Source: Gammaproteobacteria bacterium
Lineage (GTDB): Bacteria; Pseudomonadota; Gammaproteobacteria; Steroidobacterales; Woeseiaceae
Direction of reading: 5' to 3'
DNA: 55,270 bases
Assembly: GCA_029861535.1 (NCBI GenBank)
Contig: JAOTZC010000014.1
Span: 1 to 55,270, forward strand
Below the pieces are notes generated by a model, which had not been told where the DNA came from, did no database searches, and saw only the letters and a list, made by a program, of their open reading frames with translations. Positions 1-55,270 of this stretch are shown piece by piece (positions within the stretch are counted from its first letter, which is position 1; each line of letters begins with the position of its first letter). Both the position numbers and the translations under genes were made by a program.

Positions 1-3000
1 AGCACCAACGACTGGAAACCTTCGGGATAGCTCACCGTGATTCGACAGCCGGCTGCTCTTGCGGCACTAACTCTGGCGAAAATATCGAATGCCGTATCAT
101 CGGGATGCACGCGAAGGCGCAACTCCGGAATCGGAACATATCGTCGCAGGTTGTCTTGTCCAATCAATCGGAAATCATCATGTACTTTTCCAAACTCCTC
201 GGTGACAGCAAGGTCGTAACTTCGAATCGCGGCACAGATGTTGCTTATGTCGTCGGCATTCGTGTGAGATGTCATGAAATCGTCCTTGCTCATCAGATAA
301 GCGTATAGGTCCGCGAGTTTTTCGTTGTCTATCGTTTCGCTACCCCGGACAGTGTTGCGCTGCTTGAAGTCCATTAATTGAGCGACATAATTCGGCCCAC
401 CAGCCTTGATGCCAGGTCCGAATGCCGACTTGCCCATGCCGCCAAACGGCTGTCGCAGCACGACCGCACCGGTCGTAACGCGATTGATGTAGAGGTTCCC
501 CGCGCTGATACAATCCCGCCAATGCCTTTGCTCGCGATCGTCGAGACTTTCCAGCCCGGATGTCAGTCCGTATCCCGTCTGGTTCACTAGATCGATGGCC
601 TCATCGAGCTTGCGCGCCTTCATGACGCCGAGCACCGGCCCAAAGAGCTCCGTCAAATGAGTAAAACTGCCCGGCTGCACGTTCCATTTGACACCCGGTG
701 AATACAGGTTTGGATTGTCGTCGAGCTTGCTCGGCATCACTGCCCAGCTCTCGTCGCTCTCGAGTTCCTTGATTCCTCGCTCTAATACACCGCTCGGCGG
801 CCGGATCAATGGCCCCATATCGTTGTGCAACTCCCAGGCAGAACCGACCGGAATGCTTTTTACAGCGTCACAAAGCGCGCGTTTGAATTTCTCGTCCTCG
901 TAGACTTCTTCCTCGAGTATCAGCAGCGATGTCGCCGAGCATTTTTGTCCGCTATGGCCAAAAGCGGACTGCAGAGCGTGACTAATCGCCAGATCGCGGT
1001 CTGAAAGTGCGCTGACAATCGTCGCGTTCTTACCACCCGTTTCTGCGAGCAAACCAATTGCGGGTTTATCTCGCAGCATTCTTAGCGCAGTCTCCGTACC
1101 GCCGGTAAGAATGACGATATCCACATCGTCGTGACAGGCAAGCCTCGAGCCGACGGTTGCGCCGTCGCAGGGAACAAACTGCAACGCATCGCGCGGCACA
1201 CCAGCGCGCCAGAAGCATTCGCACAGCAAGTACGCCACCAACGCCGTGTCCGATGCCGGTTTGAGGATCACACAATTGCCGGCAGCCAAAGCTGCGGCAA
1301 CTCCACCGCATGGAATTGCGATTGGAAAATTCCATGGTGAGATGACAGCGACGACACCACGACCCTGCGCCTCGAGACTGTCAATGTCTGCAAGTGCCAC
1401 TGCGCTTTTGCGGTAGAAGTCGCAAAAATCGATCGCCTCGGACACCTCCGGATCGGACTGTGGAAACGTCTTGCCACCTTCGGCCAGCGCCGCGCCCATC
1501 AGATCGGCGCGCGCTGCACGGATCTCGTTGGCTACCTCGCCAAGAACGTCAGACCTCGCCGCTGCAGACAGCTGCCGCCAGCCACTCGGGTCCAGCCGTG
1601 CAATGGCAGCGGCTCGATCCACATCGTCTTCGCTAGCGAGGTGATAACGCGCGACCACGACGCCGGGCCGTGATGGATCATAGGACTCCCGCTCCACACG
1701 CTTGGACGATAGCTCCTCACCGTCGATGACGAGCGGAACGACGGCGGCCTTATCGCCGCAACGATCCCGCCAGTTGTCGAGAATTTGCTCGGCCCACGCG
1801 ACATTTTGAGGTAGCGCGAAATCCGTATCCGCCTCGTTGACAAACCCGGCTTGGTCAATGGCGCTTTTTGTGGTCGTATCGGCGGGCTGTCGCCTGTCCT
1901 GCGTTCGCCGTGGCCCGGCCGGTGTGTGTTCAATTGCGTCGAATGACGCGAGGAACTGATCCTGCAGCCGCCCCCACTCTTTGTCGTCCGGATCGAGTTT
2001 GAACGCATGGCGCAGGAAATTATCGGGGCCGGTGTTTTCATCGAGTCTTCGAACCAGATAACCGATCGCGTAAATGAAGTCCTCTCGTCGGGTTGACGGC
2101 GCATACAGCACGAAGTTATCGGTCAGTTCGAAAAGCGCTCGACGCATATGATTCGCCATACCCTCGAGCATTTCGAACTGCATTTTGTCGAGACAGTTGT
2201 TCTCGACGGCCAATACCAGCGCATAGGCCAATTCGAAAAGATTGTGCGAGGCGATACCGATATTTACAGCTGCAATATTTTCTGGACGTATCGCTTCATG
2301 CAGCATGCGTTTGAAGTTGGCGTCTGTGGACATCTTGTTCTTGTACGGTGCCTGTGGCCAACCTCGAGTAGACGCCTCGACCCGTTCGCTCTCCATGTTG
2401 GCGCCTTTGACGATACGCACGGTGATCCGTGCGCCGCCTGCCTCAACACGCTTGCGTGCCCAGGCGTTAAGCCGCTTTTGCGTGGCATACGAATCCGGAA
2501 TGTAGGCCTGAAGCGCGATGCCGCCGCGGGCGTTTTCGAGACCATTGCGTTCGAGCGTCCGCATGAACACCTCTGACGTGACCGCCATGTCGCGGTATTC
2601 CTCCATATCGAGGTAAACGAACTTGCTCACTTCTGAACCGTCCGCCCGGGTGTACTTCATTCTTGCGGCTTCCCGGAACAGAATTTCGAGGCGATCGCAA
2701 AGTACGGCCACCGTATGCTCGAATGCTAGCGAGGATATCTGAGAATAGATCGTAGAAACTTTGACCGAGATACTCTCGACCTCCGGGTTTTGCAGCGCCT
2801 GAAGGTAGTTTTCGAGACGTCGCTGGGCCTCATCTTCGCCCAACAAGGCCTCGCCGAGAAGATTGACGTTCATGCGCAGACCCGCGTCTCGGCGCGCGGC
2901 CAGATGCGCGTTTAGGATCTCTTCTTCGGCCGGAAGAATCACATTAGCGGTCTCCGCTCGCATCTTGTCCTTGATGAGTGGCACGGCGACGCCCGGCAGA

Positions 3001-3383
3001 TAACTACCGAATGACTGAAACCCGCGGAGCAAGGTTTGATCGATACGACTGAAGAATCGCGGTACCCCCTGCACATCCAAGATATGCGTCAACTGGTCCA
3101 CCGCACGCGCCGGGCGCGTCGACCGAAACGTCTGATCGGTCATCTGGATCATCGTGGCCTTGTCGTGCGGATTTTGAATCATCCGTTCGAGCTCACGCTG
3201 CTGCTTCTTTTCCTGCGGTGTCTGCAGCTCTGCGGCGCGTCGCTGCAGCAAGCGCGCAATATGGACCGCCTTTTGAGCATTGACCGGATGCGGCGATCGC
3301 TCGTCCGGATTGAATGAGCCGAGGGCCTTCCCCAGCGCATTCTGCAAAGTTTTGCGGCTGTCTTGTTGTTGTACCTGGCTCAT
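1..3383 (-). CDS. putA: Bifunctional proline dehydrogenase / glutamate-semialdehyde dehydrogenase PutA, C-terminus outside window
   Basis: Oxidises proline to glutamate in two steps, an FAD-dependent dehydrogenase feeding quinones and then an NAD-dependent aldehyde dehydrogenase, with the intermediate channelled inside the protein. About 1127 residues are visible. The N-terminus (MSQVQQQDS) has no ribbon-helix-helix DNA-binding domain, so it is unlikely to be a repressor like E. coli PutA. The proline dehydrogenase barrel covers roughly residues 80-430. The aldehyde dehydrogenase domain covers about 520-1030, with catalytic Cys815 in GQKCSA and Glu781 in LLAETGGKNA. A further tail follows, as in long type B PutAs, and is cut by the window edge. 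Two in-frame ATGs are 9 bases apart. The Shine-Dalgarno GGGAGG (3393-3398) touches the upstream one, so the ATG at 3383 is preferred. Family assignment is secure. Confidence 0.95.
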   Translation of the reverse strand, partial: MSQVQQQDSRKTLQNALGKALGSFNPDERSPHPVNAQKAVHIARLLQRRAAELQTPQEKKQQRELERMIQNPHDKATMIQMTDQTFRSTRPARAVDQLTHILDVQGVPRFFSRIDQTLLRGFQSFGSYLPGVAVPLIKDKMRAETANVILPAEEEILNAHLAARRDAGLRMNVNLLGEALLGEDEAQRRLENYLQALQNPEVESISVKVSTIYSQISSLAFEHTVAVLCDRLEILFREAARMKYTRADGSEVSKFVYLDMEEYRDMAVTSEVFMRTLERNGLENARGGIALQAYIPDSYATQKRLNAWARKRVEAGGARITVRIVKGANMESERVEASTRGWPQAPYKNKMSTDANFKRMLHEAIRPENIAAVNIGIASHNLFELAYALVLAVENNCLDKMQFEMLEGMANHMRRALFELTDNFVLYAPSTRREDFIYAIGYLVRRLDENTGPDNFLRHAFKLDPDDKEWGRLQDQFLASFDAIEHTPAGPRRTQDRRQPADTTTKSAIDQAGFVNEADTDFALPQNVAWAEQILDNWRDRCGDKAAVVPLVIDGEELSSKRVERESYDPSRPGVVVARYHLASEDDVDRAAAIARLDPSGWRQLSAAARSDVLGEVANEIRAARADLMGAALAEGGKTFPQSDPEVSEAIDFCDFYRKSAVALADIDSLEAQGRGVVAVISPWNFPIAIPCGGVAAALAAGNCVILKPASDTALVAYLLCECFWRAGVPRDALQFVPCDGATVGSRLACHDDVDIVILTGGTETALRMLRDKPAIGLLAETGGKNATIVSALSDRDLAISHALQSAFGHSGQKCSATSLLILEEEVYEDEKFKRALCDAVKSIPVGSAWELHNDMGPLIRPPSGVLERGIKELESDESWAVMPSKLDDNPNLYSPGVKWNVQPGSFTHLTELFGPVLGVMKARKLDEAIDLVNQTGYGLTSGLESLDDREQRHWRDCISAGNLYINRVTTGAVVLRQPFGGMGKSAFGPGIKAGGPNYVAQLMDFKQRNTVRGSETIDNEKLADLYAYLMSKDDFMTSHTNADDISNICAAIRSYDLAVTEEFGKVHDDFRLIGQDNLRRYVPIPELRLRVHPDDTAFDIFARVSAARAAGCRITVSYPEGFQSLV

Positions 3384-3434
3384 GCGTCGCATCCTCCCAG
3401 TGCAAACCGTAGCAGATCGTCATCGCGATTTTTG

Positions 3435-3450
3435 TCAGGGAATGTCCTGA
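3435..3450. promoter_or_regulatory. Small dyad TCAGG-N6-CCTGA between putA and gdhA
   Basis: A perfect 5-bp inverted repeat with a 6-base spacer lies in the 153-base divergent region between putA and the glutamate dehydrogenase. A TTGTCA at 3433-3438 overlaps it. The A/T-rich stretch downstream (3451-3458) is spaced too tightly for a convincing sigma-70 promoter. It could be an operator shared by the two proline/glutamate genes. Five base pairs is weak evidence. Confidence 0.25.
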
Positions 3451-3536
3451 TATATACGCGATTCTACGTAGCGCCGTGGCCAGGTCTTGGTGCCATCATG
3501 TTGTAAAACTCTGTGCACCCTAGCGTGAGAATCGGC

Positions 3537-4844
3537 ATGAACAAGCAAACTTCGGACGAAGAAAATCTCGACCTGAATATCGTCGCGCAACAGCAATTCG
3601 ACCGCGCACTAACCTGGATTGACGACGTCAAAGCCGGCCTCATCGCCTATTTCGTCAACCCGAAGCGGACCGTGCACGTTCGCTTTTCGATCACGATGGA
3701 CGACGAGTCAGTGCAAACGTTTCATGGCTTTCGGGTGTTGCATAATCGTGCGCGAGGGCCGGGTAAAGGAGGTATTCGTTACCACCCTAACGTGACAGAA
3801 AGCGAGGTGTCGGCATTAGCCGCACTTATGACATGGAAGACTGCAATCATCGACGTACCGTTCGGTGGCGCCAAAGGTGGCGTGGTCTGCAACCCGAAAG
3901 AGCTTAGCCGTGCAGAGTTGCGGCGTATCACACGGCGCTTCGTCATCGAACTCGGTGACGCTATCGGACCGCACACGGACATTCCGGCGCCGGATATGTA
4001 TACCGACGAACAGACGATGGCATGGATCTACGACACCTTCGACATCTTGCACCCTGGACAAAACAATCGCGCCGTCGTTACCGGCAAACCGCTGGAACTA
4101 GGTGGCTCAGTCGGACGCGATGCTGCAACAGGGCGCGGCTGCCTCAATGCGACGCAGCGGCTACTCGAGCACGGTATCGTTGAAAACTTGAGCGACGTCG
4201 CCGGCGCCCGCGTTGCGATTCAAGGCGTCGGCAACGTTGGCAGTACTTCCATGTCTTTATTCCACGAAGCCGGCGCGCGCATCGTGGCCATAACGGATTC
4301 CCACGGCGGGGTCGCGAACGAGCAGGGATTGCAACCGAATACAGTGATCGCGCATAAGAAAGAATGTGGCAGCGTTGTCGGCTTACCGGAAACCGTAACG
4401 ATTACCAATGATGACCTGCTGGCGTTCGATTGCGACATCCTGATACCGGCGGCGCTCGAATGCCAAATACATGCCGGAAACGCGGCCGATGTCAAAGCAA
4501 CGCTTATTGTCGAAGCGGCGAATGGGCCGCTAACGCCCGAAGCAGACGACATTTTGCAGAAAAGGAACGTTACCGTATTGCCGGACATCGTCGCGAACGC
4601 CGGCGGTGTTGCCGTTAGTTACTTCGAGTGGGTGCAGAATTTGGAAAATCAACAGTGGCAGCTCGAAAAGGTCGAGAATCGGCTACAACTCAGAATGAAC
4701 GCAGCGGTTGACTCGCTGGTCGCTCAATGGCGGCTATTGCAACAGAAAAAGGATCGCGGCGAGCCAACGCTTCGCAATGCGGCGCTGGTTATCGCGATTC
4801 GCCGCCTATCCGACGTTATTTTGCAACGCGACATTTGGATGTAG
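3537..4844 (+). CDS. gdhA: Glutamate dehydrogenase (Glu/Leu/Phe/Val dehydrogenase family)
   Basis: Reversible NAD(P)-dependent oxidative deamination of glutamate to 2-oxoglutarate and ammonia, in the cytoplasm. The 435 residues match the small hexameric family (about 420). Visible motifs are the substrate-lysine segment PFGGAKGGV, the catalytic-aspartate segment IPAPDMYTDE, and the Rossmann motif QGVGNVGS. Three possible starts exist: GTG 3513, GTG 3525 and ATG 3537. The ATG is chosen because GAGA precedes it at suitable spacing and family proteins start near here. It sits divergent to putA, so proline to glutamate to 2-oxoglutarate can be handled by one locus. Cofactor preference cannot be read with confidence. 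Its last 39 bases overlap the 3' end of the convergent ligase gene. Confidence 0.93.
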   Translation: MNKQTSDEENLDLNIVAQQQFDRALTWIDDVKAGLIAYFVNPKRTVHVRFSITMDDESVQTFHGFRVLHNRARGPGKGGIRYHPNVTESEVSALAALMTWKTAIIDVPFGGAKGGVVCNPKELSRAELRRITRRFVIELGDAIGPHTDIPAPDMYTDEQTMAWIYDTFDILHPGQNNRAVVTGKPLELGGSVGRDAATGRGCLNATQRLLEHGIVENLSDVAGARVAIQGVGNVGSTSMSLFHEAGARIVAITDSHGGVANEQGLQPNTVIAHKKECGSVVGLPETVTITNDDLLAFDCDILIPAALECQIHAGNAADVKATLIVEAANGPLTPEADDILQKRNVTVLPDIVANAGGVAVSYFEWVQNLENQQWQLEKVENRLQLRMNAAVDSLVAQWRLLQQKKDRGEPTLRNAALVIAIRRLSDVILQRDIWM

Positions 4845-5969
4845 TTTGTCCATTTCCGCGCAGCCATCCAGCAACTCGCATTGTAGCTCCGAAACCACGT
4901 TGGGCAAAAGCTTGGCCCGGTCAAACGCCTCACGCTGTCGCTGATAGTCGGGCTTTTGCGTCAGCAGCTCACTGGCCAGCGCGAGGCCGGTCGTCTCGCC
5001 GTATTGCGCGGCAGTCGCGCGGCTGAAATCGATCAAATCGGCAGCGAGATCGCGAAGTGGACGGTGCTCACCGCTCGCGTTAACGATGAACTCTGCGTCG
5101 AGCCCACTGTGTGCCGCGCGATAGCGATTCTGTTTCTCTGCCCACCGCGGCAAATTCAACGGTAATAGCGTAGCGGCTTCGGCAACTGATGTATTGGCGA
5201 GACGGAGCACTAGTGAGCGCACGAACGCAACCAACGCAAGCAAGCGCTTGCTATCAGACACGGAATCCATGGTACGCAACTCCAGAGTGCCAAAGTCTGG
5301 GTGTGGCCGTATGTCCCAATGAATATCCTTGAAGGTCTCAATCATCCCGCACCGCTCAGCGGCGCCGATGAAGCGCTTGAATTGCTGCCAGTCGGCAAAA
5401 CGCTCGGGCAAACCGTAGTTGGGCGCCGCCGCAAGTATGCGGTGTCGATAGGCCGCATGGCCCGTTTCGTGGCCACGCCAAAATGGCGAATTTGCGGACA
5501 TCGCGATGAAGACTGGAACCGCAGGAATCAACAGCGACATTGCATGCATGGCCTCATCGCCGGAGCTCATGCCGACGTGCACGTGCGTGCTGAACGTAAT
5601 CTGCGTGTGCGAAAGGATGCCGGTGTTAGCGGCGATACGCTTGTAACGAGGTAACGGCGTAATCAGGGCCAGCCTGCGGCAGAACGGATGCGTGCCGGCT
5701 CCGCATAGTCCCATCTCCAGTTCTTTGCAACGCTGCAGTGCTTTCGTCAGCGTGCCACTGATGTCGGCGATCGCTTCAGCGCTGTCGTTGCAGACTCGCG
5801 TCGTCAATTCCACACAAGACTGAATGTACTCGGGCTTGACCCTTTCAGCGCGCGGGAAAAACTCCATCAACGGCATGATGCCGTCAACCAGATCGAGCGT
5901 TATCGGATCCAGCAGTTGCAGTTCCCACTCGACGCCAACTGTCGGCCCAGCTGATGGCTCAAAGTCCAT
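4806..5969 (-). CDS. ybdK: Carboxylate-amine ligase, YbdK / glutamate-cysteine ligase type 2 family
   Basis: ATP-dependent ligase of the GCS2 family; E. coli YbdK has weak gamma-glutamyl-cysteine ligase activity, and the physiological substrates of most members are unknown. The 387 residues are normal length. Motifs seen: N-terminal GVEWELQLLD (family GVExEL), the THVHVGM metal/ATP segment, NSPFWRGHETG, and FGTLELRTMDS. Its ATG overlaps the upstream amidohydrolase stop by 11 bases, so the two are probably translationally coupled and made as a pair. That pairing suggests amide bonds are made and broken on related substrates, which is inference. The 3' end overlaps gdhA convergently by 39 bases. 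Confidence 0.88.
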   Translation of the reverse strand: MDFEPSAGPTVGVEWELQLLDPITLDLVDGIMPLMEFFPRAERVKPEYIQSCVELTTRVCNDSAEAIADISGTLTKALQRCKELEMGLCGAGTHPFCRRLALITPLPRYKRIAANTGILSHTQITFSTHVHVGMSSGDEAMHAMSLLIPAVPVFIAMSANSPFWRGHETGHAAYRHRILAAAPNYGLPERFADWQQFKRFIGAAERCGMIETFKDIHWDIRPHPDFGTLELRTMDSVSDSKRLLALVAFVRSLVLRLANTSVAEAATLLPLNLPRWAEKQNRYRAAHSGLDAEFIVNASGEHRPLRDLAADLIDFSRATAAQYGETTGLALASELLTQKPDYQRQREAFDRAKLLPNVVSELQCELLDGCAEMDKLHPNVALQNNVG

Positions 5970-7164
5970 TAGAAAGCCGATTCATGTGTGCATGACCGAC
6001 GCGCGCCAGCCTGTCGAAAAACCTTGTGCCAATTCCGAGGACCCGTTCGTCAACATCGAACGCTGGGCTGTGCAACGGGATCGGCTCCCAATCTGGGTGC
6101 CGTGCACCGAAACGCACAAAGCAACCGCGAACTTTTTCCTGGTAGTAAGAAAAGTCTTCCGATCCCATGCTCGGAAACTCTGCCGCCACAACGGCACTCT
6201 CCCCGACAATATCTGCAGCCGCCTCTCGAGCAACTGACACCGTTACTGGTTCGTTGATGACAGGCGGATAACCTTCTTCGATGTCGATATTGATCTCAGC
6301 GCTGTGCAATTCAGCCGTCGCAGCGATCATGCGCTTTAATCCTTTGTGAATGTTCGCCCGCACCTCGTTATTCAATGTGCGTATCGAGCCATACATTTCT
6401 GCCTGCTCCGCAATGACATTAGCAGCCGAGCCCGCACTGACCTTGCCAATCGTAACGACCGAGGGATGCAACGGGTTGATTTCCCGTGAGACCAGTGTTT
6501 GCAGCGCGGCGATCAGGAAGCCGCTAATTACTACCGCATCCACCGCTTCATGAGGACGGGCACCGTGTCCACCCTTGCCGCGCACACGTACGGTAAATCG
6601 ATCAGATTGTGCGGTGACCGGGCCATCTCGAATCATGATCTTTCCGGTCTCGTATTCGTGCGTCACGTGGCCCGCAAAAATCGCAGCGACATCGTCGAGC
6701 GCGCCGTCCTCGATCGCAATTCGAGCGCCACCGCCCAATTCCTCGGCGGGCTGAAACACCAGCTGCACCGGACCAGGCGGAGGATTCTCATTCAGTAGAC
6801 TGGCGGCGCCAATCAGCATCGCCATATGAGCGCCATGTCCGCACGCATGCATGCGACCCGGGTAAACAGATGCATATGGTGCCCCGGTCGTTTCGTCGCC
6901 GGGCAATGCGTCCATTTCTGCGCGCAGCGCGATAGCTTGCCGCGTCGGATCCCGGCCATCGATACGCGCTATTAGCGCGTGTCCTTCGCCTTCATATGAT
7001 GTTGGAATACCGAGATGCTCAAGCTCGTCACTAATACGAATGGCGGTTTCGACTTCGTGAAACGACAGCTCCGGATGCTGGTGCAACCAACGCCGCAGCG
7101 TCAGCAGTCGGGCGCGCAGCGTATCGTCGATCTGGTCGAGGATATCTTGAACCTGCGTATCCAT
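5959..7164 (-). CDS. M20 family metallo-amidohydrolase (hippurate hydrolase-like)
   Basis: Zinc/manganese-dependent hydrolase of N-acyl amino acids or related amides, M20D type. From the ATG at 7164 it is 401 residues. An in-frame ATG at 7197 would add 11 residues, but no ribosome site precedes it, whereas AAGTGGG precedes 7164. Motifs: WLHQHPELSFHE near the N-terminus, metal segment MHACGHGAHMAM, catalytic-glutamate segment FQPAEELGGGA, AGHVTHEYETG, MGSEDFSYY and the late metal His in PLHSPAFDVDE. The usual CGHDGH is CGHGAH here; the metal-binding Cys and His are kept. First gene of a two-gene minus-strand operon with the YbdK-like ligase. Substrate unknown. Confidence 0.9.
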   Translation of the reverse strand: MDTQVQDILDQIDDTLRARLLTLRRWLHQHPELSFHEVETAIRISDELEHLGIPTSYEGEGHALIARIDGRDPTRQAIALRAEMDALPGDETTGAPYASVYPGRMHACGHGAHMAMLIGAASLLNENPPPGPVQLVFQPAEELGGGARIAIEDGALDDVAAIFAGHVTHEYETGKIMIRDGPVTAQSDRFTVRVRGKGGHGARPHEAVDAVVISGFLIAALQTLVSREINPLHPSVVTIGKVSAGSAANVIAEQAEMYGSIRTLNNEVRANIHKGLKRMIAATAELHSAEINIDIEEGYPPVINEPVTVSVAREAAADIVGESAVVAAEFPSMGSEDFSYYQEKVRGCFVRFGARHPDWEPIPLHSPAFDVDERVLGIGTRFFDRLARVGHAHMNRLSNGL

Positions 7165-7261
7165 CGCCCACTTATTGCACGTCGGACGATATCGCATAAT
7201 CAGAGAAACTACCTAGTGCCCTGACATGGCAGAGCCGCAAAAGGCAGATAAACTCTAGACT

Positions 7262-7942
7262 ATGACCGAACCGAATGACAAAGGCTCAGGCAACGGAATT
7301 GGCATGAACGTGTCCTCGCTGCGGCGCTCCTGCATCGGCTCGACGCTCGAACGCGAAGATCTGAACGACGATCCGATACGGCAATTCGAAGACTGGTTTC
7401 GTGCTGCGTGTGATGCGGACGAGTTGGACCCGAATGCCATGAGCCTCGCGACTGTCGATGACGCGGGCCGGCCGGCCAGCCGTACCGTTTTACTGAAGTA
7501 TTTCGATGCGAACGGTTTCGTCTTTTTTAGCAATCTTTCCAGCAACAAGGCGGCGCAGATTGCCGCTAACGCGAATGTCTCGTTGCTGTTTTTCTGGCCG
7601 ACTCTCGCCCGCCAGGTATCAATACGTGGCGCCGCAGTGAAGATTCCAGGGAAAGAGACGCTGCGCTATTTCATTACTCGACCACGTGGCAGCCAGATCG
7701 GCGCGTGGGTGTCGATGCAGAGCAGCGTCATTACGTCTCGCTCCATACTCGAAGCAAAATTCGATGAGATGAAGCGAAAATTCGCCAACAAGGAAGTACC
7801 GCTGCCGTCTTTTTGGGGCGGCTACCGAGTAAGTCCTCACGAACTCGAATTCTGGCAAGGACGTAGAAATCGGCTACATGATCGCTTTCTATACTCACTT
7901 GCTGACGACAGTAATTGGACTATCGAGCGATTGTCGCCATAA
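7262..7942 (+). CDS. pdxH: Pyridoxamine / pyridoxine 5'-phosphate oxidase
   Basis: FMN-dependent oxidase making pyridoxal 5'-phosphate, the last step of vitamin B6 synthesis and salvage. The flavin-binding core is visible as AMSLATVDDAGRP, SRTVLLKYFD and FFSNLSSNKAAQI. The C-terminal signature region PSFWGGYRVSPHELEFWQG and RLHDRFLY is intact. The 226 residues are slightly longer than the usual 210-218. The ATG at 7304 (MNVSSLRR) aligns better with typical family starts and has GGAATTGG upstream, so the true protein may be 212 residues. Divergent from the amidohydrolase operon; the next gene follows after 24 bases. Confidence 0.95.
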   Translation: MTEPNDKGSGNGIGMNVSSLRRSCIGSTLEREDLNDDPIRQFEDWFRAACDADELDPNAMSLATVDDAGRPASRTVLLKYFDANGFVFFSNLSSNKAAQIAANANVSLLFFWPTLARQVSIRGAAVKIPGKETLRYFITRPRGSQIGAWVSMQSSVITSRSILEAKFDEMKRKFANKEVPLPSFWGGYRVSPHELEFWQGRRNRLHDRFLYSLADDSNWTIERLSP

Positions 7943-7966
7943 TTACTTGCGCGCTGGAGAACTCGC

Positions 7967-9793
7967 GTGACGATAGATATCGAAGCACTATGCGAAACCC
8001 TCGCCGCGATTCTGAAACGGGCCGAAAAGCTTGAGAAAAAATACGCGACGGAACTTTCGCAAGTACATCCGAATTTCTCCGACAGCGCGCGAAACTTGCT
8101 TCACTACATCGCGTTGCGCCAATTTGATATTCGTGATTTGCAAGATCAACTCAGCGCACTAGGCCTATCGTCGCTTGGTAGAGCAGAGCAACATGTCCTG
8201 CCATCTATTCGCGCCGTGGAGCGCGCGCTGCGCGGAATTTCAAGCTCCGATCACGGGACTCCGCCACCCGAGCCGCTACTGGCGCGCGCCGATGAGCTCA
8301 ATGCGACACACACGAAGGACCTGCTTGGAAAGCGCGCCGAGGACCGCAGCGTATTGATCATGGTCACGCTGCCAACAGAAGCCAGCGCCGATTACGCACT
8401 TGTGCGAGATTTGATCTCGACTGGCATGAACATCGCACGAATTAATTGTGCGCACGACGCGCGAGAGGACTGGCGAATGATGATCGACAACATCGGGCGA
8501 GCCAGAGAAGAGCTCTCTCAGGAGTGTCGAATCGTTATGGACCTCGCCGGATCGAAAATCAGGACAGGGCCATTAGAGCCCGGGCCCAAAGTGCTGCGAT
8601 TGCGCCCTAAGCGCGATGCGCTTGGCCGAGTGACCGCCGCAAAGCGTATTCGCTGTATCGCTGAGTACGATTTCCAACACGACCGGAAAGCCAACGCCGT
8701 GCCGGTTCCGCAGGAATGCGTTGACAGCGCCGACGTCGGGGACGTTATTCGCTTCAGGGACACGCGCGGTAGAAAACGAAAGCTGCACGTTGTTGGCAAG
8801 GACGGAAACGAAATCGTTGTCGAATTGTACAAGACAGCCTTTGTTGTGACTGGCACAAGACTGACTCTGATTAAGCATGAGCTACGTGAGAAGAAAAGCT
8901 TTCTGGTTGGCGAGCTACCAGCGACTGAGCAACCGATCGTATTGCATGTCAACGACACGCTACTGCTTGATGCGAGCGAAGCTCTTGGTGCGGCCGCCAC
9001 GATCGACAAAGATGGCAAGGTCACCAAGTCGGCCCATGTTCGTTGCATTCCTGCGGAGCTTGTCGAGCGGGTTTCGGTTGGCGACCCTGTACTGCTTAAC
9101 GACGGCAAGATCGAAGGAACGATCGAATCGACAACGGATGACGGCCTTGTCGTGCGCATTACACACGCCAAAGCAACGGGCAGCCGCCTTCGAAGCAATC
9201 GCAGTATCAACTTTCCACAAAGCGACCTGCGCGCAGGGGGGCTATCGAAAACGGACAAACGCGACCTGGATTTTGTTGCACAACATGCGGATGCGGTCGG
9301 CATGTCCTTTGTGCGAGAGCCCGCGGAAGTCTTGGAGTTACAGGATGAACTGGGCAATTATCCGGACAGTGGTCTGGGCGTCATCCTGAAAATTGAAACA
9401 AAAATGGCGTTTAGAAACCTGCCGAGAATTATGCTTGCGGCGATGTGCCACTATCCTGCCGGTATCATGATCGCGCGCGGTGACCTCGCAGTTGAGTGTG
9501 GTTGGGTACAACTCGCTGTTATCCAAGAAGAAATACTGTGGCTCTGCGAGGCCGCACATATGCCAGTGATCTGGGCAACGCAAGTGCTCGAAGACGAAGC
9601 CAAAAAAGGCCTGCCGACCCGCGCCGAGATTAGCGATGCGGCTATGTCGCAGCGCGCGGACTGCGTAATGCTAAACAAAGGCCCGTTTATTTTGGCCGCG
9701 ATTCGCATGTTGGACGACATTCTCCGCCGCATGCAAAAACACCAGCGTAAGAAAAAAGCGCGTTTGCCGAAATTGAAGGTATCGGAGATATAA
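7967..9793 (+). CDS. Pyruvate-kinase-like protein with N-terminal extension
   Basis: A 608-residue protein whose last 470 residues follow the pyruvate kinase fold; normal enzymes are about 470-480 residues. Conserved parts: the ARIN segment, MDLAGSKIRTG, the catalytic lysine and metal Glu in LKIETK, the metal Asp in IARGDLAVE, and the substrate Thr in WATQVLED followed by PTRAEISDAAM. Altered parts: family RxNFSHG is RINCAHD and the DTKGPE loop is DLAGSK, so the usual potassium-binding Ser and Thr are missing. The first 125 residues are helical and charged (AEKLEKKYATEL) and match no domain I recognise. GTG start with GGAGA six bases upstream. Likely an authentic but divergent kinase; activity cannot be read from sequence. 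Confidence 0.82.
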   Translation: MTIDIEALCETLAAILKRAEKLEKKYATELSQVHPNFSDSARNLLHYIALRQFDIRDLQDQLSALGLSSLGRAEQHVLPSIRAVERALRGISSSDHGTPPPEPLLARADELNATHTKDLLGKRAEDRSVLIMVTLPTEASADYALVRDLISTGMNIARINCAHDAREDWRMMIDNIGRAREELSQECRIVMDLAGSKIRTGPLEPGPKVLRLRPKRDALGRVTAAKRIRCIAEYDFQHDRKANAVPVPQECVDSADVGDVIRFRDTRGRKRKLHVVGKDGNEIVVELYKTAFVVTGTRLTLIKHELREKKSFLVGELPATEQPIVLHVNDTLLLDASEALGAAATIDKDGKVTKSAHVRCIPAELVERVSVGDPVLLNDGKIEGTIESTTDDGLVVRITHAKATGSRLRSNRSINFPQSDLRAGGLSKTDKRDLDFVAQHADAVGMSFVREPAEVLELQDELGNYPDSGLGVILKIETKMAFRNLPRIMLAAMCHYPAGIMIARGDLAVECGWVQLAVIQEEILWLCEAAHMPVIWATQVLEDEAKKGLPTRAEISDAAMSQRADCVMLNKGPFILAAIRMLDDILRRMQKHQRKKKARLPKLKVSEI

Positions 9794-9874
9794 GTCTACG
9801 GACGAGATCGGGCAACTAATATCGTTTAGTCGCTATACTCGAATAGTCAAAGCACAATAATCTGGAGAACTCTC

Positions 9875-11554
9875 ATGCCGCAGGTCAACCCTGTGTCGCG
9901 CAAACTGCGCGGACTAGTGATCGCTGCCGCCGCGCTTGTCGGCTTCAACGTTGGTAATGCCGAAGACATAAAAAGCTCCGACGGATACAGGGAGTTACTA
10001 TCACTGTTTGCGGATTGGCGCGAGTTTGAGCGGCCACCAATGCTCGATGGCGCGCCAGATTATACCGCCGAGCGCTTTGCGGCCGCGCATGCACAGCTGA
10101 AAGACTATCAGGCCCGCCTGTACGCCATTGATCCTCGTGACTGGCCGATCGCGCAACAAGTCGACTGGCACCTCGTTCGCGCCGAGATGAATGGTTTCGA
10201 TTTCAATTTCCGCGTGCTTAGACCGTCCGTGCGTGATCCGGCCTTTTATGAATCCGTATGGACGTTCGAGAGTGATACGCCAGCTCATGAAGGACCGATA
10301 CACCATGCAATTCTCGAACTTTGGACCTATGAATTCCCGCTGTCCGCAGCTAAGGAGGCTCGCCTTATTGCCGACTTGCAGACGATTCCTCCTCTGCTCA
10401 AGCAAGCCCGCGGGAATCTCACGGGCAATGCGCGTGACCTGTGGGTCGCCGGCATCAAGAACATTCGCAACCAGCATGACAACCTCGACACTATCGTTGA
10501 GCTTGCAGGCGATAGCGCCAGCAACGAGCTCACCAAGGCGATCAGCGCGGCGAAAACAGCGACGTCGTCATTCGCTGACTGGCTTGAAGAACAAGCGCCG
10601 TCGAAAACCGGCCCGTCTGGTATCGGCATCGACGACTATACGTGGCAACTTCGAAACGTCCATTATGTGCCCCTCACCTGGGAAGAAGAAGTTACCTTGT
10701 TAAGGCGTGAGCTCGATCGCGCCTGGGCGTCACTGCGACTCGAAGAGCATCGGAATCGAAACCTTCCGCCGCTTGTGTCGATTGAGAGCGAAGAGGAATA
10801 CGACCGTCGTGCCAACGAATCGGTTACGAAGTACATACGCTGGCTAGACGAACAGGACATTCTACCGGTGCCCGAGTACTACGATCAGGCATTGCGGGAA
10901 CGTATCGGTACATTTGTACCGAAGGAAACCCGGAATTTTTTCTGGACCGCCGTGCATTTCGAGCCGACGACATTATGGACTCATTTCTATCACTACTTTG
11001 ACCTAGCCCAGATTAAAGAGGAACCGCACGAGAGCCCGGTGCGGCGCGGCGCATTGCTGTACAACATCTGGGACAGCCGTGCCGAGGGCATGGCAACCGG
11101 CGTTGAGGAAATGATGCTGCTGTCCGGGCTCTATGACGACAATCCGCACGTTCGCGAAATCGTCTACGTCATGCTCGCACAGCGTGCGGCCCGCGGGCTC
11201 GGCTCTCTTTACGCACACGCCAACGACTTTTCGATGCAAGAAGCGGCCGAGTTTCATGTCAGTTGGACGCCGCGCGGATGGATGCGCAAAGATCTCGATC
11301 TGCTGGCATTCGAACAACACCTATACATGCGTCAGCCCGGTTACGGCTCGAGTTACGTAACCGGCAAATACCTAATCGAAAAACTACTTGCCGAGCGCTC
11401 GAAACAAATCGGCGATACGGACTTCCGCCTTTATGACTTTTATGACGAAGTCAACAAAGTAGGTGTCATCCCGGTGTCGTTGATTCGGTGGCAGCTAACC
11501 GGCAATGACGACGAAATTCGTGCTCTGTGCCCGGAGTGTTTTGACGAGCGCTGA
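9875..11554 (+). CDS. Exported DUF885-like protein (putative peptidase family)
   Basis: A 559-residue protein with a signal peptide (RKLRGLVIAAAALVGFN, cleavage after about residue 29), so probably periplasmic. The helical body and the late segments DSRAEGMATGVEEMML and PGYGSSYVTGKYLIEKLL recall DUF885, a family related to metallopeptidases. The canonical HExxH-type motif is not obvious, so catalytic activity is uncertain. Good ribosome site TGGAGA before the ATG. A TATACT at 9834-9839 may be a -10 element, but no clear -35 accompanies it. The gene stands alone between the pyruvate-kinase-like gene and a short orphan gene. Confidence 0.6.
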   Translation: MPQVNPVSRKLRGLVIAAAALVGFNVGNAEDIKSSDGYRELLSLFADWREFERPPMLDGAPDYTAERFAAAHAQLKDYQARLYAIDPRDWPIAQQVDWHLVRAEMNGFDFNFRVLRPSVRDPAFYESVWTFESDTPAHEGPIHHAILELWTYEFPLSAAKEARLIADLQTIPPLLKQARGNLTGNARDLWVAGIKNIRNQHDNLDTIVELAGDSASNELTKAISAAKTATSSFADWLEEQAPSKTGPSGIGIDDYTWQLRNVHYVPLTWEEEVTLLRRELDRAWASLRLEEHRNRNLPPLVSIESEEEYDRRANESVTKYIRWLDEQDILPVPEYYDQALRERIGTFVPKETRNFFWTAVHFEPTTLWTHFYHYFDLAQIKEEPHESPVRRGALLYNIWDSRAEGMATGVEEMMLLSGLYDDNPHVREIVYVMLAQRAARGLGSLYAHANDFSMQEAAEFHVSWTPRGWMRKDLDLLAFEQHLYMRQPGYGSSYVTGKYLIEKLLAERSKQIGDTDFRLYDFYDEVNKVGVIPVSLIRWQLTGNDDEIRALCPECFDER

Positions 11555-11628
11555 GAGTTGATTCCCGGACTGATCCAGGTGCTGGGCCATGTTTTCGGGC
11601 CGAGCGACGTCAAAATATGTCCAGTCCA

Positions 11629-11641
11629 CACGAATTTCGTG
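11629..11641. promoter_or_regulatory. 13-bp palindrome CACGAA-T-TTCGTG
   Basis: A perfect inverted repeat lies in the 176-base gap between the DUF885-like gene and the small gene at 11731. The centre leaves almost no loop, so it is more plausible as a protein-binding site than as a terminator. A short T-run follows some 12 bases later. Function not known. Confidence 0.3.
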
Positions 11642-11730
11642 AATCGGTTCCGCTTTTTGTTGAGATCCAGTCGAACGATTTCCGCCTGTCCACGTGCTAA
11701 ATTGCTTGTGAATTCAGGAGGATATAACCA

Positions 11731-12093
11731 ATGGGACTTCTTGCGGCTCTGACCGGGAAACAATCCACGCAAACGAATCCAGCGTCAAATACGCTCACCA
11801 TTGATCGCAGCAGGTACCGCAGTGTTCAAGTGAAGGCGGCCAATGAAGAATGTTGCCAGGCGGTACAGACCCTGCTCGGCAAGCGATTCCTCAGTCATGA
11901 GGTTCCAAAACTGCCGCTGGATGGCTGCGACGCGCATAGCTGTCAATGCACCTACGAATTACACGATGACCGTCGTGCAGACATCAGGCGCGCATCAGAC
12001 GTCGCTTATGACATGGCCAGTCAGTATTGTGAATCAGATAACCGCGACAGTAATTCTCCCGGCCGACGTGCCAAGGACGAGAAATACGATTAA
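11731..12093 (+). CDS. Small conserved-type protein with Cys-x-Cys / Asp-Arg-Arg motif
   Basis: A 120-residue cytoplasmic protein with no signal peptide or membrane segment and a strong ribosome site (AGGAGG at about 11717). A central block carries CDAHSCQCTYELHDDRR, a pattern of three closely spaced Cys followed by an acidic-basic patch, which I have seen in short gammaproteobacterial proteins of unknown function. Cys also occur at the ECC pair near residue 40. The Cys set could bind a metal; this is inference. The C-terminal 30 residues are polar and probably disordered. Convergent with the methyltransferase gene, 38 bases apart. Confidence 0.65.
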   Translation: MGLLAALTGKQSTQTNPASNTLTIDRSRYRSVQVKAANEECCQAVQTLLGKRFLSHEVPKLPLDGCDAHSCQCTYELHDDRRADIRRASDVAYDMASQYCESDNRDSNSPGRRAKDEKYD

Positions 12094-12131
12094 TTACACC
12101 GTAGCGTTACGCGAGTAACTACGACCCGGTC

Positions 12132-13595
12132 CTATAAATCCTTGCCAGTATCGCCAGATCCGGACTGTTCCCAGGCGTCAATAAGAATCCGCTGTACGGC
12201 GTGAATAGTCTCGCGTTGTCCGAGACCGTATTGCCTGGCAAGAATTCGGCCAATCTGCTTGATCGTGCGTTTGCCATCAATCGTCGCCAACACTTGTGCT
12301 TTCAAAAGATAATGTGATGAGCTGACCGCCGCTTCCGTCGACGACGGCACCGGTAGTGTCGTATTGAGTATCCAACCCGGCAGGTAGGCGCGCGCCGGTG
12401 GAACGTCGACAGTATCGATCTTGCGCGCAGAAAAACTGAAAATCTTCTCCGCACGCCCGTAGCCGCTGTGCGGCGACTGCAGGTACGGAACTGTTTGTCT
12501 CTCGGCGCTAACAACGTCGAAACCGTTTTGTTCAAGGAGCTCCAACACCTCCTCTTCGCTGTAGCGCCAGGACTCGTTCTCGTGAAAAAACGCCAGCGAA
12601 CCGGTGTTGATCCATACGCCACCTTCTGTCAGACAGCGGTTGACCTGTGGAATAAACGTTTTTAAGTCCTGCGGAATGATATCGATAAGCCACGGTGTTA
12701 CGACGGTATCGAAGCATCCGTCTCTGAACGGCGGATTTGAGGCGTCGGCAAGCAAGAAATGAAAGTTGTCGTTTGCCAGAATTTCCGGCGCAGAGAGTTC
12801 TTGAAGAACTGCGAATGAAGCGGCGTTGAGCGGTGCTAACGGAAACTCGTATAAGGGAATCGTGTTTCCTTGCATGACATGAGCGGCGATTTGCAATAGC
12901 AGCGGGTTGAAATCGAGAGCGACTGACAGCTCGGGCGAGTAACGCCGATGAATCTCGTACGGCAGACGGCAGGCGCCCGCGCCCAAGGTCAGCACGGAGC
13001 CGAGGGATTTTTTCCGTACCGCGCTCAGGACGTTTTCAACGGCAGCAAACATCGCGTCATTTTCGCCGTTATTCCAAGCCCAGTCGCGGAATATGTTGTT
13101 TATGTAACTCGATAAACCCTGCGACCGTGGCAACTTGCCCTGCAGCAAACTTGCTGAATCGGCCGGCCAGTCGATATTGTCCAGCTCCAGTGGCGCAAGA
13201 ATTTCGCTAATCTGATTACGGTGACTTTCGCGTGCCTGCAACAAATCGGCAATCCGCCGACGACCTACCTTGCTACAGCGACCCTCGTCACGCGCTTGAC
13301 GCAGACGTTCAAGTTCCATCGAGTTTTCGTGCAAGATACCGTGATACCGCGCCTTCCACTCCAGTCGCGTTGTCGTCGGATCCGTGAATAACCACGGTAT
13401 CTGTTTCTTGCCGCACTGAAATACTGGAAATCCTCTGTTGCACTGATTACAAGACAGTACTTTGAGACGTTCCGAGAACGATACCTCACCGGCTCTGCAC
13501 GCCGGACAGGCGAGCAAATGATCAAGTGCTGCGATAATGCTGCGCGTGTCCCGCGCAGACGACTGGCGGCTAACGGTGACGCTACCGTTAGGCAC
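12132..13595 (-). CDS. SAM-dependent methyltransferase with Trm112-like N-terminus and PqqD-like C-terminal domain
   Basis: A 487-residue cytoplasmic protein in three parts. Residues 25-70 form a Trm112-type zinc module with Cys30, Cys33, Cys49 and Cys52. A class I methyltransferase follows, with the SAM loop TLGAGACRLPYE near residue 200, an acidic LDFNPLLL strand end, and DGCFDTVVTPWLID as the catalytic-strand region. The last 60 residues (LATIDGKRTIKQIGRILARQYGL) look like a PqqD-type winged helix, a fold that binds peptides in RiPP pathways. It is the last gene of the exported-heme operon and starts with GTG inside the previous stop (TAGTG). Substrate unknown; a peptide or protein methylation is plausible but inferred. 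Confidence 0.78.
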   Translation of the reverse strand: MPNGSVTVSRQSSARDTRSIIAALDHLLACPACRAGEVSFSERLKVLSCNQCNRGFPVFQCGKKQIPWLFTDPTTTRLEWKARYHGILHENSMELERLRQARDEGRCSKVGRRRIADLLQARESHRNQISEILAPLELDNIDWPADSASLLQGKLPRSQGLSSYINNIFRDWAWNNGENDAMFAAVENVLSAVRKKSLGSVLTLGAGACRLPYEIHRRYSPELSVALDFNPLLLQIAAHVMQGNTIPLYEFPLAPLNAASFAVLQELSAPEILANDNFHFLLADASNPPFRDGCFDTVVTPWLIDIIPQDLKTFIPQVNRCLTEGGVWINTGSLAFFHENESWRYSEEEVLELLEQNGFDVVSAERQTVPYLQSPHSGYGRAEKIFSFSARKIDTVDVPPARAYLPGWILNTTLPVPSSTEAAVSSSHYLLKAQVLATIDGKRTIKQIGRILARQYGLGQRETIHAVQRILIDAWEQSGSGDTGKDL

Positions 13596-15112
13596 TAGAC
13601 GATTGCTTGGAAAGCAATGTATGGCGCTGCAGCGGCGGCGGAACCAAGGCCTGGATTGTCCAGGACCACATTGAACATTGCCTCCTCGCCGTGTAGGCCG
13701 AGGTAGTTCAACACCACCATCTCTGCCAGTGCATCAACGCTGTTCGCGAATGGACTGGAAGCTGTTTCCACGTTGCCGCTAGGTCTGAAATAGCCTAGCT
13801 GTTGCGAAGCGGCACCGTTACGCAATACCGGTTGGCCGTTAGGATTAAAGACAAGAATAAAGCTGGCGGCAGTTTGTGAATTGTCGGAGCGCCAGCGAAA
13901 TTTCGTCGTGCCGTTGCCATCGTCTTCTTCCCTGTCGTCCGCGGATACAGCGCCATCACTAAAACTGTAAATCATCAGCGGCTTATTGAGTTGCGCCGCG
14001 TATTCGAGCGATGCGCCGATCACCTGACCAACAATAAAATCCTTGCCATCGGTTTCAGGGCGCGGGTCCTGGTGATAATCACGTCCACCGTATTCAATCG
14101 TGCCGGCGCCGCCGTAGCCATTGACGACAACTTTCATTGCGGCAGCCGCTTTACGATAGTTACCGTCGTTTAACTCACCGTTCGGAAAGATCGCCTGCAG
14201 CGCCAGATCTGCGTCAGGATCGAGGTCTTGCGGAGTGACTAGCGTGTTAAACGTCGCTTCGGCTTTGTCGTAACCACACTGCAGAAGCTCTTCCGTCGCC
14301 TGTTGTTCGTTAATCTTGCCAAGTTTCAGAGCGCTGAGAACAGCACTCGCAGCGGCAACCCGGCCGTCCGGGAAGCCGTCATCCTCACCACCGCCGAGCC
14401 CGATCGCCTCGTCTCGATTGCTTACCTTGACCGGCCGAAGTTCAGCCTGAATCATCGCATCGGGTGCGCGAGACCGGCCGCCCGACTCCGAGTTGCGCGT
14501 ACCAATAGTGGCGGCGAACTCGCCATTTGCACCCGCCCGTGCGATGCCGTAAACCGGATTGTGGGGGTTGTTGTCCGTGTCATTTTCGGAGCGCGCGGGT
14601 ATGACGCAGCCATTGGTATTGAGTCGCGTCGCTACGCTCGTTTTATCCAGCATGCCGCGCAACAAAGCGCTGTTTGGATGCATCGCGAGCCCGAACGTAC
14701 GATCGACACCGACGTTCTGCGGAATGATTGCGTTGGGAAGTCCCAATTTTGCGTAGCCGGCCGCGTCGAGAAAGTCTTCTTGTCCACCCATACCACCGAC
14801 CATCACATTGGAGCCTGCAATATTGGCGCCACCACCTTGATCAAACGCTAGAAACGGGATTTTGCCGGCACCAAGCAAACCACCGTTGTCGATGACACAG
14901 GCCGCTGCCTGGGCGTTCGCTTCGCGTGCCAGGATGGTCGCAATGCTCGGCAAGAATACCGTACCGACGCCGGCGATCAGGCCCTGATTGAGAAATTCCC
15001 TGCGCGTTCTCGGCCGAGCGTGTCCGCTTTTTCGACACGACTCCTCAATCCGTTGCTCGAGACGGCGGCGCGTGCTTTCCGTACGTCGGAGTTGATCCCT
15101 GTACTTGGCCAT
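13595..15112 (-). CDS. Tat-exported protein, DUF1501-like
   Basis: About 505 residues with a twin-arginine signal near residue 40 (RTRREFLNQGLIAGVG), so folded before export. The long N-terminal stretch before the signal is basic and helical. The mature part has Gly-rich segments (AFDQGGGANIAGSN, VMVGGMGGQ), a DPRPETDGKDFIVGQVIGASLEYA block and IYSFSDGAVS, like the DUF1501 family in gene pairs with cytochrome-like proteins. The ATG at 15112 is preferred to the GTG at 15115 because GAGG stands eight bases before it. It lies 22 bases after the LamG lipoprotein gene and overlaps the methyltransferase start by one base, hence one operon. Biochemical role unknown. Confidence 0.68.
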   Translation of the reverse strand: MAKYRDQLRRTESTRRRLEQRIEESCRKSGHARPRTRREFLNQGLIAGVGTVFLPSIATILAREANAQAAACVIDNGGLLGAGKIPFLAFDQGGGANIAGSNVMVGGMGGQEDFLDAAGYAKLGLPNAIIPQNVGVDRTFGLAMHPNSALLRGMLDKTSVATRLNTNGCVIPARSENDTDNNPHNPVYGIARAGANGEFAATIGTRNSESGGRSRAPDAMIQAELRPVKVSNRDEAIGLGGGEDDGFPDGRVAAASAVLSALKLGKINEQQATEELLQCGYDKAEATFNTLVTPQDLDPDADLALQAIFPNGELNDGNYRKAAAAMKVVVNGYGGAGTIEYGGRDYHQDPRPETDGKDFIVGQVIGASLEYAAQLNKPLMIYSFSDGAVSADDREEDDGNGTTKFRWRSDNSQTAASFILVFNPNGQPVLRNGAASQQLGYFRPSGNVETASSPFANSVDALAEMVVLNYLGLHGEEAMFNVVLDNPGLGSAAAAAPYIAFQAIV

Positions 15113-15134
15113 CACTATATCCTCTACTTTGTAT

Positions 15135-17234
15135 TCAGTTCACAGTTAGCGCTGCGCTGGACAGCACAGCTGCGCAGCTCGCTTGTAGCGCCAATTCCGC
15201 CGTTGCGCCGTTACAGCCGGCCGCACAACCAAGGTCATCGATGACGCTGACAATCTCGTTGGTGACGTCGACACGATCAGGCTGGTTGACGATGTTGTCG
15301 CCGATAAAGCTGTCATAGAGTGTGTTCCCGACCTGGTCCTTGGCGGCACCGTCGATCGAACACGCGCCGAACAGCGCGTCGCAGCTGTTGACATCGCCGA
15401 CGACTGCACCGCAATAGGTGACTGCGAGACGCTGAATCGCGATTTGATGTGCGGCAGCAAAACTCAGCAGGTCATAGGTTGCCGGCAAAGAACCAAGCAG
15501 TTCGTTATAGCGTGACAACACCGCATTCTGATTTGCATCGATGCCAGTCAGCGTCGACATCGTGTCGTTGATCTGCGCAAACGTGCGTAGCCCGAGTTCC
15601 GGCTCCAGTTCATCCGGCACCGCGGGTGGCGGTATCGACGGTACGACCGGTTCGGCTAGTCCGGTCTGTCCGGCGAGTACCTCGAACTCCAGATGAAACT
15701 GGTCGTTGTCGGGCCCGAGCGCCACGGGAATAATCGCACCGAGTGGCGATAGTTCAGTACCGGTAGCCGTCACAACAGTATCGATGCGACGGAACGGCTG
15801 TGCCGCTACGGGTACGGCACCGTTTACGCCGATACGGATGTTCTTGACGGCGACGCCGCTTGCGTCACTAACGTATACCGGCTTGGCGAACATGTAGCCT
15901 GCCGGGTCGATTTGCGACACTTGGAAGTCCACGTATGCCGTCTGTCCAACGACGGCGGATACATCGAACCGCATCGTGACCAGATTGCCGGTTCCCGCAT
16001 CGAAATTTTGCTGAATCTCGGCACCAGTCAGCGCCTTGTTATGTATCGCGACAAGTTTGATCACGCCCTGCCAGAGTCGATCGTTTGTCACCTCGTTACC
16101 GAGAACCAGCATCTGGGTATCCAGCCAGTCGAGCGTGTCGGTGTTTAGATTCTCTTCGATACTGAGTTGGCCATTGATATAGACCTTTCGACCTGTCACC
16201 GCATCGAACGTCATAGCGACGTGCTGCAGGTTCGTGCCGACCTGTGGATCCAGCGCTTCCAGTGCTGGCGTGCCATTGACACCCGTCGCAGCGCTGCGAT
16301 TTCTGAGCTGGTAGTAGATGGCGTTCTGGCCCATTGTGAAATTGCGCACGGCCGTGTCTAGTGAGTAGCTAACAATCCGCGCCGGCCCGTCCTGCGCCGT
16401 ATTGTCCGGAATCACCCACGCTTCGACGGTGTACTCATTCACCGGCGTAATCATGTCGAACAGCTTGCGACTATCGGCCTCGTTGGCTTGCGCCTTGCCC
16501 GATACGTTGCGCAGACCACCGCCCTCTACCCATTCCATGCCTTCAATTTGCAAAGCAATGGGCGCGCCCACACCACTTGTGTCCATCGTCACGGTACCGG
16601 CCCCTTCAGAGAACGAGAACAACGCGATTGCGTTCGCGTCCGCTCGGGCGGCACCACCTTCGATTGTCTCGCTAAAGTTTGTCGCAATGCTGACAACCGG
16701 TTGACCGGAAGTCGGTGGTGGCGTCCCTGACGATGCCTGGTTAGCCCAATCTTGAATCGCAGTCAGGAATGCAGCGGCAATTAGATCGCAGTTCATGTCG
16801 CCGCCGCAGTTGTGCCGATCATCTTTCGGCCGCAAATAAACCCGTGACAACTCTGGGTTCATCAGGTTGACTTTTTGTTGACTGACGATCGCGTTGTACG
16901 CGTCCGTTGGGTCCGCAGCCGCGAACGTCGGTTCTTGTATCGCGGCATGACAACCGACGCAGAAATTCGCCGGTTCGATTAGCAATGGGTATAGCGTTGC
17001 TTCAAAAACCGACTGCTCCGTAACCGGAGGTGGGGCCGGTGGCGGAGGTGGAGGCGGTGCCGGCGGCGGGTCGCTTGGTGTCCCGCCCGTGTTCGTGGAA
17101 CCAGCCACTGACTCTTCGCTTCTTACGCAGCCGGCAATCGCTATCACGATTGCAATGATGAGCAACCATCTTAGTGCGCGTGTCGGTTGACGCGAACCCC
17201 ACCAGCCGGAAGACATCATTTCTCTTGGGATCAC
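15135..17234 (-). CDS. LamG-domain lipoprotein with one c-type heme motif
   Basis: A 699-residue secreted lipoprotein. The signal peptide ends at a lipobox (AIAGC, Cys36). A proline-rich linker with runs of three to seven Pro follows at about residues 55-70. A small cytochrome-like region carries the single heme motif CVGCH near residue 93. A LamG/concanavalin-type beta-sandwich covers about 200-420 (FSFSEGAG, YTVEAWVIPD, LQHVAMTFDAVTGRKVYINGQ). The C-terminal 150 residues are helical with several Cys. The GTG at 17234 is chosen because AAGGAG sits seven bases upstream; ATGs at 17219 and 17216 are alternatives. Probably attached to the outer membrane. Heme attachment is inferred from the motif alone. 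Confidence 0.78.
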   Translation of the reverse strand: MIPREMMSSGWWGSRQPTRALRWLLIIAIVIAIAGCVRSEESVAGSTNTGGTPSDPPPAPPPPPPPAPPPVTEQSVFEATLYPLLIEPANFCVGCHAAIQEPTFAAADPTDAYNAIVSQQKVNLMNPELSRVYLRPKDDRHNCGGDMNCDLIAAAFLTAIQDWANQASSGTPPPTSGQPVVSIATNFSETIEGGAARADANAIALFSFSEGAGTVTMDTSGVGAPIALQIEGMEWVEGGGLRNVSGKAQANEADSRKLFDMITPVNEYTVEAWVIPDNTAQDGPARIVSYSLDTAVRNFTMGQNAIYYQLRNRSAATGVNGTPALEALDPQVGTNLQHVAMTFDAVTGRKVYINGQLSIEENLNTDTLDWLDTQMLVLGNEVTNDRLWQGVIKLVAIHNKALTGAEIQQNFDAGTGNLVTMRFDVSAVVGQTAYVDFQVSQIDPAGYMFAKPVYVSDASGVAVKNIRIGVNGAVPVAAQPFRRIDTVVTATGTELSPLGAIIPVALGPDNDQFHLEFEVLAGQTGLAEPVVPSIPPPAVPDELEPELGLRTFAQINDTMSTLTGIDANQNAVLSRYNELLGSLPATYDLLSFAAAHQIAIQRLAVTYCGAVVGDVNSCDALFGACSIDGAAKDQVGNTLYDSFIGDNIVNQPDRVDVTNEIVSVIDDLGCAAGCNGATAELALQASCAAVLSSAALTVN

Positions 17235-17285
17235 TGCCTTTCTCCTTAAATGCGGTAAGCGAGTCGGGTTTTATGGCCGGTGTCG

Positions 17286-18470
17286 TCAGTTGCCCATGCA
17301 GTACGAGGCGGTCTCGGCGAACACTTGCTTCATGCTGCGGTTGTTGGCCTCAAAGCTCGTTGCTATGGTTTCGATGGCCAACTCGTCGGCTGCGCCGTTG
17401 GGTCTGCGGTAGCAAACTTTTTCAAAGGCTTTCTTGACTTGGCACTCCGCGAACTGACGAGTCTGCGCGAGCTCCATTCCGAGGCTCTTCGCCCCGGTTC
17501 CGGCCCCAGACCCCGGACCATTCCAACCAACGAATTCGTTCGGCCCGGTGCGCCAGTAGTTAATCCACGTATCCTCGGCCGTCGCATAACCAAAGCGAAA
17601 CGTGCCTGCATCGTTTAGGAACTTCGGTTGCACCGAACCATCGGTGTAAACCAACTGTTGCAGATCCTCGTCGAAATCGTAATAAGCGAATGCGCCGCCC
17701 AGTCCGTCCAGCCCGGCGTGACAGCTCAGGCAATCATTCAAAAAGATGTTGCTGTCACCACCGGGTGAACGCGACACGTCCTGACGAATTCGATCCGGAT
17801 GTGCGGTAATGTCTCGAAAATCCTCCATGTCCATGCACAGAAAATTCAGTGTGGTGAAGCGAATGGCGGCACGATTGGTGCCAGCCACCAGGAACGCCTG
17901 CGAGAAACCGCGCGTCGTCATAATGCCAGCTGTGTCGTCGATGCCGATCGGCGTGTTAGGCAGATCAGATTGACGCTGCCGTTCCAGGTTCGCAGGATCA
18001 CCAAGATCGATTCGGTTTAGCTGAAGATCGAGGTAATGGTCGTTGTCTGTTTGCGAGTACGGCACGTTCGTTGCGGCCGGTGTTCCAACGTATACGATGT
18101 CTTCGTACAACACCTGATCGAAGGGCACATCGTCGCGGATCATTCCGATGACGGTTGCGATCGTGTCATTCATGTCCACGAATACAGACTGCTCGCGATT
18201 GGACCACGGCGTCGCAAACTCTCTGACCGTCGTTGTGTAAAAATTAGAGTTGTCCATTGCCTCGAACGCGGCGCCGATGCTGTCGCCGTTCGAAATTTTC
18301 GTCGCCATTGAATCGAGTACGGTGCTGGAGGGCGGTGTGCCAACCAGTCGATCATGGATACGCTTGGCTTGCTCGCGCGGCCCCGCAACTGCGAGCGATG
18401 CGCCGATGGTGCAGCAGAGCGTGATAACGAGGGTTAAGTTCCTGACGACGCTTTGCTTCGTGGATTGCAT
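17286..18470 (-). CDS. Exported protein with one c-type heme motif, first gene of the LamG operon
   Basis: A 394-residue protein from the ATG at 18470, which has AAGGAG eight bases upstream (18478-18483) and opens directly onto a signal peptide (MQSTKQSVVRNLTLVITL, cleavage after VAG). An upstream in-frame start exists but lacks those features. It has a single heme motif CLSCH near residue 260, just before AGLDGLGGAFAYYDFD. The C-terminal domain has paired Cys (AECQVKKAFEKVC, ASYCMGN) and resembles the C-terminal part of proteins found next to LamG and DUF1501-like genes in marine gammaproteobacteria. It probably forms a complex with the downstream lipoprotein and Tat protein. Function unknown. 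Confidence 0.72.
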   Translation of the reverse strand: MQSTKQSVVRNLTLVITLCCTIGASLAVAGPREQAKRIHDRLVGTPPSSTVLDSMATKISNGDSIGAAFEAMDNSNFYTTTVREFATPWSNREQSVFVDMNDTIATVIGMIRDDVPFDQVLYEDIVYVGTPAATNVPYSQTDNDHYLDLQLNRIDLGDPANLERQRQSDLPNTPIGIDDTAGIMTTRGFSQAFLVAGTNRAAIRFTTLNFLCMDMEDFRDITAHPDRIRQDVSRSPGGDSNIFLNDCLSCHAGLDGLGGAFAYYDFDEDLQQLVYTDGSVQPKFLNDAGTFRFGYATAEDTWINYWRTGPNEFVGWNGPGSGAGTGAKSLGMELAQTRQFAECQVKKAFEKVCYRRPNGAADELAIETIATSFEANNRSMKQVFAETASYCMGN

Positions 18471-18485
18471 CCTGGCACTCCTTGC

Positions 18486-18599
18486 GTTTCGGCGATCAAG
18501 TGAGTCAGCTGTGGAACTGGCAGCTACGGATTGACCGGCTTCATTGGCTTGTAGGCAGAATCTATTGCCCAGCCGCCGGTATGCGACGATCGGCGAAAC
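18486..18599 (-). ncRNA. Candidate structured leader (three-way junction) of the heme/LamG operon
   Basis: An 11-bp helix with one mismatch (GTTTCGgCGATC at 18486-18497 with GATCGgCGAAAC at 18588-18599, plus-strand letters) closes a domain. Inside is a nested arm at 18534-18580 with three stacked helices of 6, 4 and 4 bp (ACCGGC/GCCGGT, GGCT/AGCC, GGCA/TGCC), plus a 5-bp hairpin at 18507-18525 (AGCTG/CAGCT). Read on the minus strand, the closing helix ends two bases before the AAGGAG ribosome site of the heme protein gene. That geometry fits a translational switch. It matches no riboswitch consensus I know, and a DNA-level operator or a plus-strand transcript cannot be excluded. Confidence 0.45.
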
Positions 18600-18636
18600 A
18601 TAATGGGTCGTTGGCGTTGCAAAAACGTGAAGTCCG

Positions 18637-18654
18637 TCACACCTGCGGGTGTGA
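18637..18654. promoter_or_regulatory. Perfect 7-bp hairpin TCACACC-tgcg-GGTGTGA
   Basis: A four-base loop and seven base pairs, in the divergent region between the heme operon and the uracil-glycosylase-family gene. A run of six T follows on the plus strand, but 12 bases away. It may be an operator or an additional arm of the adjacent structured leader. No assignment made. Confidence 0.35.
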
Positions 18655-18736
18655 GCGGGTCCTCGTTTTTTGGGGAAAAATGCACCGTCAGATGGGGGCG
18701 CGGTGGGTGCTGATAGGCAGTACACTCCTACCCTTC

Positions 18737-19321
18737 ATGAAACCACAATTTCCTCAACTCCTTGAATCGGTGAGGCAGTGCCGCCTGTGCGAAAAGTCGT
18801 TGCCGCTGGGTCCGCGGCCTGTTCTGCAGGTCGATCCTCGAGCGAAAATTTTGATTGCGGGGCAAGCACCCGGGCGCCGCGTCCATGAGACTGGCGTACC
18901 TTTTGATGACCCGAGTGGCGACAGACTGCGTGAGTGGATGGGGATTACGAAAGAGACGTTTTACGACCCAACAAAGATCGCTATTCTACCGATGGGTTTC
19001 TGTTATCCGGGCACGGGAAAATCGGGCGACTTACCACCAAGACCGGAATGTGCAGAGGCCTGGCGACAGCAACTGTTAGATTGTCTTCAGCAATTAGCGC
19101 TAACGTTGGTTATCGGTCAATACGCGCACAAATGGCATTTGCCGAAGACGCACAAAAACCTGACCGAAACCGTTCGTGCTTGGCAAGACTATGCACCCAG
19201 TGTTATTCCATTGCCGCATCCGAGCCCAAGAAACAACATTTGGCTTAAGAAGAATCCCTGGTTTTCCGAGTCCTTACTGCCGACTCTAATGAAATCGACC
19301 CAGGAAGCCCTTATTGCGTAA
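18737..19321 (+). CDS. Uracil-DNA-glycosylase family protein
   Basis: A 194-residue protein of the uracil-DNA glycosylase superfamily, in the COG1573-like subgroup of about 190 residues. It starts with a Cys pair (RQCRLCEKSLPLGPRP), then the active-site-type loop LIAGQAPGRRVHETGVPFDD, the GFCYPGTGKSGD segment with PPRPECA, and the late HPSPRN segment that corresponds to the leucine/histidine loop of the family. Whether it removes uracil is not known for this subgroup. The ATG at 18737 is used because this is where family proteins begin; the reading frame stays open upstream but the extra residues resemble nothing. No strong ribosome site is visible. Confidence 0.8.
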   Translation: MKPQFPQLLESVRQCRLCEKSLPLGPRPVLQVDPRAKILIAGQAPGRRVHETGVPFDDPSGDRLREWMGITKETFYDPTKIAILPMGFCYPGTGKSGDLPPRPECAEAWRQQLLDCLQQLALTLVIGQYAHKWHLPKTHKNLTETVRAWQDYAPSVIPLPHPSPRNNIWLKKNPWFSESLLPTLMKSTQEALIA

Positions 19322-19588
19322 TGAATGCGCAAACTCGACACAGATTCTCGTGGATCAACGTCGGATTTTTGGCGCCGGCCAGCAGCCAACCTGCAGGTAG
19401 TGAACATAATGCAAAGCGACACCCCCCACTTACCGTAGAAGATTCACGAATTTACATTTCGTTGCTCAAATAATTCGCGAAAACCTTGCCAGTTGACCAG
19501 GCCGTTGTAACCAAATGCGCACTAAAATCCATATGCGAAATGCGGTATAAAGGAGTCCTGCTACTCTCGGCCAGCCGGGAATGAGTAT
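19322..19588. other. Intergenic stretch, no gene seen
   Basis: The 440 bases between the glycosylase-family gene and the subtilase contain no credible coding frame. The first 267 hold only scattered A/T-rich segments. A TATAAA at about 19552 could be a -10 element for the leader that follows, but no matching -35 is present. The remainder carries the dyads and hairpins listed next. Confidence 0.6.
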
Positions 19589-19624
19589 CCCTATATAGGG
19601 GGCCTTTCACTTACCATGAAAGGC
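19589..19624 (+). promoter_or_regulatory. 12-bp palindrome and 8-bp hairpin upstream of the subtilase
   Basis: CCCTATATAGGG at 19589-19600 is a perfect palindrome. One base later, GCCTTTCA (19602-19609) and TGAAAGGC (19617-19624) form a perfect 8-bp stem with a seven-base loop. There is no T-run, so this is not an intrinsic terminator. The palindrome could be an operator and the hairpin part of the transcript leader. Confidence 0.45.
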
Positions 19625-19639
19625 ACAGCAGGGTCGGTT

Positions 19640-19700
19640 GCAATGTGTAATCCAAAAAGTGGCGTCCTCTTCAAACAGGACGTCCGTGGTGAAACATTGC
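19640..19700 (+). ncRNA. Candidate structured leader element of the subtilase gene
   Basis: GCAATGT (19640-19646) pairs perfectly with ACATTGC (19694-19700). Inside, CGTCCT (19663-19668) pairs with AGGACG (19677-19682) around an eight-base loop, and flanking GG/CC extends it past a bulge. The element ends about 50 bases before the ribosome site. Together with the hairpin at 19602-19624 it suggests a folded 5' leader of at least 150 bases. Function and even transcription are inferred. Confidence 0.35.
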
Positions 19701-19761
19701 CCCAAACCCTCAAACCTCCTTCCATAGGGAAAATAATTAAAGTCATTTCGAGGGGATAATA

Positions 19762-22700
19762 ATGAATAAGAAACTCGCGACTACCTTGATGTCGGCGTTG
19801 CTCGTCATTTTCGTTGGTGCGGCCGGCGGAGCGCATGCGGCCGACTTCAAGATGCAAGCGATACCTGTGGACCCGAGCAGAATTATGTTCCAGCCACCGG
19901 CAAAGAAAGCGGCAACGAGTATCTACATCGTTCAGTTGGCGGACGCTCCAGTCGTCGCTTATGACGGCGGAATGAGAGGGTATAGGGCAACAAAACCGCG
20001 CAAAGGTCAGAAACTCGATCCGCAAAATCGGCATGTACGAAAGTACGCCGCGTATCTCGAGAGGGAGCAGGATCGAGCTATCCAAAGCGTTGGCGGTAGT
20101 AAGGTATACAGCTACCGCTATGGCCTAAACGGCTTCGCAGCGCGAATGACCGCGGCCGATGCGGACGCGCTAAGAAACAGGGGTGACGTCGTCAACGTCT
20201 GGAAAGACGAGTTAATGCAGCCGCAAACAGACACGAGCCCTACGTTTATTGGCCTAACCGAAGGCGGACAAGCGTGGTCCAAGGGTAACGTCGGCGAGGA
20301 CGTCGTAATTGGCGTTGTGGATACCGGCATTTGGCCGGAGCATCCTAGCTTCGCCGATGAGCCGACACCGATGAAAGGTAACAAGGGCCCGTTAATTCCG
20401 TACGGCGACGTTCCCGCTGGATTCGTACCGAGCGGTTGCGACTTTGGTAACGTGGCGGCGAACCCGCTGGACGCCCCATTCGAATGTAACAACAAGCTGC
20501 TGACAGCCCGCTGCTACAACAGGGGATTTTCAGACGTTATCGATCCCGACATCTACCCGTGCGGTGGTGATGGCGTGGGTTTGATTGACACCGAATACCA
20601 TTCGGCCCGCGATCAGGACGGCCACGGAAGCCACACAGGGTCGACGGCGGGTGGCAACTATGGCGTACCAGCTTCAATTGGCGGTGAGGACCTTGGCACC
20701 GTCAGCGGTATGGCGCCTCGCGCCCGGGTTGCGGCGTACAAAGTTTGCTGGAACGGTTCGTTCCCGCCGGACGGTTTTGACAATGGCTGCTTCTCATCGG
20801 ATAGTGCGGCCGCGATCGATCAGGCTGTCGCTGACGGCGTCGATGTCATTAACTTTTCGATTGGCGGCGCAAGCACGTTTTTCGGTGGTGCCGATGACAT
20901 CGCGTTCCTATTTGCCGCCGACGCCGGCGTTTACGTCGCGACATCAAACGGAAACTCCGGTCCAGGTGCCGGAACGGTCGGTACACCGGCCGGTGTACCG
21001 TGGTTGACGGCGGTAGGCGCGAACCAGGACGACCAGGTTTTTAATCTGGCCGTGCAAGTTAACGCGCCCGCCGGTATCGCAGGTGACAAAGTGGCACTTG
21101 AAGGTACCGGCCCGGTACGACTTGCCGATGCCGGAATTATTACCGCCGATGTCGTGCTCGTCGATGATGGCACTGGTGTGACGAATGACGGCTGCGAGGC
21201 TTTAACGAACGCTGCCACTGTCGATGGCAATATCGCACTCGTCATTCGCGGTGCTTGTGGCTTCATTACGAAGTACGACAATGCGGCGGCGGCCGGAGCA
21301 GTCGCGATCATCGTCTACAATGACGGCACAACACCTGCGCGTATTGATCCTATCTTCATGGGCGGCCTAAGCACGGCGACGATTCCCGGTGTCATGGTGA
21401 GCTTCACCGATGGTGATGAGATGGCTAATGCCGTTGGCGTGAACGCTACCATGGACGCAAGCAATACGGTTTCTGCGAGCAACCGCGTTGCGGGCTTTTC
21501 GTCTCGCGGTCAGAACGACGGCGCACCTGACATCATCAAACCTGACCTTGGGGCACCCGGTGTTTCAATCCTTGCAGCGCAGACGCCGACACCGAATGAT
21601 GGCCAGGCACCTGGTGAGCTGTTTCAGATCATCAGTGGTACGTCGATGTCCAGCCCGCATGTTGCCGGCGCATTCGCGCTCTTAAAACAGGCGCATCCGG
21701 ATTGGAGTGCAGCAGCGGCCAGATCGGCACTGATGACGACGGCACGCCAGGACTTGAAGAAGACCTTCGGCGACACGCCGGCTGATCCATTCGATATCGG
21801 CGCTGGCGCGATTGTGCCTAGCGACGCCTTCAAACCGGGCCTGGTATACGATGTCGGACTCTTCGAATACGCGGCATTCAGTTGCGGCAACAATTTCCAA
21901 ATATTCAGTGATGGCAGCTGTGCTTTTCTCGCATCGCTCGGCTTGTCGTTCGATGGTAGTGATCTCAATCTACCGTCGATGGGTATCGCGGAACTTGTCG
22001 GTACTCAGACCATCAAGCGTACCGTGACCAAAGATGACAGGAGCAGACGCGGCTTTATTGCCCATGTGGAAGCACCGCCGGGAGTTGATGTTCACGTAAC
22101 GCCGTCAATACTCAAATTGAGACAAGGCCAATCGAAGGACATTGAAATCACGTTCACGACAAATGAAGATGCCGAATTGGGCGAATGGACGTTTGGAGCG
22201 TTAACGTGGATAGGTGGTCCGTATGAAGTCCGCAGCCCGATTGCGGTACGGCCAGTGCCACTGAGTGCCGATCCCGAGGTTGACGCGAGTGGAGAGGACG
22301 GCTCGGTCGATATTGGGGTTAACTTTGGCTACAACGGTAACTACACGCCGGTGTTGAGCGGATTAACCGAGAGCCTAGGCATCGTAAATAGTGTCGATGG
22401 AATCACTGACGTTATCGATCTGTTCTGTGTCGATTTGCCGGCACACCCGCATTTTCGCTTTGCGACTTTTGATGCGGATACGACGACGCCAGGTTTGGAC
22501 GATTTAGACATACGCTTGTTCTTCTTGCCCGAAGCTGATGGTGGTTGCTCGAATTTCGTTGACCCATTCAGCTTTGTGGGTTCAAGTGGCGGCTTCACGT
22601 CGGAGGAAGTCATCGATGTAGAAAATGCGCCTGCCGGCGGCTACCTTATCGTCATCGACTACTTTGCAGCCGCGGTCGGCACCACCATTGACTACACGGC

Positions 22701-22905
22701 TTGGGTTCAGCCTGTGCTGCCGTTTACTTTCCCGCCAAACGCATCCGTCGATGCAGCACCGGCGTCAGCAGCAATCGGCGCAAGTGACACAGTGACGGTC
22801 GGATACGGTCCGCTAGCCCCGCCGTCGCGATACCTCGGTCTCGTGCAGCATAATGACGACAGTGGCGAACTTGCCAGAACCATTATCGATGTTGATGCAC
22901 AGTAA
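19762..22905 (+). CDS. Secreted subtilisin-like serine protease (S8) with PA insert
   Basis: A 1047-residue exported protease. A signal peptide (residues 1-26, cut near AHA) is followed by an I9-type propeptide (TSIYIVQLADAPVVAY) and a catalytic domain with Asp187 (VVDTGIWPEH), His288 (DGHGSHTGS) and Ser628 (SGTSMSSPHVAGA). A protease-associated domain is inserted at about 440-560 (NIALVIRGACGFITKYDNA). A beta-sandwich like the Fn3 domain of plant subtilases spans about 740-830. The last 200 residues resemble a pre-peptidase C-terminal-type domain (FDADTTTPGLDDLDIRLFFL). GAGGGGA precedes the ATG by seven bases. Probably degrades extracellular protein for nutrition, consistent with the amino-acid catabolism genes at the left edge. 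Confidence 0.95.
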   Translation: MNKKLATTLMSALLVIFVGAAGGAHAADFKMQAIPVDPSRIMFQPPAKKAATSIYIVQLADAPVVAYDGGMRGYRATKPRKGQKLDPQNRHVRKYAAYLEREQDRAIQSVGGSKVYSYRYGLNGFAARMTAADADALRNRGDVVNVWKDELMQPQTDTSPTFIGLTEGGQAWSKGNVGEDVVIGVVDTGIWPEHPSFADEPTPMKGNKGPLIPYGDVPAGFVPSGCDFGNVAANPLDAPFECNNKLLTARCYNRGFSDVIDPDIYPCGGDGVGLIDTEYHSARDQDGHGSHTGSTAGGNYGVPASIGGEDLGTVSGMAPRARVAAYKVCWNGSFPPDGFDNGCFSSDSAAAIDQAVADGVDVINFSIGGASTFFGGADDIAFLFAADAGVYVATSNGNSGPGAGTVGTPAGVPWLTAVGANQDDQVFNLAVQVNAPAGIAGDKVALEGTGPVRLADAGIITADVVLVDDGTGVTNDGCEALTNAATVDGNIALVIRGACGFITKYDNAAAAGAVAIIVYNDGTTPARIDPIFMGGLSTATIPGVMVSFTDGDEMANAVGVNATMDASNTVSASNRVAGFSSRGQNDGAPDIIKPDLGAPGVSILAAQTPTPNDGQAPGELFQIISGTSMSSPHVAGAFALLKQAHPDWSAAAARSALMTTARQDLKKTFGDTPADPFDIGAGAIVPSDAFKPGLVYDVGLFEYAAFSCGNNFQIFSDGSCAFLASLGLSFDGSDLNLPSMGIAELVGTQTIKRTVTKDDRSRRGFIAHVEAPPGVDVHVTPSILKLRQGQSKDIEITFTTNEDAELGEWTFGALTWIGGPYEVRSPIAVRPVPLSADPEVDASGEDGSVDIGVNFGYNGNYTPVLSGLTESLGIVNSVDGITDVIDLFCVDLPAHPHFRFATFDADTTTPGLDDLDIRLFFLPEADGGCSNFVDPFSFVGSSGGFTSEEVIDVENAPAGGYLIVIDYFAAAVGTTIDYTAWVQPVLPFTFPPNASVDAAPASAAIGASDTVTVGYGPLAPPSRYLGLVQHNDDSGELARTIIDVDAQ

Positions 22906-22960
22906 GCTGTAGATCCTCGGCGCCGGTAACGGCATCGAGGGTTTCATCACTTTGGAGCAA

Positions 22961-22989
22961 CGCCCGCGTTTCGACGCGGGCGTTTTTTT
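22961..22989 (+). terminator. Rho-independent terminator after the subtilase
   Basis: CGCCCGCG (22961-22968) and CGCGGGCG (22975-22982) form a perfect GC-rich 8-bp stem with a six-base loop, followed at once by seven T. It sits 56 bases past the subtilase stop and faces the convergent lipoprotein gene. Confidence 0.93.
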
Positions 22990-23025
22990 GTCGGAATCGC
23001 AGAGCTTATTTCGAACGAACAGCGA

Positions 23026-23481
23026 CTACATCGTTTCCTCGCCCTGGCCGAGGGCAGGTGCCTGAGCTCTATCGGCTGGACAATAGGAAGGCGGCCGACC
23101 GAGCGCCGCATGATATCGATGCACTTCACCGTCGGCGCGCAATAGAATTAGCACGCCCGGTACGATTGCCTGCGTGTACATCATGCCGGGTTTCGGGCAG
23201 CCGACGGCGCCGTCGGACCAATGAACCTGTCGTACGGTATCGATCATGATCGCACTTAAGTCGACGCCCAAACGCTCCGCGAGTTTTTGCCTGGCGATCA
23301 ATACTTGTTCATCCACTTCCATGCCTTGTTCTCCGTCGGACATCGGTTTGCTGGATTCGGTTTTTGGCATCTGGTCAGCGCTGCCGGTTGCGCTCGTTTG
23401 CTGATCAGTGCATGACGGGGCGCCAGCTATTGCGGCCGCCACCACAACGAGGAAAACACGAAGAAAAGTCGGCTGATTCAT
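23026..23481 (-). CDS. Small exported protein, probable lipoprotein
   Basis: A 151-residue protein. The start at 23481 is chosen because AGGAAA precedes it and it opens on a signal peptide (MNQPTFLRVFLVVVAAAIAG) with a lipobox-like APSC. The upstream ATG would put 12 charged residues before the signal. A polar linker is followed by a compact domain with AERLGVDLSAIMI, VHWSDGAVGCPKPGM, YTQAIVPGVLILL, VHRYHAALGRPPSYC. The two Cys (in VGCP and SYC) probably form a disulphide. I have seen this domain in many envelope proteins of unknown function. No operon partner. Confidence 0.72.
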   Translation of the reverse strand: MNQPTFLRVFLVVVAAAIAGAPSCTDQQTSATGSADQMPKTESSKPMSDGEQGMEVDEQVLIARQKLAERLGVDLSAIMIDTVRQVHWSDGAVGCPKPGMMYTQAIVPGVLILLRADGEVHRYHAALGRPPSYCPADRAQAPALGQGEETM

Positions 23482-23567
23482 TGCTAGTTTCCTATTTCTG
23501 GCGGCCAAGACTAGCACGCCATATTTTGATGCTACAGGACTCTATATAGTAAACGTAATCCACCTCT

Positions 23568-24974
23568 TTATAGGGTTTTACAAAGATCACTTTCCAAGTA
23601 GTTCGCGAGCCGCCAGACGGGTGTTATCGAGTCGCTGTGCGAGTTCACGACGCGAACCTCGGGCGGAAGTTTATTGACGGCCCATTCGGCGAACCAACAT
23701 TCCGTTGTCGCACGAACTTCGCGAGGTGAATCGGCATCGGAGCGCGGCACATGCACATCGGAAACGAAAAAGTAATCCTTGTCGAGCGCCCAAACGCCGA
23801 GCATCGCGTAAGCGTGTGGACCTCTACCCATCGACATTAGTTTGACGCGATTCGGTTCACTGCCAAGCAACACGGTGTCGGTGACCGGATGCACCTGTGC
23901 GAACCCTCGGCGTTGTGTCAGACGATCCTTCGGCATCGACGATCGGTTCAATGCGTTTTCGAAAAATCCCGCGGATTCCTCTGTCGAATATATTTTGGCG
24001 CCTTGGGCCGCAAACGCACGTGCTCCGCCGGCATGATCATCGTGAAAATGTGTGAGCGCGACGGCGTTTATCGGCCGGCCTTCGAACTGTTCGCCCAGGA
24101 ACTCGATAAATTTCTCAGACAATCCACTGACGCCGAGCCCGGGCACGAGGTCGGACGGCGGAATGTGATGAAACTCCACCCAACCAGCCGGCGCATCTGC
24201 AATGATCAATCCGTCATCCGTATCGACAACAAGGTGCTGAAATCCCGTCCGCACACCGCGGACGACGTAGACGCCGTCAGTCAGGTTGGTAACTTGCATA
24301 TTGATCCGCGCCGGCCAACGATCTCCGGGGACTTCGATCGGATCGGCACCAGGTGTCGCATCCCATATTGTTGCAGCTTCGTCGGGTGTCAGGTCACGCC
24401 AGGTGCCTATCGCTTCGAATAGCAATTCGTTATCCACCATTAATCGAAGCGCTGGTCTCAACGGGTTTGTCCAGTCCCAGTTCCAGATAACGGCGACACG
24501 CCCGCGCAGCGGCAGCGCCGTAGATGTTGTTACTGATTGCAGCCGATCTTCTTCGATCTCAAGCCGCATTCCTGTCAGCGAATCCGGTATCGATCGGAAT
24601 TCCTCGATTAGTCGCCGCGGGTCGACACGTCGCACGCGAGCCGCCTCGTCCGCATTATCGACGCTGTGAAACTCCACATCCGGCGGCGACTGTCGGTTTA
24701 CGATGCGAACGGTGTCGGGTTCCAGGTAAGCAACCATCCAACTACCATACATGTCCGGATTTGACTTACCCGAACCGGAGAACATGACGCGACGCGAATC
24801 GCCCTCGGTGATCACACACCAAGTTGTCGGATACGTCTCTGTAGATTGGGGTGCCATGCCCTGATAACGCGCACCAAGATCGAATTCACCCTCAAGACAA
24901 AACTCAGTGACACGATCGGCAGCGGCCAGCGAAGGCAGCAAACATGTGATGAGCATTAAATGCCATTTACTCAT
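23568..24974 (-). CDS. Exported metallo-beta-lactamase-fold hydrolase
   Basis: A 468-residue protein from the ATG at 24974, with a signal peptide (MSKWHLMLITCLLPSLAAA), hence periplasmic. The first 230 residues form a beta-rich domain of unknown kind. The second half is a metallo-beta-lactamase fold with the metal motif THFHDDHAGG, preceded by the family's LTDGVYVV and LVVDTDDGLIIADA segments and followed by SMGRGPHAYAM and the late NSHSDSI. The substrate cannot be told; relatives include lactonases, sulfatases and thiolesterases. Its ATG lies inside the last codons of the upstream membrane-protein gene (8-base overlap), so it is translated with it. Confidence 0.85.
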   Translation of the reverse strand: MSKWHLMLITCLLPSLAAADRVTEFCLEGEFDLGARYQGMAPQSTETYPTTWCVITEGDSRRVMFSGSGKSNPDMYGSWMVAYLEPDTVRIVNRQSPPDVEFHSVDNADEAARVRRVDPRRLIEEFRSIPDSLTGMRLEIEEDRLQSVTTSTALPLRGRVAVIWNWDWTNPLRPALRLMVDNELLFEAIGTWRDLTPDEAATIWDATPGADPIEVPGDRWPARINMQVTNLTDGVYVVRGVRTGFQHLVVDTDDGLIIADAPAGWVEFHHIPPSDLVPGLGVSGLSEKFIEFLGEQFEGRPINAVALTHFHDDHAGGARAFAAQGAKIYSTEESAGFFENALNRSSMPKDRLTQRRGFAQVHPVTDTVLLGSEPNRVKLMSMGRGPHAYAMLGVWALDKDYFFVSDVHVPRSDADSPREVRATTECWFAEWAVNKLPPEVRVVNSHSDSITPVWRLANYLESDLCKTL

Positions 24975-25728
24975 CGATCTTGCAGCCTTTCCGGTCTGGC
25001 TCATCGTCTGGCTTATGCTCCCGCATTCGCAGGTATAAAAGGCCGAATGCACTTTGCATTAGTGCATCTTCGATGATGCCGTCGACGTCACAGTTCTTGG
25101 CAAGCCGGCAAAGACGATCGAATGTGTGCATGAAATTTCTGCTGTGACGAGTCCGAATATCTGTTCCATACAGCAACTCGGACAAACCGCCCTCCTCCAG
25201 GTAATCCATACTGATGAACAAACGCGCGAATACATCCCAGTCACCCTGACCCATCTGGGTGAAGTAATCGTCCATCTGGTCACGATCGAACCTTTGACTG
25301 CCAACCGGACCAAGACCTGATGTGTAAAGCATGCCGGAGATACCACCAAGCTGATGCTTGACATTTTCTGCGATCTTGAAAAATGTTCCTTGTCTCGCGT
25401 TCATTTCCGTTGCGGCGATTGCCTGCGTCTGTTTCTCCGACTGCTCGGAAGTCCTGCGCAGCGCCTCCGTGTTATTCGCCAGCTCACGTTGTTGTATGAA
25501 AAGGCCCAGCACGAGCCACAAAAAGGCTAATGGTGCGAACGCGCCTTCGAGAAAACTGCCGACGGCACCGAGAGAAAGTTTCTGTGCCGACTCAGACTCA
25601 GCTACTGCAGCGACATACCATATGCCACCTGCCAACCAGATAACAGTGATCGAGAGACCAAGCCAGATGCGCCAGTCACGTGCCCGAATAAATTGCACCA
25701 CTTTGTTTTCAGAGGTCATCGTATTCAT
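24967..25728 (-). CDS. Two-helix membrane protein of unknown function
   Basis: 253 residues. Two transmembrane helices at about 22-42 (WLGLSITVIWLAGGIWYV) and 55-82 (FLEGAFAPLAFLWLVLGLF) are followed by a charged coiled coil (QQRELANNTEALRRTSEQSEKQ) and a helical cytoplasmic domain beginning near ARQGTFFKIAENVKHQL. That architecture, two helices, coil and an FFK segment, is loosely reminiscent of putative phage abortive-infection proteins (putAbiC), but the resemblance is weak and I do not assign it. It overlaps the downstream metallo-hydrolase start (ATGAGTAA), so the two are probably co-produced. Confidence 0.6.
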   Translation of the reverse strand: MNTMTSENKVVQFIRARDWRIWLGLSITVIWLAGGIWYVAAVAESESAQKLSLGAVGSFLEGAFAPLAFLWLVLGLFIQQRELANNTEALRRTSEQSEKQTQAIAATEMNARQGTFFKIAENVKHQLGGISGMLYTSGLGPVGSQRFDRDQMDDYFTQMGQGDWDVFARLFISMDYLEEGGLSELLYGTDIRTRHSRNFMHTFDRLCRLAKNCDVDGIIEDALMQSAFGLLYLRMREHKPDDEPDRKGCKIDE

Positions 25729-25841
25729 CCGATTGTGTTGCTCTGGGAACTCTACTGCGAGTTTCAGACGATGAACAGGGGCTTACTCGGCAGCCAATTC
25801 ATCTTCCCGCAGACGGCCGGTCGCCGAACAAAGAACGGCTA

Positions 25842-27257
25842 TTAAGCGTCAGCCTTGTTGAGCAGGGCATACAGCAGCTGCTCGATACGGGCGCGCTTTT
25901 CGTGCTCGGGGATATCCGCGCTGGCAGCCGCTGGGGCTGGTCCAGGCGCGAGCTCCTGCGGCGCTTGTTGCGGCACATAGTCAGGTCGCAGCAGTGTCTG
26001 ATTCAAATTAGCGAGAGCATCACCGGCCGCCGTACGCGCGGATGCAATGCTGTCTTTGATCGTCATTGCCCCGCTGGCACATCCGGCCACGAAGACTCCC
26101 GGTTTGGAGGTGGAAACCCCATCGCCATTCGCACCGCTTATCGCAATGTAGCCACTCTCCGCCAGTTCAATGCCGGTCGTCTGCGCGAGATCCGCCAGAC
26201 CACTCGGTGGCGCGACGTCGGAGCACAGCACGACCATGTCATAAGTTTCCTTTACCAGTCGATTCGTCGAAAAATCTTCGTACGACACGCTCAGAGAATT
26301 TTCCGGAGTCGGGTCGACTTTGAACATTGTACCCGTGCTTATCTTTACATCGGCTTTATCGGCGAGCTCCTGCACTCTCGCGTTTTCTCTTTCCTGGGTC
26401 AGCTGGGACAAAACTAATACTGCCACCGTCTCTACATCTTGTTCGAGCAGCTGATGTACCTGGCTCGCGACAATGTACAGCGCGAAATGCGACATGTCGT
26501 CGAGAACGAGCAAGACGCTCTCGGGATAGTCTTCGTTGGAGGGCTTCGACGCGTAGCCACCCGTCGGACCGGGCGATTCCAAAAGCCGCTGGAGTTCTGC
26601 CGACATCAGAATATCGGGATGAGCGCCATAGCCAAGTTCGGTGAAGCTCGCGTTGTCATCGATCCGGAAACCGGGCGCAAGAATCACCGCTCCCACGACG
26701 TGCCGATGCACGGTATCAAGCGGCAGGTCGAAATGAATGGCGTCATCGGCGCAAACATCCACGCAGCGGTGACATGGTAAGTAGTTTGGCGGCGTATTGA
26801 GACAGCTTTGTATGTCGATGACCCACTCGCCCGGCAGCGTTTCAGCCATCGGCGCATAAATCGCTTTCCTGTAAGTTAGGCCAGCATCGAATTCGTTTGG
26901 CCGGACTACCGGGCAAGCTGCGCGGCAGAGTTTGCAGCGGGTGCAGGCATCTGTGACGAAGCGCGCGCGTTCGCGAATCGACACAGTGAAATTGCCAGGT
27001 CGACCTTCGATAGACTCCAGATTCGCGAGAGTGATGATCTCGATGTTCTCGTTGCCCGCCAGTGCTTCGAACAGCGGCACGCTGTCTCCTTCCGCACGAT
27101 CACCGATCGCCAAGGCTTTCGTCATCGCTGCCGCGAGCTTGCCGCCGACCACCGGACCCTGCTCGACAACGATTGCACGTGCCCCGGCGTTAGCACATTC
27201 CGTAGCGGCGTGAAGTCCGGCAACGCCAGCGCCGACAATCAATACCGAATCGGTCAT
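25842..27257 (-). CDS. HdrA-like FAD and iron-sulfur flavoprotein linked to 2-oxoacid oxidoreductase
   Basis: 471 residues. An N-terminal FAD/NAD fold (VGAGVAGLHAATE, EQGPVVGGKLA) and a second dinucleotide half (FVAGCASGAMTIKDS) enclose ferredoxin-type Cys motifs CTRCKLCRAACP and CHRCVDVC. This is the core of heterodisulfide reductase subunit A, shortened against methanogen HdrA (about 650) and without HdrB/C neighbours. The Ala/Pro-rich tail is probably a linker. Its start overlaps the gamma-subunit stop by four bases (ATGA), making it the fifth gene of the D-A-B-C oxidoreductase operon. It probably carries electrons between the oxidoreductase and another acceptor. Electron bifurcation is possible but unproven. 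Confidence 0.82.
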   Translation of the reverse strand: MTDSVLIVGAGVAGLHAATECANAGARAIVVEQGPVVGGKLAAAMTKALAIGDRAEGDSVPLFEALAGNENIEIITLANLESIEGRPGNFTVSIRERARFVTDACTRCKLCRAACPVVRPNEFDAGLTYRKAIYAPMAETLPGEWVIDIQSCLNTPPNYLPCHRCVDVCADDAIHFDLPLDTVHRHVVGAVILAPGFRIDDNASFTELGYGAHPDILMSAELQRLLESPGPTGGYASKPSNEDYPESVLLVLDDMSHFALYIVASQVHQLLEQDVETVAVLVLSQLTQERENARVQELADKADVKISTGTMFKVDPTPENSLSVSYEDFSTNRLVKETYDMVVLCSDVAPPSGLADLAQTTGIELAESGYIAISGANGDGVSTSKPGVFVAGCASGAMTIKDSIASARTAAGDALANLNQTLLRPDYVPQQAPQELAPGPAPAAASADIPEHEKRARIEQLLYALLNKADA

Positions 27258-27823
27258 GACGAACCGTTACTTTGCGCAAGGCTCATGCCGGCATCGAGTG
27301 CCTTCAAATCCAGATCGACGATTTGTTTCTTTACCGTCGCGCGAATTGCCGCTTCTACCGACTCGCGGCTAACCACGCCGGTTTTGCCAACCAAGTAACC
27401 CAAAATCACGACGTTGGTGGCGAGTCGACTGCCAAGATCTTCAGCGATCTTCGTCGCCGGCAGGCCGCAGACGTTTTCGTCATCTGCGCTCGGTTGAACC
27501 AAGCCGGTATCGACGATTAGCGTACCGCCGGGCTTGAGCCGCGATCGAAACCGCGTATACGCCTCCTGAAAAAGCACCGCGAGTATGTCCGCGTCGGTGA
27601 CGAACGGATAATCCACCGGACTGTCCGAGATAATGACGTCTGCTCTGGACGCACCGCCGCGCGCTTCCGGTCCATAGGTCTGGGTACAAACCGCTTCCTT
27701 GCCATCGAATAAGGCCGCAGCTTTACCCAGCAATCGCCCAGCCAGCACGATGCCTTGCCCACCGACGCCGCCGAAGCGAATTTGACTGGTCGTGCTCGCG
27801 GAATTTCTAGTTGATTCGGGCAT
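27254..27823 (-). CDS. korC: 2-oxoacid:ferredoxin oxidoreductase gamma subunit
   Basis: 189 residues, normal for a stand-alone gamma subunit. The signature FGGVGGQGIVLAGRLLG near the N-terminus and QTYGPEARGGASRADV are diagnostic of the family. The gamma subunit helps form the coenzyme A site of the enzyme that interconverts 2-oxoacid plus CoA with acyl-CoA, CO2 and reduced ferredoxin. Seventeen bases separate it from the beta-subunit gene and its end overlaps the HdrA-like gene by four bases. Confidence 0.93.
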   Translation of the reverse strand: MPESTRNSASTTSQIRFGGVGGQGIVLAGRLLGKAAALFDGKEAVCTQTYGPEARGGASRADVIISDSPVDYPFVTDADILAVLFQEAYTRFRSRLKPGGTLIVDTGLVQPSADDENVCGLPATKIAEDLGSRLATNVVILGYLVGKTGVVSRESVEAAIRATVKKQIVDLDLKALDAGMSLAQSNGSS

Positions 27824-27840
27824 GCTAATGTTACTGCCAA

Positions 27841-28671
27841 TTACGCCAAGAAAGGTTCGCGCTCGACATCAACGAAATTGCCGACGGTAATCGATTTGCT
27901 TTCGTCGATTAGATCAATATCAAGTTCTTCGAGGTTCGTAGCACCGTTTTCGACGCGACAACGTTCGCGATAGATCTCCACTTCATGTGCGCCATCTCCG
28001 ATTTTGTTGGCCCGACCGAAACTCGTCGGGCACGGCGCCAGCACTTCGATAAAACAAAAGCCTTTCTTCTGCATCGACCGGAGCACCGCATCCTGAAACT
28101 CACGAACGTGCAAGATCGTCCAACGCGCAACAAATATCGCACCGGTCGCTTTCGCCAAATACGGTAGATTGAATGGCTGCTCGACAGCACCCTGCGGCGC
28201 AGTCGTTCCCTTCGCGCCGATCGGTGTCGTTGGCCCGACTTGGCCACCGGTCATGCCGTAATTGAAATTGTTAATGCAGATGACGTTCAAATTGACGTTG
28301 CGGCGTGCGGCATGGATTAGATGATTGCCACCGATTGCCGTTAAATCACCGTCGCCGCTGATGACCGTGACATTCAGTTCCGGCTTGTGCACGGCGATGC
28401 CCAATGCAAATGGCAGCGCACGCCCATGCGTTGAATGGTACGAATCGACGTTTACGTAACCGGCCGCCCTGCCGCTGCAGCCGATACCGGATACGCACAC
28501 GTGCTGGTCCTCATCGAGGCCGGATGCCGCGATGGCATGCGCGTATCCATGTATAACTGTTCCGATGCCGCAGCCGGGGCACAGAATGTGAGGCAAACGA
28601 TCTGCCCGCAGAAGTTTGTCTATCGGGTGTATGTTCACGCCAGGTTGAATGGTTTCTTCAATCACGCTCAT
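27841..28671 (-). CDS. korB: 2-oxoacid:ferredoxin oxidoreductase beta subunit (thiamine diphosphate binding)
   Basis: 276 residues. The N-terminal HILCPGCGIGTV, with further Cys in SGIGCSGRA, provides the iron-sulfur ligands of the family. The thiamine diphosphate motif begins at GDGDLTAIGG and ends at NNFNYGMTGGQVGP. The NYGMTGGQ loop and the D-A-B-C gene order favour 2-oxoglutarate as substrate, as in Helicobacter OorDABC; this is inference. The start overlaps the alpha-subunit end by four bases, typical of coupled translation. Confidence 0.94.
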   Translation of the reverse strand: MSVIEETIQPGVNIHPIDKLLRADRLPHILCPGCGIGTVIHGYAHAIAASGLDEDQHVCVSGIGCSGRAAGYVNVDSYHSTHGRALPFALGIAVHKPELNVTVISGDGDLTAIGGNHLIHAARRNVNLNVICINNFNYGMTGGQVGPTTPIGAKGTTAPQGAVEQPFNLPYLAKATGAIFVARWTILHVREFQDAVLRSMQKKGFCFIEVLAPCPTSFGRANKIGDGAHEVEIYRERCRVENGATNLEELDIDLIDESKSITVGNFVDVEREPFLA

Positions 28672-29852
28672 GATCTAATCAGCTCCAGTATGGCGTCCGG
28701 TACAGGCATGGTCCCTCCGGCGTGGTTTAAACGCAGAACCGGCAGATCTGTCAATCGCTCCACTTCACGCCGTAGTTGGCCAAGATTTACTTCGGGAACA
28801 ATAAATCGTTTGACGTTGCCGCGTTTGATCAGTTCACGGATTCGCGTTTCCGGAAATGGCCACACCGTGATCAACCTTAACAACCCGCATTTCATTCGCT
28901 CGTCTCGAGCCTGATTGACGGCGTGCCGGGCCGAGCGAGCCGTGCAACCGAATGAAATCACGATAGTATCGGCATCGTCCACGCCGATCTCATCGTACAT
29001 TACGATGTCCGAGGCATTCAGTCGTATCTTGTCGACAAGTCGATTAATGAGTTTGTCGTGCGTCTCCGGATCTAACGCGGGATAACCGCGCTCGTCGTGG
29101 GTCAGTCCGGTCATATGTACTTTATAGCCTTCACCCGCGTGTGCGATCGGCGGTACCAAGTCTTCGTCCGGCGCAAAACTAAAGAATGGTTCGCCGCCCG
29201 GAGCGGTTCGCGGTCCCTTGCGATGTGACATCGGCAGGTCATTAGCTGCTGGAATAATAACGCGTTCAGTCATGTGACCAATAACCTCATCCATCATAAT
29301 GAAAACCGGCACTCTGTATTGATCGGCCGCGTTGAACGCACGAACGGTAAGATCGAAACACTCCTGCGGCGACGCCGGACAATAAGCGATGATTCCGTAG
29401 TCGCCGTGAGATCCCCATCGGGCCTGCAGAATGTCAGATTGGCCGACCATTGTCGGCAAACCGGTCGAGGGTGAGGCGCGCTGGACGTCCGCGACCACGC
29501 ACGGAATCTCCATCATTGCCGCGAGCCCGATGTTTTCCATCATCAGGCTGAATCCGGGGCCGGAGGTCGCGGTCAAGCTACGCGCGCCTGCCGCCGATGC
29601 GCCGATAATGGCGGCCATACTGCCGAGCTCATCCTCCATTTGCACGAAACGGCCGCCCAGCGCCGGCAATCGCCGCGCAAGATGTTCTGCGATTTCGGTC
29701 GATGGCGTTATTGGGTATCCAGCAAAAAAATCCAGGTCGGCGGCCAGTGCGCCTTCCGCGCAGGCGTGGTCACCAAGCATGAAATGGTTGCCGGTCCGGA
29801 TCCGAGATTCCTGATCCGCCTGCGGTTTGGCCGCAACCGCGTTAGTCCCCAC
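28668..29852 (-). CDS. korA: 2-oxoacid:ferredoxin oxidoreductase alpha subunit
   Basis: 394 residues, normal length for a 2-oxoglutarate-type alpha subunit without a fused gamma domain. The substrate loop GYPITPSTEIAEHLA and the FVQMEDELGSMAAIIGAS segment are family hallmarks, followed by SGPGFSLMMENIGLA. It builds the active site together with the beta subunit. The start overlaps the small ferredoxin subunit gene by 11 bases. Expression is almost certainly joint with the other subunits. Confidence 0.94.
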   Translation of the reverse strand: MGTNAVAAKPQADQESRIRTGNHFMLGDHACAEGALAADLDFFAGYPITPSTEIAEHLARRLPALGGRFVQMEDELGSMAAIIGASAAGARSLTATSGPGFSLMMENIGLAAMMEIPCVVADVQRASPSTGLPTMVGQSDILQARWGSHGDYGIIAYCPASPQECFDLTVRAFNAADQYRVPVFIMMDEVIGHMTERVIIPAANDLPMSHRKGPRTAPGGEPFFSFAPDEDLVPPIAHAGEGYKVHMTGLTHDERGYPALDPETHDKLINRLVDKIRLNASDIVMYDEIGVDDADTIVISFGCTARSARHAVNQARDERMKCGLLRLITVWPFPETRIRELIKRGNVKRFIVPEVNLGQLRREVERLTDLPVLRLNHAGGTMPVPDAILELIRS

Positions 29853-30105
29853 CGGACGTCTCCGTCGTGACTTCGGTCGTATAGATCGCGAGTTCAGGGC
29901 AGATCAGATCGCAGAAGCGACAATGGATGCATGCCGTCTCCTTGCCTGCCGCTACAATTGGGTAGTGATAGCCTTTGGCGTTGATATCGTCTGAGTACAT
30001 CAGAACGTCGGTCGGACAGTAGTCAATGCAGAAATTGCACTGCTTGCAGCGCTCTGCGATGACGTGCACACGCCCCTGTGGAACCTGCGCCAGGGACAGA
30101 TCCAT
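29842..30105 (-). CDS. korD: Ferredoxin-like delta subunit of the 2-oxoacid oxidoreductase
   Basis: 87 residues from the ATG at 30105 (MDLSLAQVPQGR). An in-frame ATG at 30192 would add 29 residues with no likeness to the family. Two complete 4Fe-4S motifs are visible, CKQCNFCIDYCP and CIHCRFCDLICP, so it should hold two clusters and pass electrons from the catalytic subunits to soluble ferredoxin. First gene of the operon, divergent from rnfB across about 215 bases. The ribosome site is weak at either start. Confidence 0.9.
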   Translation of the reverse strand: MDLSLAQVPQGRVHVIAERCKQCNFCIDYCPTDVLMYSDDINAKGYHYPIVAAGKETACIHCRFCDLICPELAIYTTEVTTETSGGD

Positions 30106-30223
30106 CGGTTGGCGCTCTGCATTCGCTGTTGATTTCGTCAAAAATACTCCACACTCGCCGCCAAATGACCGGCGTCTGGGTGTTGGCGCCACACGGTCGC
30201 TTTGGCCCTTGTCTCAAGCTATT

Positions 30224-30249
30224 CCGTATACAGACGCATTGCTGTACGG
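30224..30249. promoter_or_regulatory. Dyad in the kor/rnf divergent promoter region
   Basis: CCGT-at-ACAG (30224-30233) pairs with CTGTACGG (30242-30249) around an eight-base spacer: eight base pairs with one two-base bulge, or two overlapping 5-bp repeats. It lies between the two ferredoxin-dependent operons and could bind a regulator shared by both. A second imperfect palindrome centred on GGCGCC (30180-30194) lies nearby. No regulator gene adjoins, so the assignment rests on symmetry and position. Confidence 0.4.
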
Positions 30250-30319
30250 GCTTTCCACAATGCGGGCTTCGGCGGACCATCACTAGAATGAAACGGGTCA
30301 GGGGGCGAGGTATGAGCGC

Positions 30320-31180
30320 ATGCTGATTGGCGTAATGGCGCTGGCAACGCTGAGTTTCCTGTTTGCCTCCCTACTCGTGCTGGCGCACAGGAAATTGCAC
30401 GTTGATGAAGATCCGCGGATTGACGCCGCGTATCAGATGCTACCGCGCACAAATTGCGGCGCCTGCGGCTATCCGGGCTGTTTGGGCCTGGCCGAGGCGA
30501 TGATTGATGGTAGCGCCTTGCCCGGCAAGTGCACTGTAATCAACGAAGACGAACGGGAGTTCATCGCTGAATTCCTGGGCGTGGATGTTGGCGCTGAAGA
30601 GAAAGTCGTCGCCCGTCTCGCCTGCGCCGGCGGTACCAATGTCGCGCGCAACCGCGCCCGCTATGAAGGGCTACAATCATGTCGTGCTGCGGCACTCGTC
30701 GCCGGTGGCGGCAAAGCTTGCTTCTGGGGGTGCCTGGGCTTGGCCGATTGCGAAGAGGTTTGTGATGTTGATGCGATCGTCATGAACAAACACGAACTGC
30801 CGGTTGTCATCGAAGACGCGTGCACCGCCTGCGGGGATTGTGTCGATGCGTGTCCGAAAGATTTATTCTCGCTTCATGAGCAGAGCCACCGACTTTGGGT
30901 TGCTTGCAAAAACCTTGAGAAGGGCGACGCGGCTCTCGAAGAATGTGAAGTGGCTTGTGATGCCTGCGGCAAATGTGCCGTTGACGCACCGAACGGTGTC
31001 ATCACCATGATCAACAACTTGCCGGTCGTCGATTACAGCCGGAAGCACAATGTGAAGCACGCAATTGACCGCTGCCCGACTGGCGCAATTGTTTGGTTCG
31101 ATGCGAAACAAGGACCGCAAACCGGCCGCGCGGCACCCAAAGTCATTCGCCAGCGCGCCCGCAATGTGACCGCAACCTGA
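30320..31180 (+). CDS. rnfB: Rnf ferredoxin:NAD oxidoreductase subunit RnfB
   Basis: 286 residues. An N-terminal membrane helix (VMALATLSFLFASLLVLAH) is followed by the RnfB cluster motif RTNCGACGYPGC with a later Cys, another Cys-rich segment (CFWGCLGLADCEEVC), the ferredoxin motif CTACGDCVDACP, and CDACGKCAVDAP completing the Fe-S domain. RnfB is the entry point for electrons from ferredoxin. In most gammaproteobacteria rnfB lies between rnfA and rnfC. Here it leads the operon and is separated from rnfC by the large oxidoreductase gene. GCGAGG precedes the start; a four-codon ATG frame overlaps it and may tune initiation. Confidence 0.93.
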   Translation: MLIGVMALATLSFLFASLLVLAHRKLHVDEDPRIDAAYQMLPRTNCGACGYPGCLGLAEAMIDGSALPGKCTVINEDEREFIAEFLGVDVGAEEKVVARLACAGGTNVARNRARYEGLQSCRAAALVAGGGKACFWGCLGLADCEEVCDVDAIVMNKHELPVVIEDACTACGDCVDACPKDLFSLHEQSHRLWVACKNLEKGDAALEECEVACDACGKCAVDAPNGVITMINNLPVVDYSRKHNVKHAIDRCPTGAIVWFDAKQGPQTGRAAPKVIRQRARNVTAT

Positions 31181-31196
31181 AAGAGCAGCTCTGTTC

Positions 31197-34100
31197 ATGA
31201 AAAAAAACAAAAGCACGTTTAAATACACCGGCATCCGTGCGGCAATGGATGGCAATACGGCGGCAATCATGTGCGAACGCGAGTCAACCGACGGTGCCGG
31301 CGCCTACCCGATCACGCCATCGACGCAGATGGGCGAATACTGGGCGGAAGCGGCCGCGGCTGGACACATCAATATTTCGGGCCGACCGCTCATATTCATC
31401 GAACCAGAGGGCGAACATTCCGCCGCCGCCGTGACGGCCGGCTTGTCGATGACAGGTTTGCGTGCCACGAATTTCTCGTCCGGCCAGGGAATCGCGTACA
31501 TGCATGAGTCTCTGTACGCGGCCGTCGGCAAGCGTTTGACCTATGTGCTGAATATGGGTTGCCGCGCAATGACTAAGGCGACCCTCAACGTGCATGCAGG
31601 CCACGATGATTATCATTGCGTGGATGACACGGGTTTCTTCCAAGTTTTCGCCAAAAACGCTCAACATGTGGCAGACCTCAATATCATTGCACACCGTATC
31701 GCCGAGTTGGCTCTGACACCCGGAATCGTCGGCCAGGACGGCTTCCTGACGACACACTTAATCGAATCGTTGCTGCTCCCCGAGCGCGAGCTGATCGCGG
31801 AATACCTCGGATCACCCGACGACGAAATCGACACGCCAACGCCGGCGCAAAAAATTATTTACGGCGACAGGCGCAGGCGCATTCCTGAACTCTGGACTGT
31901 TGACGACCCGGTCATGGCTGGCGTCGTTCAGAACCAGGACTCGTATATGCAAAGCGTTGCCGCGCAGCGACCGTACTTCTTCGACCACGTTCAAAAGATC
32001 TCGGAGGATGCGTGCGATGAGTTCTATGCGCTAACCGGCAGGCGTTACCAGCGCGTAATGAGTTATCGCACGGACGACGCCGACTATCTGATCGCTGGAC
32101 AAGGCAGCCTGATTCCCACGGCTGAAGCAGTAGCCGATTACCTGCGCAAAGAACGGGGCATAAAGGTCGGCGTCGTTAATTTGCTGATGTTCAGACCGTT
32201 TCCCGGCGATCTCATCACCGAATTATTCAAAGGAAAAAAAGCGGTGGCCGTGCTCGAGCGTGTCGATCAGCCGCTCGCCGCCGACTTGCCATTGATCCGA
32301 GAAATACGTGCGGTCCTCAGCAAGAGCTTGGAGAACGGCCGCAGCAAGAATGGCTTGGCCTATGCGGAACTCGCCAACTATAAATCGATGAAAGACATGC
32401 CAGACCTGTACTCGGGCTCATTCGGTCTTGGCAGTCGCGATTTGCAGCCCGAAGGCGTCATCGCAGCCATCGAAAACATGCTGCCCAAAGGCCCACAAAA
32501 AAGAATGTTCTATTTGTCGATCGACTTCGTGCGCAAGTCGATGATGACGCCCAAGCAGGAGATCTACCAACAATCCGTCATCGATGCCTATCCAGAGGTG
32601 GCCGAGCTTGCATTGCGTGGCAGCGAGAATCCGAACCTAATGCCGGAGGGTGCTATCACCATACGCATGCACTCGGTGGGCGGCTGGGGTGCGATAACGA
32701 CCGGTAAGAACCTCGCCATGACGTTGTTCGATCTGCTCGGCTATCACGTAAAGGCAAATCCGAAATACGGATCGGAAAAGAAAGGCCAGCCGACCAGCTA
32801 TTACCTGTCTGCCGCACCCGAACCAATTCGGATCAACTGCGAATATTTCTACGTCGATGTCGTATTGTCGCCTGACCCCAATGTGTTTAAGCACACGAAC
32901 GCAGTTGCCGGCCTTAACGAGGGTGGTGTGTTGGTGATGCAAAGCGATGCGACCTCGCCGGAGCAATTTTGGCAGTCGATTTCGCATAAGTACCGCAAGA
33001 TCATAGTCGACAAAAATATTCGCGTTTTTTATCTCGACGCGTTCCGCATTGCTCGTGATGAAGCCACCGATCCGGAACTGCAGCTACGCATGCAGGGCAT
33101 CGCGTTTCAGGGCGCGTTTTTCGCGACCTCGCCGTTGCTCGAAAAACACGGCCTCAGCGAAGCTAAATTACTGAATGCGATTAAAGACCAGCTGCAGGAG
33201 AAATTCGGATCCAAGGGCGCCCGTGTCGTTGCGGACAACATGCGCGTCGTACGACGTGGATTCGAAGAGGTAACCGAGGTAACGGACAAAAACCTGAACA
33301 AAGCCAAGACCAACGGCAAAGGCAACGGTCAGCTAGCAATTCCTGTCATGGTGAAACGGACACCGGAATCCTCCTCAGCCTCGTCTGATATTCATCGCTT
33401 CTGGGCGCAGACCGGCAGCATGTATGCTGAAGGTGCCGGAGAGTCTGTGCCTGCGGACCCATTCATGAGCATGAGCCTGATGCCGGCCGTGTCCTCCCAT
33501 TTCAGGGACATGACGTCGATTCGTTTCGAGCATCCCGAGTTCATCCCGGAGAATTGCACCGGCTGTGGCGACTGCTACACGGTCTGTCCGGACACAGCCA
33601 TTCCCGGACTGGTCAACGAAGTGGGTCAGGTTCTCGACACCGTAGTAAATCGCTTGAAAAAGCGCGGCAAAAAGACCGAACAGTTGCCGCGCGCCGTACG
33701 TCAGCTGGAAAACAAGCTACGCAAACAATTCGCTGGGGCTGAGGAAACCGATTCGGTGCAGGCGATGATCGACGAGGCGATCGAAGTGACGATTGCCGAC
33801 GCGGACCTATCGGATGACGGCAGGAAACAACTCACCGAGGAATTCAAGGAATTTCGTGAAGAAATTGGTGACTTTCAATTCGCGCTTTGCCGACCGTACT
33901 TCACGTTGCATGAGAAAAAACAAGCCGGTGGTGGCGGTCTGCTGAGCATTACCGTCGACCCCTATACATGCAAAGGCTGCATGGAATGTGTGGAAGTCTG
34001 CAAGGACGATGCACTCCGCCCGATTACACAAACCGACGACAGTATCCGTTCTCTGAGAAAGAACTGGGACTTCTGGCTCGATTTACCGAATACACCGAAA

Positions 34101-36170
34101 AAATACATCCGCGTCGACAACCTGGAAGAAGGTATCGGCGCATTAGAGACCATCCTGCTCGACAAAGACGCATACCTTCCATTCGCAAGCGGTGACGGTG
34201 CTTGCCTGGGTTGCTCAGAAAAGACAGTCATTCATCTTTTTATCGCGACGGTAGAGTCGCTGATGCAGCCGAGAGTCAAACAGCAAATTGCGAAGATTGA
34301 AGACCTCGTTACACGGCTCAAAAAGCACGTCCAGCTGAAGATTGTTGGCGAACTCGATCTTGAGAATGCAGAAGAGATGGAAGCGGTTCTGAGCGATAAG
34401 AGCGACGAGGATCTGACGCTGGCCAAAATCGCCGACCGCATTGAGAAAACGCATGAAGCAGAACCAATCGACCGGGAGTGGTTGAGACAGGTCACGCATT
34501 TGATTGCACGACTGAACGATTTGAAGTGGCGCTATCAGAGCGGCACAAGCGGTAATGGGCGCGCCAGCATGGGTATGTTGAACGCCACCGGCTGCACGTC
34601 CGTTTGGGGTAGCACGTTTCCATTCAATCCCTATCCATTCCCTTGGGCCAATCATCTGTTTCAAGACAGCGTGTCGATGGCCATGGGCGTCTTCGAAGGG
34701 CATATGGCCAAGATGGCGGAAGGGTTCAAGACGATTCGTTTGGCCGAGCTGGTCCTCAAAGATCAGTACGACCCGGAACGCATCGCCGAGGATTTCCGTT
34801 ATTTCGATTGGCAGGATTTCACCGACGAGGAATTCCATCTGTGCCCACCCGTCGTTGCGGTCGGTGGTGACGGTGCAATGTACGACATTGGCTTTCAGAA
34901 TCTATCCCGCGCGATGATGGCGGGTAAGCCGATCAAAGTCGTCGTTGTCGATACCCAGGTTTACTCGAATACCGGCGGTCAAGCATGCACTTCGGGATTC
35001 CTCGGTCAGATTTCGGACATGGCACAGTTTGGCAAAGCGATTAAAGGCAAGGAGGAAGCGCGCAAGGAGATCGGCCTGATTGCCATGGCGCACCGCACGA
35101 CGTATTTCATGCAAAGCACGATGGCGTACTCGAATCATATGATCGAGGGCTTTGTTCAAGGGCTCATGTCGCGGCGACCCGCGCTATTCAATTTGTACAC
35201 GTCCTGCCAGCCGGAACATGGCATCGGTGACGATATGGGCAACCACCAGGCGAAGCTCGCCGTCGAGTCACGCGCCTATCCACTATTCAGGTACGACCCA
35301 GATCTCGGTAACACGGTAGCAGAATGCCTCGATCTGGACGGTAATCCCGCTATCGATCGCGACTGGCCCGTAACGAAGATCAACTACGTCGAACGTGGGC
35401 GGCAGAAGGAAATGGAGCTGTCGACGACATTTGTCGATTTCGCCGTTACCGAGACGCGTTTTCGCAAGCACTTCAGAAAAGTGCCGCGTGATGCCTGGCA
35501 CGAAAACATGGTTCTCGTCAGCGATTATTTGCAACTCGACGAGGACGATCGAGAAGACAAAGTGCCCTATGTATGGGCGCTGGATGCCGACCGGGAACTC
35601 AGCCGCCTGCTCGTCGATGAGACCATGGTCGCATCGGCCGCAGAGCGCCGTGATTTCTGGGTCATGCTGAGGGATCTCGCCGCTACCGAAGCGGTGGAAG
35701 TAAAGAGCGACGATCAACTGGAATCGCGTATCCGTCAGGAAGTCATCCAAAAAATAACGTCGGGTTTGATGGGTCTCGTATCCGGCGATCAGTCCTTGGA
35801 TTTCGCCACCGTACTATCCAGCAGTGACGCGCTTACAACTGCGGCGCCTGCACCTGTGTCTCCCCTAACACCAGACGTCTCGGCGCCGGCCGAAAAACCG
35901 CCGACCGCGACCTCTGACGAATACATGGCACCGTGGATTGACACTGAAGAATGCACCGCCTGCGACGAGTGCATCATCATTAATCCGCAAATATTTGAGT
36001 ACAACGACGACAAAAAGGCGTACATCAAGTCCGCCGAAGCTGGTCCGTACCGGGACTTGGTCAAATCCGCCGAAAAATGTACTGCACAAGTTATCCACCC
36101 GGGCCTGCCGCGCGATCGAAGCGCGAAAGACACCGACAAATGGATCAAACGCGGACAGAAATTCAACTAG
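31197..36170 (+). CDS. Very large pyruvate:ferredoxin oxidoreductase (PFOR family)
   Basis: Interconverts pyruvate plus CoA with acetyl-CoA, CO2 and reduced ferredoxin. It is 1657 residues, against about 1170-1200 for ordinary fused PFORs. In order: alpha domain with YPITPSTQMGEYW (about 35-50); gamma domain about 450-720 (HSVGGWGAITTGKNLA); ferredoxin motif CTGCGDCYTVCP at 786; a charged helical insert of about 120 residues; CKGCMECVEVCKD at 924; beta domain from CLGCSEKT near 1000, with another helical insert at about 1010-1110; NATGCTSVWG; thiamine motif GGDGAMYDIGF to DTQVYSNTGGQ at 1222-1260; and an extra single-cluster ferredoxin-like tail CTACDECI near 1586. Pyruvate is the likeliest substrate from the fused architecture. 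It lies between rnfB and rnfC, 16 bases after rnfB. Confidence 0.9.
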   Translation: MKKNKSTFKYTGIRAAMDGNTAAIMCERESTDGAGAYPITPSTQMGEYWAEAAAAGHINISGRPLIFIEPEGEHSAAAVTAGLSMTGLRATNFSSGQGIAYMHESLYAAVGKRLTYVLNMGCRAMTKATLNVHAGHDDYHCVDDTGFFQVFAKNAQHVADLNIIAHRIAELALTPGIVGQDGFLTTHLIESLLLPERELIAEYLGSPDDEIDTPTPAQKIIYGDRRRRIPELWTVDDPVMAGVVQNQDSYMQSVAAQRPYFFDHVQKISEDACDEFYALTGRRYQRVMSYRTDDADYLIAGQGSLIPTAEAVADYLRKERGIKVGVVNLLMFRPFPGDLITELFKGKKAVAVLERVDQPLAADLPLIREIRAVLSKSLENGRSKNGLAYAELANYKSMKDMPDLYSGSFGLGSRDLQPEGVIAAIENMLPKGPQKRMFYLSIDFVRKSMMTPKQEIYQQSVIDAYPEVAELALRGSENPNLMPEGAITIRMHSVGGWGAITTGKNLAMTLFDLLGYHVKANPKYGSEKKGQPTSYYLSAAPEPIRINCEYFYVDVVLSPDPNVFKHTNAVAGLNEGGVLVMQSDATSPEQFWQSISHKYRKIIVDKNIRVFYLDAFRIARDEATDPELQLRMQGIAFQGAFFATSPLLEKHGLSEAKLLNAIKDQLQEKFGSKGARVVADNMRVVRRGFEEVTEVTDKNLNKAKTNGKGNGQLAIPVMVKRTPESSSASSDIHRFWAQTGSMYAEGAGESVPADPFMSMSLMPAVSSHFRDMTSIRFEHPEFIPENCTGCGDCYTVCPDTAIPGLVNEVGQVLDTVVNRLKKRGKKTEQLPRAVRQLENKLRKQFAGAEETDSVQAMIDEAIEVTIADADLSDDGRKQLTEEFKEFREEIGDFQFALCRPYFTLHEKKQAGGGGLLSITVDPYTCKGCMECVEVCKDDALRPITQTDDSIRSLRKNWDFWLDLPNTPKKYIRVDNLEEGIGALETILLDKDAYLPFASGDGACLGCSEKTVIHLFIATVESLMQPRVKQQIAKIEDLVTRLKKHVQLKIVGELDLENAEEMEAVLSDKSDEDLTLAKIADRIEKTHEAEPIDREWLRQVTHLIARLNDLKWRYQSGTSGNGRASMGMLNATGCTSVWGSTFPFNPYPFPWANHLFQDSVSMAMGVFEGHMAKMAEGFKTIRLAELVLKDQYDPERIAEDFRYFDWQDFTDEEFHLCPPVVAVGGDGAMYDIGFQNLSRAMMAGKPIKVVVVDTQVYSNTGGQACTSGFLGQISDMAQFGKAIKGKEEARKEIGLIAMAHRTTYFMQSTMAYSNHMIEGFVQGLMSRRPALFNLYTSCQPEHGIGDDMGNHQAKLAVESRAYPLFRYDPDLGNTVAECLDLDGNPAIDRDWPVTKINYVERGRQKEMELSTTFVDFAVTETRFRKHFRKVPRDAWHENMVLVSDYLQLDEDDREDKVPYVWALDADRELSRLLVDETMVASAAERRDFWVMLRDLAATEAVEVKSDDQLESRIRQEVIQKITSGLMGLVSGDQSLDFATVLSSSDALTTAAPAPVSPLTPDVSAPAEKPPTATSDEYMAPWIDTEECTACDECIIINPQIFEYNDDKKAYIKSAEAGPYRDLVKSAEKCTAQVIHPGLPRDRSAKDTDKWIKRGQKFN

Positions 36171-36195
36171 ATCGCAGCGGAATACGCAACATACG

Positions 36196-37545
36196 ATGAT
36201 GCTGAACATAGTGCCGAAAGACTCGTTCCAGAACGGGGTGCATCCACCGGAGCACAAGGACGAGACCAGCCATCTGGCGATTCGCCGGTTTGCGTTCGCA
36301 CCACAGTTGATCGTGCCGTTGAGTCAGCATCTCGGCAAGCCGGCGATTGCCGTCGTTCGAGAGGGCCAAGAGGTCGTGCGCGGCCAAACGATTGGCGAAC
36401 CGGACGGATTCATGTCGGTCGCTATGCATGCACCGGCTTCGGGCGTCGTCAAAAGAATAGCGCTTGCGCCGAGCATCAGCGGAACCATGGTGCCAAGCGT
36501 TTATCTGCAGCCTTTTCCAGCTTCATCACAAGAAGTCGACGATGGCGAACCTTGTGACGTCGCGACAGCTACTCCCGATGAAATCATCACGGCGATTCAG
36601 CAAGCCGGTGTCGTCGGCCTCGGCGGTGCGGCGTTTCCGACTCATGTGAAACTCAAACCGCCCGATGGAAAACAACTGGACACACTTATTATTAATGGCG
36701 TCGAATGCGAGCCCTACCTGACCACCGATCACCGGGTTATGTTGGAGCAATCCGCCGACATATTTATGGGCGTCAGATACCTGTTGCGGGTAACCGGCGC
36801 CGCTGAAGTGATTATCGCCATCGAGGCGAACAAACGCGATGCAGAAAGGAAGCTCACGAAAGCCTGCCCCCCGGATTTGCCGCTTAGCATACGAGTATGT
36901 CCGGTCAAGTACCCTCAAGGTGCCGAAAAGTTAGTCATTAAATCCTTGCTTGGCCGTGAAATACCGTCCGGTGGGCTGCCCGCCGATGTGAACGCGATCT
37001 GTGTAAACGTCGCAACAACTGCTGAGATCGGACGCCTGCTGCCAAAAGGTCGCGGAATCCAGGAACGCGTGATTACGATCGGTGGTCCCGGTATTCAGCG
37101 AAAAGGAAATTATCGGATTCCAATCGGCACGACGGTTCGCTTTGCATTAAAAGAAACCGGCGCAGCAGATAATGTCTCGCGTGTCTTCCTCGGCGGGCCG
37201 ATGATGGGGCCTGCCGTCTCCAATCTCGACATTCCGATCACCAAGGGTACGTCAGGAATCACCGTATTCACGACGGCGGAGACGATCGAGGCGACCGGGC
37301 ATAAGACAGTCTACCCGTGCATTCACTGCGCGCGCTGCGTCGAAGCCTGTCCACTGTTTCTCAATCCGTCATACCTTGGGCTGTTGGCGAAAAGTGAGGA
37401 GTACATGCAGATGGCGGAGGAGTTTCATTTGATGGACTGTTTCGAATGCGGCGCCTGTTCGTATGTATGTCCGTCACATATTCCACTTGTTCAATATTTT
37501 CGACTCGCCAAGAAGATGGTGAGAAAACTGAATGTTCCAGCATGA
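36196..37545 (+). CDS. rnfC: Rnf subunit RnfC
   Basis: 449 residues from the ATG at 36196, 25 bases after the PFOR stop. The frame stays open upstream into PFOR, but only from here does it resemble RnfC. It carries the NADH/FMN-binding segment GVVGLGGAAFPTHVKL and GVECEPYLTTDHR, plus two 4Fe-4S motifs, CIHCARCVEACP and CFECGACSYVCP. RnfC is the cytoplasmic subunit exchanging electrons with NAD. At about 450 residues it is the short form, without the long repeat tail of E. coli RsxC. Its stop overlaps rnfD by four bases. Confidence 0.94.
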   Translation: MMLNIVPKDSFQNGVHPPEHKDETSHLAIRRFAFAPQLIVPLSQHLGKPAIAVVREGQEVVRGQTIGEPDGFMSVAMHAPASGVVKRIALAPSISGTMVPSVYLQPFPASSQEVDDGEPCDVATATPDEIITAIQQAGVVGLGGAAFPTHVKLKPPDGKQLDTLIINGVECEPYLTTDHRVMLEQSADIFMGVRYLLRVTGAAEVIIAIEANKRDAERKLTKACPPDLPLSIRVCPVKYPQGAEKLVIKSLLGREIPSGGLPADVNAICVNVATTAEIGRLLPKGRGIQERVITIGGPGIQRKGNYRIPIGTTVRFALKETGAADNVSRVFLGGPMMGPAVSNLDIPITKGTSGITVFTTAETIEATGHKTVYPCIHCARCVEACPLFLNPSYLGLLAKSEEYMQMAEEFHLMDCFECGACSYVCPSHIPLVQYFRLAKKMVRKLNVPA

Positions 37546-38561
37546 GCGAGCTTAAGAAATACCTTGAAATAGGCTCGTCGCCGCACGTTACGAGTGGCGA
37601 CAGCGTCGAAGTCATTATGCGCAATGTTTTTATCGCGCTTTTACCCGTTTGCATTTTTGCGATTTACTCATTTGGTGCCGCTGCGGCGCTGGTGCTCGCG
37701 ACGGCATGTGTCAGCTGCATCGCCACGGAACACGTACTCTGCAAAGTAACTAGCCAGCCGAGCACGATTGGCGACTGGTCTGTTGCTATCACCGGGATGC
37801 TCTACGGTTTGACGCTGCCTCCGGACTTGCCGCTATGGATGGTCGCTGTTGGCGGCGTATTTGCGGTAGCCGTAGGCAAATTCTTGTTTGGTGGGCTAGG
37901 CAGCAACGCGTTCAATCCGGCGCTTGTCGGTCGAGCATTTTTGCAGGCCGCATTCCCACAAGCCATGACTCACTGGGCTCTCCCACTCGGAGATACGCGT
38001 TTTGTTGAATTGCCGAATTCCACATTGGCACTGCCGTTCGCGCAACCGGTCTATGACGCGGTGACAGCAGCGACGCCGCTCGCTGCAATGAAGTTCGACG
38101 GCATTCAAGCCGTCAACCGGGACTTACTGTTCGGCCTTACCTCGGGTTCCGCCGGGGAAACCTGTGCGGTTCTTATTCTCGTCGGTGGCGCCTATCTTGT
38201 GGCACGCAACATGATGAACTGGCGCATACCGATTTCGATCTTTGCAACAGTCGCGGCGATAACCTGGATTTTCAATCTGTACGCTCCGGGCTCGTACGCA
38301 ACGCCGGCTTTCATGCTGCTCTCCGGTGGCCTGATGCTCGGCGCCGTTTTCATGGCTACCGACATGGTTGCATCACCGATCACGAACGCCGGCTGTTGGT
38401 TGTATGGTTTTCTGATTGGGAGCCTGGTGGTTGTCATCCGCTTCTGGGGCGGCATGCCTGAGGGCGTCATGTACGCGATCCTTTTGGCGAACGCCGTGTC
38501 ACCACATATTGACTGGTTCATAAGGCCGAGAGTTTTCGGCGTTGGCGGAGGCACAGGATGA
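37542..38561 (+). CDS. rnfD: Rnf subunit RnfD (flavin-binding membrane subunit)
   Basis: 339 residues with about nine or ten hydrophobic helices. RnfD is a membrane subunit with a covalently linked FMN; Thr207 in TSGSAGETC is the likely attachment residue by comparison with RnfD/NqrB. The N-terminal SSPHVTSGDSVEVIMRNV and the GGLGSNAFNPALVGRAFL segment are family signatures. It starts within the rnfC stop and overlaps rnfG by four bases. No apbE, the flavin transferase, occurs in the window. Confidence 0.94.
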   Translation: MSELKKYLEIGSSPHVTSGDSVEVIMRNVFIALLPVCIFAIYSFGAAAALVLATACVSCIATEHVLCKVTSQPSTIGDWSVAITGMLYGLTLPPDLPLWMVAVGGVFAVAVGKFLFGGLGSNAFNPALVGRAFLQAAFPQAMTHWALPLGDTRFVELPNSTLALPFAQPVYDAVTAATPLAAMKFDGIQAVNRDLLFGLTSGSAGETCAVLILVGGAYLVARNMMNWRIPISIFATVAAITWIFNLYAPGSYATPAFMLLSGGLMLGAVFMATDMVASPITNAGCWLYGFLIGSLVVVIRFWGGMPEGVMYAILLANAVSPHIDWFIRPRVFGVGGGTG

Positions 38562-39244
38562 CTGGCCCCGTTCAGCAACCACCAACTTCCGCCTGGTCCA
38601 TGTATCGTGCGATCGTCGGCATCGGTGCGCTTTGCGGCTTGCTTATCGTCACCGTGTATCAGACCACAGCGGCACGCATTCGGGAGAATCAGGAACGATT
38701 TCTTGCAATGGCCGTTGCGCAAGTTTTGCCGGCAGCGCGTTCGACTCTCGGCGTTGCGCTTACTGAAGATGGCCGCCTCGAGAAAACCGGCGAGGAATTC
38801 GCCTTGCCGATATTTCTAGGATACGACGCAAGCGGCAAATTGGTCGGTGCCGTCATTACAGCGGAGGGCATGGGTTACCAAGACAAAATACGAGTCCTTT
38901 ACGCCTACTCGTTCGATCTTGACGCAATCGTTGGCTTCAAAGTATTGGACAGCAAAGAGACACCGGGCTTGGGCGATAGAATTGAAAAGGAACCACATTT
39001 CCTTGCCAATTTCGAAAAATTGGACGCCACACTGACGCCGGGAGGCGACTCATTGTTGCACCCGATTGTCACGGTGAAACAAGGCCAAAAGATAAACCCC
39101 TGGGAACTCGACGGCATCACCGGCGCGACGATTACGTCAGAGGCAATCGGCAACATACTAAATAACAGCGCAACGACTTGGGCACCGGTTCTGGAGAGAA
39201 ACGCGCAAGATTTCGCGATCGTCGAACTAACGGAGGAGCCGTAG
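38558..39244 (+). CDS. rnfG: Rnf subunit RnfG (covalent flavoprotein)
   Basis: 228 residues. One N-terminal membrane helix (YRAIVGIGALCGLLIVTVY) and a periplasmic FMN-binding domain. The covalent flavin motif is clear: DGITGATIT with Thr191 as the attachment residue. GFKVLDSKETPGLGDRI is another family signature. It relays electrons on the periplasmic side between the membrane subunits. It overlaps rnfD by four bases and abuts rnfE directly. Confidence 0.94.
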   Translation: MTGPVQQPPTSAWSMYRAIVGIGALCGLLIVTVYQTTAARIRENQERFLAMAVAQVLPAARSTLGVALTEDGRLEKTGEEFALPIFLGYDASGKLVGAVITAEGMGYQDKIRVLYAYSFDLDAIVGFKVLDSKETPGLGDRIEKEPHFLANFEKLDATLTPGGDSLLHPIVTVKQGQKINPWELDGITGATITSEAIGNILNNSATTWAPVLERNAQDFAIVELTEEP

Positions 39245-39886
39245 ATGCTCGGCAAAGAAGTTAGTGCCACCGATGATTTCGTCAAAGGACTTTGGCGCGA
39301 GAATCCGGTGTTTGTGCAGGTGCTCGGCATGTGCCCGGCGCTTGCCGTTTCCAACACCGCGATCAATGCACTGACCATGGGCCTCGCAACTACATTTGTG
39401 CTCATCATGTCCGGCATGTCTGTGTCGGCATTGCGCAATTTCATACCGCGCGAAGCGAGAATTGTGAGTTATATATGCATCATCGCGAGTTTCGTTACAG
39501 CCGTTGACTACGTAATTATGGCGATTAGCCTCGAACTGCACCGCAGCCTCGGCGCCTTTATCGCTCTGATCGTCGTGAACTGTCTAATCCTCGGGCGAGC
39601 CGAGGCGTTTGCGTCGAAAAACACCGTCTCGCGAGCGACGCTCGATGCGCTTGGAATGGGTGCTGGCTTTACTGTTGCGTTATTGTGGATCGGCGTCGTG
39701 CGAGAAATCCTCGGCAGCAATTCGTTGTTTGGAATCGCCCTATTCCCGGATGCGTTCCAGACCTGGACCGTGATGGTACTTCCGAGCGGCGGGTTTTTTG
39801 CGATGGCAATGTGGCTGCTGCTTGTCAACTGGCTTAAGAACCGACAGACCGAATCCCAGGCACAAACACAGGAGTTGACGCCATGA
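39245..39886 (+). CDS. rnfE: Rnf subunit RnfE
   Basis: 213 residues, six membrane helices. Homologous to RnfA and to NqrD. The two conserved half-channel cysteines are present, Cys30 in LGMCPALAVS and Cys113 in VVNCLILGRAEAF; with the matching pair in RnfA they hold an iron-sulfur centre inside the membrane. It follows rnfG without a gap and overlaps rnfA by four bases. The polar tail (RQTESQAQTQ) is unremarkable. Confidence 0.95.
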   Translation: MLGKEVSATDDFVKGLWRENPVFVQVLGMCPALAVSNTAINALTMGLATTFVLIMSGMSVSALRNFIPREARIVSYICIIASFVTAVDYVIMAISLELHRSLGAFIALIVVNCLILGRAEAFASKNTVSRATLDALGMGAGFTVALLWIGVVREILGSNSLFGIALFPDAFQTWTVMVLPSGGFFAMAMWLLLVNWLKNRQTESQAQTQELTP

Positions 39887-40464
39887 GCGAAGCATCGCAC
39901 TGGTCGATCTTCATCAATGCCGCGCTGATCAATAATTTCGTGCTGGCCTATTTCCTCGGCATCTGCCCGTTTTTCGGTGTCTCGGCGAAGCTCGAGACAG
40001 CCGTTCGAATGGGAGGCGCCGTAAGTTTTGTCATGCTCGTCGCTTCGGTGTGCGCATATTCAATCAACCTGTTGCTCGAAGTTATCAACGCGCCGTACTT
40101 GAGAATAATCTCGTACATCCTAGTGATTGCTTCGACTGTTCAGCTGGTCGAGATGTTGATACGTAAGCTTAGTCCAGCAACGTTTCGAGCGATGGGTATC
40201 TATCTGCCGCTAATTACGACGAACTGCGCGATCTTGGGACTTGCTCTTTTTCAAACCAACCGCGGATACGGTTTCACAAATGCAGTTGTTTATGCGCTGG
40301 GCGCCGGAGCCGGGTTTGCGCTGGCTCTCGTGCTAATGGCGGGAGTGCGCGAGAAACTCGACCTCGCCAATGTCCCGCAACTGGTTAAAGGAACGGCGGC
40401 GGCATTCGTCGTGGCAGGCATTTTATCCATGAGCTTCATGGGTTTTGCTGGGCTTGGCCGATGA
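39883..40464 (+). CDS. rnfA: Rnf subunit RnfA
   Basis: 193 residues, six membrane helices, exactly the family length. Cys28 in LGICPFFGVS and Cys115 in TTNCAILGLALF complete the intramembrane iron-sulfur site shared with RnfE. It follows rnfE with a four-base overlap and is followed, again with a four-base overlap, by the small Cys-containing membrane protein gene. Confidence 0.95.
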   Translation: MSEASHWSIFINAALINNFVLAYFLGICPFFGVSAKLETAVRMGGAVSFVMLVASVCAYSINLLLEVINAPYLRIISYILVIASTVQLVEMLIRKLSPATFRAMGIYLPLITTNCAILGLALFQTNRGYGFTNAVVYALGAGAGFALALVLMAGVREKLDLANVPQLVKGTAAAFVVAGILSMSFMGFAGLGR

Positions 40465-40694
40465 GCTTGCTCATACATTTTTTGATCGCAACGCTGTTTA
40501 TCGCTGGATTGATCCTGTTACGAGTATTCGTCGAGCGATACTCCCTGCGAAACAAATTACGCGGAATTCACGCTGACGGTGACTGCGAGCAAATCGGCTG
40601 TTTTCGTGGCTGCGACCTCGACGAGGTCACGCCCGACCCACATTCTGTCTCCAAGCAGAACTCACCTGAGAGGAGTGCAAATCATGCGCATTGA
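40461..40694 (+). CDS. Small membrane protein with Cys triad, NqrM-like
   Basis: 77 residues. One hydrophobic helix at 3-24, a basic stretch (RYSLRNKLRG), then Cys42, Cys47 and Cys51 in GDCEQIGCFRGCDLDE and a polar tail. NqrM, a similar-sized one-helix Cys protein encoded next to nqr genes, is needed to insert the iron centre between NqrD and NqrE, the homologues of RnfE and RnfA. The position immediately after rnfA, the layout and the Cys spacing suggest the same job for Rnf here. This is inference; sequence identity to NqrM is not obvious. It overlaps rnfA by four bases and the reductase gene by 11. Confidence 0.75.
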   Translation: MSLLIHFLIATLFIAGLILLRVFVERYSLRNKLRGIHADGDCEQIGCFRGCDLDEVTPDPHSVSKQNSPERSANHAH

Positions 40695-41544
40695 AGACTA
40701 TCCAACAGAACCACGCTTCGCTGCGACAGTACTAAGTACTGAGCCAATTACCGACGAGACGGCTGACGCAGAAGTGCGGGAACTGGTACTTGAAGTTGAT
40801 CACCATCAGTTCGACTTTGAGATTGGGCAGAGCATTGGGGTACTCGTAAAAGGCCCGAAGGAGTTTGGCAGCTCGGTACACCATCGACTTTATTCGGTCG
40901 CGGACACGCCCCTGCCCAAGACACTGGGAAAACCTGAAATCACAATCGTCGTAAGGCGTTGCGACTACATCGACGACTACAGTGGCGAAGAGTATGTTGG
41001 GATCAACTCCAACTACATCTGCGACCGTAAGGCGGGCGACAAAATTACAATCACCGGGCCGTTCGGCATGCCGTTCAAGGTGCCCGGCGACACGAACGCC
41101 AACTTGCTGTTGATTGGACTCGGCACCGGCATCGCACCGTTTCGAGCACTCGTCAAACACATCTATAACGAAGTAGGTGGGTGGCGGGGCAAGGTTCGCC
41201 TGCTATATGGCGCGCATTCCGGCCTTGAGCTGCTCTACATGAATAATAAGCGGGATGATTTCGCTCGTTACTACGACGAGGAAACCTTCGAAGCTATTAA
41301 AGCCTTAAGTCCACGCCCGAACTGGTCCGATCCGATCGCGTGGGATTTTGCGATCGAACAACGAGCCGATGAAATTTTGGATATGCTGTCCGACGATCAC
41401 ACATACGTCTATTTGGCAGGCCTTAAACCGGTTCGAGATGCTTTTGACAAACTGTTCAGTAACATGCATGGCTCGGCGGAGGGCTGGGACAAAACAAAGG
41501 CCAAACTCATCGAGCAAGGTAGATGGGTTGAATTGCTTTATTGA
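40684..41544 (+). CDS. Ferredoxin-NADP reductase, plant-type fold
   Basis: 286 residues from the ATG at 40684, which has an excellent ribosome site (GAGAGGAG) that fixes the start; the frame is open 105 bases upstream without one. FAD motif HRLYSVAD, ITGPFGMPF, and the nicotinamide-nucleotide motif LIGLGTGIAPFRAL are all present, and the protein ends in an aromatic residue (ELLY) like plant-type enzymes. It exchanges electrons between reduced ferredoxin and NADP. As the last gene of the rnf operon it gives the two 2-oxoacid oxidoreductases an NADPH outlet beside the NADH/ion-pumping outlet of Rnf. Confidence 0.9.
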   Translation: MRIEDYPTEPRFAATVLSTEPITDETADAEVRELVLEVDHHQFDFEIGQSIGVLVKGPKEFGSSVHHRLYSVADTPLPKTLGKPEITIVVRRCDYIDDYSGEEYVGINSNYICDRKAGDKITITGPFGMPFKVPGDTNANLLLIGLGTGIAPFRALVKHIYNEVGGWRGKVRLLYGAHSGLELLYMNNKRDDFARYYDEETFEAIKALSPRPNWSDPIAWDFAIEQRADEILDMLSDDHTYVYLAGLKPVRDAFDKLFSNMHGSAEGWDKTKAKLIEQGRWVELLY

Positions 41545-41575
41545 TGGGAGATTTTTCGCGAAACGCATACCGAGA

Positions 41576-41599
41576 CGAAATCGTGTCGTTATGATTTCG
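41576..41599. terminator. Hairpin between convergent fnr and TPR genes
   Basis: CGAAATC (41576-41582) and GATTTCG (41593-41599) form a perfect 7-bp stem with a ten-base loop, in the 68-base space between two convergent genes. There is no T-run on either strand, so if it ends transcription it needs help. Confidence 0.35.
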
Positions 41600-41612
41600 A
41601 ATGGGCTGTGAA

Positions 41613-43781
41613 CTACAACTCTTGCACTCGCTGCATCAGCGCCCGATATTCTTCGGTCGCATGTAGCGATTCCATTGCCGGATCTTGATTCGCAAATAAG
41701 ACGTTACGCCAACCATTGCTTACCGCATCTTGCAGGTGCCCCATTGCGTCGGGCGCCGCACCACCTGCTGCGGCTAGCGCGGCCAATGCATAGTTCACAT
41801 CACCGGTACCCCAGCCCTGCGCTTGTACTCTCTGCGCGGTAACCCGACCATTTTCCAATGCGGCGATAATAGTCTCTTGATCATTGTCCTCGAGCACGCG
41901 GGCCCTCGTCAGCAGCGCGAGATAGTGAATGGATTGTGGGTGCGGATCGAGAGAACTGGGACTCGGGATCGCCCGATCGAGCAGCTCAGACGCGGTGGCC
42001 GAATCACCACTGGATAAGCTTCCTATAGCGGCCCAAATCAGGCGTTCGAGACGCATTTTGGAATCGGCCAATCCCGAATTGTCGATGACCAGCTGCGCGC
42101 GCTGCGTTGTCATCGCCTCCAACTCTTCATTACGACCAGCGACTAAAAGAAATCGCAATGTCACTTGTAATACTGACTCATTTTTCGGAGCAACCCTGCG
42201 TGCCTGGTTGAGGTTGGCCTCGGCATCATCCAAGCGTCCGAGTTGGATGTTAGCGTCGACCAGCTGCGACAGCGCAATTGGATTGTCCGGCGCCAATAAT
42301 TGCGCTTGGCGGGCGAACTTCAGAGATCGTTCGCCTCGACCTGCTAGGGCCGCGACCCTCGACATGGCAAGAGTAACCGACAGGCTCTCGGGGTTTTCCG
42401 CGAGCAAAGATTCGAGTTGTTCAAATGCACGATCGAAACGCCCTTGCAGGCCCGTCAGTATCGACTGTTCGGCTATGATTGTTGAATTTAGCGGGTCGAG
42501 CGCCAGCGCCTGCGTATACGCTCGGGTAGCCTCTTCCAAGAAACCCTGATCGCGTAAAAGATTCGCGCGCTGCAGATAGGCGTCACCGTAGTTTGGATCG
42601 AGTTCGATGGCTTTCGCAAATTGCGACGCGGCCGCACGTTCTTGTCCTGCACCGAGCACGCACAGGCCTAAAGAGGTCTGCGCCTCTGGGAGCTCACTAT
42701 TCAACAGCAGTGCACTACTGATCGCTTCGTGTGCTTGTTGAGTGGCTTCGAACAAGGACAGATTTCCGATTCGTCTTTTGCCAATCCATGCGTCAGCAAG
42801 CCCTGTATATGCCTGTGCATAATCGGGATCCAGATCTATTGCTCGATCGAAATGTTCGATCGCTTGATCGATCGCAGCCACCGTTTGTTTCTGCAAAGAA
42901 TGACGACCTTGTAAATACGCTTTGTACGCCTCGACGTCGGCGGTGCCCGCCTGAATAAGGTCGTTATCACGTCCCGAAAATTCCAATTCCAGTTCGCGCA
43001 CAATTGCTGCGGCGATTGCGTCCTGCACAGCGAATACGTTTTTTAGCTCGTAGTCGAACGTGTCCGACCAGAGCTGAAATCCGCTTTCGGTTTCGATCAG
43101 CTGGGCCGTAATGCGCACATGATCGTCATCTTGATCCATGCGAACACTGCCGTCTAATACCGTCGATACGTTTAGCATTTCACCAATATTGCGGACGTCT
43201 ACGTCATCTCGATACGCAAAAGAAGACGCCCTTGCGGCCACGCGCAGACCCTCGACGCCCGAAAGTCCGCTGAGAATTTCCTCGGCTACGCCGTCGCTGA
43301 AATAGACGCTATTTGATTGTTCATTTGTCGCAATATTCTTGAATGGCAGAACCGCAACTGATTTGCCTCGCGAAAATTTGGCTTCTTCGCCGGCCTGCGA
43401 ATATAGACGATCTGACAGATAGACGACCGCCACGCCCAGCACTAAGACAAGGAACCAACTGGAAATTTGCGAAAATCGGCTAAGGTCATTGGTCGACTTC
43501 GGTGCTGGTGTGCCGAGAACGACACCTTTCGACGTCACGTCGAATATCCAGGCCAGGACTGCAATTAGCGGAAATCCCGCGAGAGCAACTATTATCAGCG
43601 TCGTCAACACTGTCTCCGGGATGCCCAAGGCCGGGAAAACTACGTCAGCGGCCTCCACCGCAATCCACGCCACCACGGCATAGGTCGCCACGGCGCGAAA
43701 CACGCGTCGATGTTGCAGCTCTTTGATCAGGCGGGAAATCACTTGCTTGCTCGCCGACTCATGGGTGATTGTGTGGTGCAT
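41613..43781 (-). CDS. Membrane protein with TolB-like domain and TPR repeats
   Basis: 722 residues from the ATG at 43781, chosen because GAGTGAG precedes it and the cytoplasmic segment RLIKELQHRRVFRAVATY begins soon after. Earlier in-frame ATGs at 43793 and 43862 are possible. Three or so membrane helices (AVVAWIAVEAADVVF, LIIVALAGFPLIAVLAWIF, WFLVLVLGVAVVYL) are followed by a TolB/FlgO-type domain (VAVLPFKNI, YFSDGVAEEILSGLS, VSTVLDGSVRM, QLWSDTFD) and at least eight TPR-type helical repeats (IDLDPDYAQAYTGLADAW, IELDPNYGDAYLQRANLL). Such proteins are often fused to adenylate cyclase or winged-helix domains; none is present here. Role unknown, probably protein-protein interaction at the membrane. 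Confidence 0.85.
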   Translation of the reverse strand: MHHTITHESASKQVISRLIKELQHRRVFRAVATYAVVAWIAVEAADVVFPALGIPETVLTTLIIVALAGFPLIAVLAWIFDVTSKGVVLGTPAPKSTNDLSRFSQISSWFLVLVLGVAVVYLSDRLYSQAGEEAKFSRGKSVAVLPFKNIATNEQSNSVYFSDGVAEEILSGLSGVEGLRVAARASSFAYRDDVDVRNIGEMLNVSTVLDGSVRMDQDDDHVRITAQLIETESGFQLWSDTFDYELKNVFAVQDAIAAAIVRELELEFSGRDNDLIQAGTADVEAYKAYLQGRHSLQKQTVAAIDQAIEHFDRAIDLDPDYAQAYTGLADAWIGKRRIGNLSLFEATQQAHEAISSALLLNSELPEAQTSLGLCVLGAGQERAAASQFAKAIELDPNYGDAYLQRANLLRDQGFLEEATRAYTQALALDPLNSTIIAEQSILTGLQGRFDRAFEQLESLLAENPESLSVTLAMSRVAALAGRGERSLKFARQAQLLAPDNPIALSQLVDANIQLGRLDDAEANLNQARRVAPKNESVLQVTLRFLLVAGRNEELEAMTTQRAQLVIDNSGLADSKMRLERLIWAAIGSLSSGDSATASELLDRAIPSPSSLDPHPQSIHYLALLTRARVLEDNDQETIIAALENGRVTAQRVQAQGWGTGDVNYALAALAAAGGAAPDAMGHLQDAVSNGWRNVLFANQDPAMESLHATEEYRALMQRVQEL

Positions 43782-43950
43782 GCTCACTCGCATACAGACC
43801 CTTATGGTCGCAGAGAAATTACACGCTGTCGCGTCCGTGGCCATCCTTCGTGGATCGCCCACCCAGCAGGTCTGGGTGTCGACGGAGGAAGAAGTGAGTT
43901 CGCCCGACCGGTGGCCTCCGTTACGCGTACAACAATCGGATTAACGACCA

Positions 43951-44082
43951 GTGGATTTTCAGCCCGACGAGCCTATATCATCAGCAAGGTTGATCAACAG
44001 CTTGCGGGAGCTTGCATTGCGCGAAGAACAGAACACGGAGCCGCGTGAGCAGTTCGACAAGATCGAATCCGAGTTGACGTGA
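43951..44082 (+). CDS. Possible 43-residue protein upstream of the DUF1538 pair
   Basis: A short frame with GTG start at 43951 whose stop overlaps the GTG start of the next gene by four bases (GTGA). A stop at 43942 excludes any earlier start. The product is acidic, helical and soluble ([20 protein letters not shown], then [17 protein letters not shown]). Codon choice resembles the neighbours. The tight overlap is the main argument that it is translated. It could be a small regulatory partner of the transporter or a leader frame that couples translation. No family recognised. Confidence 0.5.
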
Positions 44083-44813
44083 GAGAGGCGCTCATCGCGA
44101 TTGGTCGAGACGCGCTGGGCAGTCTGCGCGACCTATTACCCATCGTCATTGTCATCAGCGTATTTCAGATTTTTGTCATTCAGCAGCCCGCGGCCGACCT
44201 GCTGCCGCTAGCGTATGGTGCGCTATTGGTTGTCGCCGGGCTTACTCTCTTTATCTATGGCTTGCGGATGGCACTGTATCCGGTCGGCGAGACCTTGGCG
44301 TACTCACTGGCAAAGAAAGGTAGCGTCTTTTGGTTGATGATTTTTGCGTTTCTGCTGGGATTCGGTACTACCATTATGGAACCGGCCTTGATTGCGGTCG
44401 CGGCCGAAGCCGCGGATGTGGCGGCGCTGGAAGGCGTAATTGAGCAGTCGGAAAACGCAAAGTGGCGGTACGCGCTCGGACTAAGACTGACGGTTGGTGT
44501 TGCCGTCGGAGTTGCGCTCGTCCTTGGCGTAACGCGGATCCTGCTCAATTGGTCTCTGCCCGGAATGATCATCGGAGGCTATATCGTGGTCGTGTTAATA
44601 ACGACCGTCGCACCTAGGGAAATAATCGGGATCGCATACGACTCCGGCGGAGTTACAACGTCCACCGTTACGGTGCCACTCGTGACAGCGCTTGGCGTTG
44701 GACTCGCGAGTTCGATTCGAGATAGAAACCCGATGCTTGACGGATTCGGCCTTATCGCATTCGCGTCATTGTTGCCGATTCTTTTCGTACTGGTATTTGG
44801 AATGTTGGTGTAA
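44079..44813 (+). CDS. DUF1538 membrane protein, first copy
   Basis: 244 residues with about seven hydrophobic helices. The GTG at 44079 is forced: an in-frame stop lies at 44046 and no other start codon falls between. Core motif near residues 185-205, [15 protein letters not shown], followed by [15 protein letters not shown]; another conserved-looking block is [17 protein letters not shown]. The same blocks occur in the next gene. DUF1538 has no established function; the helix count and glycine-rich motif suggest a transporter or channel. Its stop overlaps the second copy's ATG by one base (TAATG). Confidence 0.82.
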
Positions 44814-45583
44814 TGGAAATACTTGCAGCCAGCTTTCGACTTGTAATTGATAGCGGTCTCGACGTGCTGCCCATCGCCGTTTTTCTGTTCGTGTTTCAAC
44901 GTATCGTAATCGGCAAACCGATGCCGGGTGGCCGGCGCATTGTCGTCGGCTTCGTTTTCGTCGTTGTTGGGCTCGGCTGCTTTTTGGTTGGCCTTGAGCA
45001 GGCCTTGTTTCCGCTCGGCCGCTTGATGGCGGAACAGCTTACGGATCCAGCATTCCTTGCTACATCGTTATTCGCGGCGGATTTACCCAGTTGGGCGCAA
45101 TACTACTGGGTCTATCTGTTCGGGCTGGCAATCGGTATAAGCACGCCGCTAGCCGAACCGGCATTGATCGCGGTTGCGTTAAAGGCCAATGAGGTGTCCG
45201 GCGGCGCCATTAGCGTCTGGGGATTGCGCGTGGCTGTTGCGATCGGTGTCGGCGTCGGTGTGAGTCTTGGCTGCATTCGCATCGTGACGGGATTTCCGCT
45301 GCATTACTTTATTGCGGCTGGCTATGTTGTTGTCGTCCTTCAGACCCTGGTTTCACCCAGGTTGATCGTGCCATTGGCGTATGATTCCGGTGGTGTCACA
45401 ACATCGACGGTAACGGTACCGCTGGTAACTGCTCTTGGACTGGGGCTGAGTGCGGCCGTACCTGGCCGGTCTTCGCTTTTGGACGGCTTCGGACTGGTCG
45501 CATTTGCGAGCTTGTTCCCAATCATTGCAGTCCTCGCGTACGGCCAGGTTTCGTTAATCAGGGGGCGTCGCACCGCACCCTGA
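44813..45583 (+). CDS. DUF1538 membrane protein, second copy
   Basis: 256 residues, about seven helices, clearly related to the first copy: [15 protein letters not shown] and LDGFGLVAFASLFPI are nearly identical, and [19 protein letters not shown] matches [15 protein letters not shown]. The pair are therefore paralogous halves, probably forming a heterodimer; in some genomes DUF1538 proteins are about twice this long, which would correspond to a fusion. The loop after helix three is longer here (LTDPAFLATSLFAADLP). Thirty-three bases separate it from the PII-like gene. Confidence 0.82.
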   Translation: MEILAASFRLVIDSGLDVLPIAVFLFVFQRIVIGKPMPGGRRIVVGFVFVVVGLGCFLVGLEQALFPLGRLMAEQLTDPAFLATSLFAADLPSWAQYYWVYLFGLAIGISTPLAEPALIAVALKANEVSGGAISVWGLRVAVAIGVGVGVSLGCIRIVTGFPLHYFIAAGYVVVVLQTLVSPRLIVPLAYDSGGVTTSTVTVPLVTALGLGLSAAVPGRSSLLDGFGLVAFASLFPIIAVLAYGQVSLIRGRRTAP

Positions 45584-45616
45584 CAATGTTTGTCATAACT
45601 GCAAAGGACTACAACC

Positions 45617-45967
45617 ATGCATTTCAAACTTATTATTGCGTTTGTTGAGGACAGTAAAACTGATGCCATAGTTGAGGCCGCCCGCGCGACCGGCGCGACC
45701 GGCTGTACTGTCATCAATCAAGCCCGCGGCGAAGGAATCAAAGCGCGGAAAACGTTTCTTGGTCTGTCGCTAACCTCTCAACGCGACGTTGTGCTATTGC
45801 TCGTCGAGCAGCACCTGTCGCGGCATATTTTGGAACACATTGGCGATGTCGGTGAGTTCGATGCAAAACCTGGAACGGGAATCGCTATACAAATTGATGT
45901 GGAGGACGCCGTCGGCATCATGCACCAGGCCGAGGAACTAGGCGACATTGTGGAGGAAAACCTATGA
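45617..45967 (+). CDS. PII-like signalling protein with altered T-loop
   Basis: 116 residues with the ferredoxin-like fold of the GlnB superfamily: FKLIIAFVEDSKTDAIVEAAR as strand and helix one, GATGCTVINQARGEG before the T-loop, and GTGIAIQIDVEDAVGI as the C-terminal signature. The T-loop is short (IKARKTFLGLS) and has no tyrosine, so uridylylation as in GlnB/GlnK is unlikely. PII-like proteins bind nucleotides and often regulate an adjacent transporter, as SbtB does for SbtA; that role is inferred. AAAGGA precedes the ATG. The CBS gene overlaps its stop by four bases. Confidence 0.82.
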   Translation: MHFKLIIAFVEDSKTDAIVEAARATGATGCTVINQARGEGIKARKTFLGLSLTSQRDVVLLLVEQHLSRHILEHIGDVGEFDAKPGTGIAIQIDVEDAVGIMHQAEELGDIVEENL

Positions 45968-46368
45968 GTAGCCAAGAATGGGTGCGCGTGCGCGACGTGA
46001 TGCGACACGAAGTCACCGAAGTTGATGGCAAGATGGACGTGCTATCCGCGCTAAAGATTATGAAAAAGGTTGGCGCGACGAGTTTAATCGTCAAGCGCCG
46101 TGATGAACGTGATGAGCACGGTATGTTGTTGTTTTCGGATGTCGCAAAAAGAGTCATCGGTAAAGACCGCGCACCGGAACGCGTTAACGTGCATGAAATT
46201 ATGGCCAAACCTGTTGTAACGGTCCGCCCGGATATGAATATTCGCTACTGCGCGCGGCTTTTCGAAATTTTCGGAATTAGTCATGCGCCGGTCGTCGAAA
46301 ACGAGAAGATTATCGGCATCGTCAGCTATTATTTGCTCGTTTTGGGAAGTTTGCCGAATCTGGATTAA
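45964..46368 (+). CDS. CBS-domain pair protein
   Basis: 134 residues, little more than two CBS motifs: VRVRDVMRHEVTEVDGKMDVLSAL with SLIVKRRDE, and VNVHEIMAKPVVTVRPDMNIRYC with HAPVVENEKIIGIVSYYLL. CBS pairs bind adenine nucleotides and sense energy state. Translationally coupled to the PII-like gene (ATGA), so it is the second regulator of the DUF1538 operon. Its last 47 bases overlap the convergent radical-SAM gene. Confidence 0.9.
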   Translation: MSSQEWVRVRDVMRHEVTEVDGKMDVLSALKIMKKVGATSLIVKRRDERDEHGMLLFSDVAKRVIGKDRAPERVNVHEIMAKPVVTVRPDMNIRYCARLFEIFGISHAPVVENEKIIGIVSYYLLVLGSLPNLD

Positions 46369-47485
46369 TTTCCTGTTCGTATATCGGCCGGCGGCTCGCG
46401 CCCCACTGTCCCGGCATGTTTTCGAAGATGCCCGCAACAGCTGTGCCGCAGTTGCCACACCTGCCACGCTCATTTTCGAGTCTCAAGTTCCATGTCGAGA
46501 GCTCGTACCAGTCGCGCCCGATCAGAGTGTCACCGCAGTTGTGACAATACGTGCTAGAACCCTTGAGGTCATGAACATTGCCTGTGTAGACATATCGAAG
46601 CCCGTTCCTTAGTGCGATATCGCGGGACTGACTCAGTGTTTGGAGTGGCGTACTCGGGGTATCCATCATCTTCCAGTCGGGATGGAAAGCCGTCAAATGC
46701 AATGGCACGTCAGATCCCAGTTGCTCCATGATCCAGTTCGTCATCTCGTCAATTTCGGTCGCAGAATCGTTCTCGCCGGGAATCAGCAAATCGGTAAGTT
46801 CGAACCAGACATCGGTTTCGTGCTTAAGATACTTGATGGTCTCAAGAACCGGCTCCAGGTGGCCACCGCACACCTTCCAATAAAAACGTTCAGTGAACGC
46901 TTTCAGATCGACATTGGCGGCGTCCATATGTCGGAAAAACTCTTCGCACGGTTCCTTAGTGATATATCCGGCCGTAACCGCAACCGTTTTGATACCTCGT
47001 TCGCGGCAAGCGGCGGCCACGTCAACCGCGTATTCCAGAAAAATCACGGGGTCGTTGTAGGTAAAGGCAACGCTGCGGCTGCCGGTCTTGACGGCAGCTT
47101 CGGCAATTGCCTCCGGCGAGGCGCTGGCTTGCAGTTTGTCGAGCTCACGTGACTTCGAGATATCCCAGTTCTGGCAGAATTTGCAGGCAAGATTGCAACC
47201 GGCCGTGCCAAACGACAGCACGGGCGTGCCCGGCAAAAAATGGTTGAGCGGTTTTTTCTCAATTGGATCGATGCAAAAGCCGCTGGACCGACCGTAGGTT
47301 GTCAGTACGATTTCGTCATTCTGGCGCGCGCGGACGAAACAGAGTCCGCGCTGCCCCTCGCGCAGCTTGCAATAGCGCGGGCAGACGTCGCATTGCAGAC
47401 GACCGTCGTCGAGCGCGTGCCAGTAACGCCCTGAAACACCGACAATTTCGGTCCGTTCCTTGGTTTTTGTGCTTGGCTGGCTCAT
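46322..47485 (-). CDS. amrS: AmmeMemoRadiSam-system radical SAM enzyme
   Basis: 387 residues. Radical-SAM cluster motif CNLACKFC (Cys97, Cys101, Cys104) after TAGC, an N-terminal Cys cluster (CDVCPRYC with Cys49), NYLKHETDVWFELTDLLIPG-type barrel strands, and a C-terminal zinc-ribbon pair (YCHNCGD, RCGNCG). This is the AmrS family that co-occurs with Memo and AMMECR1 proteins; the reaction is unknown. It is divergent from the Memo gene across 117 bases, and no AMMECR1 gene is in the window. Its 3' end overlaps the CBS gene by 47 bases. Confidence 0.93.
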   Translation of the reverse strand: MSQPSTKTKERTEIVGVSGRYWHALDDGRLQCDVCPRYCKLREGQRGLCFVRARQNDEIVLTTYGRSSGFCIDPIEKKPLNHFLPGTPVLSFGTAGCNLACKFCQNWDISKSRELDKLQASASPEAIAEAAVKTGSRSVAFTYNDPVIFLEYAVDVAAACRERGIKTVAVTAGYITKEPCEEFFRHMDAANVDLKAFTERFYWKVCGGHLEPVLETIKYLKHETDVWFELTDLLIPGENDSATEIDEMTNWIMEQLGSDVPLHLTAFHPDWKMMDTPSTPLQTLSQSRDIALRNGLRYVYTGNVHDLKGSSTYCHNCGDTLIGRDWYELSTWNLRLENERGRCGNCGTAVAGIFENMPGQWGASRRPIYEQEINPDSANFPKRANNS

Positions 47486-47546
47486 CAGACAGATATTGGT
47501 GCGACCGATCCCGGATGCAATGCGTAAAATACTGTACTTCTACTCA

Positions 47547-47574
47547 TTGGAACGCGATTCGATAGGGCTACACT
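47547..47574 (+). promoter_or_regulatory. Possible sigma-70 promoter of the Memo-pcm operon
   Basis: TTGGAA (47547-47552) and TACACT (47569-47574) with a 16-base spacer match four of six consensus bases each. They end 28 bases before the ATG of the Memo gene. No other pair fits better in the divergent region. Confidence 0.4.
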
Positions 47575-47602
47575 AGAGAATAATAGTTGAGGATGCAGCG
47601 CC

Positions 47603-48403
47603 ATGACCGTGATCCGGGAACCGGCGGTTGCCGGCCAATTTTACCCCGGCACTGCCAGCGAATTGAGTACGACGATTCGGGTATATCTCGACGAGGCTGA
47701 GGTTCAGCAGGGCCCGGCCCCGAAAGCGCTGATCGTACCGCATGCCGGCTACGTCTATTCCGGGCCCGTGGCCGCCAGCGCGTACGCCAGGCTGCGACCT
47801 TATCGTCAACACTACACGCGCGTGATTCTGCTGGGGCCCTGCCACCGGGTGGCCGTACAGGGCCTGGCATTGAGCGGGGCCGACGTATTTCGGACGCCGT
47901 TAGGAGATGTGCCGTTAGACAAGGACGCAATCGCCAATCTGGAATTGCCGGACGTAAAGGTTTTCGACGCCACTCATCAGTTCGAGCACAGCCTCGAGGT
48001 CCATCTGCCTTTCCTGCAAAGCGTCATCGAGTCATTTTCACTCGTACCGCTCGTTGTCGGTCACGTGCCCCCGGAGACCGTGGCCCGGGTTATCGATGCC
48101 TTGTGGGGCGGGCCGGAAACGCTAATCGTCATAAGCTCCGACCTAAGCCATTACCTGACTTACGACGAAGCGCGCGCCAGCGATAAGACGACCTGTGAGG
48201 CGATCGAAAACCTGCAGGCGCAAAGTATCGATCATGATAAGGCCTGCGGCGCCACACTTATCGGCGGTTTGCTTATTGCGACAAAACGCCGCGGCATGAG
48301 AGTGATAACGCTCGATCTTCGAAACTCGGGCGATACGGCCGGTGACAAAAGCCATGTCGTCGGCTACGGTTCATGGATGTTCCTAGAGAATGATCGAATA
48401 TGA
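47603..48403 (+). CDS. amrB: AmmeMemoRadiSam-system protein B (Memo family)
   Basis: 266 residues, normal for the MEMO1 family, which has a fold related to non-heme iron dioxygenases. Signature segments: REPAVAGQFYPG at the N-terminus, IVPHAGYVYSGPVAASAY, LLGPCHRVAV, HSLEVHLPFLQ, and VISSDLSHYLTYDEA. His-containing residues for metal binding (PHAGY, HSLEVH) are present. Cytoplasmic. It shares a divergent promoter region with amrS and overlaps pcm by four bases. The chemical role of the set is not established. Confidence 0.93.
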   Translation: MTVIREPAVAGQFYPGTASELSTTIRVYLDEAEVQQGPAPKALIVPHAGYVYSGPVAASAYARLRPYRQHYTRVILLGPCHRVAVQGLALSGADVFRTPLGDVPLDKDAIANLELPDVKVFDATHQFEHSLEVHLPFLQSVIESFSLVPLVVGHVPPETVARVIDALWGGPETLIVISSDLSHYLTYDEARASDKTTCEAIENLQAQSIDHDKACGATLIGGLLIATKRRGMRVITLDLRNSGDTAGDKSHVVGYGSWMFLENDRI

Positions 48404-49116
48404 AATATTTCGTCTGTGTTTTCTTGCTGCTAGCGCTCACTGCGCATGCTGACGACACAGATTACGCGAGTGCAAGAATGGCAATGCTTACTGAAGTTCA
48501 GAATTACGCAAAACTGGCGCGCGATACCGACGATGCAACGTTTAACGACGACGTGATGCGCGCACTGGCCACGGTCGAGCGTCACGAATTCGTGCCAGAA
48601 AGCGAGAAACCATTCGCTTACGAAAACCATCCGCTACCCATTGGTCACGGACAAACCATTTCGCAGCCGTACATCGTTGCACTGATGACTGAGCTGATCG
48701 ACGCCAAACCAGATGATGTCGTTCTAGAGATCGGCACCGGGTCTGGCTATCAGGCGGCTATACTTGCGAAACTCGTCAATCACGTTTACAGCATCGAAAT
48801 AATCGAAGCGCTGGCCGACCAGGCTCGAGAACGACTCGCGCGCTTGGGCTACGATAATGTCACGACAAAACTGTCTGATGGCTACTACGGTTGGGAGGAA
48901 CATGCGCCTTTTGACGCAATTGTCGTAACAGCGGCACCGAGTCACATTCCTCCGCCGCTTATCCAGCAGCTGAAACCAGGCGGTCGTTTGGTGGTTCCGG
49001 TCGGTGGCCGGTTCATGACACAGCAGTTGCTATTAATTGAAAAAACCGAGGACGATGAGATCATAACTCGTCAAATTGCGGCAGTCCGTTTTGTGCCGTT
49101 GACGGGTAAGCACTAA
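48400..49116 (+). CDS. pcm: Protein-L-isoaspartate O-methyltransferase, apparently exported
   Basis: 238 residues. The Pcm core is unmistakable: VERHEFVPE, YENHPLPIGHGQTISQPYIVA, LEIGTGSGYQAAILA (SAM loop), and APFDAIVVTAAPSHIPPPLIQQLKPGGRLVVPVG. It repairs isoaspartyl damage by methylating aged proteins. The first 17 residues (MKYFVCVFLLLALTAHA) are a signal peptide, which cytoplasmic Pcm lacks, so this form probably acts in the periplasm, where the source of SAM is unclear. Translationally coupled to the Memo gene. Confidence 0.93.
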   Translation: MKYFVCVFLLLALTAHADDTDYASARMAMLTEVQNYAKLARDTDDATFNDDVMRALATVERHEFVPESEKPFAYENHPLPIGHGQTISQPYIVALMTELIDAKPDDVVLEIGTGSGYQAAILAKLVNHVYSIEIIEALADQARERLARLGYDNVTTKLSDGYYGWEEHAPFDAIVVTAAPSHIPPPLIQQLKPGGRLVVPVGGRFMTQQLLLIEKTEDDEIITRQIAAVRFVPLTGKH

Positions 49117-49127
49117 GCGACGATTTC

Positions 49128-51539
49128 GTGCGCGCCCTGTTCTTTGCAACGCTACTCGTATCCGCTGCGGCGATTGCTTACGAGATTCTGCTGATGCGCG
49201 TGTTGTCGATCGTGCAGTGGCATCACTTCGCTTACATGATCATCAGCCTCGCGCTGCTCGGTTATGGCGCCAGCGGCACTTTCATTGCGGTCAACAAACG
49301 CTGGCTCGAGCCGCGATTTGATTTGGCGTTCGCAGCAAGCGGCCTGCTGTTCAGTATTGCAATGATCGCCTGTTTCGTGCTCGGACAACGGGTTCCATTC
49401 AACGCGCTGGAAATCGTCTGGGACCCGCGCCAGCTGATTAGCCTGAGCGTCATTTATCTCGTTTTTTTCGTACCGTTCTTCTTTGCCGCCTGTTGCATCG
49501 GCCTTGCGTTCACTTGTCGCAAGTCTTTCGTCAGTCGCATCTATTTTTTCGATCTGCTAGGTGCCGGCCTCGGTGCTGTGCTGATTGTGGGTTTGCTTTT
49601 TGCGCGTCCACCGCAGGACGCGCTGATCGTGCTGGCAGTACTTGCGTTGGTCGCGTCGATAACGGTAGGCGTCAGGTTACCGCCGCGCAAAGCACTAATC
49701 GCTATGCAGATACTGTGGCTCGGCGCATTGCTGTTTGGAATGCCGCAAAACTTGCTCGGAATGCGACTCTCCGAATACAAAGGTTTGAGCCAGGCGATGC
49801 AGGTTGTCGATAGTGAAGTATTGACGGCCTCATCGAGCCCGCTGGGTTTGCTGACGGTAGTCGAGAGCCCTCAGGTACCATTTCGTCATGCGCCGGGTTT
49901 GAGCTTCAATACCCGTTTCGTACCGCCGGAGCAACTCGCCGTATTCACAGATGGCGATTCGATTAGCGCGATCACACGTTTCGACGGCGACTTCAGCGCG
50001 CTCGCGTACCTGGGCGACGTCACCGCCGCATTACCGTACCAACTGCTGTCTGAACCTCACGCGCTGATTTTGGGCGCTGGCGGCGGCAGCGATGTACTGC
50101 TGGCGCTATACAACGGCGCCGCAAGAATCGATGCGGTGGAGCTGAATCCGCAGATGACGGCGCTCGTTCGAGACACTTACGCCGACTTTGCCGGGCATTT
50201 GTATCAGGATAGCCGCATCACGGTTCACACCAAGGAAGCGCGCGGCTTCGTCACACAGAGTAAGGATCATTACGACCTTATCCACGTCGGGCTCTTAGAT
50301 TCGTTTGCCGCTTCCGGATCGGGCTTACAGGCGCTCAATGAAAGCTATCTGTACACGGTCGAGGCAATCCGGGACTACGTGCAGCACACGGCGCCAGGTG
50401 GCATGCTCGCGATTACGCGCTGGCTGAAACTGCCGCCACGAGACAGCCTGAAGCTTGTCGCGACTGTGATCGAAGCTTTGCGAAAGGAAGGTGTCGCAGA
50501 CCCGGGCCGGCAACTTGCGCTCATTCGAAGCTGGAACACGAGCACCTTGCTCGTCAAGAACGGTGACTTCACAGCAAATGAAATTGAAGTGATTCGCGAG
50601 TTTTCCCGTTCGCATTCATTCGACACCGCGTTCTATCCGTCGATGCCGGCAAGTGATGCGAATCGCTTTAATATTCTCGCACAAGCATATCTTTACGATG
50701 GCGTAAGCGCGCTACTCGGTAATGACGCCGACGATTTCGTCGCACGTTACAAATTTCACATCGCACCCGCGACTGACAACCGACCGTATTTTTTTCATTT
50801 CCTGAAATGGAGCGCACTACCCGAATTCATGAGCCTCATCAGACGTGGCGGCGCTGGATTGATCGAATGGGGATATCTGATTCTCATGGCCACGCTCATT
50901 CAGGCGACAATTGCCGGCGCAGTTTTGATCGTATTGCCTTTGTCTCGCGTCAAACGCAGCTGGCCGCACGGCATTGGTACCCGAATGGGCGGCTATTTCT
51001 TCCTACTGGGTCTGGCATTTCTGTTCATCGAGATTGCGTTTATTCAGAAATTCATCCTGTTTCTCAGTCATCCGCTCTATTCGGTGGCTGTTGTGTTAAG
51101 CGGTTTTCTCGTATTCGCGGGAGTTGGAAGTGCTTACTCGGGCCGTTTGACGCAGAAAGCTCGGCAGAAAGAGCGCTCGCCCGTCGACGTTGCAGTTGCT
51201 GGCATCTCAGCAATCGCGCTTTTGTATCTGGTCCTACTGCCGTTTCTTTTTCAGCAGCTGATAGGGCTCACAGACAGTATCAAGATGCTGTTTTCTGTCC
51301 TTCTCATCGCGCCACTGGCGTTCTGCATGGGCATGCCGTTCCCGATCGGACTAAGCCGACTCGCGGATGGCGCACCGAATTTCATTCCATGGGCTTGGGG
51401 AATCAATGGCTTCGCGTCGGTAATTAGCGCGTCTTTAGCGACACTTCTGGCAATACAGTTCGGCTTTACGACGGTCGTACTACTCGCGCTGGGCTTGTAC
51501 GTGACTGCGGCGTCGATCAGTCGTAACTACATCCGATGA
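49128..51539 (+). CDS. Membrane-embedded spermidine-synthase-like protein
   Basis: 803 residues, GTG start, 11 bases after pcm. Six or so N-terminal helices, a soluble methyltransferase-fold domain like spermidine synthase at about 290-480 (LILGAGGGSDVLLALYNGAARIDAVELN), and another six or so C-terminal helices (PFPIGLSRLADGAPNFIPWAWGING, a segment common to this fused family). The polyamine-site DSTDP of true spermidine synthases is replaced by VGLLDSF, so the substrate is probably different. Function unknown; follows pcm closely and may share its transcript. Confidence 0.82.
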   Translation: MRALFFATLLVSAAAIAYEILLMRVLSIVQWHHFAYMIISLALLGYGASGTFIAVNKRWLEPRFDLAFAASGLLFSIAMIACFVLGQRVPFNALEIVWDPRQLISLSVIYLVFFVPFFFAACCIGLAFTCRKSFVSRIYFFDLLGAGLGAVLIVGLLFARPPQDALIVLAVLALVASITVGVRLPPRKALIAMQILWLGALLFGMPQNLLGMRLSEYKGLSQAMQVVDSEVLTASSSPLGLLTVVESPQVPFRHAPGLSFNTRFVPPEQLAVFTDGDSISAITRFDGDFSALAYLGDVTAALPYQLLSEPHALILGAGGGSDVLLALYNGAARIDAVELNPQMTALVRDTYADFAGHLYQDSRITVHTKEARGFVTQSKDHYDLIHVGLLDSFAASGSGLQALNESYLYTVEAIRDYVQHTAPGGMLAITRWLKLPPRDSLKLVATVIEALRKEGVADPGRQLALIRSWNTSTLLVKNGDFTANEIEVIREFSRSHSFDTAFYPSMPASDANRFNILAQAYLYDGVSALLGNDADDFVARYKFHIAPATDNRPYFFHFLKWSALPEFMSLIRRGGAGLIEWGYLILMATLIQATIAGAVLIVLPLSRVKRSWPHGIGTRMGGYFFLLGLAFLFIEIAFIQKFILFLSHPLYSVAVVLSGFLVFAGVGSAYSGRLTQKARQKERSPVDVAVAGISAIALLYLVLLPFLFQQLIGLTDSIKMLFSVLLIAPLAFCMGMPFPIGLSRLADGAPNFIPWAWGINGFASVISASLATLLAIQFGFTTVVLLALGLYVTAASISRNYIR

Positions 51540-51554
51540 CTTGCGACTGCCTGA

Positions 51555-51587
51555 GGACGGCGGGCGCTAGAAACTCTCTAGCCGTCC
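51555..51587. terminator. Bulged hairpin between convergent genes
   Basis: GGACGG (51555-51560) with CCGTCC (51582-51587), and CTAGA (51567-51571) with TCTAG (51577-51581), stack into an 11-bp hairpin with a six-base bulge. It fills the 50-base space between two gene ends. There is no T-run; a bidirectional attenuator or terminator is plausible. Confidence 0.4.
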
Positions 51588-51589
51588 GG

Positions 51590-52198
51590 TCAGGTATGTT
51601 GACGCGGCTTGTCGATTGTCGGGATCTCGAGGCCTGGGTCCAGCAAAATCGTGCCGGGAATTTGCCTTGAGTCGAACTCCTGCGTGGCGATGTCAATCTC
51701 CCCACACTTGATGCTGCCCTCGCCGCCAACCTCGCCGAGCCGGATTTCCCGGATCTTCTTGTCTTGTACCATTAGCTCGGCGCCCTTCAGGTTTAGCGTT
51801 AGTGTTATCGTGAAGGGTAGCTTCGCAGTAGATTTTTCGTTTACCAGAACCTCGATCGACGGTTCATGTTTGGAGGTGAAGCTGTGTTCGGCCAGCGCGA
51901 CCAATACCGACTCGCCCGGTGAACACTTCTCTTCGTCCACGCATTCCGCAAGCAAACCATACTTGTTCCAACCGGTCATCATGATTTCTGACAGATTCAT
52001 ATCAAATAATTCGTGGACTTTTTCCACAATAGCGCCGAAGACAGTGCCCCAATCAAAATCTTTCCCATGTTTCAGGATCGCTTCCTTCAATTCGGATGAC
52101 GCGTTTGTCGATTCCATCGCCGCAGCGATTATTGGCGGCAAATTTGCGACCTCAATCGAAAAGATTGAATTTAGAGTTGCATCGGTATCACTCATCAC
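51590..52198 (-). CDS. Unknown cytoplasmic-type protein
   Basis: 202 residues, no signal peptide or membrane helix. The first 110 residues are helical (AAAMESTNASSELKEAILKH, VFGAIVEKVHELFDMN), with a Cys pair CVDEEKC; the second half is beta-strand-like and charged (LPFTITLTLNLKGAELMVQD). I recognise no family. Its start overlaps the upstream membrane-protein gene by four bases, so the two are probably made together and may interact at the inner face of the membrane. Confidence 0.6.
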   Translation of the reverse strand: MMSDTDATLNSIFSIEVANLPPIIAAAMESTNASSELKEAILKHGKDFDWGTVFGAIVEKVHELFDMNLSEIMMTGWNKYGLLAECVDEEKCSPGESVLVALAEHSFTSKHEPSIEVLVNEKSTAKLPFTITLTLNLKGAELMVQDKKIREIRLGEVGGEGSIKCGEIDIATQEFDSRQIPGTILLDPGLEIPTIDKPRQHT

Positions 52199-53250
52199 TG
52201 TTCCTTATTGATTTTCACGTCGGGGTCTCCATGCACCGATTGTTCTCCAGCGGTGTTTTGCAGCCGGACCCTGATCACTGGTCTCGCCCGGTCGGAGATA
52301 TCCGGCGAAACTGTCTGTGTGCCGGGGTCCACGTGAGAACGAACATCGAATTTAGCCGCCGGTGCGGTTTTTGGTCCCCGTGAATGTCGCCAGTAGAGGG
52401 TTGTAAACCCGAGTATCACCAACAGCGCTACGATGGGCAGCCATACATCTTTTAAGCCGTTTTCTATCGGGGGCTTCCCATCACCATTGCCGCCGTTGGT
52501 AACGCCACCATTGCCGCCATTGGCATCCTCACCATTACCGTCTGTGGAGTCGTCACCATTGCCGCCATTGGTAACGCCACCATTGCCGCCATTGGCATCG
52601 CCACCGCCTCCGTCCGACTGTAAATCAAGATCACCGGAACCGCCGCTTCGCTGTGAGTCCGCCCGGCCGGCGCCGTCGTCGGTAGAATCAGTACCCGATT
52701 CGGTTTCTTGGTTTTGGGCAATCGTTGTTTCCGATGGCAACTCCTCCTCAGTCGGCTGCTCGATTTCTTCCGCCAGCCTAGTCGGCTCTTCGGCATCCGG
52801 CGCGATGACGTTCATCGTAATCTGTACGAATTTTTCGCCCACGCGACATTTAAGTTTCTCGCAATTCTCACAGCTGATAGTGAAGTCTGCCGTATAAGTA
52901 CCGGGCGTCAATTGGTTTGCGTCATACTTGATATACACGTCGACATCGTCTGGATTCCCCAACTCGAACTTGGCACTGAAGGGTGGGACCAACTCGTATT
53001 CAGCGCGGTCTAGCAGTTGGAACCACGTCTTTTCGGGGAAAGGTTCACTCGGAGACAGCAGTATCCTGAACGTCCTGGGTCTGGAACAATTAACATCGTT
53101 TTTCAATTTGAACGGCTGTTCTTTGGGGCCTTCGCCAAGCTCGATGTTCACATGTTCGGCATACAAGGTTCGCTCATCTTGAGCTGCCACGGGCACAACA
53201 GCGAAAAGCAGCAAAAGTGGCAGCCATGTTCTAGCTGATGTTGAGGTCAT
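52195..53250 (-). CDS. Exported single-span protein with Ig-like domain and Gly/Asn repeat linker
   Basis: 351 residues. A signal peptide (MTSTSARTWLPLLLLFAVVPVAAQ) precedes a beta-rich, Ig-like extracytoplasmic domain of about 130 residues containing CENCEKLKC, then an acidic Thr/Glu region, a low-complexity linker of about 70 residues built from GGNGG and TNGGNGD units, one membrane helix (WLPIVALLVILGFTTLYW) and a cytoplasmic tail of about 65 residues. The layout is that of a single-span sensor or anchor with an outward receptor-like domain. No homologous family recognised. Overlaps the next gene by four bases. Confidence 0.68.
   Translation of the reverse strand: MTSTSARTWLPLLLLFAVVPVAAQDERTLYAEHVNIELGEGPKEQPFKLKNDVNCSRPRTFRILLSPSEPFPEKTWFQLLDRAEYELVPPFSAKFELGNPDDVDVYIKYDANQLTPGTYTADFTISCENCEKLKCRVGEKFVQITMNVIAPDAEEPTRLAEEIEQPTEEELPSETTIAQNQETESGTDSTDDGAGRADSQRSGGSGDLDLQSDGGGGDANGGNGGVTNGGNGDDSTDGNGEDANGGNGGVTNGGNGDGKPPIENGLKDVWLPIVALLVILGFTTLYWRHSRGPKTAPAAKFDVRSHVDPGTQTVSPDISDRARPVIRVRLQNTAGEQSVHGDPDVKINKEQ
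52482..52599. repeat. Two 46-bp direct repeats, 72-bp period, inside the linker
   Basis: The 46 bases at 52482-52527 recur at 52554-52599 with one mismatch. Each copy contains shorter internal repeats built on CCACCATTGCCGCC. The 72-base period equals 24 codons, so copy number can change without frame loss. They encode the DANGGNGGVTNGGNG-type linker on the minus strand. Confidence 0.9.
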
Positions 53251-53882
53251 TGACGCCCGCCGTTGATCAGTCTATGAGTTCGCGCACACGGCGACAGGAG
53301 CATCCAACACGCTCTTCGTGGTGACAAATGCCGTGTCTGTTTTAGAATCGGTCCACTCCTGTCGATAATTCTTGGTATTTTTTTCAACAATAACATCCGT
53401 TTGGACGTCAGCGCCGAAACTAAAGAGTTGGTATACCGATTAGGCTACTTCACACTGGGCCTGTCAACACGCCGTGTGAGCCATACTAAGCTAACTAAAT
53501 CAGCGTGGTCGGCATCAAAGACAGGATGGAAGCGGCGATTCAGCACAATATTCCACCGACAAAGGCGGATTTCCACAGGGCGGTCGCCGGGCGGGCTGAT
53601 TATTGGTATGCCGCGTGTTTGCGGATAACGTGCAGCCCAGTCCGATTCAGACGAAGCATTCGATTACGTTGCTGCCCTGTTAACCAACGAATAGATCGGT
53701 TATTCCGGTATCCAAGACACCATTGGCACAGCGTGACCCCAAGAGCAGAATGTCGACGACGCGAATCTGGAGTACATTGACGGTCTGAACCCTTAATTCC
53801 TGTATGGAAATAAGTTCTGCGGTGCTCAGGTCTTCTGACAAGTAGGGGCAATGTCTCGAGACCTTCTCCAGTGGAGAGAAAG
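53251..53882. other. 632-base stretch with no recognisable gene
   Basis: Several short frames exist on both strands, but none has a convincing ribosome site, codon pattern or recognisable product. TTGACG at 53776 lacks a good -10 partner at normal spacing. It lies between the divergent starts of the Ig-like membrane protein and the thioredoxin-like gene, so it must hold promoters; part may be a decayed gene. Confidence 0.5.
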
Positions 53883-55270
53883 ATGAAAACCACACCAATC
53901 TGGCTAAGCTGGGTCACGCTGTTATTGATGTCCGCAACCTGCACTGCCGAAACCATTGATTGGAAGCACTGGGAATTGGATGCGTTTGAAACGGCCAAAG
54001 CCGAAAACAAGATTATTCTTGTCAATGTCGGCATGGAAGGCTGTGCGGCTTGTGCAAGGATGGATTCGCAAACGTACACGCATGAAAGCGTCGTTGAACT
54101 TATCAATGAACACTTCGTTGCGATCGAGGTCGATGCCGAAGCGCGTCCGGATATCGGCGAACGCTATTCGGATTGGGCCTGGCCGGCGACGATATTTCTT
54201 GCACCAGACGCCACGCAAGTGCTGGCCGTTCGTGGGAATCGGCTGCCGAGGAATTTCATTCCGATTCTCAATGACCTGATCTCGAAACATGAGGCCGGCG
54301 CCCTTGAGCCCGATCCACGATCACCTTATGCGGCACCACCCGAACCGGCAAAGACGCAACTGACCCGCATACGAGATGATCTGCGGGAACAGCTCGATCG
54401 CTCACTCAACCGCAAGTACGGTGGCTGGGGAAGAAGCGGCATCGGTGGCGAACAGAGTGGTTCGCGCTTGCGCCATTTGTACCTCAGAGCACACCTTTAC
54501 GACGACCTTGAGTTACGTAATTTGGCGTTAAAAAGTTCTACAGGATTTCTCAACACGATAGACCCAGTGTGGGGCGGCAGCTACAGCGCCGCGTTTCCGA
54601 AAGATATGCAGGCACCCAAGAGGTTCGCGGCACTCAGGGCCATCCCCGAAAAGAGAATCCTGGTGCAATCAAACGCAATCACGGCTTTTGCGATCGGCTA
54701 TCAGCATACGAATGACGATAAGTATTTGTCGGGTATTCAAGAGATCGATCGCTTCTTGAATGATTGGATGATGGCGACGGATGGTACTTTCTATACCAAC
54801 CAAAAAAACGAGCCACCAGACCTGCCACCTCAAATGTCGGCTGGCGATTACTGGCTCCTGCCAACGGACCATGCGCGCCGCAAGTATGGTACGCCGCCGG
54901 TCGATCATGCGATCTATACTGATCGAAACGGCGAAGTCATCAGCGCCTATGTTCTCGCTTTTGAAGCGACGGACGACGGCAACTATCTCGCAACAGCAAA
55001 GCGCGCTGCTTCATCGATTCTCAAGAATCGGCTGCACGAAAATGGCTGGGTTATTCAGGCGCTAAGCAACACAGAGGCTGATAAAGACTCCCGAATGCGG
55101 ACACTAGTTACCGACGAAAGACCATTCTTGAGTGCACAGGTCTGGTTCGGTACTGCATTGTTATCGCTTTATCGAGCCACCGGCGAGGAGAGGTGGCTGG
55201 ACGCAGCCGATGGAATCGGTAAGGCCGCGCTGGCGACCCTGCATGATGACGAGCTTGGCGGCTTTTACGC
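53883..55270 (+). CDS. Exported thioredoxin-domain protein with alpha/alpha-barrel-like body, C-terminus outside window
   Basis: 462 codons visible, ending at the window edge. A signal peptide (WLSWVTLLLMSATCTA) is followed by a thioredoxin-like domain of the DUF255 type with the redox pair in MEGCAACARMD and WAWPATIFLAPD as its cis-proline region. From about residue 165 the chain becomes helical repeats with aromatic and Gly-rich segments (RKYGGWGRSGIGG, DPVWGGSYSAAFP, FGTALLSLYRATGEERW), like the (alpha/alpha)6-barrel half of YyaL/SPATA20-type proteins. Those proteins are cytoplasmic; this one should be periplasmic. GGAGAG precedes the ATG. Exact substrate or partner unknown. Confidence 0.78.
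   Translation, partial: MKTTPIWLSWVTLLLMSATCTAETIDWKHWELDAFETAKAENKIILVNVGMEGCAACARMDSQTYTHESVVELINEHFVAIEVDAEARPDIGERYSDWAWPATIFLAPDATQVLAVRGNRLPRNFIPILNDLISKHEAGALEPDPRSPYAAPPEPAKTQLTRIRDDLREQLDRSLNRKYGGWGRSGIGGEQSGSRLRHLYLRAHLYDDLELRNLALKSSTGFLNTIDPVWGGSYSAAFPKDMQAPKRFAALRAIPEKRILVQSNAITAFAIGYQHTNDDKYLSGIQEIDRFLNDWMMATDGTFYTNQKNEPPDLPPQMSAGDYWLLPTDHARRKYGTPPVDHAIYTDRNGEVISAYVLAFEATDDGNYLATAKRAASSILKNRLHENGWVIQALSNTEADKDSRMRTLVTDERPFLSAQVWFGTALLSLYRATGEERWLDAADGIGKAALATLHDDELGGFY

Follow-up and report, generated by a model that had tools for sequence, protein, structure and literature searches.

What does a pair of adjoining DUF1538 membrane proteins carry across the membrane, and do the PII-like and CBS-domain genes that follow the pair belong to the same system? 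This question is posed by four consecutive genes in the window, the whole 55,270-nucleotide stretch of DNA analysed here, which is an entire contig of a 2.57 Mb assembly (71 contigs, 76% complete). We think it probable that these genes encode an antiporter of the UmpAB type that is controlled from the cytoplasmic side by a PII-like sensor of its own, with the CBS protein as a second and less constant input.

The umpA-like gene (44079..44813, + strand, GTG start) encodes DUF1538 protein A (244 aa) and the umpB-like gene (44813..45583, + strand, ATG start) encodes DUF1538 protein B (256 aa). No umpA start codon other than the GTG at 44079 lies 5' of the conserved domain. Both proteins pass the curated Pfam cut-off for DUF1538 (Pfam accession PF07556, 22.6 bits) with 214.9 and 216.2 bits, respectively, are 43% identical to each other, and are the only two DUF1538 matches in the assembly. 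They are followed by a PII-like gene of a DUF1538-linked clade, one that adjoins DUF1538 elsewhere (45617..45967, + strand, ATG start, 116 aa; 35.1 bits against the P-II cut-off of 25, Pfam accession PF00543), and by a two-CBS-domain gene (45964..46368, + strand, ATG start, 134 aa) whose tandem architecture comprises two CBS stretches (61.3 bits against a cut-off of 24). The original prediction had described five tightly packed frames, including two paralogous seven-helix DUF1538 proteins, a PII-like protein and a two-CBS protein. Its coordinates, lengths and spacings (overlaps of 4, 1 and 4 bases and one gap of 33) are exact, and the four families stand. Averages over 150 separate A/B pairs give about seven hydrophobic stretches for UmpA and UmpB alike, a count made by hydrophobicity rather than by a dedicated transmembrane predictor.

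The tiny protein that had been placed at the head of this cluster fared differently. Its 43-codon open frame (43951..44082, + strand, GTG start) is present but is unlikely to be a gene. Neither Pfam nor NCBIfam gives a match to it, a phmmer search among the ORFs of the initial 62 loci finds the window's own copies only, and no counterpart lies upstream of umpA in 25 relatives, where the sole tblastn match has an E value of 3.8. With conservation not found by phmmer or upstream of umpA in these relatives, we rejected it as a part of the system.

The best NCBIfam matches of the membrane pair are the UmpA and UmpB models (NF041627 and NF041628). The pair had been called uncharacterised, with its substrate unknown, but this description is out of date: a DUF1538 pair, UmpAB, was cloned from Halomonas zhaodongensis and characterised in 2017 (PMC5484666). 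The clone is reported to contain four ORFs, of which ORF3 is umpA and ORF4 is umpB. The two proteins co-precipitated, and UmpAB is described as an antiporter that works as a heterodimer and exchanges Na+, Li+ and K+ for H+, with an optimum at pH 9.0. Escherichia coli without its main antiporters grew on 0.2 M NaCl plates with umpA and umpB together and with neither singly (PMC5484666). Antiport thus requires neither PII nor CBS, since umpAB alone worked in E. coli; the words ‘PII’, ‘P-II’ and ‘CBS’ are absent from the accessible text of that report, which describes neither regulator.

The window pair resembles UmpAB of Halomonas zhaodongensis in being encoded by paired, overlapping paralogous DUF1538 genes (a 1-base overlap in the window), in having about seven hydrophobic stretches per protein, and in retaining the conserved acidic residues of both DUF1538 halves. 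It differs in its PII and CBS neighbours, which are not described in the accessible text of the Halomonas report, and in scoring under the NCBIfam equivalog cut-offs (333.1 against 490 bits for UmpA and 302.1 against 500 bits for UmpB). We therefore describe the pair as working like UmpAB and do not file it under the equivalog. No genome exceeds the UmpA cut-off among 274 sampled class-wide or among five Halomonas genomes. One Halomonas assembly (locus L304) encodes an UmpB with 56% identity to the window UmpB; against the UmpB model, whose cut-off is 500, this protein reaches 490.8 bits. This umpB is followed by a PII gene whose product is 58% identical to the window PII, and no CBS gene was found in the stretch examined. 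The umpA frame at this locus is broken.

These similarities suggest that the window pair carries out Na+(Li+,K+)/H+ antiport. The pair could instead move another substrate, such as bicarbonate or an organic acid, with PII still acting as the gate and the antiport seen in Halomonas being a side activity or specific to that branch. The scores under the equivalog cut-offs would be compatible with this, we found only one assayed DUF1538 pair in the literature, and SbtB, which has been studied most among the PII-like partners of secondary transporters, is reported to control a bicarbonate transporter (PMC10710835). We nevertheless consider a different substrate unlikely: the window UmpB shares 56% identity with the Halomonas UmpB of L304, which is close to the characterised protein, the acidic residues are retained in both halves, the assayed pair exchanged Na+, Li+ and K+ (PMC5484666), and DUF1538 is counted among ion-transport genes in a growth-pH model (PMC13255231).

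DUF1538 occurs in 81 of the 196 genomes searched in the order and in 126 of 398 in the phylum. A PII-like gene adjoins DUF1538 in 59 of the 60 best-scoring foreign loci (L003-L062, at most 1.5 kb read per side), and a CBS gene is present in 51. The usual order in these loci is A, B, PII, nearly always on the same strand. Because these 60 were the top scorers, a further 69 loci (L063-L131), low scorers included, were sampled; PII is present in 60 of them. Six of the nine misses are contig-end cuts or fragments (L076, L104, L111, L123, L128, L129), and PII is truly absent from L066, from L105 (in the 1.2 kb read) and from L083, which duplicates L015. Within the L003-L131 set, a few loci duplicate one place. 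A class-wide sample yielded DUF1538 matches in 91 of 274 genomes; PII lies within 1.5 kb in 29 of its 30 best loci, and about 1.5 kb beyond umpB in the thirtieth.

Host names were available for a survey of the best 80 of 592 confirmed loci, which leans to Campylobacterota and Gammaproteobacteria. PII is present in 75 of these 80 loci and a CBS gene in 57. At four of the five PII misses (L151, L189, L195, L203) the sequence ends less than 100 bases past the last DUF1538, and L210, with no PII within 5 kb, is the sole such case among the 80. The PII-bearing hosts in this set are Campylobacterota, Pseudomonadota, Thermodesulfobacteriota, Planctomycetota and one Actinomycetota assembly, and gene order is maintained across these phyla. 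Chance is thus no explanation for the four-gene layout, since the same order recurs in other phyla. We also rejected a cluster peculiar to the source genome, as the arrangement recurs across the order, phylum, class and named-loci surveys. DUF1538 commonly, not rarely, adjoins PII-like genes, and the original prediction of a transporter with built-in PII-like and CBS regulators is well supported, as a linkage, beyond the source genome. Of the two partners, CBS is the less constant.

DUF1538 also occurs on plasmids (seven records with a match, of which five were examined). In plasmids of Bacillota (Paraclostridium, Peptoclostridium, Vescimonas), the DUF1538 gene overlaps a gene annotated P-II that encodes 222-224 aa. 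A Methylocystis plasmid carries two DUF1538 genes and PII, and the fifth record, which is unannotated, likewise has two PII domains by profile. A tblastn search of the plasmid records with the window PII gave no match.

The link also holds from PII back to DUF1538. We searched 192 genomes of the order with a profile of this PII clade (A3, 39 rows). This search listed 101 matches. A listed DUF1538 match is no more than 844 bases away from 85 of them (median distance 71), and reading of the flanking DNA placed six more, of 38 to 56 bits, beside further DUF1538 copies; every one of the 91 matches scoring 38 bits or higher is thus DUF1538-linked. The remaining ten score at most 30.7 bits; the six of these that were inspected have no DUF1538 nearby and belong by sequence to the ordinary GlnB/GlnK kind. 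An A3 match is present in 80 of the 81 DUF1538-bearing genomes of the order, and the 81st (G008) encodes a two-PII-domain frame recognised by a looser profile and by Pfam. The eight genomes with an A3 match and no DUF1538 have weak matches only. Outside the 192-genome sample, the genome that contains L210 (G855) encodes a strong A3 match (128 bits, at L307) with no DUF1538 within 1.5 kb, the sole strong unlinked case that we met. A second PII match in this genome is linked to another, fused DUF1538 gene.

In some genomes PII and the membrane pair form a single chain. Among the loci fetched, we identified 16 single open frames (638-677 codons) with the architecture DUF1538-DUF1538-PII and ten PII-PII single frames. 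The triple fusions come from Campylobacterota (Sulfurimonas, Sulfuricurvum, Arcobacter, Aliarcobacter, Poseidonibacter ostreae, Thiovulum and others) and one Kangiella-labelled assembly, and all three that were checked exceed the Pfam P-II cut-off of 25 (28.6, 28.7 and 32.5 bits). No CBS gene was seen in the 16 triple-fusion loci. PII-CBS or DUF1538-CBS fusions were considered as added proof and dropped, as no frame joins CBS to PII or DUF1538 among the loci fetched. A quick tree was built from 111 of the 256 non-redundant pairs (145 removed by thinning; long branches flagged). On it, the separate and fused A/B forms require at least four changes, so the fusion, or the splitting, of A and B took place more than once. 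The two PII-fusion rows retained of the 16 form one group (support 99), indicating that PII joined the B end at least once.

These fusions bear on whether PII and CBS are mere neighbours that control expression or another protein and never contact the antiporter. Such a reading could draw on the activity of UmpAB without PII or CBS in E. coli (PMC5484666), on the genome in which PII is unlinked from the DUF1538 pair (L210, L307), and on locus L102, where the PII and CBS genes lie on the opposite strand. We judge it very unlikely, given that PII is joined to the membrane protein in 16 open frames, that the link between the PII clade and DUF1538 holds in both directions, and that gene order is maintained across phyla.

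In databases this PII goes under ‘P-II family nitrogen regulator’, and its nearest relatives by source name include Woeseiaceae and Gammaproteobacteria. Canonical PII proteins (GlnB/GlnK) are marked by a T-loop Tyr51 motif and a GKIGDGK-type B-loop. The Tyr51-type motif occurs in 0 of 250 non-redundant PII proteins from these loci and in 7 of 7 ordinary PII proteins, and the B-loop in 0 of 250 and 6 of 7, respectively. A T-F-F-G-L stretch (broad pattern) shows the reverse distribution (189 of 250 against 0 of 7). By profile, the solved chains closest to this clade are likewise PII proteins (9p1x, E value 3e-8; 4ozj, 4e-5; 2cz4, 7.5e-5), and none of the 18 solved chains at E values of 0.01 or less is named SbtB. 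A T-loop that is conserved yet does not carry the canonical modification site is consistent with a loop dedicated to binding, and this loop may bind UmpAB. An ordinary nitrogen sensor of the GlnB/GlnK type that responds to ATP and 2-oxoglutarate, is uridylylated and ties the pump to nitrogen status, as the database name and the above-cut-off Pfam P-II match might imply, is highly improbable, and we rejected a canonical PII given that both motifs are missing from all 250 proteins and that no NCBIfam PII model matches the window protein.

How might this PII reach an UmpAB-type antiporter? By the positive-inside rule, segments rich in lysine and arginine are read as cytoplasmic. Across the 150 separate A/B pairs, UmpA has mean K+R counts of 2.1 at the N-terminus, 0.17 in the first loop, 1.94 in the second loop and 0.13 in the tail. 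For UmpB the corresponding means are 0.67, 3.09, 1.53 (in a longer loop) and 4.18. From these charges, we infer that UmpA is N-in/C-out and UmpB is N-out/C-in, an inverted pair. The UmpB tail would be cytoplasmic because of its K/R bias under this rule. The second loop of UmpB gives no help to the inverted reading. In the window, UmpB has a hydrophilic tail at the position where its relatives bear the fused PII, and the authors of the Halomonas study suspected that the hydrophilic tail of UmpB is important (PMC5484666).

Together, these features suggest a model in which UmpA and UmpB pair as a heterodimer of 7+7 helices and exchange Na+ (also Li+ and K+) for H+, as Halomonas UmpAB does. The two halves would be oppositely oriented in the membrane, which would place the UmpB tail in the cytoplasm. 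PII proteins form trimers, and the dedicated PII-like protein, presumably also a trimer, would dock on the cytoplasmic side near this tail, probably through its conserved T-loop. A small ligand bound by this protein, most likely an adenine nucleotide, would determine how it alters the activity of the antiporter, whether by opening or by closing it. The CBS protein would be a second nucleotide-sensing part that targets either PII or the antiporter. As a result, the rate of cation/proton antiport may track the energy or metabolic state of the cell.

The best solved match of the 134-residue two-CBS chain is CBS-CP12 (E value 2.5e-19). We regard the CBS protein as accessory because 23 of the 80 named loci have no gene for it. 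Several DUF1538 copies without PII have other candidate partners. At L083 (genome G113), a fused DUF1538 protein has a C-terminal Cytidylate_kin2 domain (41.3 bits, cut-off 28). Its tree neighbour (support 100) is a Verrucomicrobiia assembly (L203) whose genome has no PII-profile match; the tail of the L203 protein is unseen because its second DUF1538 domain is incomplete near a contig end. At L066 (genome G021), the frame directly downstream, which is convergent, encodes a two-Usp protein (127.5 bits). The frame after L105 looks like what we take to be a YchF-type GTPase, and no comparable nucleotide-binding protein was recognised downstream of L210. We conjecture from these single cases that kinase-like, Usp or similar proteins may replace PII. 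On balance, we lean slightly towards the view that DUF1538 antiporters are generally nucleotide-gated: nearly all would have a dedicated PII that is adjacent, doubled or fused, and some without PII would have another nucleotide-binding partner, such as a kinase-like domain in the same chain or a Usp protein encoded alongside.

A DUF1538 antiporter, PII-gated transporters and a PII-family gene beside a metal/proton antiporter (PII-NG) are already known. The new part is the two-way link between PII and DUF1538, together with the natural fusions; we found no published link of DUF1538 or UmpAB to PII or CBS in the literature searched, which lacks most subscription journals and all preprints. PII proteins are known chiefly for sensing nitrogen and carbon and for acting on a small number of transporters and enzymes. 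A PII-like clade devoted to a widespread Na+/K+-proton antiporter would bring salt and pH homeostasis under PII signalling, re-read many genes now called ‘P-II family nitrogen regulator’, and supply the missing regulatory part of the DUF1538 antiporter. If our model is correct, monovalent cation/proton exchange is tied to the energy state of the cell via PII on an inverted heterodimer. The single-chain natural fusions make the question of a PII-controlled antiporter directly testable.

Three known systems offer comparisons. In SbtA-SbtB and AmtB-GlnK (PMC10710835), as proposed here, a PII-family trimer controls a membrane transporter encoded alongside it. These transporters belong to other families and act as trimers, whereas UmpAB is reported as a heterodimer (PMC5484666). 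PII control of UmpAB would thus run counter to the suggestion that PII targets are transporters capable of acting as trimers, and the DUF1538-PII case would test that rule. PII-NG, which is associated with CzcABC metal/proton antiporters (PMC7726332), is likewise a non-canonical PII gene adjoining a cation/proton antiporter. Its partner is reported to be an RND metal efflux pump; the window PII neighbours DUF1538 and CBS genes and no czcABC-type pump. Finally, BB0017 of Borrelia, a YitT/DUF2179 protein with a C-terminal PII-like domain (PMC6516651), resembles the 16 triple fusions in having a membrane domain followed by a PII-like domain. It differs in having four predicted helices and no DUF1538, and its likeness to PII comes from structure modelling (PMC6516651).

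We identified seven loci in which a single PII-like open reading frame adjoining a fused DUF1538 gene carries two tandem PII domains, or is longer than one PII domain requires (loci L108, L115, L117, L120, L212, L213 and L216). In four other loci (L091, L170, L190 and L191), an extra PII-like gene lies 5' of the fused DUF1538 gene, which is thus flanked by PII on both sides. The 759-aa database protein P0122 reads as three consecutive DUF1538 domains. This layout is possibly an artefact, because the source contig is only 2.5 kb long.

A strong member of the DUF1538-linked PII clade (locus L307) has no DUF1538 gene within 1.5 kb, and the same genome encodes a DUF1538 pair that lacks an adjacent PII gene (locus L210). 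In locus L083, where no PII was found, two DUF1538 domains are fused to a cytidylate-kinase-like P-loop domain in one protein (5518-7659, minus strand). In locus L066 (4013-5011, minus strand), a PII-less DUF1538 pair is followed 3' by a convergent gene encoding two Usp domains, and beyond it lies a frame that, judged by eye, resembles a Na+/Ca2+ exchanger.

In the window, a divergently transcribed gene 5' of the DUF1538/PII/CBS cluster encodes a 749-aa TPR-repeat protein (41613-43862, minus strand), with TPR matches and weaker CadC-like matches (Pfam and NCBIfam). Immediately 3' of the cluster is an AmmeMemoRadiSam gene couple, one on each strand: the radical SAM enzyme (46322-47485, minus strand; NCBIfam, 643 bits) and protein B/Memo (47603-48403, plus strand; NCBIfam, 266 bits).
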